From Smithella sp. SCADC (GTDB lineage Bacteria > Desulfobacterota > Syntrophia > Syntrophales > Smithellaceae), in the NCBI GenBank assembly GCA_000747625.2, contig JQDQ01000197.1:1-44567 (forward strand): DNA of 44,567 bases. The letters run 5' to 3'. This document shows, piece after piece, positions 1-44,567 of this stretch. A model generated the notes under the pieces. That model was not told the DNA's origin and ran no database searches. It was given only the letters and a program-made list of their open reading frames with translations. How positions within the stretch are numbered: the first letter of the stretch is position 1; the number at the start of each line of letters is the position of its first letter. Position numbers and translations under genes: made by a program.

Positions 1-65
1 CTACTCTACCCTGATTTCCTCCCCGGATTTTCGGATTTTTGTCTATTTAAAATTCACCTATTACC

Positions 66-94
66 TTGACATACAATACCGAAATTCTTATATG
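66..94 (+). promoter_or_regulatory. sigma70-type promoter of the type II R-M operon
   Basis: TTGACA at 66-71, a 17-base spacer, then TATATG at 89-94. Transcription would start near 101. A GAGGGA ribosome binding site lies at 111-116, four bases before the methyltransferase ATG at 121. The -10 box matches the consensus at 4 of 6 positions. Confidence 0.6.
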
Positions 95-120
95 TTAACA
101 ATGAACATCCGAGGGAATTT

Positions 121-1286
121 ATGAAAGTAGTCGATCTTTTTTCTGGCGCTGGTGGTTTATCTTGTGGCCTTGAATTGGCGGGTTTTAAGCCTGTCTTGGC
201 AAATGAGATAAATCCTGCATATGCAAATACATACAAGAAAAATCATCCAGAAACTTTTGTTGTAGTGGAAGACATAAGGAATATATCGGAAACCAATTTT
301 TTAACTGATCATGATATTTTACCTGGCAGCATCGATCTAGTTGCTGGTGGTCCACCGTGCCAAGGTTTTTCTGTTAACGCACCTATTCGTTCATTAGAAG
401 ATCCTCGAAATCATCTTTTTAAAGATTTTCTAAGAATCGCTGCAATATTAAAACCCAAAGCAATTTTAATTGAAAATGTGCCAGGAATTGTATCTTTAGG
501 TAAAGGTACTGTAGTAGAACAAATATACAAAGAATTAGACTCGCTTGGTTATAAAGTTTCTCATCGCATCTTATTTGCTGGTCATTACGGTGTTCCTCAA
601 ATGAGATTCAGGACAGTATTTTTAGCAATAAAAAAGAAAATGAAAAAATCATTGAGTTTCCAAAACCACAGTATAATTCAAAAGCGGTTGCAAACTTTTC
701 AAAAGCAAAAGATCTTTGTTTTGAAATACAACCATTATTTGAACAAAATTTAAAAAAGCAAATCAATGTTGATGAAGTGTTTTCTGATTTACCCCAAATT
801 ATACAAGGAAAGATCATTGAGAATTTAAATTATAAATTAAACCCTCAAAATGATTATCAAAAGTATTTACGATCCAATTGCACCAAATTAAATAATCACT
901 ATTGCAGCAAAATATCATCAATTAATTTAAATAGATTGCAACATATACCTCAAGGTGGCAGTTGGAGAGATATTCCTTTTGATTTACTTCCAAATGGATT
1001 AAAAAGAGCGAGAAGAAGTGATCATACAAAAAGGTATGGCCGTTTACATCCAAATGGTTTGTGTTCTACTATTCTGACAAAATGTGATCCGCATTGGGGA
1101 TCTTTTTTCCATCCATATGAAGAAAGAATAATTTCAGTAAGGGAAGCCGCACGAATACAATCCTTTCCTGATAATTATACATTTTATGGCTCTCTTACAG
1201 AACAATATGAGCAAGTAGGAAATGCAGTACCCCCGCTTTTAGCAAAGGCATTAGGGGGGAAAATATCATCGCTTATAAAGGAATGA
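121..1286 (+). CDS. DNA (cytosine-5) methyltransferase, split by a -1 frameshift
   Basis: Modification half of a type II R-M system; transfers a methyl group from SAM to C5 of cytosine. Motifs in order: SAM motif DLFSGAGG (residues 5-12), catalytic GGPPCQGFS with Cys80, ENVPG (119-123), QMRFR (160-164), and after the break the C-terminal GNAVPPLLA motif. The first frame drifts into nonsense after residue 170 and stops at 753. The second frame carries the C-terminal half and ends at 1286. Reading passes cleanly from one to the other with a -1 shift at 630-636, giving a 388-residue protein, a normal length for the family. The downstream endonuclease is intact, so the host would need an active methylase; that argues for ribosomal frameshifting or a missing A in the sequence rather than a dead gene. 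AT-rich, unlike neighbouring housekeeping genes, suggesting transfer. Confidence 0.85.
630..636 (+). promoter_or_regulatory. A_AAA_AAG slippery heptamer at the methyltransferase frame break
   Basis: In the zero frame the codons read atA AAA AAG, the same -1 slippery heptamer used by E. coli dnaX. The required shift is exactly -1, giving codons GAA AAT GAA from 636 onward. An AGGA lies at 610-613 about 16 bases upstream, and a weak 5-bp inverted repeat (AATGA/TCATT, 639-643 and 649-653) lies downstream. The six-A run is also a typical place for a one-base undercount, so a sequence error is the main alternative. Confidence 0.5.
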
Positions 1287-1289
1287 AAA

Positions 1290-2180
1290 ATGGGAAGAGA
1301 TTTAATAGAAATATTTGGGAACAATCCTAGAAATACAAGTAAAGAAGTACGCAAATTATGGAATTTAGGGGCTTGTCCTTTTATTTTGAAACCTTGCACA
1401 AAGCATAATCATGATCAAAGTATAATTTACGGAACGTGTAGTGTTACATCATCTTATGGTGATATTGTAATTTGCCCCAATAGGCTTTATGCAAATAATT
1501 ATGAATCCATTAAAAACGTTGCAACTGATGCATTTGGACTTGATTTAAAATTTTTCTTTTATGATGAATTTATTAAAAATGAAACTGATAAAATCGATTG
1601 TGTTGTTGCCCTTGGTACAAATTCCGGAAAAGAAGTTAAAGTTGGAAGATCGCTTTCAATGGATTGGGTTTTGGCAAAAATATCTAATAATATTTTAACA
1701 GAATATATTGGAATTGAAGTACAAAGTATTGACATTACGGGCAATTATAGAGATTCATGGCATGGTTATAAAAATATTAAGGCAGAGAATGAAAAGATAC
1801 CAGATAGCGAGCATGGATTAAACTGGGCAAATGTCCATAAAAGATTAATTCCGCAAATTATTCGAAAAGGAGTGATTTATTCACAATCAAAGTATTGTAA
1901 AAAAGGCTTATATTTTATTCTTCCTGACATAGTATATAAAAAATTCGAGGAAGTTGTTGGTAATGATTTATCAAATGTTTCCGTTCCAAATAATGAAACT
2001 TTAACCGTCTTTACATATTCGCTTGGAGAAAAAAGTCTAAAGAAAGTTCGCCATTTAAATCTTGAACGTAGAATTTGTTTCTCATTAGATGAGTTTGCTA
2101 ACCGTTTTATTGCTGGGCCTAATCTTCCAAAATCTGGAGAACTAGACTCAATAATAAAGAAAATTCTTGGCGTCAAATAG
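1290..2180 (+). CDS. NotI-family type II restriction endonuclease
   Basis: 296 residues, starting three bases after the methyltransferase stop, so co-transcribed. Four cysteines (Cys29, 36, 50, 62) fit the Cys4 iron site described for NotI. A PD-(D/E)XK-like active site is visible as Asp125 (in MDWVLAKI) followed by GIEVQSID with Glu143 and Gln145; the D...E-x-Q arrangement is that reported for NotI. Adjacency to a cytosine methyltransferase supports a complete type II R-M pair. The target site cannot be read from the sequence, and a rare GC-rich site as for NotI is only a guess. No internal stop or frameshift. AT-rich like its partner. Confidence 0.75.
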   Translation: MGRDLIEIFGNNPRNTSKEVRKLWNLGACPFILKPCTKHNHDQSIIYGTCSVTSSYGDIVICPNRLYANNYESIKNVATDAFGLDLKFFFYDEFIKNETDKIDCVVALGTNSGKEVKVGRSLSMDWVLAKISNNILTEYIGIEVQSIDITGNYRDSWHGYKNIKAENEKIPDSEHGLNWANVHKRLIPQIIRKGVIYSQSKYCKKGLYFILPDIVYKKFEEVVGNDLSNVSVPNNETLTVFTYSLGEKSLKKVRHLNLERRICFSLDEFANRFIAGPNLPKSGELDSIIKKILGVK

Positions 2181-2407
2181 TAAGTAAAACCCCAAAAATA
2201 GAGATTGCTTTTTTAAAGAATTCAAAATTCATAAATTTGGGGATTGGGGGATAAGCCGAGCTGAAATTTCGGTTGTTAAATGTCGGCCAAGCTCTTTATT
2301 CGGAGAATATTGTGTCTAAAATGAAGCTTTGCCGATAAAAAACCGGTTGCGGAACACACCAATCCCTCCGTCTTTAATCTCCTTGTTTTTCAACAACTGT
2401 TTTTTGT

Positions 2408-2683
2408 TTATTCCAGCATCAACTCGTAATTACGTTTCCTCATTGACAAAAACATCAGGTATTTTTCAACTCCGGCGGCAATCTTCAACATGGTCATCCG
2501 GCCATGTTCGATAAGCTTGCCAGCCGTCTCCACTAATAACCAGCGAATACTCTTAATCGTCTTATTCTTCCAATCCGCCGGCATCGTCAAAAACTTCTGC
2601 GCAATAAAAAGATTATAGGTCATCATCCCGATCCCAAAATGAACGGCATTGCCCTGAAAATCTCCCGAAGGCATTCTCTCCAT
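2408..2683 (-). pseudogene. C-terminal fragment of an IS1380-type DDE transposase
   Basis: The 91-residue minus-strand frame reads like the end of IS1380-group transposases, with NAVHFGIGMMTYNLFIAQKF, then TIKSIRWLLVETAGKLIEHGR. The catalytic core and N-terminus are missing; upstream on the same strand the sequence runs into a short dispersed repeat (2696-2724). No terminal inverted repeats are evident. It is a dead remnant marking past insertion next to the R-M operon. The rest of the 2181-3043 gap holds a promoter and no other gene that I can support. Confidence 0.7.
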
Positions 2684-2695
2684 GCCGAATCCGCA

Positions 2696-2724
2696 GGAAA
2701 TCCGGGGACAGCATACTGGTTTTA
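2696..2724. repeat. short dispersed repeat, copy 1
   Basis: GGAAATCCGGGGACAGCATAC here is nearly repeated at 11710-11735 (GAAATCCGGGGACACCATAC). Both copies truncate a coding remnant: the IS1380 fragment here and the minus-strand gene at 11.7-12.3 kb. It resembles sequences I associate with REP-type transposase targets in deltaproteobacteria, which is recall only. Confidence 0.5.
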
Positions 2725-2889
2725 GAGATTAAAAGATTGATGAACATAACACTCGATTAATTTGATTTGATGATTTTTTGTCAGGTGACGCGGCTAAAAG
2801 GTGAACAGATTTTTCAAAAAGACGGAAGTCGCAATGTGCCTGCAGCACGGTCATTAGCGGCGTACCCCACATCTTGTGGCAGAATATTC

Positions 2890-2918
2890 TTGACACACAA
2901 GTGAATGTTTCTTATACT
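2890..2918 (+). promoter_or_regulatory. near-consensus sigma70 promoter upstream of the DUF169 gene
   Basis: TTGACA (2890-2895), 17-base spacer, TATACT (2913-2918). A second possible promoter, TGGACT (2984-2989)-18-TATAAT (3008-3013), lies closer to the ATG at 3044. Either could drive the DUF169 gene; the first would leave a leader of about 115 bases. Confidence 0.55.
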
Positions 2919-3043
2919 GCCGACAACGAAAAGCAAGTTCAATTAACTACGTGGGTGAAAGAAACAGCAAGAATAAATCTGAATGGACTATATTGACATA
3001 TCCTTGTTATAATATAAAAAAATTAGGATGACTTAATAACGAG

Positions 3044-3868
3044 ATGGAAAGTGCAATTGCCAAAGCAATTCATCTTAAATATCAGCCGGTGGCGCTTTTG
3101 TGGTCCGATGAAAAGCCTGCGGAGGCCATGCAGTTTGCCGAAGGCAAGTGGGGCTGTGTGATGTGGCTGGCTGTTCATGCGGCTAAGGGTAAAACCGCTG
3201 TTGCCGGTAAGAAAACATTTGGTTGTTTCGGAGGTGGTGTGGGATTGGGATTCGGCAATCAGTATAAAAATTTCCCCGGCGGTGAAGAAGGATTTTGTCA
3301 TTTTCTTTCCACTGGAAATGCTAAACGTCAGGGTGGAATGGAGATAGCCGAAAAAATCAAGCCTTTCATGACCCAAGAAAGTTACAATAATTTTCTGCAT
3401 GGCGAGCGCTATATTAAAAGTCCGGAGCTTGTCGAAAATTTTATCAGAGCCTTGCCCCTTACTGATATACCAACAGCCTATGTTGTTTTTAAGCCGCTCT
3501 CTGATATAAACCCAGTCAAAAAAAGACCGCAAACAGTGATTTTCTTTGTTAATCCCGATCAACTTTCGGCACTGACAGTTTTGGCCAATTACGGACGCGA
3601 CGATAATGAAAATGTGATCATTCCCTTTGCTGCCGGCTGTCAGACCATCGGCATTTGTCCTTATCGTGAAGCTCAATCAAAAAAGCCGCGCGCTGTTGTG
3701 GGACTCACCGATCTTTCCGCCCGTGTTTACGTTCGTAAGCAGTTGGGCGATCCTGATTTAATGACCTTTGCCGTGCCTTTCGCGATTTTCGAAGAAATGG
3801 AAAAAAACGTTCCCGGCTCTTTTCTGGAACGCCATACCTGGCAGAGTTTGTTATCTGACAATAAATAA
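3044..3868 (+). CDS. DUF169 family protein
   Basis: 274 residues, matching the DUF169 family by its overall pattern: PVALLWSDEKP near the N-terminus, a Gly/Cys-rich KKTFGCFGGGVGLGFG stretch (about residues 58-73), and FVNPDQLSALTVLANY and AGCQTIGICPY in the second half. The biochemical role of the family is not known to me; the conserved cysteines suggest metal, cofactor or redox binding, which is inference. No signal peptide or membrane segment, so cytoplasmic. It appears to be a single-gene unit: promoters upstream and a hairpin terminator at 3932-3958. The start codon has only a weak ribosome binding site. Confidence 0.8.
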   Translation: MESAIAKAIHLKYQPVALLWSDEKPAEAMQFAEGKWGCVMWLAVHAAKGKTAVAGKKTFGCFGGGVGLGFGNQYKNFPGGEEGFCHFLSTGNAKRQGGMEIAEKIKPFMTQESYNNFLHGERYIKSPELVENFIRALPLTDIPTAYVVFKPLSDINPVKKRPQTVIFFVNPDQLSALTVLANYGRDDNENVIIPFAAGCQTIGICPYREAQSKKPRAVVGLTDLSARVYVRKQLGDPDLMTFAVPFAIFEEMEKNVPGSFLERHTWQSLLSDNK

Positions 3869-3931
3869 TACTCCTTTCATTACAAAGTTTTACAAATTAA
3901 TTGCCTGCCTAGAAAAGGTGTGCTAGCTTAA

Positions 3932-3958
3932 AAAAACAATTCTAAAGGAATTGTTTTT
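3932..3958 (+). terminator. A/T-rich hairpin terminator after the DUF169 gene
   Basis: Perfect 11-bp inverted repeat AAAAACAATTC (3932-3942), 5-base loop, GAATTGTTTTT (3948-3958), ending in a T run. The symmetric A and T runs allow it to act in both directions. The stem is GC-poor, so strength is uncertain. Confidence 0.55.
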
Positions 3959-4090
3959 GCTACGACGGCAAAAATTTCCGGTAATGAAGCGTTTTGTTTA
4001 TTATGCGCTTTCTTGAAGAGGATGCGCTTCCGATCAAAGTGCCGTTTTTGTTGGTAGCATGGTAACATATACAATCATGAGGAGGACGAA

Positions 4091-4210
4091 ATGAAAATAG
4101 ATTACATCTTAATTACCCATGCTCATCTGGATCACGTTCGCGATCTTATGTTTCTTGCCGACAATGTTTTCCATCAGCGCAAGAAAAATCAGTTAGTTAT
4201 TGAAAGATAG
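4091..4210 (+). pseudogene. metallo-beta-lactamase-fold hydrolase fragment
   Basis: A 39-codon frame beginning MKIDYILITHAHLDHVRDL, containing the zinc-binding HxHxDH signature (THAHLDH) of the metallo-beta-lactamase fold, followed by MFLADNVFHQRKK. The pattern is closest to class II 3',5'-cyclic-nucleotide phosphodiesterase-type proteins. A family member would be about 250 residues; both the N-terminal beta strands and everything after the first zinc motif are absent. A GGAGG lies at 4081-4085, but this is probably coincidental. No other gene is seen in 3959-4268. Confidence 0.6.
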
Positions 4211-4268
4211 AAAAATTAACATTATTAAAGATGGTCAAATAATCCGTATTTAAACACTCTCAGAATAA

Positions 4269-5552
4269 ATGAGTAAATTTAATTCTTCTGAATATCTTGC
4301 CGGCTTGAATGTTGATAAGATGCATTTCGGGCTTGCGGCAATTACCGGGCTGCTGTCAAGGCTGGGAAATCCACAAAAATCATATAAAACAATATTGATT
4401 GCCGGCACCAATGGCAAAGGGTCAACTGCGGCAATGACCGCTTCTATCCTGTGCCGCGCCGGTTATAAGGTTGGTCTATATATTTCTCCGCATTTGGTTG
4501 ATGTCCGGGAAAGGATTGTCGTCAACGGAAAGAAAATTTCTCGAAAGGAATTTGACCTTATTGCCGGGTATGTTAAAGATAAAAAGAAACAACATGTAAC
4601 ATATTTTGAATTTTTAACTGCTGCGGCCTTGGTATATTTTCAGCGCCGGGAAATAGATATTGCTGTTCTGGAGGTCGGTCTGGGTGGAAGGCTTGATGCT
4701 ACAAATGTTTGTAATCCGTTGGTTTCAGTGATCACCAATATTGCTTTCGATCATATGGATTATCTCGGTAATACCCTGGAATCAATAACCAGTGAAAAAG
4801 CAGGGATCGTGAAGCGAAAAGGTATCTGTGTTACAGCGGTAAAACAGGAAAAAGTTTTAGAAGTTTTGAAAAACGTATGCCGGCAGCGACAAGCAAAACT
4901 ATACTGTCTGGGCAGCGATATAAAAATCAAAAAGCAAAAAAATGGTTCTTTAAACTATCGGGGTCTGCATCGTAACCTGAAAAATTTAATAATTCCTCTG
5001 CAAGGCGATCATCAGCTATCTAATGCCGCGCTGGCGTTAGCGACGATCGAATTTATCGGAAAAAAAGGTTTCAGTGTTGATGATACGGCAATTTATGCGG
5101 GATTGAAAAATACACATTGGGAAGGAAGGCTCGAAGTTTTAAAAAATGATCCTTTCTTTCTTCTTGATGGTGCTCATAATCCGGCAGGCATCAGCGCTTT
5201 ATGCCGGTCTTTAAAAAACGATTTTTCTTATCGCCGTTTAATTCTTATCTTTGGCGCTCTTGCCGATAAGAACTATCGTCAAATGTTACAAAGAATAATT
5301 CCTCTTGCCCCGTTACTAATATTGACTCAACTAAAAACCAAACGGGCTGAGCCGGTGGATGATATTATGGAAACAGTAAAAAAAATGGGCTATCCGGCAA
5401 TTGTTACTCAAACTGTGGGAGAAGCAATTGATCGGGCGCAGATCATGGCTAAAAAGCATGATCTTATATGTGCCACAGGGTCATTTTATCTGGCCGGTGA
5501 AGTAAAACAGGCATTTCCTAAAATTGCCTTATGTGATAGTAAAAACCGGTAA
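4269..5552 (+). CDS. folC: folylpolyglutamate / dihydrofolate synthase
   Basis: 427 residues, the usual FolC length. ATP-dependent ligase adding glutamate to dihydropteroate and/or folate in the cytoplasm. The P-loop GTNGKGS is at residues 46-52, followed by the Mur-ligase-like LYISPHLVDVRERI, then LEVGLGGRLDATN, ITNIAFDHMDYLG and DGAHNPAG in the expected order. It is first in a two-gene unit with lptD: its stop lies 31 bases before the probable lptD start, and an upstream in-frame lptD codon would overlap it. The coupling of folate and LPS genes looks positional, not functional. Confidence 0.93.
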   Translation: MSKFNSSEYLAGLNVDKMHFGLAAITGLLSRLGNPQKSYKTILIAGTNGKGSTAAMTASILCRAGYKVGLYISPHLVDVRERIVVNGKKISRKEFDLIAGYVKDKKKQHVTYFEFLTAAALVYFQRREIDIAVLEVGLGGRLDATNVCNPLVSVITNIAFDHMDYLGNTLESITSEKAGIVKRKGICVTAVKQEKVLEVLKNVCRQRQAKLYCLGSDIKIKKQKNGSLNYRGLHRNLKNLIIPLQGDHQLSNAALALATIEFIGKKGFSVDDTAIYAGLKNTHWEGRLEVLKNDPFFLLDGAHNPAGISALCRSLKNDFSYRRLILIFGALADKNYRQMLQRIIPLAPLLILTQLKTKRAEPVDDIMETVKKMGYPAIVTQTVGEAIDRAQIMAKKHDLICATGSFYLAGEVKQAFPKIALCDSKNR

Positions 5553-5586
5553 AGAAGATAAAGGTTTAGTCAACAAAAGGAGAATG

Positions 5587-8067
5587 ATGATTGCAATCGG
5601 GCATAAAAAATTCAAATCTAAAAAAAACAATAATATGTTGTTTGTTGTGTGCAATATTTTAAAGATTGATTTAACCATTGCCTTCCTGATTGCGATAATG
5701 ATTTTAATTTTCTGCCCCTCAGCTTCTGCTGTTGAAAATCCCGATAATGAAAATTTAGCGAAAATTAAAGTGGACGACGTGAACAAAGACAGTTTCCAGG
5801 AAGTACATCGTACTCAAGGGAAAGTAGTCTTGATTTATAACGAAGATGCGCTCGATGAAGATGATATGGAATTGAATAATAAAAACGATATCATTCCTGT
5901 TCAGGGAGGCGCAGTTGTTGAAAACAAAAAAAATGGCAATTCCGCCAGTATTGAAGCGGACAGTATGGATTACGACAATGTGCGTGACGTTTACCATGCC
6001 AGGGGTAAAGTAAGTATGTTTTATAGTGGCGCGGCTCTTTCTGCCGATGATGTAGAGTTTGATAATAAAAATAATGTTGCCACCGCTCAAGGCAGCGCCT
6101 TTTTGAAAATGGGAGAGGATACCTTGCAGGGCGATAAGATTGTTGTTAATACAGAAAACAAAACCGGGGTTGCTTATAAGGCTAGTGCTTTTTACGCAAG
6201 AAATAATTTTCATGTGAAAGGCGATAAAATCGAAAAGACCGGCGAAAATACATATTTTATTAAACAACCTTCGGCAACAACATGTGATGGCGATAATCCT
6301 GATTGGCAAATTACCGGCAGCGAAATGAAAGTAACCATCGAGGGTTACGGTGTAATGAAGGACGCCCGGTTTCTTGCGAAATGTTTGCCAATATTCTATT
6401 CTCCGATTCTTCCTTTTCCCGCGAAAACCAAACGTCAGTCGGGATTACTGCTCCCCTATCTTGCCTATTCCAGAGATAAAGACGGTATCGATATTGAGGT
6501 TCCTTATTTTTGGGCGATTTCTCCTCAGATGGATGCTACTTTTTATCAGCGCTATATCGAAAAAAGAGGATTCAAAGAAGGCGCGGAATTCAGATATTAT
6601 CTGGGGGAAAAATCATTGGGAACATTTTACGGTGACTACATAGAAGATACACGTCACGTTACTGAAACAACAGATATGGCAACAAGCCGTAACTGGCAGG
6701 AAATGCACAAACGCTGGTCTTATTATTTTAATCATCAGACAAATTTCGATTCGCAGTTTTATTTAAGAACCGATCTGAAAAAGACATCAGATAAGTGGTA
6801 TTTTAAAGATTTTTCGTCTCATAATTACTACCTTGATAATTATGCCCAGACAGGTGAAGACAATTTTAAAAACGTTTCCTTCAAAGGAGATCAATCACTT
6901 CGTTATCAGGAATCGACCATCCGTGTTTATAAAGGATGGTCTAACTTTAATTTAACAGGAATGATCAATTCCACCGACGATTTTGCAGCCGTCAATAATG
7001 ATCAAACTTTGCAGAAATATCCGGAGATAGTTTTGACGGGCATCAAGCAACCCTTTTTAAACACTCCCGTGTATTACGAATTCACAGGCACTTACGATTA
7101 TTTATACCGGGGTGAAGGCCAAAAGGGTCACTACGTTGATTTCTTGCCAACTGTATCGGCTCCGTTTAATATATCCCGGTACGTTAAAATCATTCCGCAG
7201 TTTGCCTTCAAAGAGACATTTTGGAGCAGGGACGACAATCAAACCGATTCAAAAAACAAGACGGCCGATAGAACTGTTTTTAACGCGTCGGTATCTTTAA
7301 GCAGCCAGCTTTCCCGTATATTCAATGTTAATGTAAATGGTTGGGAAAAAGTAAGGCATGAAATAAGACCGGAAATAATCTACTCCTATATTCCAGACGT
7401 GAATATGGACAATGTCCCCGATTATTATGTGCCTGCTTCATCACCGTTTCCGATGCCCGGTTCAAATCCCTTCGCAACTGTATTCGGTAATGCTTTAACA
7501 GAGCAAAACGCTGTTGCCTGGTCGTTTACAAATACCCTTACCGCAAAAATAAAGGATGATCATGGCGCATACAGTTATCTGGAATTTCTCCGGCTGAGAT
7601 TATTTCAGATGTACGACATACATGAAGCCAATAAAAGTATGGAAGGCGTTACTCAGGAAAGAAGGCCTTTCTCCGATCTGGGGATAGAGTTTGATCTTAC
7701 TCCTCACAAATATTTTTCGTTCATGGCGCGCAACGTATACGATGTGTACGATGGCTGGAAACAAACAAATTATGATTTAAATGTCAAGGATTGGCGCGGA
7801 GATACGATGACGATCGGTTACCGTTATACCGTAGACTCTATTGAAGAAATCAATCTTTATTTAAAGGCAGTGATCACTGAAAATATTGATGGCACGTTTA
7901 TTTCGAAACATGATCTATTTAATTCCAGGACAATAGAGAATACTGTCGGACTTTTTTATCACAAGCAATGCTGGGGTATGGGATTTGATTTAACCGAAAC
8001 CGATGACGACGTCAGGTTTATGTTTAAAATATCGCTGGCCGGTTTGATTAATATGGGAAGTAAATAA
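5587..8067 (+). CDS. lptD: LPS-assembly outer membrane protein LptD
   Basis: Outer-membrane beta-barrel that, with LptE, inserts LPS into the outer leaflet. The start is chosen at 5587 because AGGAG at 5578-5582 sits four bases before it; in-frame ATGs at 5524 (overlapping folC) and 5584 are possible. A hydrophobic stretch ending CPSASA is a signal peptide. Two OstA/LptA-like repeats of about 53 codons follow (5761-5919 and 5947-6105), then the OstA domain proper and a long C-terminal region of alternating, aromatic-rich strands typical of the LptD barrel, for example SGLLLPYLAYSRDKDG. About 826 residues, within the family range. No frameshift. Confidence 0.9.
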   Translation: MIAIGHKKFKSKKNNNMLFVVCNILKIDLTIAFLIAIMILIFCPSASAVENPDNENLAKIKVDDVNKDSFQEVHRTQGKVVLIYNEDALDEDDMELNNKNDIIPVQGGAVVENKKNGNSASIEADSMDYDNVRDVYHARGKVSMFYSGAALSADDVEFDNKNNVATAQGSAFLKMGEDTLQGDKIVVNTENKTGVAYKASAFYARNNFHVKGDKIEKTGENTYFIKQPSATTCDGDNPDWQITGSEMKVTIEGYGVMKDARFLAKCLPIFYSPILPFPAKTKRQSGLLLPYLAYSRDKDGIDIEVPYFWAISPQMDATFYQRYIEKRGFKEGAEFRYYLGEKSLGTFYGDYIEDTRHVTETTDMATSRNWQEMHKRWSYYFNHQTNFDSQFYLRTDLKKTSDKWYFKDFSSHNYYLDNYAQTGEDNFKNVSFKGDQSLRYQESTIRVYKGWSNFNLTGMINSTDDFAAVNNDQTLQKYPEIVLTGIKQPFLNTPVYYEFTGTYDYLYRGEGQKGHYVDFLPTVSAPFNISRYVKIIPQFAFKETFWSRDDNQTDSKNKTADRTVFNASVSLSSQLSRIFNVNVNGWEKVRHEIRPEIIYSYIPDVNMDNVPDYYVPASSPFPMPGSNPFATVFGNALTEQNAVAWSFTNTLTAKIKDDHGAYSYLEFLRLRLFQMYDIHEANKSMEGVTQERRPFSDLGIEFDLTPHKYFSFMARNVYDVYDGWKQTNYDLNVKDWRGDTMTIGYRYTVDSIEEINLYLKAVITENIDGTFISKHDLFNSRTIENTVGLFYHKQCWGMGFDLTETDDDVRFMFKISLAGLINMGSK

Positions 8068-8162
8068 AATTCCCGGTAGCCGGTTATTTACATTTTATTA
8101 ATATAGCATAATAGTATGCGTTCAAATTAACATTTCTGTAAAACGACTCGGCAAAGATATTT

Positions 8163-9689
8163 ATGGATACGTTTATTTTAGCTGCGACCAGTTTCACTAT
8201 CGCTGTTTCTCTTATGATTACCGGCAGGAAGGATCATCTGCAGTCTTCTTTCTCCCGCTTATGCGCTGCTGTTTTTATCTCGCAGGCGGCAATTTCCATG
8301 GGGGATGTTTTTCATTTCGGTTTTTTGCAGAAAATCAGCTATCTCGGAACTCTGGCGATCGCGCCTTTAGCGCTCGGATTTTTCCGTTATCTGACAAGGA
8401 CCAAGTCTTTGATTTCTTTGAGGATGTTTGTCTTGTTTATTCTGACAAGTTTGTGCGGAACTGTTTGCGTTTTCACTTCCTTGTCCAACGGAGTTTATTT
8501 TAATGCCGCCATAACATCATACACGCTTTTTGCTCTGGTTTTGTGTTATGCGGCCCTGTTGTGGCACACAAATAAATTGCCTTCCGGAAATGAAAAAAAA
8601 CGTTTTGGATATTTACTTTTTGTATGTCCTATTGCTCTGGTTCCGGGTAATATGCATTTATTGAATTACTGGGGACTTCACTTGCCGGTAGTAAAAGGCG
8701 TTGCTTCATCGGTTTTGCTTTATTTTATTTTGCTGGTTATCGCTTATCCGCAGCTTCGCGAACTGCATGATTTCTTTGCGCGGTGGCTGATAATTTTTGT
8801 CAATACTGTTACCGGAGCAGTCATTTTTTATTTCGCAGCTTTATTTTTCAACGGCACTCCACCAACCATTATGGGTTTATTACTGGCGGCTTTTCTAATA
8901 TCTTTGTCTTTCTCGCCGATGAAGATGATTTTAAGAAAAATATTCAGTTACTTTTATCCGGATAGTAAAGATGTTTTTACCTCTCTTTATGAATTTGACG
9001 AAAAACTGGAAAGGGAGAAAGCGCTGATGCTGGCGGAAATGGCTCCGGTTGTTGCCCATGAAATCCGTAATCCGCTGAGTTCCATCAAAGGAGCGGCTCA
9101 ATATCTGAAATCGGAAGCGTCCACTCAAGAACAACACGAACTCTTGAATATTATTGTCGAGGGAACGGACAGATTGAACAACGTTGTCAGTCAGATCCTC
9201 GATTATGCGCGTCCGTACAAACTCAACCTTAAATCTCAAAGTATCAACCTGGTTATTAAAAAAGTCATTTCTATTATCGCCGCAAATAAACTGGTGGAAA
9301 AAATTGCCATTGTCCGGGATTTAGATGAAAAACTTCCCGAAGTGAAGGTGGATGAACAGCAATTTATACAGGTAATTTTGAATATAGCGCTAAATGCCAT
9401 TGAATCAATGCCGCAGGGCGGCACTTTGACTTTTCGTACGTCCAGTAAGGAATTGGAATCTGAAGGGATGATAATTGTGACTATTCGAGATACGGGAATC
9501 GGAATCAATAATAAAGACGTCAAAGATATTTTTAAACCGTTTTTTACGACCAAGGAAAGAGGTACTGGATTGGGGCTGGCCATCTGCCAGAAAATTATTA
9601 AAGAACACGGCGGCAGTATAAGTGTTGAATCAATTCCTTTTCAGGGCACTGTGTTTATCATCAGGCTTAAAGCGGTAGAACAGGATTGA
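8163..9689 (+). CDS. membrane sensor histidine kinase
   Basis: 508 residues. The N-terminal half has seven or eight hydrophobic segments, then a short linker and a kinase core: H-box VVAHEIRNPLSSIKG with phosphoacceptor His299, N-box NIALNAIESM (Asn411), G1 DTGIGI and G2 GTGLGLAI. Family HisKA plus HATPase_c, of the kind that pairs with NtrC-type regulators. It lies 46 bases before its likely partner regulator in the same direction. There is no PAS or large periplasmic domain, so the signal is probably sensed in or through the membrane; its identity cannot be inferred. Position after lptD hints at an envelope signal, but there is no direct support. Confidence 0.9.
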   Translation: MDTFILAATSFTIAVSLMITGRKDHLQSSFSRLCAAVFISQAAISMGDVFHFGFLQKISYLGTLAIAPLALGFFRYLTRTKSLISLRMFVLFILTSLCGTVCVFTSLSNGVYFNAAITSYTLFALVLCYAALLWHTNKLPSGNEKKRFGYLLFVCPIALVPGNMHLLNYWGLHLPVVKGVASSVLLYFILLVIAYPQLRELHDFFARWLIIFVNTVTGAVIFYFAALFFNGTPPTIMGLLLAAFLISLSFSPMKMILRKIFSYFYPDSKDVFTSLYEFDEKLEREKALMLAEMAPVVAHEIRNPLSSIKGAAQYLKSEASTQEQHELLNIIVEGTDRLNNVVSQILDYARPYKLNLKSQSINLVIKKVISIIAANKLVEKIAIVRDLDEKLPEVKVDEQQFIQVILNIALNAIESMPQGGTLTFRTSSKELESEGMIIVTIRDTGIGINNKDVKDIFKPFFTTKERGTGLGLAICQKIIKEHGGSISVESIPFQGTVFIIRLKAVEQD

Positions 9690-9735
9690 GACAATCCGGC
9701 TTGATTTATCTTTCAAAGCGTAATAATTAAAAATC

Positions 9736-11109
9736 ATGGGAAAGATTTTAATAGTTGATGATGAACTGAATATGCGGCTGGTGTTATCCGCCATGCTGAA
9801 GAAGGAAGGTTTTGATATTTCTTCCGCTTCCAACGGACGCGAAGCTCTACAGATTCTGCAATCAAATAATATTGATGTCGTTATTACCGATTTGAAAATG
9901 CCGGATATCGACGGTATGGAATTACTGACCAGTATTTCCGGACGTAATCCGGAAATTCCTGTGATTATGATTACAGCTCACGGCACAATAGCAACCGCCG
10001 TGGAAGCTCTGAAGAAAGGCGCGTTTGATTATATTACCAAACCATTCGATATTGATGATTTAAAAAACATCATTTCCAAAGCCATTAAAACACGCGCTTT
10101 AAAAGAAAGCGAATTATCTTTGCCGCCGGCTGAAATCGAACGCATAGGCATTATCGGCGTAAGCCCCAAAACCATGGAAGTATTTGATGCAATTAAAAGG
10201 GTTGCCCAGACAACAACAACGGTTATGATTACGGGTGAAACGGGCACTGGTAAAGAATTGGTTGCCGAAGCTATTCATTGCAATTCTCCGCGCAAAAATA
10301 ATCCGCTGATCAAACTCAATTGTGCTGCTATTGCCGAAACATTGATGGAAAGCGAACTTTTCGGTTATGAAAAAGGCGCCTACACCGGCGCGGCCATTAC
10401 CAAGCCGGGGAAATTTGAACTGGCCCATAAGGGAACTCTTTTTCTTGATGAAGTAGCGGAGATCCCGCGCGAGATGCAGGTCAAACTGCTGCGCGTTATT
10501 CAGGAACAGGAATTTGAAAGGGTCGGCGGATTGCGGACAATTAAAGTCGATGTGCGCATTATAGCCGCCACCAATCAGAATCTTTCGCGTCAGATGCAGG
10601 CGGGAAATTTTCGCGAAGATTTGTATTATCGCCTTAATGTTTTTCCTATCGATATTCCGCCGCTTAGAGCAAGAAAAGAAGACATTCTTCCGCTCGTTGA
10701 TTATTTTATGGAAAAGTTCAATAAAAAACTGGAACGTTCAGTCAGAATGGAACTTGAAGTGAAGGAAATGCTCTTACGCTATGAATGGCCGGGCAATATT
10801 CGCGAACTGGAGAATCTCATCGAAAGGATGATGCTTCTGGCAAAGGATAACCGGATTACTCCCGGGGAAGTTCCCGATGAATTCAAAATTTCTCTTGATA
10901 AGATTGCTGCGATGCCAACAGATGACAGCAAAAAACCGTTTAAAGAATACATACGCGGGCACGTAGAGAACGTCGAGCGGCAGATGATTATCAAATGCCT
11001 TGAGGAAACCGGTGGTAATGTCACCAATGCGGCTAAGAAAATGGGTCTCAGCCGCAAGGGATTGCAGTTGAAGATGATTAAATACAATTTGCGCAAAGAA
11101 GCGAAGTAA
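9736..11109 (+). CDS. NtrC-family sigma54-dependent response regulator
   Basis: 457 residues with three domains. Receiver: acidic pair Asp8/Asp9, phosphoacceptor Asp52 in TDLKMPDIDG, Thr80 and Lys102. AAA+ activator: Walker A GETGTGKE (167-174), GAYTGA loop (214-219, the common Tyr variant of GAFTGA that contacts sigma54), Walker B GTLFLDEV (233-240). C-terminal Fis-type helix-turn-helix NVTNAAKKMGLSRKGLQLK. It acts on sigma54 promoters when phosphorylated by the upstream kinase. I did not identify a convincing -24/-12 promoter in the window, so targets are unknown. The stop codon abuts a miniature element at 11109. Confidence 0.93.
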   Translation: MGKILIVDDELNMRLVLSAMLKKEGFDISSASNGREALQILQSNNIDVVITDLKMPDIDGMELLTSISGRNPEIPVIMITAHGTIATAVEALKKGAFDYITKPFDIDDLKNIISKAIKTRALKESELSLPPAEIERIGIIGVSPKTMEVFDAIKRVAQTTTTVMITGETGTGKELVAEAIHCNSPRKNNPLIKLNCAAIAETLMESELFGYEKGAYTGAAITKPGKFELAHKGTLFLDEVAEIPREMQVKLLRVIQEQEFERVGGLRTIKVDVRIIAATNQNLSRQMQAGNFREDLYYRLNVFPIDIPPLRARKEDILPLVDYFMEKFNKKLERSVRMELEVKEMLLRYEWPGNIRELENLIERMMLLAKDNRITPGEVPDEFKISLDKIAAMPTDDSKKPFKEYIRGHVENVERQMIIKCLEETGGNVTNAAKKMGLSRKGLQLKMIKYNLRKEAK

Positions 11110-11244
11110 TACCATTCCTAAATCAAAGCGCTATTTTTGTTGGTCCCGATTCATCGGGATTGTCGGTTTCCTCAACGTATATATAATACGCCTCGTCGCC
11201 TCCGCCTAGCCGCCTCAATATCATCTTTGATTTAGAAATGGTAT
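11109..11244. mobile_element. MITE-like element, copy 1
   Basis: 136-bp non-coding element bounded by 20-bp terminal inverted repeats, ATACCATTCCTAAATCAAAG (11109-11128) against CTTTGATTTAGAAATGGTAT (11225-11244), one mismatch. A second copy with the same ends and internal blocks (CGCTATTTTTGTTGG, CCGCCTCAATATCAT) lies at 27779-27943. The centre differs: here a small palindrome TCCCGAT/ATCGGGA. It overlaps the stop codon of the response regulator and may act as its 3' end. The minus-strand frame across it is not a gene. Bases 11245-11400 hold more palindromic repeat (TGCCGGA/TCCGGCA near 11349-11370) and nothing coding. Confidence 0.75.
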
Positions 11245-11416
11245 AAGGAGTAGTTGCTACCTTACTATTATTAACAGTAGTCCTACTCCCGTCATACCGG
11301 TCGTAAATGACCTTCAGGTTACGAAGGCTGGTATCCATGGTTTTCTGGATGCCGGATCATGTCCGGCATGACAATGTTTTTGGGGATCATTAATAAATAT
11401 ACTGGGAGGATAAAAA

Positions 11417-11644
11417 ATGAACTTCAAAATAGGCCTGGTTGTTATTCTTGTTGTTCTTGCTCTAATCTTTGTTGCTCAGAATATAGAAGTAGTCACTGTG
11501 AGTTTTTTGTTCTGGGAAATGTCCATGTCGCGCGCTGTGCTGATATTTTTTACCTTATTAATCGGTTTCATTATCGGTTGGTTCCTGAACAGTTATATGT
11601 CATATCGTAAAGATAAAAAAGAATCTTCCGATTTTAAGGTCTAA
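11417..11644 (+). CDS. LapA-domain (DUF1049) inner-membrane protein
   Basis: 75 residues with two membrane segments: IGLVVILVVLALIFVAQN, then a short loop with VSFLFWEMSMS, then AVLIFFTLLIGFIIGWFL, ending in a basic tail. This is the LapA pattern (lipopolysaccharide assembly protein A N-terminal domain). In enterobacteria LapA works with LapB and FtsH to control LpxC turnover, but short stand-alone homologues are of uncertain role. A GGAGG at about 11405-11409 sets the start. It stands alone between repeats. Confidence 0.8.
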   Translation: MNFKIGLVVILVVLALIFVAQNIEVVTVSFLFWEMSMSRAVLIFFTLLIGFIIGWFLNSYMSYRKDKKESSDFKV

Positions 11645-12275
11645 AGAACAGCACAGAAAAGAGCGGCTGATTTTATCCGATGGCCTGGATCCGACGAGCC
11701 GAACACACGGGAAATCCGGGGACACCATACTAATTTTCTGGGATTAATGTCTGATTGATCTAAGGCAGTTTTCAGGGACTCCATGTTTTGCATTGTAAAG
11801 TTCTTGCCTGAGCTAAAATAGAAATCTTCCAGGATTCTGAAGAAGCGTTTTGTGTGAGGGTCTTCCTTATATTTGCGCCACTTCAAATTCTGTATCCACT
11901 GAGTAATGCTTGCCACCGCTTCTACGTACTCGATCTTGCGCTCAAGTTGGGTGAACCTTTCAAGTACATTGCCGGCAAGCTTCTTTATGGTTTCATAAAT
12001 GTGCTTATTTTCTATGTTGAGAGTATTAAGCTGATTTTTAACGGTTATGATAGCGGCGGCCTGAAGCATTTCCCTTTTATTGATAAGCTGAATAAAAGAA
12101 TGCGATGCTTTCTGAACTTCTATAATTTGATCTATGGTTGCCTTTTGCAATTCATTGCTTTTCTGAAATATATTCCACATCTTTACAATGGCCGGATTGT
12201 TTTTTGCCAATCACGTAAATTTGGTGGAATCATATTCCAAATATTTGTTACAGCAGTCCTTATCGCTTCTATCAT
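11641..12275 (-). pseudogene. coiled-coil protein of unknown function, frameshifted and 3'-truncated
   Basis: Unrecognised helical, Lys/Glu/Gln-rich protein. The natural start is the ATG at 12275 with AGGAAG five bases upstream, reading MIEAIRTAVTNIWNM... for 30 codons to a stop at 12183. A second frame continues smoothly from about 12205 (NNPAIVKMWNIFQKS) and carries the rest. They join if one A is added to the six-A run (plus-strand T run 12200-12205). The last 30 or so residues are encoded by a dispersed repeat (11710-11735) and flanking DNA, so the true C-terminus is lost. No domain recognised; the N-terminal amphipathic part and long helices suggest a structural or membrane-associated role, which is weak inference. 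Confidence 0.5.
11710..11735. repeat. short dispersed repeat, copy 2
   Basis: GAAATCCGGGGACACCATAC here matches 2696-2724 apart from one base in the core. It forms the 3' end of the minus-strand coiled-coil frame, replacing its natural C-terminus. Confidence 0.5.
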
Positions 12276-12334
12276 ATAATCTTCCTTTTATATTTATCTA
12301 TTTCGAACAGAATAACTTCTCCCGCTGCTGCCAT

Positions 12335-12661
12335 TTAGGACTTAGACCCCTTAGAGGACGGCATTGTTTGCTGGAGTCGTTCGATTAGATCACGAATAGC
12401 TCGCGCGTCCTCTTTGCTATGTCCATGGCGCACAATGGGGTTGCTTCCTCCCGTCGAATCAATTCGGATGTCAGACCATATTAAACCCGTTTTTATATTG
12501 ACCGAAGCCACTTTAGAAATCGGAATGCTCTCTTCATTGGAACCGAAGATTCGAGGCTTAATCCGCGTAACCCGGTTTTGATTTACTTCAATACGCACTG
12601 GAAAAAGCCGGTTTCCCTCAGTCAACCGGCTGGCGGTAAATACACGGATGTCGTCAGCCAT
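12335..12661 (-). CDS. small PH-like domain protein
   Basis: 108 residues, no signal or membrane segment. Alternating beta strands followed by a C-terminal helix (KEDARAIRDLIERLQQ) fit a bacterial PH-like fold: LFPVRIEVNQNRVTRI, then ISKVASVNIKTG. Specific ligand unknown. Its start overlaps the end of the upstream nuclease-like frame by eight bases, so the two are translationally coupled and probably work together. The family assignment is from pattern only. Confidence 0.5.
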   Translation of the reverse strand: MADDIRVFTASRLTEGNRLFPVRIEVNQNRVTRIKPRIFGSNEESIPISKVASVNIKTGLIWSDIRIDSTGGSNPIVRHGHSKEDARAIRDLIERLQQTMPSSKGSKS

Positions 12662-13151
12662 TTGTTACATCGCCGGAGATTATATTTAATTCTCCCTTTA
12701 ACAAATAAACTCTTCTCTCAACTGTGCTGAGTTCGAGTTGATACTCAATCTCTAAATCCGATTTTATATAGGCGCCTTTTTGAGGAATACTGATAATATA
12801 TTCGCCTGAGAAGGATTGGACGATGTGCAATTCAAAGTTGATGCCTATCTTACGAACATAATCAGCTATCTGACCATCAATAATAATTTCGTGTCCGCCG
12901 ATTTCCGGTAATACAAGTCCTGCTTTTTCACGTTTTGCGACATCCATCCGCACGGCCATGAACTCTTCCGTATCGCTGTTTTGAATCTGTCGCCAGCTAC
13001 CGGATTTGGGCCCTTCCGCCGGTGACTTTATTTCTCCGATATAGACCTTGTTATCTTTGACGGCTATGAAATCAGGTTTGTTTATGAAAGAATCAACAGC
13101 ATTCCCGTGATAAGAATTAAGAGATATGAACCGCTCAGATTGTCGGCACAT
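12654..13151 (-). CDS. PD-(D/E)XK-like nuclease-fold protein, probably N-terminally damaged
   Basis: 165 residues. The segment KPDFIAVKDNKVYIGEIKSP has the PD...E-x-K spacing of the PD-(D/E)XK nuclease fold, followed by a helix carrying GSWRQIQNSDTEEFMAVRMD. This suggests a DNase or a protein with a nuclease-like scaffold. The first 25 or so residues overlap, in another frame, the end of a broken SemiSWEET-like gene, so the present N-terminus is probably chimeric. Coupled to the downstream PH-like gene by an eight-base overlap. Possibly a mobile or defence-linked pair; no family recognised. Confidence 0.45.
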   Translation of the reverse strand: MCRQSERFISLNSYHGNAVDSFINKPDFIAVKDNKVYIGEIKSPAEGPKSGSWRQIQNSDTEEFMAVRMDVAKREKAGLVLPEIGGHEIIIDGQIADYVRKIGINFELHIVQSFSGEYIISIPQKGAYIKSDLEIEYQLELSTVERRVYLLKGELNIISGDVTNG

Positions 13152-13255
13152 TTCATCCTATATGTTTTTATAATCTGCGGAACAGAGCTGGCGCACATAA
13201 TCAATGATCCAGTGATTCCCAATATCTGAAAAAAATATGCAGCATCCATAATCAT
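13082..13255 (-). pseudogene. SemiSWEET / PQ-loop sugar transporter fragment
   Basis: A 57-codon frame starting at 13255 with AGGAG four bases upstream. It reads FFQILGITGSLIMCASSVPQ, then IIKTYRMKCADNLSGSYLLI, matching SemiSWEET proteins: first helix, the PQ motif (VPQ), a basic loop and the start of the second helix. Members have three helices and about 85-100 residues; here the frame stops after LLILS, where it runs into the nuclease-like gene. So the 3' third is lost, probably by recombination near 13090. A stable hairpin with a U tract lies just upstream (13285-13325). Confidence 0.6.
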
Positions 13256-13284
13256 CAAACTCCTGTGTTAATTTTATCTTTAAA

Positions 13285-13325
13285 CAAAAAACCTCCCGAA
13301 ATGATGAGTATCATTTCAAGGGGGT
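13285..13325 (-). terminator. hairpin with U tract in front of the minus-strand SemiSWEET fragment
   Basis: On the minus strand an 8-bp perfect stem GAAATGAT/ATCATTTC extended by C/T-rich pairing to GGGAGG is followed by TTTTTTG (plus-strand 13285-13291). It has the form of an intrinsic terminator but sits in the 5' leader of the SemiSWEET frame, so it could be an attenuator or the end of a lost gene. The core ATGATACTCAT also resembles half of a Fur box; that is a guess. Confidence 0.5.
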
Positions 13326-13417
13326 TATAATCCTGACAATAAAAAAGTATCTAATATAGATTAATTATGTTACACTACTCGATAAATAGTAATGAATATA
13401 TCTAGCGAGGTATCGGA

Positions 13418-14821
13418 ATGGACGAAAATATTTTCTTTTTGAACAATCCTTGGCGAAACGGAACGTATCGCCTGCCGGACGGGATCATCGAGCGAGACAT
13501 GTTTTCACATGCCTGCACCTGTCTTGATGAGCCGGAAATACTTCTAATCACCGGCCTGCGGCAGACCGGCAAAAGCACTCTGGCACGCCAGCTTATTTAC
13601 CATCTGCTGACGGTTCGACAGGTATCTCCGGCAACAATTTTTTACTTAACCTTCGACGATCTTTCACTACGCCATGAACTAGCCGCTTCTTTTCCTTCCT
13701 TCATTAAAATTATTGAAAAGCTGCTGGGAGGCAACGCAGCAAGTTTTGGCAGGCTATGGCTCTTTGTGGACGAGGTACAGAAGCTCCCCGGCTTCGTTGA
13801 ATACGTCAAATCGCTCCATGATTCAGGCTATCCGATCAAATGGGTGCTAACAGGATCATCGGCTATTGAACTGATGTCCCAGGTGCGGGAGAGCCTTGCC
13901 GGCCGGGTCTTGCATCTGCCGGTGTATCCCTTTTCGGAGGGTGAAGTATTTCGAGTGCGGGAAATGGCCGCTCCCGACAAGAAGACGGTCAGGGCCATGC
14001 TGACCTGCGCCCAGCCACTTACAGAAGGTGAACTGCGACGCCAGCAGGCCACCCTGCTTCCTTTCCGGCAGGATATTGAGCGGATCAGCGATGATATTCT
14101 ATTGTATGGTTCGCTGCCTGCGGTGGCGCGTGCAGGGGATGGGGAACGACGGCTTGCGCTGCTCAAGAATTACCGCGACACATACCTGGAACAGGATATC
14201 AGGGGAATTGTAAAAGATGATAAACTTTGGGTCTATCAACGGGTAATGGAAATTCTGGCGGGACGCACCGGCGATCTGCTGAACTATACCGGTATTGCCG
14301 GTCAGACCGGTGTGGCAGTTGATACGATTAAGCGATATGTGTCCCTTCTGGAAAAGACTTTTCTCATCCGGGAACTAACCACATACTCCCGTAATATACG
14401 CGCCGAACAATTGAAATCACCCCGTATCTACTTCACCGACCTGGGAATCAGAAACATTCTCCTCGGCATTACCGAGTTGGCGCTTTTGGATAAGCTGAAT
14501 CTGCTGGGGACGTCGCTGGAAAATTTGGTTGCAGAACGGATTCAGGCGGATCTATTACTCACCCGCAGTCAGGCCAATCTCCACTACTGGCGGACAAAAG
14601 CGAAGGAGGAGGTTGATCTGGTAGTGGTAACGCCGCAGATGCTTCTGCCCATAGAGATAAAGAGCGACCGAACATATCAAAAGCGCCACATCAGGGGCAT
14701 TGTGAAGTTTCTTACCAAGGAAACGGAAACAAAAGGAGTATTGATCGGGCGCTTCGACGCTGTAGATGTCATCCGGCAGGATGGCCGCGAGATATTTCTG
14801 CTGCCGTTCTGGATGGTATGA
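13418..14821 (+). CDS. AAA ATPase with DUF4143 (AAA_14 family), copy 1
   Basis: 467 residues. Walker A GLRQTGKST (46-54), Walker B RLWLFVDEVQK (about 112-122) and sensor-like WVLTGSSA are at the N-terminus. The middle carries the DUF4143 helical region with YRDTYLEQDIRGI, and the C-terminus has a nuclease-like fold, LHYWRTKAKEEVDLVVV then PIEIKS (D...E-x-K). Such proteins are common, often mobile, predicted ATPases; the substrate is unknown. GC-richer than the surrounding DNA and followed within 120 bases by a tRNA-Glu 3' scar, so it may be cargo of an integrated element. A second, shorter paralogue-like gene lies at 27949. Confidence 0.85.
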   Translation: MDENIFFLNNPWRNGTYRLPDGIIERDMFSHACTCLDEPEILLITGLRQTGKSTLARQLIYHLLTVRQVSPATIFYLTFDDLSLRHELAASFPSFIKIIEKLLGGNAASFGRLWLFVDEVQKLPGFVEYVKSLHDSGYPIKWVLTGSSAIELMSQVRESLAGRVLHLPVYPFSEGEVFRVREMAAPDKKTVRAMLTCAQPLTEGELRRQQATLLPFRQDIERISDDILLYGSLPAVARAGDGERRLALLKNYRDTYLEQDIRGIVKDDKLWVYQRVMEILAGRTGDLLNYTGIAGQTGVAVDTIKRYVSLLEKTFLIRELTTYSRNIRAEQLKSPRIYFTDLGIRNILLGITELALLDKLNLLGTSLENLVAERIQADLLLTRSQANLHYWRTKAKEEVDLVVVTPQMLLPIEIKSDRTYQKRHIRGIVKFLTKETETKGVLIGRFDAVDVIRQDGREIFLLPFWMV

Positions 14822-14939
14822 AGAAACTTTCCTGTGAAAAGCGTGGAATTGGGGTGCAAACAGGGTGCAAAATTAATCAAATCTTACCCAACTTCAAATT
14901 TGTAAGATATTGTTTTTATTACATATAATACCAGAAATA

Positions 14940-14986
14940 GGCCTCTCACGCCGGAAACCGGAGTTCAACTCCCCGTGGGACTACCA
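14940..14986 (+). other. tRNA-Glu 3'-half remnant, probable att site of an integrated element
   Basis: The sequence from GCCTCTCACGCCGG to GTGGGACTACCA is the 3' half of a tRNA-Glu: anticodon loop with CUC, 3' anticodon arm, variable loop, T arm (TTCAACT, altered from the usual TTCGAAT, with one mismatched stem pair) and acceptor strand with encoded CCA. The D arm and 5' acceptor strand are absent. Homology starts at the anticodon stem, a common crossover point for tyrosine integrases. Two GGGTGCAAA repeats lie just upstream (14851-14872). No integrase is adjacent. From orientation the element would lie to the left, with an intact tRNA outside the window. Confidence 0.7.
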
Positions 14987-15066
14987 TAAACTCGTTGGTA
15001 TTAATGGATTATTTTACAACTTAGAGTTGCGTTCCCAGACAGGTGGATGGAGAGCGTTGCTCTCTT

Positions 15067-15267
15067 CTAACATATCTTGATTCCGCAGTCTTCTGCAGCA
15101 CCTGGATTCATCTCAGGAACTTCTCCGTCGCTAAGTACGATCTTATACCCACACCTGGGGCATTTGCGGATCTCAACTGATCCGACAGTGTGTCACCCGC
15201 CCGTACCGACGAAGATATAATCGGTGTGATCCTTCTTCAATTTACAGTTTTTGCAAATCAGTTCCAT
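15067..15267 (-). CDS. small zinc-ribbon protein interrupted by an in-frame UGA (selenocysteine candidate)
   Basis: Starting at the ATG at 15267 with AAGGTG six bases upstream, the frame reads MELICKNCKLKKDHTD... to residue 24, then UGA (15195-15193), then continues 41 codons with KCPRCGYKIVLSDGE and ends at a UAG (15069-15067). Cys5/Cys8 before and Cys36/Cys39 after the UGA form one zinc ribbon, so the full protein needs read-through. Eight bases after the UGA is a perfect 6-bp stem CGGATC/GATCCG with loop AGUUGA. That resembles a bacterial SECIS, but it is slightly closer to the UGA than usual. A nonsense mutation or a base error is an equal alternative. No redox homologue is known to me. 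Confidence 0.35.
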
Positions 15268-15463
15268 GCTTTCACCTTCAGGATTATAAAACAATTTTTT
15301 GACATATTACGTTTTGATTTTAAGAAGGCTGTCCTGCCTTGTCAAGGGATATTTTATATTAGAAGAGTTTTCATAAACAATCCTGCGATAACATTCATGG
15401 GAAACTGTCCGGCAGCCAATATTTCCTTGATTTTGCAGATATTTATAAAGTAATAAGATAATT

Positions 15464-15706
15464 ATGGATAAACTTTACATCGTCATGCCAGCCTACAACG
15501 AAGATAACGTGATAGTCAATGTCGTGGATGAATGGCATAAAGTTATTGAAAAAATCGGGCATGATAGCAAACTGGTAATATTTAATGATGGAAGCAAAGA
15601 TAATACGTTAAGCGTTTTAGAAAACATCCGGAGTAAATATCCAAATCTGGCAGTGATTAGCAAAGAAAAAACGGGACACAGAAAAGCTATGTCATCTGTT
15701 AACTGA
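15464..15706 (+). pseudogene. family 2 glycosyltransferase, N-terminal fragment
   Basis: 80 residues beginning MDKLYIVMPAYNEDNVIVNV, with the GT2 nucleotide-sugar site IFNDGSKDNT. The frame ends soon after KEKTGH, where GT2 enzymes would continue through the DxD motif and about 150-250 more residues. Bases 15707-15777 have no coding continuation. It is therefore a 5' remnant, cut before the catalytic core. The neighbouring DNA is full of miniature elements. Confidence 0.75.
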
Positions 15707-15777
15707 AAAGAATATTAACATTATAAAAGAAAATATTATGAACCTCCGCCCGGCAAACTGGGCGGTATCTCCCCTAG

Positions 15778-15895
15778 GAGGCTGTCCGAGAATAGCAAAG
15801 TCAAATTTATTACCACAATATATAGTGTGTTATTATGTTAACAAATACAATATAATGTGGTCGAGAAATCATTTTTTGAGTTCTCGGACAGCCTC
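15778..15895. mobile_element. 118-bp MITE with 15-bp perfect terminal inverted repeats
   Basis: GAGGCTGTCCGAGAA at 15778-15792 and its exact complement TTCTCGGACAGCCTC at 15881-15895 bound an AT-rich, non-coding core. It is flanked by CTAG on the left and TAG on the right, a possible TA or TAG target duplication, as made by Tc1/mariner- or IS630-like transposases. No related full-length transposase is in the window. Confidence 0.7.
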
Positions 15896-15896
15896 T

Positions 15897-15988
15897 AGCC
15901 CCTCTTTTGCAAAGAGGGGCTAGGGGATTTTACGGAATTGAACCGATTGAAAAATCCCCCTCAATCCCCCTGAAAAGGGGGAAGTTAA
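15897..15988. repeat. two-hairpin palindromic repeat, copy 1
   Basis: A perfect 11-bp stem AGCCCCTCTTT/AAAGAGGGGCT (15897-15921) is followed by AATCCCCCTCAATCCCCCT and AGGGGG. A similar unit lies at 31242-31310. Both lie between genes or remnants and look like REP-type elements. Confidence 0.6.
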
Positions 15989-16050
15989 GGTAACCGCCCC
16001 GGGCGGAATGGTCGAGTTCAACAACATTTTAAACTTATCAGGAGAAAAAT

Positions 16051-16110
16051 ATGGCAGGACGTTTGGATGGTAAAAATGCAATTATAACCGGTGCGGGGAG
16101 CGGCATTCAA
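16051..16110 (+). pseudogene. short-chain dehydrogenase/reductase, 5' stub cut by IS21
   Basis: With GGAG at 16041-16044 and ATG at 16051 the frame reads MAGRLDGKNAIITGAGSGI, the first strand and glycine-rich NAD(P)-binding turn (TGxGxGI) of the SDR family. After Ile the sequence turns into IS21-like end sequence. About 230 residues of the enzyme, including the Tyr-xxx-Lys site, are absent from the window, so the other half was lost and not just displaced. Confidence 0.7.
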
Positions 16111-17955
16111 TGCCATCTGTCCGGGGCTATCCCCGGTCGTGATAAATTGAGCCAAAAATGGTTGTTAAGAAGTGAGCCACTTCGAGGTGGAGTTGCTGAG
16201 AGAAAAGGGTAAGGTATGTTATTTTATCTCAGTAGAAGCGAGGAGGCGTCATTGAAAAAAAGGAGACCGTTTTGGACATACATGTAATGAAGAGGCAGGG
16301 ACTGAGCCAGAGGGAGATAGCCCGGAAGCTGGGAATCAGTCGGAATACAGTGAAAAAGTATATAGAGAATAAGGACCATGCGGAGCGTGATCGAAGCAAG
16401 ACAAAGCGAAAGAGCCAACTGGACCCATTTCATGGGAACATTGCTGCATGGCTTAAAGAAGACATGGATTATAAGGCAACATGGATATACGATCATCTTC
16501 GACCCATGGGATTTGCAGGCAGCTATGAGATCGTAAAAAGAGCAGTACAGGCCATTAAGTCAGAGCGGCAGCAGATCGCCTATATGCGTTTTGAGACAGA
16601 GCCGGGGTTTCAGGCCCAGGCCGATTTCGGGGAGTTCCAGATGGAGGAAGCCAGCGGCGCCATCAGGAAGATTTATCTGTTTTCCATGATTCTGGGCTAT
16701 TCCCGGCGGATTTACGCGGAGTTTGTAGATCAGTGCGATTTGCCGACCTTTCTGGATTGTCATATTCGAGCTTTTGAGTATTTTGGCGGTGTGACCGAAG
16801 AGATTCTTTACGATCGCATGAAGAATGTTTTTATCGGCAGGATATCCGGCAAGGACAAGTTCAACGACACCCTGGTGGGATTTGCATTGCATTATGGTTT
16901 CAAGCCGTTAGTTGCCCCGGCCTATGCCGCCTGGGTGAAGGGGAAGGTAGAGCGTCCCTATCATTTTATTCGGGAAGGTTTTTGGCGGGGTTACGGGTTT
17001 ATTTGCCGCCAGAATGCCAATGGCGACCTTTGGCAATGGTTACAACTCAAAGACCAGCGGGTTCACGGGACAACCCACGACGTGGTATTGGAAAGATTTG
17101 ACCGGGGGCGTCCCCATTTGCAGACCTTGCCGCCGCAAGCCTTTGACACATCCTGGCGGGTTTATCGCAAAGTTTACAAAGACTGTACCATCCGTTTTGA
17201 AGGAAACAGCTATGTCGTTCCCCATACCCTGGTAAGAAAGGATCTTGTCCTGCGGGTCAAAGACAAGATGATGAGGATATTCGAAGATGACCGTCTGGTG
17301 GTGACCTATGAAATCCCCGAAGGCAAAGGTCATCTGGTTCAGGACAAGAGATTCTATGAAGCGCTGAAAAAAGATCGTGACATGAACCGGCGCAAGTACG
17401 CTCACGGCAGAAGCGTCAAAGGCCGCGCCAAATGCACCATCAGTCCGGCAAAACCGCTCTATGACATGGATGTTGAGATTCGGTCTCCTTTTGTTTATGA
17501 CCGGATGATCGAGGAGGTGCGGATATGAGTGACCCCTTGGTACTTGATCGCATCCAGACCAGTTTGACGCGGTTACGGCTTCCCCGGATGGGTGAAATCC
17601 TTGAAAGTGTTATGCAGGTGGCCCAGGAAAAACAAAAGAGTTATCTTTCCTTTCTTGATGAACTTCTGGAAGAAGAGATTGCCTGCCGTGAGCAGCGCCG
17701 CGTGGAAACATCCGTGAAGATATCCGGTCTTCCTTTTATTAAGAGCATTGATGAGTTCGATTTTTCTTTTCAGCCGAAACTGGATCGTCAAAGAGTGACG
17801 TCCCTGTTCGATCTGACGTTTATTCGCCAGAAAGGCAATGTGATCTTTCTGGGACCTCCCGGCGTGGGGAAAACCCATCTGGCCGTTGCCTTGGCTCTCA
17901 AGGCCTGTCAGGCCGGGATGAGCATCTATTTTACCACGATGGAGGACCTGATCGG
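16111..17955 (+). mobile_element. IS21-family element, right end deleted
   Basis: Contains istA and a 3'-truncated istB. The left end near 16111-16200 has two TGAGCCA repeats typical of multiple end repeats in IS21 elements. On the right, istB is cut after about 145 codons and the sequence enters a PilZ gene fragment, so the right inverted repeat is missing and the copy cannot move by itself. Exact ends are approximate. Confidence 0.75.
16272..17528 (+). CDS. istA: IS21 transposase IstA
   Basis: 418 residues, full length. N-terminal helix-turn-helix LSQREIARKLGISRNTVKKY (11-30), then an rve integrase core with catalytic Asp118 (QADFGEF), Asp181 (LYDRMKN) and Glu227 (KGKVERPYHF), and a C-terminal beta-rich DNA-binding part. 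It cuts and joins element ends together with the IstB ATPase. Translation appears to start at a TTG (16272) preceded by AAGGAG; other starts are possible. Its stop overlaps the istB start by four bases. Confidence 0.88.
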   Translation: MDIHVMKRQGLSQREIARKLGISRNTVKKYIENKDHAERDRSKTKRKSQLDPFHGNIAAWLKEDMDYKATWIYDHLRPMGFAGSYEIVKRAVQAIKSERQQIAYMRFETEPGFQAQADFGEFQMEEASGAIRKIYLFSMILGYSRRIYAEFVDQCDLPTFLDCHIRAFEYFGGVTEEILYDRMKNVFIGRISGKDKFNDTLVGFALHYGFKPLVAPAYAAWVKGKVERPYHFIREGFWRGYGFICRQNANGDLWQWLQLKDQRVHGTTHDVVLERFDRGRPHLQTLPPQAFDTSWRVYRKVYKDCTIRFEGNSYVVPHTLVRKDLVLRVKDKMMRIFEDDRLVVTYEIPEGKGHLVQDKRFYEALKKDRDMNRRKYAHGRSVKGRAKCTISPAKPLYDMDVEIRSPFVYDRMIEEVRI

Positions 17956-17980
17956 AAATCGGAAAGAGGTCAGATACTAA
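17525..17980 (+). pseudogene. istB: IS21 helper ATPase IstB, 3'-truncated
   Basis: The N-terminal coiled region and AAA+ Walker A GPPGVGKT (110-117) are present. The protein diverges after TTMEDLI and stops at residue 151; IstB is normally about 250 residues, so Walker B and the sensor motifs are missing. ATP-dependent target selection should therefore be lost. Overlaps istA by four bases as is usual in the family. Confidence 0.85.
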
Positions 17981-17985
17981 AGTGA

Positions 17986-18267
17986 GTTTCATATGTACAT
18001 GAACATGATTATCTTATATCTTTTACAAAAAATATTTCGGCAGATGGCATGTTTATTGAGACAGAAAAGCCGCCGGCAGTAGGGTCAACAATAAAATTGA
18101 TTTTTTCCATAGGCAATTTAAAAAAAATAGAAATTAATGCAGAAGTTATGTGGATTAACAAAGGCGCTTCGTCCAAAGATCATGGAATGGGTCTAAAATT
18201 TCTTAATATGCCTGCAAAAGACAAAGATGCAATCCTGAAAGAAATTAATATAGTCGCGGTTCTATAG
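17986..18267 (+). pseudogene. PilZ-domain protein, 5'-truncated
   Basis: In-frame sequence from 17986 reads VSYVHEHDYLISFTKNISAD, then GMFIETEKPPAVGSTIKLIF, which is the PilZ core (NISADGMFIET). It continues with AEVMWINKG and HGMGLKFL to the stop. The c-di-GMP-binding RxxxR at the start of the domain is absent because the truncated IS21 joins here. An ATG at 18049 could give a 72-residue product, but without ligand-binding arginines. Originally a c-di-GMP receptor of the type common in Myxococcus and relatives. Confidence 0.7.
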
Positions 18268-18341
18268 AAATATTACAAAGAGCGCTGTTCCTCGCTTCCC
18301 CACATTTGTCATAGCGGCGAAGGCCGGTATCCAGAATATTT

Positions 18342-18412
18342 TGAGCTATCCGGAATTTCCGGATAGCTCAACTTTCATATAATAGGCAACTACCGAGGAA
18401 TCCTCGGTAGTT
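18342..18412. repeat. two adjacent strong hairpins
   Basis: First: 13-bp perfect stem TGAGCTATCCGGA/TCCGGATAGCTCA (18342-18370, 3-base loop). Second, 17 bases on: 11-bp perfect stem AACTACCGAGG/CCTCGGTAGTT (18388-18412, 3-base loop). Unrelated in sequence, neither followed by a T run. The rest of 18268-18886 holds a dispersed palindrome (18578-18605), a CACCCAT heptamer repeated about three times (18619-18642) and a pyrimidine-rich block repeated near 20400-20475; no gene seen. Confidence 0.6.
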
Positions 18413-18577
18413 CAAATCGAAGGTAATCGACAGGTTAGTCGTGCGGTCTGGGGGATCTGCTGACTGAAGAGCGCAAAAAATGGGCAAAGACGAAGCTTCG
18501 GACAGACACGATCTTTTTGCTAAAACTGGCTTTAGAAAGCGTGCGTTAAAAAACAGAGCATTGTCCCTCGTTCATCT

Positions 18578-18605
18578 GTCATTCCCGACCTGATCGGGAA
18601 TCCAG
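18578..18605. repeat. dispersed GTCATTCCCG palindrome, copy 1
   Basis: 28-bp unit built on the palindrome TTCCCGACCTGATCGGGAA, starting GTCA and ending TCCAG. Same orientation at 30111-30138; opposite orientation at 27642-27669 and 29358-29385. Diverged relatives occur near 23349, 30141 and 31183. Confidence 0.7.
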
Positions 18606-18886
18606 TCCTTTTGCCATTCACCCATCACCCATCACCCATCACTTTTCTTTGCTAATCTTCCAAGCCTCCAATCTTCTAATCATCTATTCTTCACCCTTCA
18701 CCGTTTTTTCTAATCCTCCAATCCTCTATTCTTCTCTTTCCCTCATTTTATTCTTGCAATTAAATCAAGAAGTTGTAAGATGCACGTCAAAATGAAAAAA
18801 TTAATGAAAGCAAAGGAGCAACTTTTCAAAGTCCTCCTAATTATCCTAAAGAACAAAATTATTTGATGCTCTTTTATAAGGAAGGA

Positions 18887-20203
18887 ATGAAAGAACAGAC
18901 GGCCATCGACAACACCAAAGGCCAGATAATCTTATATAAGAACAAATTAGAAGTTCGTTTGGCGGAAGAAACTGTATGGCTAAGCCTGAACCAACTTGCT
19001 GATTTATTTGAACGTGATAAATCAGTTATTTCTCGTCACTTGCATAATGTATTTGAAGAAAAAGAATTAAACAAAGATTCAGTTGTTGCAAAATATGCAA
19101 CAACTGCCTCTGACGGTAAAATATATAAAGTCGAATATTTCAATCTAGATGCAATTATTTCTGTCGGTTATCGTGTTAATTCAAAACGCGGCACCCAATT
19201 CCGCATTTGGGCCACCAATATTTTGCGCAAACATCTGGTTGACGGTTACACAATCAACCAAAAACGCCTGAAAGCCCAGCAAAACAAGATCAATGAGTTA
19301 CAGGATGCGGTGCGCCTGCCGGGGAATATAACCCTTTTGGGTGATGTTTCGGATGAGGCAAAGGGCATCGTTCGAATCATCACCGAATATTCGCGGGCAT
19401 TAAACATTCTTGATGACTTCGATCACCAGCGCCTTGTATCACCTAAGGGAACAAAAAAATCAAAATATAATGAAGCAGTCAGGTTTAGTATTGCCTATGA
19501 AAAAAGGAAGGATTTCTTAGAACCTGTAGAAATTGAGTATCTGAAAGGCAAAACAAAACTATGCAAATCTCTTTTAGAAAAAGGTCAATTTTTCAATTTA
19601 CTGCTGGAAGTTATCAGTCTCACAGAGGATGGTGAAACACTTTTCTACAATCAACAAACACCATTCATTCAAAAAATTCTATATTTTCGAGATCATCTTC
19701 GTGAGTTGTTGAAATCTGAAAGTTTCAAAGAATTCAAAGGTGGCAAAGAAAATGCTGACAAGATTTTTCAACAAATAGATAAATATATCAGTGTTGAAAA
19801 CCATAATCTTCCGATGATTTTATTATTTCGCAAAGCCCTGCAAATAAAGAATAATGACAAACTGGCCGCTGTTGGTCTTTTGGATGAAGCTATTCGAATA
19901 CCTTTCGGATGGGTTCGTTCCATTCCTAAGAATTTGCTTCCCTCGTCCATTGCTTTGGAAAATTTTCTCCTCCCCGGTAACAAGGAAGATAGTTCAGACA
20001 AGAGCCGGCATTGGAATGTGTTCGGCGGCATTAGTCTTTATAAATCGCCTGAAGCATCATTGAAAATCGCTCTTGCCCGCGAAGTTCAGGATGCCAAGCT
20101 GGAAAACTATTCACCTGAATCCATGCGGGAATTCATCCGTGATAGTATTGCTAATATAAATGGTATTTATTATGTGGTCTCCATGCGAGATCAAAAATAT
20201 TAA
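18887..20203 (+). CDS. RhuM-family protein with an extra C-terminal domain
   Basis: About 439 residues. The start at 18887 is preferred because AAGGAAGG precedes it; upstream TTG/ATG at 18863/18866 are possible. The N-terminal 120 residues match the virulence RhuM family: ETVWLSLNQLADLFERDKSV, then SRHLHNVFEEKEL, VEYFNLDAIISVGYRVNSKR and FRIWATNILR. A winged-helix-like fold suggests DNA binding. The second half (about 200 residues, ending WNVFGGISLYKSPEASLKIA) is not recognised and lacks a Fic motif. RhuM genes often accompany type I R-M operons, as here, where hsdR starts 340 bases downstream. Role unknown; a defence or anti-restriction function is inference from context. Confidence 0.75.
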   Translation: MKEQTAIDNTKGQIILYKNKLEVRLAEETVWLSLNQLADLFERDKSVISRHLHNVFEEKELNKDSVVAKYATTASDGKIYKVEYFNLDAIISVGYRVNSKRGTQFRIWATNILRKHLVDGYTINQKRLKAQQNKINELQDAVRLPGNITLLGDVSDEAKGIVRIITEYSRALNILDDFDHQRLVSPKGTKKSKYNEAVRFSIAYEKRKDFLEPVEIEYLKGKTKLCKSLLEKGQFFNLLLEVISLTEDGETLFYNQQTPFIQKILYFRDHLRELLKSESFKEFKGGKENADKIFQQIDKYISVENHNLPMILLFRKALQIKNNDKLAAVGLLDEAIRIPFGWVRSIPKNLLPSSIALENFLLPGNKEDSSDKSRHWNVFGGISLYKSPEASLKIALAREVQDAKLENYSPESMREFIRDSIANINGIYYVVSMRDQKY

Positions 20204-20340
20204 ATACATATGTTTTTCTTAATTCATTAGGTCAAAGACCTGCCGCAACGGGGAATAATGAGCGTTCCTGGTCTCTATCCATTAACTATTTAGTGACACT
20301 CGCTAAGAGCGAACGAAGTGAAGCTCGAAGCGTAAGTGGA

Positions 20341-20368
20341 ACTATCCCAGGCACGCAGTGCCGCGGGA
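20341..20368. repeat. 28-bp hairpin repeat, copy 1
   Basis: Contains GGCAC-GCA-GTGCC. The complement of 36838-36865 matches it at 26 of 28 bases, with the difference in the hairpin falling in the loop (GCA versus ACA), so pairing is kept. The rest of 20204-20545 contains a pyrimidine-rich block also seen near 18700-18780 and no gene. Confidence 0.6.
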
Positions 20369-20545
20369 CACCATTCACTGTTTTCTGCTAACCTCCAATC
20401 CGTCTAATCTTCTAATCCTCTATTCTTCTCTTTTCCCCATTTTATTCTTGCAATGTTTTCAAGAAGTTGTAAGATAACCGACAATTTACAATAAAAATCT
20501 ACGACGGTTAAAAACTGCGCTGCCACTTATTTCATAGTTTTACGG

Positions 20546-23341
20546 ATGCGCGATAATGTACTTACTATGACTAATCAAAACCCTGAACAGATAGCACGTG
20601 ACAATATCGATAAACAATTAACTGAAAGCGGCTGGATTATTCAAAAAAAGAAGCAGATTAATCTATCTACCGGGCTTGGTGTGGCTGTTACGGAGTATCA
20701 AACCGAAATCGGCCCCGCCGATTATGTTTTATTTGTTGATGGCAAGCCGGTTGGCGTGATCGAAGCAAAAAAAGAAGAGGAGGGCGTTCACCTAACCGTT
20801 CATGAAGATCAATCCAAGGATTATGCCGACAGCAAACTTAAATATCTCAATAATGATCCGCTATCCTTTGTCTATGAAAGCACCGGCACGGTAACCCGCT
20901 TTACCGATTATCGCGATCCCAAGCCACGATCGCGCCCCGTCTTTGCATTTCATCGTCCGGAAACATTTCAGAAATTGTTAAAGAAAGACAAAACGCTGAG
21001 GTGCAGAATACAGGATATTCCGTCTTTGCCAACCGCAGGACTGCGCGATTGCCAGATTGCCGCCATCAATAATCTGGAAACTTCCTTTCGCGGCAATCAT
21101 CCCAAGGCGCTCATTCAGATGGCCACGGGCTCCGGCAAAACCTTTACCGCCATTACGGCTATTTATCGCCTGCTCACTTACGCCAAAGCCGGGCGCGTCC
21201 TGTTTCTGGTGGATACCAAAAATCTGGGCGAGCAGGCCGAGCAGGAATTCATGGCTTATATGCCCAATGACGACAACCGCAAGTTTTCCGAACTCTATGG
21301 CGTGCATCGTCTGAAATCCGGTTTTGTGCCGACCGACAATCAGGTCTATATCAGCACCATTCAGCGCTTGTATTCGATTCTGAAGGAAAAAGAGCTGGAT
21401 GAAAAAGAAGAAGAAACAAATCCCGGTGAAATCAAATGGGAAGGGCGCCAGCCGGTGCCGGTTGTTTACAATGCCAAACTGCCCGTTGAGTTTTTCGACT
21501 TTATCGTCATCGACGAGTGCCACCGCAGCATTTACAATCTCTGGAAACAGGTGCTCGACTATTTTGACGCTTTTTTAATCGGCCTTACCGCTACGCCCGA
21601 CAACCGCACGTTCGGTTTCTTCAACCAGAACATCGTCAGCGAATACACCCACGAAGAAGCTGTAACCGACGGCGTTAATGTCGGCAGCGACGTTTATCTG
21701 ATTGAAACACAGATCACCAAAAAAGGCGGCACGATTTGGAAAGGCCAGTATGTTGATCATCGGGAAAAACTCACCCGCAAAAAACGCTGGGAACAGGTGG
21801 ATGAGGATGTTGTTTATTCTCAAACGGAACTGGACGACAAAGTCGTCAATCCCAACCAGATTCGCACCGTCATCCGCACATTCAAAGAGCACTTGCCGGA
21901 AATGTTTCCCGAACGATTCAACGAAAAGGGTGAATTTGAAGTACCGAAGACGCTGATCTTTGCCAAAACCGACAGCCACGCCGACGACATTATTCAAATT
22001 GTGCGGGAAGAATTCAGCGAAGAAAACAAATTCTGCAAAAAGATTACGTACAACAGCGAAGATCCCAAAAGCACGCTGGCGCAATTTCGCAACGACTACC
22101 ATCCGCGCATTGCCGTTACCGTGGATATGATCGCCACCGGCACGGATGTCAAACCGCTGGAGTGCCTGCTTTTCATGCGGGATGTTAAAAGCCGCAACTA
22201 CTTTGAGCAGATGAAAGGCCGGGGCACGCGCACCATTAATCTGGATGATCTTAAAAAAGTGACGCCCACCGCCAGATACACCAAAGACCATTTTGTGATT
22301 GTTGATGCCATCGGTGTCACCAAGAGCCTGAAAACCGATAGCCGCCCGCTGGAGAAAAAGCCTGGCGTGCCGCTAAAAGATTTGCTTGCGGCTATTACCG
22401 TCGGCGCAAGAGATGAAGACCTGTTCACCACGATTGCCAATCGCTTGTCCAGGCTCGATAAGCAACTTACCGAAAAAGAAAAAACAACCTTTGCCGGAAA
22501 AGCAAAAAACAAAACCATTCCGCAGGTCGTCAAGGAACTTCTCAACGCTTTCAATCCCGATACGCTGGAAGATATCCGCCTGAAAGTGGAAAACGAAAAT
22601 CCTGATATCGCGCCGGTGGAAAAAGACGAGAAAGTCAAAAAGCTCACTGAAAATTTGCAGAATCAGGCCGCCAGCACTTTTACGGGAGACCTGAACGACT
22701 ATATTGAAAACGTCCGCAAGGCGCATGAACAGATTATTGATATTCTCAATCCCGACAAGCTGGTAGCGGCGGGCTGGGACAAAGACAACAAAGACAGGGC
22801 CGAGGAATTGGTCAAAACCTTCGCCGAATGGATTGCCAAGCACAAAGACGAAATCACCGCCCTGCAAATATTCTACAGTCAGCCTTACCGGCGGCGTGAA
22901 TTGACTTATGCGATGATTAGGGAATTGGTGGATACGATTATGGCCGACAAGCCCACGCTTGCGCCGTTGAATGTCTGGCGCGCCTACGAGCTATTGGAGA
23001 GCGTCAGCGGCCAGCCTAAGAACCAACTGGTGGCGCTTGTTTCACTCATTCGCAAAGTGGCGGGCATCGACGCCTCGCTAACTGCTTACGATAAGACAGT
23101 GGACAAAAATTTTCAGAATTGGGTCTTTAAAAAGCAGGCAGGCACGCTGAAATTCACCGAAGAGCAGATGCAATGGCTTAGAATGCTCAAAGACCATATC
23201 GCCGCATCCGTATCCGTCAGCGTCGATGATCTCGATTATCTTCCCTTTGACGCTCAGGGCGGCAAGGGCAAGATGTGGCAACTCTTCGGCAACGAAACGG
23301 AAAAAATAATCAACGAACTGAACGAAGCGCTGGCGGCTTAG
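20546..23341 (+). CDS. hsdR: type I restriction enzyme R subunit
   Basis: Motor and nuclease subunit of a type I R-M complex. N-terminal PD-(D/E)XK nuclease with Asp59 (PADYVLFVDG) and Glu73-x-Lys75 (IEAKK); SF2 translocase with Walker A ATGSGKT (193-199) and DECH box (323-326), ITYNSEDPKS, then TVDMIATGTDVKPLECLLFM and MKGRGTRTI of the second RecA lobe. The C-terminal third fits the EcoEI-type R subunit domain. 931 residues, intact. The ATG at 20567 is an alternative start. Followed 90 bases later by hsdS; the intervening DNA includes a degenerate palindromic repeat (23349-23395). Confidence 0.92.
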   Translation: MRDNVLTMTNQNPEQIARDNIDKQLTESGWIIQKKKQINLSTGLGVAVTEYQTEIGPADYVLFVDGKPVGVIEAKKEEEGVHLTVHEDQSKDYADSKLKYLNNDPLSFVYESTGTVTRFTDYRDPKPRSRPVFAFHRPETFQKLLKKDKTLRCRIQDIPSLPTAGLRDCQIAAINNLETSFRGNHPKALIQMATGSGKTFTAITAIYRLLTYAKAGRVLFLVDTKNLGEQAEQEFMAYMPNDDNRKFSELYGVHRLKSGFVPTDNQVYISTIQRLYSILKEKELDEKEEETNPGEIKWEGRQPVPVVYNAKLPVEFFDFIVIDECHRSIYNLWKQVLDYFDAFLIGLTATPDNRTFGFFNQNIVSEYTHEEAVTDGVNVGSDVYLIETQITKKGGTIWKGQYVDHREKLTRKKRWEQVDEDVVYSQTELDDKVVNPNQIRTVIRTFKEHLPEMFPERFNEKGEFEVPKTLIFAKTDSHADDIIQIVREEFSEENKFCKKITYNSEDPKSTLAQFRNDYHPRIAVTVDMIATGTDVKPLECLLFMRDVKSRNYFEQMKGRGTRTINLDDLKKVTPTARYTKDHFVIVDAIGVTKSLKTDSRPLEKKPGVPLKDLLAAITVGARDEDLFTTIANRLSRLDKQLTEKEKTTFAGKAKNKTIPQVVKELLNAFNPDTLEDIRLKVENENPDIAPVEKDEKVKKLTENLQNQAASTFTGDLNDYIENVRKAHEQIIDILNPDKLVAAGWDKDNKDRAEELVKTFAEWIAKHKDEITALQIFYSQPYRRRELTYAMIRELVDTIMADKPTLAPLNVWRAYELLESVSGQPKNQLVALVSLIRKVAGIDASLTAYDKTVDKNFQNWVFKKQAGTLKFTEEQMQWLRMLKDHIAASVSVSVDDLDYLPFDAQGGKGKMWQLFGNETEKIINELNEALAA

Positions 23342-23431
23342 GCCCTCTGTCATTCCCGTCGCAGATGACCTTTAGGTTACGCAGGGGGAATCCAGTGCAT
23401 TTCTAATGCAATAAGGCAGTGACTATATAAA

Positions 23432-24739
23432 ATGAGTGAGAATCAAGAAATACCGAATGGCTGGGTAATAGCTGATTTACAAGATGCAGTTGATGTCTTT
23501 GATAATTTAAGAAAGCCAATTAACTTCGATGAAAGGGAAAAAAGGATTGCGGGTAAAAAAGAAAACGAACTATATCCTTACTATGGTGCTACTGGCCAAG
23601 TCGGTTGGATTGACGACTTTATTACAGATGGTGAATATGTTTTAGTTGGTGAAGATGGTGCACCATTCTTGGATTTCTACAAGCCTAAAGCATATATAAT
23701 TAAAGGCAAGACTTGGGTAAACAATCACGCACATATTTTAAGGTTCAAAGAAGGTTTAACAACAAACGCTTTTATTCTTCATTTTCTAAATCATTTTAAT
23801 TACAATGGTTATGTAAATGGGACAACAAGACTTAAACTTACAAAAAGTCGTTTGGCCGAAATCCCTTTTCCTATCCCACCCCACCCCGATCAGACCCGCA
23901 TTGTTGCCAAGATAGAAGAACTGTTCAGCAGTTTGGATAAAGGCATCGAAAGCCTCAAAACCGCGCAGCAACAACTCAAAGTCTATCGCCAAGCCGTCCT
24001 AAAATGGGCATTCGAAGGCAAACTAACAAATAAGAATGTTATAGAAGGCGAATTGCCCGCGGAATGGAAATGGTCAAAATTAAAGGAGATCACATCCGTG
24101 CTAGGTGATGGATTACACGGAACACCAAAATATTCAGGATCAGGCGAATATTATTTTATTAACGGAAATAATTTGTCAGATGGAAAAATCGAAATAAAAG
24201 AAAATACGAAGCGTGTAAGTATTAACGAATATGAAAAGTATAAAAAGCCCTTAAATGAGAGCACCATTTTTGTTTCTATTAATGGCACGCTTGGAAATAC
24301 GGCGTTTTATAATGCAGAGAGGGTTATTTTAGGTAAGAGCGCATGTTATTTTAATGTGCTCAAAACGATTGATAAACAATATGTCAGATATTGTATAACC
24401 AGTCAGCGTTTTATAAACTATGCACATAAGAACGCAACAGGGAGCACAATAAAGAATGTTGGACTAAAAGCAATGAGAGAATTTGAAATTCCATTACCGC
24501 CAACGCTTGAAGAACAACACGCCATTGTTGCCGAAATCGAATCCCGCCTCTCCGTCTGCGATAAAATTGAAGAGAGCATTGAGCAAAGCCTCAAGCAGTC
24601 CGAATCCCTTCGCCAAAGCATTTTAAAAAAAGCCTTCGAAGGCAAGCTCGTCCCCCAAGACCCGTCGGATGAGCCAGCATCAAAATTACTGGAACGCATC
24701 AAAGCTCAAAAAGAAAAGACGGAAAGTAAAAGGGAATGA
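23432..24739 (+). CDS. hsdS: type I R-M specificity subunit
   Basis: 435 residues with two target-recognition domains separated by conserved helices. TRD1 is about residues 1-150 ending IPFPIPPHPDQTRIVAKIEE; the central helix has QQLKVYRQAVLKWAFEGKLT; TRD2 starts at GELPAEWKWSKLKEI and ends IPLPPTLEEQHAIVAEIE. The repeated AFEGKL motif (VLKWAFEGKL and ILKKAFEGKL) marks the two structural repeats. It determines the bipartite DNA target of the HsdMS methylase and HsdMSR nuclease. The TRDs are more AT-rich than the helical parts, typical of domain exchange. Confidence 0.9.
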   Translation: MSENQEIPNGWVIADLQDAVDVFDNLRKPINFDEREKRIAGKKENELYPYYGATGQVGWIDDFITDGEYVLVGEDGAPFLDFYKPKAYIIKGKTWVNNHAHILRFKEGLTTNAFILHFLNHFNYNGYVNGTTRLKLTKSRLAEIPFPIPPHPDQTRIVAKIEELFSSLDKGIESLKTAQQQLKVYRQAVLKWAFEGKLTNKNVIEGELPAEWKWSKLKEITSVLGDGLHGTPKYSGSGEYYFINGNNLSDGKIEIKENTKRVSINEYEKYKKPLNESTIFVSINGTLGNTAFYNAERVILGKSACYFNVLKTIDKQYVRYCITSQRFINYAHKNATGSTIKNVGLKAMREFEIPLPPTLEEQHAIVAEIESRLSVCDKIEESIEQSLKQSESLRQSILKKAFEGKLVPQDPSDEPASKLLERIKAQKEKTESKRE

Positions 24740-24763
24740 TATCACGCTCATTGAAAAAACCAC

Positions 24764-24791
24764 TTGACATTTCAGTATATACGATTAATAT
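24764..24791 (+). promoter_or_regulatory. promoter between hsdS and the Abi_2 gene, with an inverted repeat
   Basis: TTGACA (24764-24769), 16-base spacer, TAATAT (24786-24791). The inverted repeat GTATAT (24775-24780)/ATATAC (24788-24793) lies across the spacer and -10, a possible operator. Predicted start of transcription is about 24798, directly ahead of a structured, terminated RNA. Confidence 0.6.
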
Positions 24792-24797
24792 ACCACC

Positions 24798-24860
24798 AGT
24801 ACATCCGCCAAGCCTCTGTTTCTTCGGAAGCATGCTCAATTCTGGCGGATTTTTTCTTTT
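24798..24860 (+). ncRNA. small structured RNA with terminator upstream of the Abi_2 gene
   Basis: An outer 8-bp perfect stem ATCCGCCA (24803-24810)/TGGCGGAT (24843-24850) encloses a hairpin TGTTTC (24817-24822)-UUCG-GAAGCA (24827-24832), a six-pair stem with one G-U capped by the stable C(UUCG)G tetraloop. The run TTTTTTCTTTT follows, so most transcripts from the promoter at 24764 should end near 24860, before the abi ATG at 24873. An RNA followed by a leaky terminator and then the protein gene is the layout of RNA-antitoxin systems, and I recall a conserved RNA motif upstream of abiF genes. It could instead be just a terminator for hsdS, but the promoter and inner hairpin argue for more. Confidence 0.55.
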
Positions 24861-24872
24861 TAAGAGGTCCAA

Positions 24873-25763
24873 ATGAAATATAACAAAACACCTCTGACTT
24901 TCGACCAACAAATTGATTTACTAATCAGCCGTGGCCTTGTCGTTAAAGACAGGAAATCCCTTCTCATTCATTTGAACAATGTAAGCTACTACCGTCTCAG
25001 CGCCTATTGGTATTCCTTTCGTCAGGATAATGATATGCTGAAGCCGGGTACCACTTTTGAAGTCATTTGGCGGCGGTATACATTAGATCGCCAAATGCGG
25101 CTGTTGGTTATGGATGCAATTGAGAGAGTTGAAATAGCTGTCCGTACCCAGCTCACTAATATGTTCACTTTGAAATATGGACCATTCGGACATCTCAATC
25201 CGGCAAACTTACCTAGGATTGATCATGACAGATGGAATGATCTGATTCGAAAAATCCGTGATGAGGCAGTTCACAGCCAGGAACGCTTTGTTGAGCATTA
25301 CAATCAAAAGTATGCAGAAGAAATTGACTTGCCCTTATGGATGGCAGTGGAACTTATGACATTCGGAATGCTTTTTACTTTTTTTCGGGGCTCGGAGTCC
25401 GAAATCAAGCGTTCTGTTGCGGCTGTTTATGGGATATCGGCGGAAGTCCTCGAATCCTGGCTCCATTGCCTTAATCAGGTTCGTAACATTTGTGCTCATC
25501 ATGGGCGTCTATGGAACAAGGTGCTTGGCGTCAAGCCCGCCATACCACGACGGAACAAACACCCTCAATGGTACATCCCTGTTGAAGTAAAGAACGATAG
25601 GCTTTTTTCAGTGTTGACTTTACTGCGTTATCTTATCGCGTATGTTGCGCCTCTGAGTAAGTGGCCGAATCGTGTAGAAAAATTGCTTGCGGATTATTCC
25701 GACATACCATTAATGCCAATGGGTTTTCCTGAGAATTGGAAGGATTGCTCAATATGGAAGTAG
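24873..25763 (+). CDS. Abi_2 family (AbiD/AbiF-like) abortive-infection protein
   Basis: 296 residues. Family features: MKYNKTPLTFDQQIDLLISR at the N-terminus, VSYYRLSAYWYSFR, then WMAVELMTFGMLFTFF, and NQVRNICAHHGRLWN. The last contains the HEPN-type RxxxxH motif (Arg204-His209), the catalytic signature of HEPN ribonucleases such as Cas13. Likely an RNase that stops growth on phage infection. AGAGG at 24863-24867 gives a good ribosome binding site. The gene is inserted between hsdS and hsdM in the same direction and carries its own promoter plus a small terminated RNA upstream. Activity and RNA control are inferred, not shown. Confidence 0.85.
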   Translation: MKYNKTPLTFDQQIDLLISRGLVVKDRKSLLIHLNNVSYYRLSAYWYSFRQDNDMLKPGTTFEVIWRRYTLDRQMRLLVMDAIERVEIAVRTQLTNMFTLKYGPFGHLNPANLPRIDHDRWNDLIRKIRDEAVHSQERFVEHYNQKYAEEIDLPLWMAVELMTFGMLFTFFRGSESEIKRSVAAVYGISAEVLESWLHCLNQVRNICAHHGRLWNKVLGVKPAIPRRNKHPQWYIPVEVKNDRLFSVLTLLRYLIAYVAPLSKWPNRVEKLLADYSDIPLMPMGFPENWKDCSIWK

Positions 25764-25898
25764 ATTAAAATCTGGTTACATAATATCAAGCAATCTCTAT
25801 GATAGGATGAGTTATATTGTTGGCATTCCTTCAACTAAATCCGCATAAAAGTAAAACACACTGATCCTGTTTATTGTAATTATGGAGAATGAATTTTT

Positions 25899-27383
25899 AT
25901 GACTGAAGCGTTAATTTCAAAAGTATGGTCGTTCTGCAATACTTTGCGCGACGACGGTGTCGGGTACGGCGATTATCTGGAGCAGCTTACCTATTTGCTG
26001 TTTCTGAAAATGGCCGACGAGTTCAGCAAACCGCCGCACAACCGGAAGTTGCCCATTCCCAATGAATACAAATGGGAAAGCCTTACCGCAAAAAGCGGCG
26101 CGGCTTTGGAATCACATTATACGACATTGCTGCGCGAGCTATCGCATTCCAAGGCTATTCTGGGGCAGATATTCATCAAAAGTCAAAACAAGATTCAAGA
26201 CCCAGCCAAACTCTACAAATTAATTGATATGATCGATAAAGAGCAATGGACGGTGATGGGAACAGATGTCAAAGGCAAGATTTATGAAGGTTTATTAGAA
26301 AAAAACGCCGAAGATACCAAAAGCGGTGCTGGGCAGTATTTTACACCGCGTCCTTTGATTAAGGCGATGGTGGCCTGTATGCAACCGCAGCCGATGAAAT
26401 CCATTGCCGACCCGGCTTGCGGCACCGGCGGCTTTTTTCTGGCGGCTTATGACTACATTGCCGATTCCAAAAACTTCACTCTGACCAAAGCGCAAAAAGA
26501 ATTTTTAAAAAATCAAACATTTTACGGCAACGAAATTGTCGCCGGTGCACGCCGGTTGGCGCTGATGAATATGTTCCTGCACAACATCGGCGATATTGAT
26601 TCTGAGACATTTATTCTGCCCACAGATTCTCTTGTGGCCGATACTGGCTTGCGAGTGGATTATGTATTAACCAATCCACCATTCGGGAAGAAAAGCTCAA
26701 TGACCTTTACGAATGAAGAAGGCGAACAGGAGAAAGAAGACCTTACTTACAACCGGCAGGACTTCTGGGCGACGACCAGCAATAAGCAACTCAACTTTGT
26801 TCAGCACATCCGCACAATGCTCAAAACCACCGGCAAAGCGGCTGTCGTTTTGCCTGATAATGTTTTGTTTGAAGGCGGGGCAGGTGAGACTGTCCGAAAG
26901 AAATTGCTGGAGACAACTGATCTTCACACGATCCTGCGATTGCCAACCGGCATATTTTATGCGCAGGGCGTTAAAGCCAATGTGTTGTTCTTTGATAATA
27001 AACCGGCCAGTAAAGACCCGTGGACGCAGGAAGTCTGGATTTACGATTACCGCACCAACATCCGCCACACATTAAAGAAATCGCCTTTGAAGTTTGAATA
27101 CCTTCAGGAATTTATAAAGTGTTACAATCCGGACAACCGGCATAAGCGTAAAGAAACCTGGCATGAGGAAAAAAATCCCGAAGGACGATGGCGAAAATTT
27201 ACCTACGATGAGATTGTCGACCGCGACAAGACCAGTCTTGATATAACTTGGCTAAAAGATAAAAGCTTAGCTGACCTCGACAATCTTCCTGACCCGGATT
27301 TATTGGCCAACGACATCATCGAAAATCTTGAATCAGCAATGGAAAGTTTTAAAGAAATTATGGTTGCCATTAATGGAAAATAG
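25899..27383 (+). CDS. hsdM: type I R-M DNA methyltransferase subunit (N6-adenine)
   Basis: 494 residues, full length. HsdM_N helical domain (VWSFCNTLRDDGVGYGDYLE), the conserved GAGQYFTPRPLI, SAM motif DPACGTGG (171-178) and catalytic NPPF (259-262), followed by the C-terminal helices. Methylates adenine in the target set by HsdS and is needed for restriction. Separated from hsdS by the abi gene, giving the unusual order R-S-abi-M. Preceded by GGAG about 12 bases from the ATG. The 25764-25898 gap shows no other gene. Confidence 0.93.
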   Translation: MTEALISKVWSFCNTLRDDGVGYGDYLEQLTYLLFLKMADEFSKPPHNRKLPIPNEYKWESLTAKSGAALESHYTTLLRELSHSKAILGQIFIKSQNKIQDPAKLYKLIDMIDKEQWTVMGTDVKGKIYEGLLEKNAEDTKSGAGQYFTPRPLIKAMVACMQPQPMKSIADPACGTGGFFLAAYDYIADSKNFTLTKAQKEFLKNQTFYGNEIVAGARRLALMNMFLHNIGDIDSETFILPTDSLVADTGLRVDYVLTNPPFGKKSSMTFTNEEGEQEKEDLTYNRQDFWATTSNKQLNFVQHIRTMLKTTGKAAVVLPDNVLFEGGAGETVRKKLLETTDLHTILRLPTGIFYAQGVKANVLFFDNKPASKDPWTQEVWIYDYRTNIRHTLKKSPLKFEYLQEFIKCYNPDNRHKRKETWHEEKNPEGRWRKFTYDEIVDRDKTSLDITWLKDKSLADLDNLPDPDLLANDIIENLESAMESFKEIMVAINGK

Positions 27384-27424
27384 TTGAAGTGTATACATGT
27401 GCCGTAATCGGGGACGGTTATATT

Positions 27425-27619
27425 ATGAAAAATATTAGCAACAATTCCCGTTTTATTGGCTTTCTGGATGTGTGCGGCGATCATTCGCCGGAGATCATCG
27501 ACCGTGACTTTCCAATATTTGTGCTGTGCCTTGTTGTTGTGGAGCGTAAAGTTTAAGCAGAAAAAATAATACTGGCAATGTCTGCGTTCAAATTGCGTTA
27601 CCTGATTAGTGAGTATTAA
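27425..27619 (+). pseudogene. DUF3800-domain protein fragment with a nonsense codon
   Basis: MKNISNNSRFIGFLDVCGDH, then SPEIIDRDFPIFVLCLVVVE, matches the start of DUF3800 proteins (normally FLDECGDHS). A TAA at 27554-27556 interrupts it where the family has Tyr, and the same frame continues AEKIILAMSAFKLRY before stopping at 27619. The remaining 150 or so residues are gone. The conserved acidic DE pair is DV here. DUF3800 has a predicted RNase H-like fold and often lies in defence islands, consistent with the location. Confidence 0.65.
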
Positions 27620-27641
27620 CAACGGTTCTATTTAAATATTC

Positions 27642-27713
27642 CTGGATTCCCGATCAGGTCGGGAATGACAAATTAGATTGCCACGCCATCTTAGAGATGG
27701 TTCACAATGACGA
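27642..27713. repeat. 72-bp repeat containing the GTCATTCCCG palindrome, copy A
   Basis: CTGGATTCCCGATCAGGTCG with the following 50 bases is repeated at 29358-29429 with two differences. It thus brackets the second DUF4143 gene and the small acidic gene as direct repeats, a possible recombination or cassette boundary. Confidence 0.7.
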
Positions 27714-27716
27714 TAA

Positions 27717-27778
27717 GACTATTGTGCAACGCTTTGCATAATAGTCTTGACTATTGTGCAAAGTTCTGCTAAATAGTC
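27717..27778. repeat. two tandem palindromic 30-mers
   Basis: Each unit begins GACTATTGTGCAA and ends ATAGTC: 27717-27746 and 27749-27778, period 32. Each folds into its own long hairpin (the first with 14 of 15 paired positions when flanks are included). They abut the second MITE copy at 27779. A binding array or a pair of small elements is possible. Confidence 0.6.
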
Positions 27779-27943
27779 ATACCAATTCTAAATCAAAGCG
27801 CTATTTTTGTTGGCACAGCCTGCCCCGGCGCAGGCCGGGGTTGTCGGCTTCCTCAACGTATTAGTAACGTGTGACCTTTAGGTTATACGCTTCGTTGCCT
27901 CCACCTGGCCGCCTCAATATCATCTTTGATTTATAAATGGGAT
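27779..27943. mobile_element. MITE-like element, copy 2
   Basis: 165 bp with the same ends as 11109-11244: ATACCAATTCTAAATCAAAG (27779-27798) and CTTTGATTTATAAATGGGAT (27924-27943). It shares CGCTATTTTTGTTGG and CCGCCTCAATATCAT, but the centre carries a different GC-rich hairpin (GCCCCGGC/GCCGGGG) and an extra GACCTTTAGGTTA block. Its right end lies five bases before the ATG of the next gene, so it supplies that gene's immediate upstream region. Confidence 0.75.
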
Positions 27944-27948
27944 AAGAC

Positions 27949-29076
27949 ATGAAAAGATATCTCTATGATCCGATAAAAAAAGATTTACTAAAAAAGATGG
28001 TTGTTCTGACTGGCCCGCGTCAGGTAGGCAAAACCTGGCTTGCCAAAGCGCTCATGTCAGAATTCAAAACACCTCAGTATCTTAATTTTGATAATGTCGC
28101 CGACGCGAAGATTATTAATTCACAGTCGTGGCCAGTTAAAAGCGATCTGCTTATTCTTGACGAGATTCATAAAAGGCCGGAATGGAAAAAATTTGTTAAA
28201 GGTGTTTTTGACACGCGTCCGAAAAATCAGTCTATCCTGATTACCGGCAGCGCCCGACTGGATACTTACAGGCAATCAGGTGAGTCGCTGGCCGGGCGCT
28301 ATTTTCCCATACGTCTTAATCCAATATCCGTCAGTGAACTCAAGGAAACAATGGCGCCTGATGAAGTGCTGAGTCTTCTTAACCGTTTCGGGGGATTCCC
28401 GGAGCCATTTTTATCCGGTTCGGAAACGGAGGCGGCGCGGTGGCGGAATCAGTATTATACGGATTTAATCAGGGAAGATATTCTGGAATTCGGAAGACTG
28501 CAGGAGATTCGCTCTATGAAGCTGTTGCTGGAGCTGTTGCGTTCAAGGGTAGGCTCTCCGGTTTCGTATACGTCTATCGCGCAGGATCTGCAACTGGCGC
28601 CGAATACGGTGCGCAGGTATATTGATATGCTGGAAAGTCTTTGCATTGTGTTTACGGTGCGGCCTTATCATTCCAATATAGCGAGATCAATTCTCAAGGA
28701 GCCCAAGCTGTATTTTTATGACAGTGGTTTTGTGCAAGGCGATGAAGGAATAAAACTCGAAAATACTTGCGCGGTATGTTTGTTAAAGCATGTTCAGTAT
28801 TGTCAGGACGTTAACGGTGAAGATATTGAGTTGAATTATGTTAAGACGAAAGACGGCAAGGAAGTTGATTTTTCTCTAAGCAAAGACGGCAAGGCATCTT
28901 ATTTGATTGAAGTGAAACTTTCAGAGGACAAGCCTTCCATTTCTCTGACTTTTATGGCGAAGAAGATTCCCGGGGCAGAAGCCCTGCAATTGGTTCAGAA
29001 TTTAAGGCGCGAACAGCAGAAGGATAGTATCGCTGTTGTGGATGCCGGCAAGTGGCTTGCTCAACTTGCCGCATGA
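27949..29076 (+). CDS. AAA ATPase with DUF4143 (AAA_14 family), copy 2
   Basis: 375 residues. Walker A GPRQVGKT (22-29), Walker B DLLILDEIHK (66-75), sensor ILITGSARLD, then the DUF4143 part with YYTDLIREDILEFGRL and a C-terminal nuclease-like fold, KTKDGKEVDFSLSKDG then YLIEVKLSED (D...E-x-K). Shares architecture with 13418-14821 but is about 90 residues shorter and clearly diverged, so not a recent duplicate. No ribosome binding site is obvious because a MITE end abuts the start. Followed closely by a small acidic gene. Confidence 0.85.
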   Translation: MKRYLYDPIKKDLLKKMVVLTGPRQVGKTWLAKALMSEFKTPQYLNFDNVADAKIINSQSWPVKSDLLILDEIHKRPEWKKFVKGVFDTRPKNQSILITGSARLDTYRQSGESLAGRYFPIRLNPISVSELKETMAPDEVLSLLNRFGGFPEPFLSGSETEAARWRNQYYTDLIREDILEFGRLQEIRSMKLLLELLRSRVGSPVSYTSIAQDLQLAPNTVRRYIDMLESLCIVFTVRPYHSNIARSILKEPKLYFYDSGFVQGDEGIKLENTCAVCLLKHVQYCQDVNGEDIELNYVKTKDGKEVDFSLSKDGKASYLIEVKLSEDKPSISLTFMAKKIPGAEALQLVQNLRREQQKDSIAVVDAGKWLAQLAA

Positions 29077-29087
29077 AAGGATTATTA

Positions 29088-29291
29088 ATGACTATGAACG
29101 ATGAAATTGATGATGAGATTCTAGACGCCGAGCTGGAAGACGACGCTCTGGAAAAAAAAATGAGAAAACTGGAGAGCGAAGCCGCACGTATATTAAATCA
29201 GTCCAATGAACTGATTCGAGAAATGAATAAAGGAAAGGAAAATCAGAAAGAAACTGAAGAGCAGGGTGAAGGAGTTTTGGCTGAAGACTGA
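29088..29291 (+). CDS. small acidic coiled-coil protein
   Basis: 67 residues from the ATG at 29088 (AAAGG at 29076-29080), 11 bases after the DUF4143 stop. MTMNDEIDDEILDAELEDDA, then a charged helix KKMRKLESEAARILNQSNEL, and a Glu-rich tail. No recognised domain. Spacing suggests co-expression with the ATPase, maybe as a partner or regulator; this is inference. An in-frame ATG at 29052 would overlap the ATPase gene and is less likely. Confidence 0.55.
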   Translation: MTMNDEIDDEILDAELEDDALEKKMRKLESEAARILNQSNELIREMNKGKENQKETEEQGEGVLAED

Positions 29292-29357
29292 AGGGTGACG
29301 TAGTCCGAACCTTTAGGTTCGATTTCTTAACGGGTCTAAAGACAAGTACTACGTTTA

Positions 29358-29429
29358 CTGGATTCCCGATCAGGTCGGGAATGACAAATTAGATTGCCAT
29401 GCCATCTTAGAGATGGCTCACAATGACAA
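29358..29429. repeat. 72-bp repeat, copy B
   Basis: Direct repeat of 27642-27713 (two differences). Lies between the small acidic gene and the flavin reductase gene. The rest of 29292-29465 contains no gene. Confidence 0.7.
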
Positions 29430-29465
29430 TGCAGTTGGGAATGACAGTGAAAAGGGGAGATTATC

Positions 29466-29963
29466 ATGAAAAATTTAAATTATATGAGCATTGCTGAAGA
29501 TGCCATGAGCAAAATCAAGAAAGGAGCTTTCTTAACCGTTAAGGCCGCGGATGCGCTCAACACGATGACAATCGGCTGGGCCACTTTCGGCGTCATCTGG
29601 CAAAAGCCGATCATGATGGTGGCAGTGCGACCTACACGTCACACTTTTGGTATTATGGAAAAGGCTTTAGACTTTACAGTTACAATACCTACAGGAGATA
29701 TGAGCAAGGCCATCGCTTTTTGCGGCTCGAAATCGGGCCGTGATGTGGATAAGTTCAAGATGTGCAATCTGGAAACAGCAGACGGGCAGAAAGTCACGTC
29801 GCCGATCATCAAGGTGCCGGGGATTCATTTTGAATGCAAAAGAGTTTACAAATCCGCCATGGATACTGCTCATCTGGATAAAAATTATGATAAGGCCCTC
29901 TATCCGCAAAAAGATTATCACACGCTTTACTTTGGTGAGATAATCGCTTGTTATGAAACATAA
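29466..29963 (+). CDS. flavin reductase-like FMN-binding protein
   Basis: 165 residues, flavin reductase-like split-barrel family. Visible features: NTMTIGWATFGVIWQKPIMM with the conserved TxxW pattern, VAVRPTRHTFGIMEKALDFT, then SGRDVDKFKM. Members bind FMN and reduce it with NAD(P)H, or carry bound FMN for electron transfer; substrate unknown. No signal peptide. A GGGGAGA precedes the ATG. Flanked on both sides by palindromic repeats, so it is probably a single-gene unit. Confidence 0.85.
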   Translation: MKNLNYMSIAEDAMSKIKKGAFLTVKAADALNTMTIGWATFGVIWQKPIMMVAVRPTRHTFGIMEKALDFTVTIPTGDMSKAIAFCGSKSGRDVDKFKMCNLETADGQKVTSPIIKVPGIHFECKRVYKSAMDTAHLDKNYDKALYPQKDYHTLYFGEIIACYET

Positions 29964-30110
29964 TAGAAGGGTGAAAAGTGAAAGGTGAATGGTAAAGAAT
30001 AGAGGATTGGAAGATTAGACGGGTTGGGAAAAACAAGTAATTAAGTTTTAAGTGTTAAGTAATTAAGAAAGAACTTTGAGTTGGCGCGTGTCAATTTTAT
30101 TATTTTGTTT

Positions 30111-30138
30111 GTCATTCCCGACCTGATCGGGAATCCAG
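30111..30138. repeat. dispersed GTCATTCCCG palindrome, copy 2
   Basis: Identical in its 28-bp core to 18578-18605. Bases 29980-30035 carry, in complement, the block CTAATCTTCCAATCCTCTAT also seen near 18650-18740 and 20400. No gene seen in 29964-30231. Confidence 0.7.
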
Positions 30139-30192
30139 TTTTTTGTTCCTGGATTCCGGCCAGGCCCATGCAGGGAATAACAGAAGCGGGAG

Positions 30193-30260
30193 CGTTAATT
30201 AAAGCTATATTACCATCAAATTAACGAATAATTGACAAAAATACGTTAATATTGTATGGT
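30193..30260 (+). promoter_or_regulatory. fic promoter with repeated CGTTAAT half-sites, possibly leaderless
   Basis: TTGACA (30232-30237), 17-base spacer, TATGGT (30255-30260), then seven bases to the ATG at 30268, leaving no room for a ribosome binding site. CGTTAAT occurs at 30193-30199 and 30244-30250, with its complement ATTAACG at 30220-30226; the last two flank the -35 as an inverted repeat and may be an operator. Confidence 0.5.
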
Positions 30261-30267
30261 AGCTGCC

Positions 30268-31149
30268 ATGGCAACAACTAACACAACAAAAGATGTTACC
30301 AAGGTTCTCAAGACTAAGTACGATCAACTAAGTAAGGGCAAGGCGTCTTTGCTCAAGCTGATTGATGAATCCGAACTTTCGGAAAGTGTTTTTAATTCTA
30401 ATGCCATCGAGAATTCCACGCTTACTCTCAAAGAAACCGAACGCATTTTAATGGAGTTGCAAGTATCCCGCAATGTGTCGGTACGTGAAGTATTCGAAGC
30501 AAAAAATCTCGCGCGGGTTCTGGAATATATCAGAAACAAATCCGTTGAGCCGGTGTTTTCCATAGAATTAATCATCCTTTTGCATAAAATGCTTATGGGC
30601 AATATCAATGATGTGATTGCGGGACGTTTCCGTAAAAAGGGTGAATATGTGCGCGTGGGCACGCATATTGCGCCAGCGCCGGAACATGTGGAACGAATGA
30701 TCGAAGCAATTATTTCAGATTATACCGCTGATCATTCCGTGTATTTCACCGATAAAATTGCCAGATTTCATCTGGATTTTGAAACAATCCATCCATTTTG
30801 CGATGGAAACGGCAGAATGGGGCGTGTCGTCATTAATTATCAGCTTGCACGTTTGGGATTTCCCAATGTCATTATTCGCGATAAAGAGAAACAGCCTTAT
30901 TATGAGGCTTTCGGCGAATACAAGGATTTAAAAAAGACTAAGACAATGGAGAAGATTATTTCTTTGGCGTTGATTGAGTCCCTTCATAAAAGAATTGCTT
31001 ATCTTCAAGGAGATAAGATAGGCACGCTTGCGGATTATGCCAAGGCACAAAAGAAATCTATCAATACATTATTGAACGCGGCCCGCAGGCAGACGATTCC
31101 CGCTTTCCGGGAAAAAGGCGTTTGGAAAATCGGCGAATATAAAGCTTGA
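30268..31149 (+). CDS. Fic-domain protein (AMPylator or related), class II inhibited
   Basis: About 293 residues. The Fic motif HPFCDGNGRMGR (His at about residue 175) is intact, so AMP transfer or deAMPylation from ATP is possible. Upstream, SNAIEN (about residues 44-49) fits the inhibitory (S/T)xxxE(G/N) helix that blocks the active site in class II Fic proteins. A C-terminal winged-helix-like segment (GTLADYAKAQKKSINTLLNA) follows. The start at 30268 is preferred over 30256, which would lie inside the -10 box. Single-gene unit near the end of the defence island; toxin or stress regulator roles are both possible. Confidence 0.88.
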   Translation: MATTNTTKDVTKVLKTKYDQLSKGKASLLKLIDESELSESVFNSNAIENSTLTLKETERILMELQVSRNVSVREVFEAKNLARVLEYIRNKSVEPVFSIELIILLHKMLMGNINDVIAGRFRKKGEYVRVGTHIAPAPEHVERMIEAIISDYTADHSVYFTDKIARFHLDFETIHPFCDGNGRMGRVVINYQLARLGFPNVIIRDKEKQPYYEAFGEYKDLKKTKTMEKIISLALIESLHKRIAYLQGDKIGTLADYAKAQKKSINTLLNAARRQTIPAFREKGVWKIGEYKA

Positions 31150-31241
31150 AATAAGCGGGCACGGTTCTATTAAAATGTTTTTGGATTCCCTGGTCAACCG
31201 GCATGCGCCAGTCTACAAGCCAGGGAATACAAAAGGTTTAA

Positions 31242-31310
31242 AGCCCCTCCTTTGCTAAAGGAGGGTTAGGGATGATTTTTAAAATCCCCCTCAATCCCCC
31301 TTCTTTAATA
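31242..31310. repeat. two-hairpin palindromic repeat, copy 2
   Basis: Stem CCCTCCTTT/AAAGGAGGG (31245-31265), then AATCCCCCTCAATCCCCCTT and AAGGGGG (31300-31306). Same layout as 15897-15988. Lies between the fic and thioredoxin-domain genes. Confidence 0.6.
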
Positions 31311-31339
31311 AGGGGGAAGCAAAGGCAGGTGGAGCAGAA

Positions 31340-33103
31340 ATGTCGGACCTTAAACGAAATAATCTTGATAAATCACTGTCCCCTTATCTTCTGCAGCATA
31401 CATCCAATCCTGTCTGGTGGCAGGAATGGAGTGCGGAAATAATTCAGCACGCGGTTGACGAGAAAAAACCGCTTTTTGTTTCCGTCGGCTATGCCACCTG
31501 CCATTGGTGTCACGTCATGGCTGCTGAGGCTTTTTCGGATATTGAGACCGCCGACTTTCTGAACAGCCATTTTATCTGCATCAAGGTGGATCGGGAACAA
31601 AGGCCGGACATAGATCAGTTTATGATGCAATATCTCACCGCGCTAAGCGGAAATGGCGGCTGGCCGCTCAATGTATTCCTGACTGCCGATCTTCGTCCTA
31701 TTCATGCACTTACCTACGCGCCGCAATCCTCATTTTTAAGCATAGCTAAAAAAGTTTATGAGTATTATGAAAAAAACGCTGATGATATTGAGCCTTTTAT
31801 CACCGAAGAAGTACACCCGTCGATTGCCGCAGAGGAATCTTTAGTTAAAAATCTATTATCCTATTACGATCCTGAGTATGGCGGTTTTGGTCCGGCACAA
31901 AAATTTCCTCCGCACTCCACGCTGTTATATCTTTTGTATTTCCTTTGCGTGGAAAATAATTCTGATGTTCAAACCCTTTGCCGCAAAACTCTTGATGCCA
32001 TGCGGTTGCGGGGACTCAATGATCATCTGCAAGGCGGTATTTTTCGCTATTGTGTGGATCGCCAATGGACAATTCCGCATTTCGAAAAAATGCTCTATGA
32101 TCAGGCCATGGCGCTGTGGTGTTATTCCCTGGCTTATAAGGTTATTGGCGAAAACGAGTATAAAAAAATGGCGGAAAGTATTGTCCGTTGTCTTAATGAT
32201 TGTTTTGCGGATGATGGATTATTCATTTCGGCGCATGACGCGGATACCCGACATGTGGAAGGGGCGACTTATGTCTGGGGCTATCGTGAACTTAAAGATT
32301 TCCTTGCGCCGGATGAATTTAAACGTTTTTGTAAATCGTACTATATTGATGAGCAGGGCAACTTTGAAGGCCGTATCCACCTGATTCGGAAAAATGATGT
32401 TGATCTTCGGGATATTGAGGAGAAGCTCCTGTCCCTGCGCAAAAAGCGGCCACAACCGGCGTTGGACAATAAAATTATTTGCGGGATAAATGCATTAGTC
32501 GCCATTGCGATGATTCAGGCCGGACGGAATCTGGAGCGGCCCCAACTGGAAGAAAAAGCCGCGCAGATCATCCGGCGGTTGGTTGATCTATTTTGGGATG
32601 GCAAAGCTCTGGGGCATTCGTATTATAATGGAGCGACACAAAATCAAAGGTTCCTGTTCGATGCCGCGGCGCTGCTTACCGCAATCAGTATGATGTATGA
32701 AAATGATGCATCATGGAATACGCTGATGACGACAATGGCCGCTTATGTTGAATCGTTCCGGGACGGCGAGCAATGGGTGGAATCCAGAGCGGCTGATTTT
32801 AAGCCGGTGTTTGCGTCATGGTTCGATCATCCTGTTCCTTCGAGTGTCAGCCTTGCCGAAATGGGCTTGACGCGCGTCGCCTTGATTACCGGTAAGGAGA
32901 AAAAGTCTAAATCTTATCGGGCGCCTTATCAGGCCGATTTTTTCAATATCACGGCGATGATGACCAACGGGCTTTTCCATATGATCAGTTCCAGGAACGC
33001 CGTTGCGTGGTCGCAATTATCGGCAAATTCTCTGCAAATGCGCGGTGAAACCGAAAGCGATTGTTACAGAGGAACATGCGGGGCAGCGGGCAAAACAGAA
33101 TAA
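31340..33103 (+). CDS. DUF255 thioredoxin-domain protein (YyaL/SSP411 family)
   Basis: 587 residues. The N-terminal thioredoxin-like domain begins NNLDKSLSPYLLQHTSNPVW and carries the CHWC pair (Cys54/Cys57) in YATCHWCHVMAAEAF; then GWPLNVFLTADLRPI. The rest is an (alpha/alpha)6-type region with QGGIFRYCVDRQWTIPHFEK, followed by MLYDQAMALW and ISAHDADTRHVEGATYVW. The family is widespread and poorly understood; redox or sugar-related activity has been proposed. Members are often 650-700 residues, so this is on the short side at the C-terminus. No signal peptide. The next gene starts just after its stop. Confidence 0.88.
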   Translation: MSDLKRNNLDKSLSPYLLQHTSNPVWWQEWSAEIIQHAVDEKKPLFVSVGYATCHWCHVMAAEAFSDIETADFLNSHFICIKVDREQRPDIDQFMMQYLTALSGNGGWPLNVFLTADLRPIHALTYAPQSSFLSIAKKVYEYYEKNADDIEPFITEEVHPSIAAEESLVKNLLSYYDPEYGGFGPAQKFPPHSTLLYLLYFLCVENNSDVQTLCRKTLDAMRLRGLNDHLQGGIFRYCVDRQWTIPHFEKMLYDQAMALWCYSLAYKVIGENEYKKMAESIVRCLNDCFADDGLFISAHDADTRHVEGATYVWGYRELKDFLAPDEFKRFCKSYYIDEQGNFEGRIHLIRKNDVDLRDIEEKLLSLRKKRPQPALDNKIICGINALVAIAMIQAGRNLERPQLEEKAAQIIRRLVDLFWDGKALGHSYYNGATQNQRFLFDAAALLTAISMMYENDASWNTLMTTMAAYVESFRDGEQWVESRAADFKPVFASWFDHPVPSSVSLAEMGLTRVALITGKEKKSKSYRAPYQADFFNITAMMTNGLFHMISSRNAVAWSQLSANSLQMRGETESDCYRGTCGAAGKTE

Positions 33104-33141
33104 GCGGAATGGTTAAAGATGTCCCGCTCCACACTTTTCTT

Positions 33142-33170
33142 TTGACATACAGGACTGTTTTGTCTTATGC
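33142..33170 (+). promoter_or_regulatory. mltA promoter, possibly leaderless
   Basis: TTGACA (33142-33147), 17-base spacer, TTATGC (33165-33170), then seven bases to the ATG at 33178. No ribosome binding site is seen. Spacing is the same as at the fic gene. Confidence 0.45.
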
Positions 33171-33177
33171 TTGCGCC

Positions 33178-34377
33178 ATGAAAAATGGAATTATTTCACT
33201 CGGATTGTTATTGGTCATTGCTTTTTTCGTGCTTGCGGGTTGCCAGGGGCGTCTTACTACAGTCGTTACGCACATCCCGTTAGAGCCACCGCAAAAAGAT
33301 TATTTTCGTCAATTGCCGCCGGGCGAACTGGCATTAAGAAAAATTACCGATCCCCAGCAGATTCCAGACTACACAAAGGCTTGCTCTGATCTTAACGGCT
33401 TGCAGGAAGCAATCGCCCGCAGTCTAAGCTATATGGCTAAACCGTCCAGCAAAAACTTCTATCCTTATGGCAACATTACTCACGAGCAGGCGGTAAGAAG
33501 CCTGCGGGAGCTGGAAAAACTTGTTTCTCTGAAATTGTCTCCACAGCAAATGAACAAGGTTTTGCGGGAAAAATTCGATACGTATATTTCAGTCGGTTGT
33601 GATGATCAGGGGACAGTATTGGTTACAGGATATTATACGCCGATTTTTGACGGTTCTTTTGTACGAACAGATCGTTTCAAGTATCCTTTATATAAGACGC
33701 CTGACGATCTGATAAAAGATTCCGATGGAACGATTCTGGGACAAATGCAGCCTAATGGACAGATTCACAAATATCCAAGCAGGGTGGATATACAAAAATC
33801 CAATATGCTTGCCGGTAGTGAGCTTCTGTGGCTTGGCGATCCGTTTGAAGTTTATATTGTGCATGTGCAGGGTTCAGCCAAAATACGAATGCCTGACGGA
33901 CAGACCGAAGGTATAGCCTATGCCGCTCATAACGGCTGGGATTACCAGAGTATCAGAAAAAAAATGATAGCTGACGGAAAGTTTACCGAAAAAGATATCA
34001 ACATGAAAGCTATGATTGATTATTTTAAGGCACATCCTGATGAAGTCGATATGTATGTTAATGAAAATCCCCGTTTTGTTTTCTTCAGGCCTGAAACAGG
34101 TGAACCGAGGGGTTCACTCAATGAATCGGTAACTCCATTTAGAACGATTGCCACGGATAAGTCCATTTATCCCAGAGCGATGTTTGCCTTTACCGCGGTT
34201 GATTTGGACACGCCCGTAGGATTTGCTTTGGATCAGGATACAGGCGGCGCTATCCGGGCCGCAGGCCGTTGCGATGTTTATATGGGAGTTGGTAACCGTG
34301 CCGGTGAACTGGCCGGCAAAACATACCGTGAAGGCCAACTCTATTACCTATTTATCAAACCTGATACTGAAGGGTGA
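33178..34377 (+). CDS. mltA: membrane-bound lytic murein transglycosylase A
   Basis: 399 residues from the ATG at 33178. This start gives a clean lipoprotein signal: ISLGLLLVIAFFVLAGC with lipobox LAGC. An in-frame upstream codon at 33061 would overlap the previous gene and bury the signal. MltA domain: VTGYYTPIFDGS, YIVHVQGSAKIRMPDGQT and AAHNGWDYQSIRK; then the C-terminal 3D domain with ALDQDTGGAIRAAGRCDVYM containing the catalytic Asp region. It cleaves peptidoglycan glycan strands to anhydromuropeptides at the outer membrane. Its stop is three bases before the nudix GTG start, so the two genes form an operon. Confidence 0.92.
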   Translation: MKNGIISLGLLLVIAFFVLAGCQGRLTTVVTHIPLEPPQKDYFRQLPPGELALRKITDPQQIPDYTKACSDLNGLQEAIARSLSYMAKPSSKNFYPYGNITHEQAVRSLRELEKLVSLKLSPQQMNKVLREKFDTYISVGCDDQGTVLVTGYYTPIFDGSFVRTDRFKYPLYKTPDDLIKDSDGTILGQMQPNGQIHKYPSRVDIQKSNMLAGSELLWLGDPFEVYIVHVQGSAKIRMPDGQTEGIAYAAHNGWDYQSIRKKMIADGKFTEKDINMKAMIDYFKAHPDEVDMYVNENPRFVFFRPETGEPRGSLNESVTPFRTIATDKSIYPRAMFAFTAVDLDTPVGFALDQDTGGAIRAAGRCDVYMGVGNRAGELAGKTYREGQLYYLFIKPDTEG

Positions 34378-34380
34378 AAG

Positions 34381-34857
34381 GTGACAAGTAAAGCGAAAAA
34401 AACAAGTGCTGGAATTCTGCTGTATCGTGCATTAGATGATGGTTCGGAAGTTTTTCTTGTTCATCCCGGCGGACCTTATTGGGAGAAAAAAGATGATGGA
34501 GCATGGTCCGTTCCCAAAGGAGAATTCGAAGAGGGAGAAGATCCTTTGGAAGCAGCGAAGCGTGAATTTCGCGAAGAAACCGGTTCTGATATCACTGGCG
34601 AGTTTATAGAATTATCACCACTAAAGCAGCCCAGTGGAAAAATAGTTTATGTTTGGGCGGTTGAAGGAAATATTGATGCAACATCAATAAGGAGTAATAT
34701 GTTTACGATGGAATGGCCGCCGCGCTCAGGAAAAGAACAGGCATTTCCGGAAGTGGATAAAGGCGGCTGGTTTACAATTTCGCAGGCGCACGAAAAGTTG
34801 TTGGTAGGTCAACGCGGTTTTTTGGAACAACTTCAAAAGTATTTGGGAATGGATTAA
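34381..34857 (+). CDS. Nudix hydrolase
   Basis: 158 residues, GTG start with GGGTGAAAG upstream. The Nudix box GEFEEGEDPLEAAKREFREE with TG follows the GX5EX7REUXEEXG pattern (residues 47-68). Substrate-side features SAGILLYRALDDGSEVFLVH and GGPYWEKKDDGAWSVPKGEF resemble small NTP or dinucleoside polyphosphate pyrophosphohydrolases. A house-cleaning role on nucleoside diphosphate derivatives is likely, with the exact substrate unknown. Coupled to mltA by a three-base gap; converges on uup. Confidence 0.9.
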   Translation: MTSKAKKTSAGILLYRALDDGSEVFLVHPGGPYWEKKDDGAWSVPKGEFEEGEDPLEAAKREFREETGSDITGEFIELSPLKQPSGKIVYVWAVEGNIDATSIRSNMFTMEWPPRSGKEQAFPEVDKGGWFTISQAHEKLLVGQRGFLEQLQKYLGMD

Positions 34858-34869
34858 ATAAAATATTGC

Positions 34870-34892
34870 CGAGTCCGACATGCCGGGACTCG
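34870..34892. terminator. hairpin between convergent nudix and uup genes
   Basis: CGAGTCC (34870-34876), nine-base loop, GGACTCG (34886-34892), followed by TTCTT on the plus strand. It sits in the 38-base gap between converging genes, so it probably ends both transcripts. Moderate strength. Confidence 0.45.
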
Positions 34893-34895
34893 TTC

Positions 34896-36683
34896 TTAGC
34901 GGGCGTCACTGAGGTATTCCCAGCGGTGGTAAAATTTATCCAGGGCTTCTTTATCTGCTGCAATTTCTTCTGTTAATTTATGGAGTAAAATATAGTCACT
35001 GAAGTTTTTAGGGTCGGCCAATTGTGCTTCCAGTAATTTGATTTTATCGTGTAAAATTTCAATTTGTTTTTCTACTTCCCGCAGTTCCAGTTTTTCTTTA
35101 TAGCTCAGTTTTGTTTTTTCTTTTTTAGGTCCTTTATCTTTATCTGTTTTGCGGGCATCGGCGGCATTTTCTTTTTTGTTTGTTTTTAAACTTTCTTCCC
35201 ATTGTTCGTAGTCGGCAAAAAGTTCCGCCTGGGCATCAGTTGTGAAACCGATAAACAAACCGCATACTCTGGAAATCATGTAGCGATCATGCGAAACTAT
35301 CACCAGCAAACCGCCAAATTCCAGAAGATTTTCTTCGAGTGTTTCGATTGTTCTTATATCCAGATCATTGGTCGGTTCGTCCAAAAGTAAGATATCCGCG
35401 GGTTGAAGCATAAGTTTAGCAATTAATATTCTGGCCTGTTCTCCACCGGATAGCGATGCAATGGTTGAGTTGATCTGCTCAGTTGAAAAACCGAACCGTT
35501 TTATCCATGAAACCAGATGAACTGATCTGTCTTTAAATATTACGGTGTCATTGCCGTCGGCTAAAAATTGTTTGATGGTTTTTTGTTGCTGCAGCGATTC
35601 TCTGGCCTGGTCAAAATAAACTATTTTTAAATTGTCGGCATGCTCCACGCTGCCTGCATCAGGTTCAATTTGTTTGCTGAGCAATTTTAGCAGGGTCGTT
35701 TTACCAACGCCGTTTCCTCCGAGCAATCCGATACGTAAACCGGTTGTAAAATTGACGGTGAAGTTTTTCAAAATATGTTTATCGCCGAATGATTTGCCGA
35801 TGTTTTTGATTTTAACCAGCACTTTGGTTTTTCTGTTGGAGGCACTGAATTCTATTTCGGTTCTGGATGTTTGCTTTTTCTCTTTTAAATCCGCCAGGTC
35901 TTTTATTAAGTTATGAGCTTCGTCTATTCTGTATTTCGCTTTTGTCCTGCGGGCTTTCGGGCCTCTTCTTAACCACTCTATTTCCGCCCGTACTTTGTTG
36001 GACATTACGGCTTCGAGTTTGTTTTGTTGTTCAATATAGAGCAGGCGTTTTTCTAAGAAATCATCATATCTGCCTTCGGATTGAAAAATATTGCCTTCGT
36101 ATCGTTTGTTTATTTCCATAATTCTGTTGGCGCATCGCTCCAGTAAAAATCTGTCGTGACTGACCATTACCCACGTAAACCTGGCGGAACTTAAAAAATT
36201 TTCCAGCCAGGCCAGTGCCTGATGATCCAAGTGGTTTGTCGGCTCGTCTAAAATTAATAGTTCCGGTTCATTAATTATCCCGCAGGCAATATCCAGCCGC
36301 TTTGTCCAGCCGCCGGAAAGTGTGTTGACTTTTACGGTATGATCATCAAAACCAACGATACTTAAAGCTTTTGCTGTTTTTACGTCGGCATTTTTAAAAT
36401 CGGTGGTAGCCCTGCCGGCAACAATATCCCACACAGTGGCGAAAGCCTCGTAATTACTGACTTGAGGTATATAGGCTGTTTTCAGGTTTTTTCTGATGGC
36501 GATATTGCCTGCATCGGCGCTTTCGAGGTTCACCATTATTTTGGTCAACGTGGTTTTTCCCGTTCCGTTATCACCGATGATTCCTATCCTGTCGCCTTCG
36601 TTAACGGTCAGGCAAAAGTCTGTAAAAAGAGCTTTGGTTCCAAATGATTTACTGATTTTGTCGAGATTCAATAATACGGCCAT
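34896..36683 (-). CDS. uup: ABC-F ATPase, Uup-like
   Basis: 595 residues with two ABC domains and no membrane segment. Domain 1: Walker A GDNGTGKTT (37-45), signature LSGGWTKR, Walker B ELLILDEPTNHLD. Linker with EIEWLRRGPKARRTKAKYRI, characteristic of the ABC-F interdomain helices. Domain 2: Walker A GGNGVGKTT, signature LSGGEQAR, Walker B DILLLDEPTNDLD. A C-terminal coiled coil (KLELREVEKQIEILHDKIKL) typical of Uup follows. Uup-type proteins act on ribosomes and affect precise excision of transposons in E. coli. Alone on the minus strand. Confidence 0.92.
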   Translation of the reverse strand: MAVLLNLDKISKSFGTKALFTDFCLTVNEGDRIGIIGDNGTGKTTLTKIMVNLESADAGNIAIRKNLKTAYIPQVSNYEAFATVWDIVAGRATTDFKNADVKTAKALSIVGFDDHTVKVNTLSGGWTKRLDIACGIINEPELLILDEPTNHLDHQALAWLENFLSSARFTWVMVSHDRFLLERCANRIMEINKRYEGNIFQSEGRYDDFLEKRLLYIEQQNKLEAVMSNKVRAEIEWLRRGPKARRTKAKYRIDEAHNLIKDLADLKEKKQTSRTEIEFSASNRKTKVLVKIKNIGKSFGDKHILKNFTVNFTTGLRIGLLGGNGVGKTTLLKLLSKQIEPDAGSVEHADNLKIVYFDQARESLQQQKTIKQFLADGNDTVIFKDRSVHLVSWIKRFGFSTEQINSTIASLSGGEQARILIAKLMLQPADILLLDEPTNDLDIRTIETLEENLLEFGGLLVIVSHDRYMISRVCGLFIGFTTDAQAELFADYEQWEESLKTNKKENAADARKTDKDKGPKKEKTKLSYKEKLELREVEKQIEILHDKIKLLEAQLADPKNFSDYILLHKLTEEIAADKEALDKFYHRWEYLSDAR

Positions 36684-36767
36684 GCGCGGGACTATATATT
36701 ACCTTCGGAAGAAATTAAAGGGAAGATTTGAAGGTTAGACGGGTTGGAGGATTTGAAAATAGTTTGA

Positions 36768-36796
36768 TTGACATTCAAGGCTGAAATTCTTATAGT
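36768..36796 (+). promoter_or_regulatory. sigma70 promoter with a long structured leader
   Basis: TTGACA (36768-36773), 17-base spacer, TATAGT (36791-36796). The 155-base leader to the ATG at 36958 contains a repeat hairpin (36838-36865) and a 10-bp perfect stem CAAGTTTCAG/CTGAAACTTG (36903-36934), then AAGGAGG at 36944-36950. Confidence 0.55.
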
Positions 36797-36837
36797 TCAA
36801 CTTCTGTTGGAATTACCGGACAGAGAGGTGTTTAATA

Positions 36838-36865
36838 TCCCGCGGCACTGTGTGCCTGGGATAAT
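36838..36865. repeat. 28-bp hairpin repeat, copy 2 (inverted)
   Basis: Complement of 20341-20368 with two differences; keeps the stem GGCAC/GTGCC. Here it lies in the leader of the membrane-protein gene at 36958. Confidence 0.6.
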
Positions 36866-36957
36866 TCCCCAATAGCCTTTGGCTAATGGATAATTCGACT
36901 AACAAGTTTCAGTGTGCTACGCTTCTGAAACTTGGGACTCAATAAGGAGGATGGAAA

Positions 36958-37587
36958 ATGACTGCTGCAAGCGCTCAAGCATTAAGTGTTTTAAGAAGCA
37001 CTGAAAACCTGCAATGGTACATCATACCGTTGATGGTGTCCGTCGTGTACATCTACTTTGTTGAAATCGAGAAGAAAAACTGGAGTCCGGTTTTGCTGGG
37101 GCTGGCGTTTTGGGCAACCGAGTTTATCTGGGAGATATTCAACGCGCTGCTGTTATACATTACAGATTACGCGCCCCTGTGGACAACGCCGGGTAAATCA
37201 TCTTTTGTCATCTACGCGGGCCTGAACATCGAAATATCCTTCTTCTTCGCTGTTTACGGCTTGATGGTCTTAAAAATTCTGCCGGAAGATAAAAATATGA
37301 AAATCATGGGCATTCCCAACCGGTTATTCATCCCCACGATCCTGGGTCTTGCCGGCGTATTTGTCGAGGTGCTTTTAAACAAAAGCAACATGCTGATATG
37401 GGCCTATAAATACTGGAACTGGCCTAACATTTATTTCATTGTTGTTGCCTACTGTGTCCCATTGCTGGTGCTTGTCTGGCTGCATGATAATCTGACGTTG
37501 CGGGCGAAAAAGATCGGCGTGGTGCTTATGCCTGTCCTTGCAATCACGTGTCATATTGTGTTTGCAACAATACTCGGGTGGGTTTGA
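36958..37587 (+). CDS. multipass membrane protein of unknown function
   Basis: 209 residues with about six hydrophobic segments, including IIPLMVSVVYIYFV, VLLGLAFWATEFIWEIFNAL, ISFFFAVYGLMVLKIL, IYFIVVAYCVPLLVLVWL and a C-terminal segment ending ATILGWV. Rich in Trp and Tyr; conserved-looking polar residues lie within the membrane (TEFIWEIFN, EISFF). No family recognised. A strong AAGGAGG seven bases before the ATG and an upstream promoter suggest good expression. It lies 1.4 kb before the MerB-like selenoprotein gene in the same direction, separated by an IS5 insertion, so it may once have been in the same operon as a transporter. That link is inference. Confidence 0.6.
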   Translation: MTAASAQALSVLRSTENLQWYIIPLMVSVVYIYFVEIEKKNWSPVLLGLAFWATEFIWEIFNALLLYITDYAPLWTTPGKSSFVIYAGLNIEISFFFAVYGLMVLKILPEDKNMKIMGIPNRLFIPTILGLAGVFVEVLLNKSNMLIWAYKYWNWPNIYFIVVAYCVPLLVLVWLHDNLTLRAKKIGVVLMPVLAITCHIVFATILGWV

Positions 37588-37627
37588 GAAAGCAATTAAG
37601 TTTTAAATTTTAAGTAGCTAAGTAGCC

Positions 37628-38957
37628 GTCCCTGAAAAGGTCATTTTTTCTAAAAAGCATGAACGTGGAGCAGTTGAAAATATTTTTCGTTCATATATTG
37701 ACCTGTAAATTGAGCCGAATGTTGAAAATGGTTTTCCAAAAGCCATCGAAAAAAAGACAAAAAGAAAGCTCTGAGGAGCTTTCTCAGGTTGAAACCACAA
37801 CCGGACAGAATCGCGTTGATGCGGTCACCGTCTTTCCCCTGAAGATGATTCCGTTCTAATCGATTGTCTGTTTTCAAGTGACCAAAGATCGGCTCAATGG
37901 CTGACCGCCGCGCATACCATTGCCAGAGACTGGCTTTCATGCTCTTTTTCTTCTTTCCGGATAAGTGAACTTCTGTGTCCGTAATCTCTTTGGCCACGCC
38001 ACGGTAACCCCGGTCACAGTAAGCGTGCAGCGGCTGCCAGCCGGTGTTGTCTTTCACTTGCATGAGTGAATCTTTCAGTGTATGTCCGTCATAGGGATTG
38101 CCTTGAACGGCATCAATCGCTAATATCCAATTGTCCCTGGAACTGCTGACCATCGCCACCTTGCAGCCCAATTCATATTTCTTGTGAACTTTGCCCCGGG
38201 CAATACATTCCACCTCCGGAGCGTGAACACTGTAAACTTTATTTGTATCGTTTCTTTTCTGTTGGAAGATGTCACAGGCCCTGGAGAGAATTGGGGCTAA
38301 ACGCCCTTCCGGGTTGGAACACTTGCGTTAATATCCCGAATGACGCAACCCAACATGGTCTTGAGTCTCTTCGTTTCTTTCTTTGCCCGATTATGCTGAC
38401 CTGCGCTGGCATAGCGCCCTTGCTTAAGAAACACTTTCTGGCCTGTTTGTTCGTAACTCCTCCGTAAATTGATATCCATCTTCTTTGCGGCCTTAACAAG
38501 AACCCGGCGCACTTTATGGTAAAGTCTTGCGTCCGTGGGAAAAGCAATCGCTTTCTCCTGAACCGTTGTATCCACGTTCACTCTTTCCACATGTCTCTCG
38601 GTCAATAGATTTTTCTCTTTTGCCGTGTCGATGGCCACCAATAATGAGCTTTCAATCTTATCCGGCCCCAAACGTTTGCGCCATCGCGTCATGGATGACG
38701 GATCTATCGGCAAGGCATGCTGGAATCGCTTGTATCCGCTTGATCTTATTGGCCAGCATAGACAAAGGATGTCTTCTGTTTGAGCTTGTTCCAAATCGGA
38801 TCTGAACAAATCCCCATGGGACTCTTCAAAGCTGTTGTCTTTCGGTCGCATAAATTTGCCGGTTTTTAGCTCCTTTTCTGATATTTCCGGTATCTACAGC
38901 ACGTATCATTTAACAAATAAAGCAATTATATCAATATGTTATGAATGTTTCAGGGAC
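37628..38957 (-). mobile_element. IS5-family insertion sequence, transposase frameshifted
   Basis: About 1.33 kb with terminal inverted repeats GTCCCTGAAA (37628-37637) and TTTCAGGGAC (38948-38957), extending by one further base pair each side. It contains one minus-strand transposase gene in two frames. No clear target duplication is seen. It separates the membrane-protein gene at 36958 from the selenoprotein gene, whose ATG is 41 bases from the element end. Confidence 0.8.
37650..38851 (-). pseudogene. IS5-family (IS1478-like) DDE transposase with a frameshift
   Basis: The N-terminal frame (38851-38297) has the IS5 pattern DPSSMTRWRKRLGPDKIESS, NVDTTVQEKAIAFPTDARLY with the first catalytic Asp, and an Arg/Lys-rich segment. 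It ends in a stop after RDINASVPTRKGV. The rest continues in the -1 frame (NPEGRLAPILSRACDIFQQK, then VYSVHAPEVECIARGKVHKK), with second Asp in YCDRGYRG and Glu in RRSAIEPIFGHLK, ending at 37650. One base is missing near 38310-38335. Together about 400 residues, the family's normal size. Confidence 0.8.
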
Positions 38958-38997
38958 GACTAATTAAAGATATCTCCAATTAATGAGGGAGGTTGTG

Positions 38998-39747
38998 ATG
39001 ACCAATAAAGTATTGCCGGGTGTTGGAAAAAATGTTGTTCCTGTTCCATTCTGGTTGTGCAAAGGGGGATTCCAGATTGCCGGGATGACGATGCGAACAA
39101 TTTTCCCCATGATTTTTTCTGAAGAACACTTCCAGGTCAGGAAATTTCTATTCATGGAACTTATTCGTCTGCAGAAACCAATCTCACCTGCTTATATCAC
39201 TGAAAAACTGAACATGTCCATTGATAAGGTTCAGTCTATTCTGAAGGCGATTGCCAAAAATCAGATATGGATTATAAGGAATGAACAGGGTAACGTCACC
39301 TGGACTTATCCTGTTACCGTGGAAGAAACAAAATTCAAAATAACTTATAGTACCGGTGAGCAGGTCTGGGGCCCTTGAGGGGCGGACTCCATTGGAGAGC
39401 CCTTCGTGAAAGGGCAATTAACCGGCCAGCCATGCAGTATGACTTTGGAAACAAAATGTGCCAATTCGTTACACCCGATCCGCATGGAAATAGATAGTTC
39501 TTTGAACTATCGTATGCTGGATGGCGGCGCTCCGCCAATTCTTTTTTTCCCGATGGTTACATTACGCGCATATCTTCAGGGAACAAGGGAGAGATTTTGA
39601 CCGCTGTGCGTGTTCTTCCGGTCGGAAGACGATGCCAGGAAATACCGGAAAAATAATAAAACCGTCATGGGGCTTTATTTCCGCATGGGCACAAGCATTG
39701 AACTTGTAATAAGTATTTTTTTCAAAGCTCTTTATCTGATTGAGTAA
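38998..39747 (+). CDS. MerB-like organometal lyase with two selenocysteines (SaoL-like)
   Basis: Read through two in-frame UGA codons (39376-39378 and 39598-39600) the frame gives 249 residues to a UAA at 39745. GAGGGAGG five bases upstream sets the start. The N-terminus ends in a winged helix; then EETKFKITYSTGEQVWGP-U127-GADSIGEPF aligns with MerB ...RLYAWCALDT, placing Sec at Cys96 and Asp130 at Asp99. LETKCANSLHPIRMEI aligns with the MerB SHCAATG region, and RERF-U201-PLCVFFRSEDDA aligns with QSFCCHVHFFAS, placing Sec at Cys158/159. Each UGA is followed by a SECIS-like hairpin. MerB cleaves carbon-mercury bonds; selenols should bind soft metals more strongly. I recall an NCBI family SaoL with this description. 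Standard gene callers would report only the first 126 residues. Confidence 0.85.
39399..39415 (+). promoter_or_regulatory. bacterial SECIS-like hairpin for UGA127
   Basis: Six-bp perfect stem GCCCTT (39399-39404)/AAGGGC (39410-39415) with loop CGUGA, G in the second loop position. The loop begins 26 bases after the UGA at 39376-39378, inside the range usual for bacterial SECIS elements. Confidence 0.65.
39612..39630 (+). promoter_or_regulatory. bacterial SECIS-like hairpin for UGA201
   Basis: G39612-C39630, bulged U39613, U39614-A39629, then CUUCC/GGAAG around the tetraloop GGUC (39620-39623). The loop begins 19 bases after the UGA at 39598-39600. The E. coli fdhF SECIS also has a bulged U and a GGUC loop, 18 bases after its UGA. 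This is a strong match. Confidence 0.75.
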
Positions 39748-39777
39748 GAAATTAATAGACGAAAGGAGTAAGCAAAA

Positions 39778-40248
39778 ATGAAAATAAAAAAAACATTTTT
39801 TGCTGTAGTGTTTATAGAGAACGGTTGCAATGACAGCGTGGACCGGATCTGCCGCCGGACATATTGGAAGTATTCTGGACATGACATATGCTTATGACGA
39901 AAATACGATCTACTGGCCAAACGCAACACCGTTTAAATTGACGTCGGAATTCCATGGAATGACCGGAAAAGGTTACTGGTATGCGGCCAACTTTTATGCC
40001 GCGTCGGAACACGGCGGCACACAATTTTATCCCGATCCAAAGAATGTTTTAGGAACCGACAAGAAAGGTCTGCCGGCGCTTCCTGAATTGAGTTTCCCGG
40101 CGTTTTCCCGGGAATCGGCGGAGTTTCTTACGAAACAACGAAATATCAAAGGGATTGCCTTGACACACCAAGCATTGATTATGGCAAGTCAACTGAATTT
40201 TTACCCAGCGCCTTGTGTCCCAGCGCCGTAACCACAGAGGAATCCACT
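39778..40248 (+). pseudogene. cyclase-family (kynurenine formamidase-like) protein, internally deleted and frameshifted
   Basis: GAAAGGAG precedes an ATG at 39778 that starts a signal-peptide-like MKIKKTFFAVVF, but a frame change near 39810-39830 is needed to reach GSILDMTYAYDENTIYWPNA. YAASEHGGTQFYPDPKNVLG joins two family segments that normally lie about 75 residues apart, so the HxGTHxDxPxH metal site is deleted. NIKGIAL then shifts by -1 near 40160, where DTPSIDYGKSTEFL is found. The C-terminus is lost. A secreted or periplasmic cyclase remnant directly downstream of the selenoprotein gene. Confidence 0.7.
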
Positions 40249-40260
40249 CCTCCGGATACT

Positions 40261-40505
40261 ATGCAGCCTATTAAAATAATGCCTTGTCTGGATATGAAAA
40301 ACGGAAAACTTGTCAGGAGATGGGCGCAGGTGTTATTCTGCCCACAAGCATGGACGGTGACGGCACCAAAGCCGGTTATGATATTCCTTTCACCAAAGCA
40401 ATTTCCGCAGCCGTCACCCTGCCGGTTGTGGCCTCCGGCGGCGCGGGCAAGCTGGAAGATTTTTACGAGGCGGTTGTTGAAGGCGGCGCAACGATACTCA
40501 AATAA
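40261..40505 (+). pseudogene. hisF: HisF-like fragment with an internal deletion
   Basis: [18 protein letters not shown] is the start of a HisF-type TIM barrel. It is joined, with a frame change near 40310, to [20 protein letters not shown] and [20 protein letters not shown], which is the C-terminal half with the second phosphate-binding GG. Roughly 140-150 residues between them are missing, and the end is cut at GGATILK. It cannot be an active imidazole glycerol phosphate synthase. No other his gene is nearby. Confidence 0.7.
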
Positions 40506-40587
40506 CCATTGACACGCAGCCGATACTCTCTTATCTTTCTAAGCTAAAGTAAAAAATCTCATCAAATATAACCTTAGGAGCAGACAT

Positions 40588-41784
40588 ATGACAAAAGATA
40601 ATAAAGTAGTTCTGCGCAACAAGAAGGGTGATCTCAAAAAGCTCGTCATGTTGATGAACAAGCAAAACAAAAGATTCTGGCCGCCGTTTTTCCCCTTGCT
40701 AAATATGCTTGATCTGGTCCTGACTCCAGAGGAGTTAAACCTCCTACTTAGGATGCGCACTGATTTATACTCATATGAACAGGCCTTCGCTGTTAGCGCC
40801 ATGGGCAAAGAAAATTTCAACGCTATTTTTGAATCGCTAAGGGCAAAGGGGTTTATTGGTACAAAACATGAAACCGATCAGGAACAATATACCCTTCACC
40901 CTTTTATTGTCGGGTGGTTAGAAGCTATTGTTCCGTATATGATCGGGAAACCTGAAGAAAAAGAATTTGCCCGCCGATATATGTCTTTTTTCAAAGCGAT
41001 ACAGAAAAATAATTTCTTCCCGGCCAGGAATATAATGAACATTATGACTAAGTTTGCTTCTGTATCCAATCAGAGTGTAGGCAGTGTTCCTGAATCAAAG
41101 GATGCAAAGGGAAAGTCTAAAATCATTATTGATGAGAAAATTGTTGCGCCGGATTCCAGAATTTATCCGACAAGTACTATTAATGATATTATTATGGAAT
41201 ATGGAAGTAAAAGCATCATTGGTCAGTTTAAAGCCTGCATGTGCAGGAAGGTAACTGAAAATGTTGGTGATCCATGCCGCTTCAAGATGAAAGATGACGT
41301 AGCATGCATGATTTTCGGCGATCCTGCTAAACAATATATAAAATATGGTCACGCGCGCCAGATAAGTAAGGAAGAAGCGTTTGATATTATACAAAAGGCA
41401 AGAGATCTCGGCGCTGTTCATTCGGTGTTTCACGAAAAGGATGATACGAAGCTTCCTCAAGTCGCTCTGTGCAACTGCTGCTGGGATTGCTGCGGACAGT
41501 TCCGATTATATAACATGGGGGCGCTGCCTTTGCGTTATAGTTGTTTTTACGTGGCTAAGATTGCAGAAGTATCAAAATGCAATGGATGCGGTTTGTGTGA
41601 GAAGTTCTGCCCGACGGCGGCGATAAAAGTCGTGGAGAAAAAAGTGGAGTTGGATACCAGGAAGTGCATTGGTTGCGGTCAATGCGTACATCAGTGTGTA
41701 CGCTCGGTCACGGAGCTTGTTGAAAGCAAACGCACTGTGTTTCTGCCGATGCTCAAAAAATCCGAGATAAGAATAACAACATAA
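40588..41784 (+). CDS. 2x[4Fe-4S] ferredoxin-domain protein with extra cysteine clusters
   Basis: 398 residues. An N-terminal helical, winged-helix-like region (LLLRMRTDLYSYEQAFAVSA...) is followed by a middle part with ACMCRKV (Cys217, 219), DPC (230) and ACMIFG (240), then CNCCWDCCG (Cys295, 297, 298, 301, 302). The C-terminus has two CxxCxxCxxxC clusters, CNGCGLCEKFC (331-341) and CIGCGQCVHQC (360-370), for two [4Fe-4S] centres. Cytoplasmic. Similar proteins are widespread in strict anaerobes, where they may pass electrons to partner enzymes; the function is unknown to me. AGGAG precedes the ATG. The clustered extra cysteines could hold another metal centre. Confidence 0.8.
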   Translation: MTKDNKVVLRNKKGDLKKLVMLMNKQNKRFWPPFFPLLNMLDLVLTPEELNLLLRMRTDLYSYEQAFAVSAMGKENFNAIFESLRAKGFIGTKHETDQEQYTLHPFIVGWLEAIVPYMIGKPEEKEFARRYMSFFKAIQKNNFFPARNIMNIMTKFASVSNQSVGSVPESKDAKGKSKIIIDEKIVAPDSRIYPTSTINDIIMEYGSKSIIGQFKACMCRKVTENVGDPCRFKMKDDVACMIFGDPAKQYIKYGHARQISKEEAFDIIQKARDLGAVHSVFHEKDDTKLPQVALCNCCWDCCGQFRLYNMGALPLRYSCFYVAKIAEVSKCNGCGLCEKFCPTAAIKVVEKKVELDTRKCIGCGQCVHQCVRSVTELVESKRTVFLPMLKKSEIRITT

Positions 41785-41890
41785 TTACGATGTCACGCAT
41801 ATGAAACTCTGGGAGAACAATAAGGTATTGCTGATTAAGTTCAAATGAATAATCGATTTTAATCAATACTTTCATCTATGGAAAAATAAC

Positions 41891-42577
41891 ATGGCTTTAA
41901 TCGAAATGAAAAACATCACCAAAGATTATTATCTTGGTGAAACGATAGTGCACGCGCTGAGAGGCATTGACCTGCAGATAGATAAGAAAGAGTTTGTGGC
42001 TATATGGGGGCCGTCAGGTTCCGGCAAGACCACTCTCCTGAACCTTATCAGCGCCATTGATGAACCAACTACGGGGGAATTGGCAATTGCCGGTAAGGAT
42101 GTCCGGTCTTTGACTGATAACCAAAAAAGCGAACATCGCAATAAAACGATCGGTTTTGTCTTTCAGGGATTCAATCTGGTTCCTGTTCTTTCCGCACTGG
42201 AGAATGTAATGCTGCCTCTACAGATTAGGGGCGCATCGGCGACAGAAGCCAGAACGCAGGCCCTGAGCCGCTTGGAAGAAGTCGGCTTGAGCGACCTGAT
42301 CAATAATCGCCCGGCGAAAATGTCCGGTGGGCAGCAGCAAAGAGTATCTATCGCGCGGGCGCTGGTGAATAACCCATCGCTTGTAATTGCCGATGAACCG
42401 ACAGCCAATCTTGATTCCGAAACTGCAAGAATGATTATCGACATCATGCGCGAATTAAATGAAAAAGACCATATCACTTTTATTTTTTCCACTCATGATC
42501 AGAGGCTGCTGGAGAGGGTCAAACGATTAGTGCGTCTGGAAGACGGAAAGATCGTTAATGGAGGGGCAACGCAATGA
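41891..42577 (+). CDS. ABC transporter ATPase, MacB/LolD type
   Basis: 228 residues. Walker A GPSGSGKT (40-47), Q-loop in FVFQGFNLVPVLSALENVML, signature MSGGQQQR, Walker B LVIADEPTANLD, and H-loop FSTHDQ. The MacB/LolD/FtsE subfamily powers extrusion or lipoprotein release through an FtsX-like permease. Its stop overlaps the permease start by four bases (ATGA), so the two are translationally coupled. Together with the downstream LolA-like gene this forms an envelope export cassette. Confidence 0.92.
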   Translation: MALIEMKNITKDYYLGETIVHALRGIDLQIDKKEFVAIWGPSGSGKTTLLNLISAIDEPTTGELAIAGKDVRSLTDNQKSEHRNKTIGFVFQGFNLVPVLSALENVMLPLQIRGASATEARTQALSRLEEVGLSDLINNRPAKMSGGQQQRVSIARALVNNPSLVIADEPTANLDSETARMIIDIMRELNEKDHITFIFSTHDQRLLERVKRLVRLEDGKIVNGGATQ

Positions 42578-43812
42578 TGAAATGGCTAAAACTGGCAGTC
42601 CGGAATATTTTCAGAAACAAGCGCCGTTCTTTTGTCACGCTGATGGCGATCGGCGTGGGCTTTGCCTCGATAAGTCTTTTTCAGGGCTATATCGATCATG
42701 TGTATTACGGACTAAGGGTTATAGCCATTCACGGAGAGGGATTGGGTCATTTAAGAGTCAACAAGGTTGGTTGGCAGGAAAAGGGAAAGCTTGAACCGGA
42801 AAAATACATGTTCTCCAAAGAGGAAACTCAAAAGATTATCAAGCTTGTTACGGAAGAAAATACTGTAATATTAGCGACGCCACAGATTCAAGTAACCGGT
42901 ATAGTAACCAATGGGATTGCCTCGACTATTTTTATCGCTCAGGGTGTCGTTCCTAAAGATGACAAGACTATTAAAGGAACTTGGGCTAGTTTTTTGCCGA
43001 TTAAAGGGCAGACATTGAATGACGAAAAACTCTATGGTATAGAGATAGCAGAAGACTTGAGCAATTATCTTAGCCTGACACAGGACAAAGAAGGGGTGGT
43101 AATGGCCCCCACCTTAAGCGGGCAAATGAACGCTTTGGATGTAAAAATAAATGGCGTCTATAACACCGGTTCTGAATTTTCTAATGATAAATTTATGCGC
43201 TTCAATTTTTACTTCGCTCAGTCTCTGCTCGACACTCAATCGGCGGAAAGAATTGTGATACTGCTGAAAGATTGGGAGGATACCGAACGGATGCGCACAG
43301 TCCTTCTTGCAAAGCTGAAAGCTGGCGGCATCGATTGTGAAATTCGAACATGGGAAGATTTATCCCTGTTCTTTTCAAAAGAGAAAGCATTTCTCAGAGT
43401 GATGTTTACGTTTCTCTTTTCCATAGTTTTGGTTATTGTAGTGATGACTACAGTCAATACGATGGGCATGGCCATTCTCGAAAGAACCAGAGAGATTGGA
43501 ACTCTGCGGGCTTTGGGTTTAAAACGCAGAGGGGTATCTCTTCTTTTTGCTTTGGAAGGAGCGTTACTGGGCTTTTTCGGCAGTGTGATGGGCCTTATAT
43601 TGCACACATGTGTGTGGACAATAATGAGAATTTATCCACCAAAATATACGCCTCCGGGAATAGCCATGCCCATAGATCTGGTTGTGCACATGGTGCCGTG
43701 GATGCTCTTTATCTTACTGTTTTGTTTTGTTCTGTTTTCCATGTTTGCTGCATTAATTCCGGCCAGACGGGCAGCCAAACAAAATATTGTGGATTCTCTG
43801 GGACATGTTTAA
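42574..43812 (+). CDS. ABC transporter permease, FtsX/MacB type
   Basis: 412 residues. An N-terminal membrane helix follows the basic WLKLAVRNIFRNKRRSFVTL motif typical of MacB/LolE permeases; a large periplasmic domain of about 230 residues comes next, then three C-terminal helices with TMGMAILERTREIGTLRALG, the conserved FtsX coupling segment contacting the ATPase, and a final FAALIPARRAAKQNIVDSLG. Partner of the upstream ATPase. The substrate is probably a lipoprotein or periplasmic ligand transferred with the LolA-like protein that follows. Confidence 0.92.
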   Translation: MMKWLKLAVRNIFRNKRRSFVTLMAIGVGFASISLFQGYIDHVYYGLRVIAIHGEGLGHLRVNKVGWQEKGKLEPEKYMFSKEETQKIIKLVTEENTVILATPQIQVTGIVTNGIASTIFIAQGVVPKDDKTIKGTWASFLPIKGQTLNDEKLYGIEIAEDLSNYLSLTQDKEGVVMAPTLSGQMNALDVKINGVYNTGSEFSNDKFMRFNFYFAQSLLDTQSAERIVILLKDWEDTERMRTVLLAKLKAGGIDCEIRTWEDLSLFFSKEKAFLRVMFTFLFSIVLVIVVMTTVNTMGMAILERTREIGTLRALGLKRRGVSLLFALEGALLGFFGSVMGLILHTCVWTIMRIYPPKYTPPGIAMPIDLVVHMVPWMLFILLFCFVLFSMFAALIPARRAAKQNIVDSLGHV

Positions 43813-43831
43813 AATACTTTGAAGGAGAAAA

Positions 43832-44567
43832 ATGATGAATCAACAACATAAAAAACAATGCATTATTGTTCTGGGATTTATATTTATTTTTTGCCTGAGC
43901 ATTTCCGTGCCAACGGTTCATGCACAGATGAGTCACAAGGAAATGCTTCAAAAAGCGGATGAAGCCCGCGGCAACGCCGAAGGAATACAATGGGAGATTT
44001 CCATGGATTCTATTGAGGGCGGACGTGAGCAGCATAGAACATTAAGGGTAAACGCCAGAGGTTATAATTCTCTTGTCGATACTTTGGCGCCGGCTAATGT
44101 AAAAGGTCAAAAGCTGTTAATGCAGGACCGTAATATGTGGTTTTCCAAGCCGGGGCTTTCCAAAGCGGTTCCGATTTCCCCGCGGCAAAAACTTATGGGC
44201 ACCGCGGCTAATGGAGATATTGCTTCTACTAATTACGCAGGTGATTATAAAATTGTAAGCTCCGAAGACGGTCAATTTAACGGTGAAGCGTGTTGGGTAA
44301 TGGCTTTGCAGGCCGTGGACAGCAGAGCAACTTACGACCGGATAAAATACTGGGTATCGAAGGAACGTATTGTCGGGTTAAAAGCCGAATTCTATACCGT
44401 CTCCGGCAAAATGTTTAAAACGGCGACGTTCGAATACAAGAACAGCATTACCATCAATGACCAGCCGCGTGAGTTTATCTCCAAAATGATAATCAACAGC
44501 GCGATAATAAAAGATGATGTTACGGCTATTAAATATAGCAAACCTGTACTAAAAAAAATTTCGGATG
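43832..44567 (+). CDS. LolA-like outer membrane lipoprotein-sorting protein, partial
   Basis: Runs off the window after about 245 codons. Start at 43832 with GAAGGAG at 43821-43827; the ATG at 43835 is equally possible. Signal peptide IIVLGFIFIFCLSISVPTVH with cleavage probably after AHA-like VHAQ. The mature part is beta-rich: GIQWEISMDSIEGGREQHRT, NMWFSKPGLSKAVPISPRQK and WVSKERIVGLKAEFYTVSGK, as in LolA-like proteins found beside MacB-type permeases. Likely shuttles or senses lipids or lipoproteins in the periplasm. Third gene of the ABC cassette. Confidence 0.8.
   Translation, partial: MMNQQHKKQCIIVLGFIFIFCLSISVPTVHAQMSHKEMLQKADEARGNAEGIQWEISMDSIEGGREQHRTLRVNARGYNSLVDTLAPANVKGQKLLMQDRNMWFSKPGLSKAVPISPRQKLMGTAANGDIASTNYAGDYKIVSSEDGQFNGEACWVMALQAVDSRATYDRIKYWVSKERIVGLKAEFYTVSGKMFKTATFEYKNSITINDQPREFISKMIINSAIIKDDVTAIKYSKPVLKKISD

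Follow-up and report, generated by a model that had tools for sequence, protein, structure and literature searches.

The window (the whole 44,567-nucleotide stretch of Smithella sp. SCADC DNA analysed herein) contains an intact gene for a MerB-like protein in which two in-frame UGA codons occupy the positions of both catalytic cysteines of MerB. The gene very probably encodes a protein of the MerB fold with selenocysteine (Sec) at both sites, each UGA being read as this residue. That such a Sec/Sec protein also acts as a lyase is inferred, and we favour this activity with noticeably less confidence.

An intact frame with the residue order of MerB

The gene lies on the forward strand (38998..39747) and encodes 249 residues followed by a TAA stop. 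UGA codons 127 and 201 are the only stops before the TAA. The initial annotation placed both UGAs correctly in a frame of 250 codons, a length that is more exactly 249 codons plus the TAA. Its good ribosome binding site is also present, as a Shine-Dalgarno-like AGGGAGG (38986..38992, forward strand) that ends 5 nt before the ATG, and purine-rich stretches occur upstream of all 11 other family genes inspected. An alternative in-frame ATG exists at 38983; the family alignment favours the start at 38998. The gene is intact and is not a chance frame. Because both UGAs fall inside it, ordinary gene calling would shorten the protein.

The window protein matches the Pfam MerB model PF03243 over residues 107-235 with 36.4 bits (cut-off 27), and all 12 members of the family profile match Pfam MerB at E<=0.1. 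Aligning this 12-member profile to MerB structures, with the MerB residue numbers counted by hand from the alignment, places UGA codon 127 (Sec1, 39376..39378) at Cys96, Asp130 (39385..39387) at Asp99, Cys154 (39457..39459) at Cys117 and UGA codon 201 (Sec2, 39598..39600) at Cys159, all on the forward strand. The alignment thereby bears out the earlier claims that UGA stands at both catalytic cysteine positions and that residues 127 and 130 correspond to Cys96 and Asp99; for residue 201, where Cys158 or Cys159 had been proposed, it gives Cys159 and not Cys158. In-frame UGAs aligned with functional cysteines of homologues satisfy one criterion for a selenoprotein; the identity of the inserted residue as selenocysteine is an inference.

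An AlphaFold model, computed from a 12-row alignment with C written for U, has a pLDDT of 81.6 and a pTM of 0.78. In a Foldseek search with this model, all 11 matches at E<=0.001 are MerB or MerB2, with target-normalised TM values of 0.57-0.70 and sequence identities of 13-18%. The predicted model satisfies membership of the MerB fold, whereas the Cys96/Asp99/Cys159 set required of MerB proper is not met, as these columns hold UGA, Asp and UGA. The likeness to MerB (PF03243; 1s6l, 3f0o and 3f2f; MerB2 5c17) thus consists of the predicted fold, the catalytic order, the Asp and the Cys117 counterpart. The differences are the UGAs in place of both catalytic cysteines, the low identity over the structural matches and scores below the NCBIfam MerB cut-offs.

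Four NCBIfam families are listed for the window protein, and all score under their cut-offs: SaoL scores 42.4 bits against 140, two MerB models 37.2 against 193 and 26.9 against 200, and SecB 11.7 against 223. Six other family members score 30.6-51.4 bits with the SaoL model (NF040728), again below 140. This branch of the MerB superfamily fits no NCBIfam model. The proposed membership of the SaoL family is therefore not upheld. SaoL is the one MerB-like selenoprotein listed in the available part of PMC13188914, where it carries one Sec within a CU motif, whereas the window protein has two UGAs, neither preceded by Cys. Moreover, no Sao family appears among the matches listed for the neighbouring frames at 36958-37587, 40588-41784, 41891-42577 and 42574-43812 (the best 25 matches for two of them). 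Both proteins are MerB-like and, judged by sequence, the window protein is kin to SaoL yet is not SaoL.

Conservation of the two UGA codons across the family

The sister genome (G034) encodes a protein 68% identical to that of the window with UGAs at the same two codons, so an independent genome corroborates both UGAs. Within the order, 13 of 155 genomes match the family. Full copies whose two UGAs align, at a spacing of 74 or 75 codons, are observed in 12 of these 13 carriers (the window included); in the remaining carrier, G036, the gene is split over two frames and both UGAs lie in the C-terminal piece. This split copy (L050, contig C7, 42336-43014) belongs to the same genus and reflects a frameshift or an assembly error. 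In a phylum sample of 395 genomes, 25 match the family profile. All 15 strong matches (at least 267 bits) hold two TGAs by stop count, three of them being shared with the order set and the other 12 lacking a codon alignment, and the 10 weak matches (at most 52 bits) hold none, one or two.

A scan of named-species genomes extends the family much further. Scanning with the window protein alone gave 26 pattern matches and no relative, and scanning with an alignment carrying X at the UGAs succeeded. The best 80 of 91 relatives were retained and, with the window and its sister, form the 82-member set used below. Both scan patterns excluded the UGA columns, so cysteine versions were equally detectable. 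The 80 retained relatives, almost all of them from metagenome-assembled genomes, span Deltaproteobacteria/Desulfobacterota, Chloroflexi, Acidobacteria, Nitrospirae, Abyssobacteria, KSB1, Zixiibacteriota, Rokuibacteriota, Binatia, Spirochaetes and other groups. Across the 82 members, UGA stands at residue 127 in 81, the exception being L150 with Cys (TGC), and at residue 201 in all 82; all 82 likewise keep Asp130, and 81 keep Cys154. Homologues with unrelated residues at 127 and 201, which would have refuted the initial annotation, are absent from this set.

Selection on the protein extends across both codons. Between the window gene and its sister (NG86, omitting gap codons and both TGAs), dN/dS is 0.19/0.81 over the whole gene (a ratio of about 0.24), 0.22/0.76 before the first UGA, 0.17/1.20 between the UGAs (a ratio of 0.14) and 0.16/0.50 after the second. 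Low values on either side of both UGAs indicate that translation past both is selected for.

A tree of 57 rows places these genes among other MerB-like proteins. It includes 29 of the 82 members of the window's family, herein type A, and omits the other 53; L172 and L176, whose sites were not found, and the duplicates L071, L072 and L075-L078 are excluded, and the second cysteine of L170 was mis-placed by the site-calling script. All type A rows form one branch (100/99). The single Cys/UGA member lies nested within it, so that a later reversion is the best account of its lone Cys. The closest outsiders, L164 and L169 (96/83, on long branches), are termed SaoL-like from their CU motif alone; they share with the window the UGA at the Cys159 position but have Cys at the Cys96 position.

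A second set of double-UGA genes, type B (QKWFGQUAFESLAV...YAUSTMNLFRSEEH), forms its own clade (100/99) of 12 rows (L173, L174, L177, L179, L181, L182 and L184-L189), each with a MerB match. Its UGAs stand at the same two positions as those of type A, but it has Glu at the place of Asp99 where type A has Asp, and it groups with Cys/Cys/Glu relatives (98/92). A GGUC-loop hairpin sequence follows the second UGA in the six of these 12 type B rows that were inspected. UGA at site 1 alone is found in none of the 57 tree rows. The simplest reading of this tree would be that the double UGA arose twice, once in each type; a single origin with losses is not excluded.

Double-UGA genes are also frequent among MerB-like genes at large. 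The phylum sample yields 59 Pfam-MerB matches, some of them partial, in 49 of its 395 genomes: 35 have two TGAs, seven have one, 16 have none and one has a TAA. This is an undercount, as the search missed known copies in G000 and G035. With two TGAs in 35 of 59 matches, merB surveys based on ordinary gene calls should miss or shorten much of the MerB-like diversity there. A Cys/Sec pair is also seen outside SaoL, among related MerB-like genes with the motif MCALDALA: L168/L077 (G449) has UGA at the Cys159 place (SLURKMVFL), where L161 and L162 (G413, G451) have Cys (SLCREMVFL).

The literature searched, of which several sources were available only in part, gives no account of type A or type B double-UGA MerB-like genes. 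PMC9312934 lists a MerB-like selenoprotein without its motif, mentions of Sao genes in PMC10418091 are confined to a figure legend and a reference, and MerB goes unmentioned in the accessible portion of PMC12013277. This coverage excludes Haft and Gwadz 2023 and Haft and Tolstoy 2025, so novelty remains conditional.

Hairpins and machinery for reading UGA

Each UGA is followed by a SECIS-like hairpin on the forward strand. At site 1, GCCCUU[CGUGA]AAGGGC (39399..39415) has its apical loop 26 nt after the UGA, and the family fold, GCCCUU-CGUGC-AAGGGC, has the same spacing. At site 2, the apex UCUUCC[GGUC]GGAAGA and a lower stem (39604..39638, an extent taken from folding of the window sequence) place the loop 19 nt after the UGA, as does the family fold, UUCUUCU-GGUC-AGAAGAA. 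The E. coli fdhF SECIS likewise has a GGUC-type apical loop.

Folding of single sequences supports the two sites unequally. In the window, site 2 has a z-score of -2.64, with two of 200 dinucleotide shuffles as good; its z-scores elsewhere are -3.00 (L089), -1.94 (G034), -0.75 (L080) and -0.68 (L125). At site 1 a competing stem is the minimum-energy fold of the window (z -1.51, 14 of 200 shuffles as good), and the z-scores are unremarkable in G034, L080, L089 and L125. In these five sequences, shuffling gives site 1 no support. As the site-1 hairpin is not the window's favoured fold, its case rests on the family evidence. A hairpin scan of 12 sequences (24 sites), using our own rules and not bSECISearch, found no hairpin at two sites and a different best loop at four (including site 1 of G034, L155 and L157).

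Across the 82-member set, synonymous choice is nearly frozen after both UGAs. The codons following UGA 1 include CCC (81/82), TTC (82/82), GTG (82/82), CAA (71/80) and GGG (81/82), and those following UGA 2 include TTC (82/82), a further TTC (79/80), TCA (73/82, the other nine being TCG), GAA (78/81) and GAA (75/80). Use of the modal codon averages 0.54 at 40 conserved control positions, and the freezing holds although coding GC ranges from 38 to 71% across the family. Pairing is similarly maintained. The 11 pairs of site 2 are paired in 90.6% of cells, with four pairs changed on both sides, and the six pairs of site 1 in 97.9%, with one pair changed on both sides; slid controls reach 43-59% and 20-68% at sites 2 and 1, respectively. 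On some other measures the slid controls match or exceed the structure. Shuffles equal the number of further pair types at site 2 in 111 of 500 cases; at site 1 they match the pairs with changes on both sides in 242 of 500 and the further types in 200 of 500.

The codon pairs beside the GGUC loop reveal how the site-2 stem is kept. In the 82-member set these are TGG/TCA (71), CGG/TCG (6), TGG/TCG (3) and TGT/TCA (2), with a compensatory change from U-A to C-G in the pair next to the loop. The window has CGG/TCG and so keeps its stem at the cost of W208R; L120 keeps the stem through E210K, and L114 and L123 through Phe to Leu changes. This RNA-level constraint is observed directly in the codons, and the combination of frozen codons and compensatory changes is as expected of SECIS elements, a function that remains putative. 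The initial claim of SECIS-like hairpins after each UGA thus holds clearly for site 2; for site 1 it stands by family freezing and pairing, although the window sequence alone favours another fold. Paired hairpins, one of them kept by protein-altering compensation, offer a compact natural system for studying SelB at two UGAs per message.

Most of the machinery for inserting selenocysteine is present in the window genome, a draft assembly of 244 contigs that is 94.7% complete and 8.2% contaminated. SelB (376.8 bits) has C-terminal winged-helix domains, a canonical tRNA-Sec (contig C191, 73.8 bits) is identical to that of the sister, and selD contains an in-frame UGA of its own. The check for sel genes suggested with the initial annotation thus finds selB, selC and selD, and the absence of selB and selC that would have refuted it does not occur; selA is not found in this assembly and is present in the sister. 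As selA occurs in 11 of 13 carriers, in 137 of 155 genomes of the order and in 91 of 92 good ones, a missing contig is the likeliest cause, and co-occurrence of selA with the gene is uninformative. A tRNA-Sec model match above the Rfam cut-off is found in nine of the 12 other carriers of the order (best 62.5-77.4 bits). Passing this cut-off is not diagnostic by itself: of four such matches in the window's own genome, one (L020) is a tRNA-Ser by ARAGORN.

ARAGORN also identifies two further tRNA-SeC(tca) genes on contig C241 of the window genome (L190), at 1431-1526 on the reverse strand and about 9182-9272 on the forward strand. For one of them the sister has a 92% match, and a UCA-anticodon tRNA-Sec-like gene lies there at 8455-8548 of L194. 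By our own reading of the folds, the acceptor stem of these tRNAs is 8 bp long and the T stem 4 bp, and position 73 is a U. The second C241 gene directly precedes a C_GCAxxG_C_C gene, with rhodanese, TusA/DsrE, class-V aminotransferase and HGD-D genes around it. It is possible that these are selC*-type tRNAs in a sulfur/selenium island. A global reassignment of UGA was considered and rejected: UGA is the ordinary stop of seven of 19 long window ORFs (hand-picked), which argues against any general change of meaning.

Candidate chemistry, rival readings and genomic setting

In MerB, the catalytic pair binds the metal, and a proton from the Asp lets the hydrocarbon depart. Compared with thiols, selenols have a higher affinity for soft metals, and at neutral pH they are ionised. 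In the preferred reading, SelB with tRNA-Sec would decode each UGA by means of its own SECIS hairpin and, by analogy with MerB, the selenolates of U127 and U201 would jointly grip the soft metal of an organometal, the inferred substrate being most likely organomercury. Asp130 would then protonate the metal-bound carbon, the hydrocarbon would depart, and the metal would stay on the selenolate pair pending its transfer to cellular thiols, selenide or a carrier. With stronger selenol-metal binding, attack should be faster and release of the metal slower. Slower release leaves a trap or a non-mercury substrate still possible. In the absence of biochemical data, it is also conceivable that Hg(II) binds to the selenolate pair too tightly to allow turnover.

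The identity of the residue at the UGAs can be questioned, since the two UCA-anticodon tRNA-Sec-like genes on C241, present besides the canonical tRNA-Sec, make Cys or Ser insertion conceivable. One or both UGAs could then be decoded by a UCA-anticodon selC*/allo-type tRNA, yielding a thiol or mixed Sec/Cys enzyme. As far as the available part of PMC7609411 extends, selC* tRNA-Cys has U73 and a second selB occurs in Syntrophobacterales and Desulfobacterales; the selC* tRNAs described there, however, bear a GCA anticodon. Only one selB passes the cut-off in the window genome, SECIS-type hairpins accompany a family of many phyla, and most other carriers of the order have the tRNA-Sec match given above. 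Were cysteine sufficient, TGY codons should be common, whereas in the 82-member set they occur once at site 1 and never at site 2. Decoding as Cys or Ser is thus improbable. Still harder to sustain is a decaying pseudogene with the UGAs as ordinary stops. The region just downstream (40015-40500) does lack five pieces present in the sister, and a cyclase-like frame there is broken. Within the gene itself, however, no stop interrupts the frame apart from the two UGAs, whose positions are conserved, and the compensatory change in the window preserves the site-2 stem. The dN/dS against the sister (about 0.24, and 0.14 between the UGAs) leads us to reject decay, leaving this reading with scarcely any weight.

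A different doubt concerns function. The protein might truly have the MerB fold and two Sec residues and yet be a metal or metalloid binder (a two-selenolate trap, carrier or sensor) and not a C-metal lyase, a reading that we consider unlikely, though less so than decoding as Cys. It agrees with the preferred Sec/Sec explanation in all but catalysis, so the chances of the two overlap. Established chemistry implies very tight binding of Hg(II) by a pair of selenolates, and no common partner for metal hand-over is found among the neighbours examined. Against this, the proton-donor Asp is kept in all 82 members of the set and the Cys117 counterpart in 81, and neither is obviously needed by a mere binder.

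If the Sec/Sec lyase reading is true, it describes an enzyme family with an all-selenium, two-residue grip on metal across many phyla. Pathways of methylmercury breakdown independent of mer are still under exploration (available parts of PMC10349881 and PMC12997803), and the gene provides a concrete, testable candidate. A broader proposal is that two-Sec organometal lyases of different phyla, concealed from ordinary annotation by their UGAs, constitute a mer-independent methylmercury demethylase of anaerobes, often in mercury methylators, with the double replacement made twice, in types A and B; we offer it only as a speculation that is more doubtful than the lyase activity itself. In the order, hgcA exceeds its cut-off in 10 of 13 carriers versus 65 of 142 other genomes (Fisher p 0.03 one-sided and 0.04 two-sided, uncorrected for kinship or completeness), and the window genome is negative. 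This link is a hint only.

Genomic context adds little to the question of substrate. The 743 ORFs lying up to 6 kb from the 82 loci form no conserved operon, the biggest clusters covering 11, 10 and nine loci. Nine of these loci have a MarR cluster just upstream and seven a MerR-like cluster; by Pfam, the nearest upstream neighbours (n=65) include seven MerR and seven MarR. No family recurs in more than two of the 31 same-strand downstream neighbours, a set of 32 from which a 4.7-kb ORF at L109 was excluded. The top-25 Pfam tallies of these 65 upstream and 31 downstream neighbours contain no mer gene except MerR-family regulators, and no mer gene is among the matches listed for the window's scanned neighbours, merA not having been a target. 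In L086 the MerR-like protein contains a single cysteine, residue 56 by our own count, unlike the mercury sensor. That a MerR-like or MarR gene lies just upstream at a minority of the loci suggests an inducible enzyme that stands alone and serves in detoxification or salvage, and not a member of a mer or SAO operon.

The immediate surroundings of the window gene are rearranged. Two fragments just upstream (37650-38851, reverse strand) are, we presume, transposase-like, and a DUF772 match for the second is below the cut-off. Downstream, the stretch at 40015-40500 lacks five pieces of about 180-1050 nt relative to the sister, and the junctions show 1-12 nt of overlap; the broken sequences there are tentatively read as a cyclase and a HisF. 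The remnants between the missing pieces are 93-97% identical to the sister; identity is 79% for the MerB-like gene and for 40495-43808, and 93% over the last 0.7 kb.
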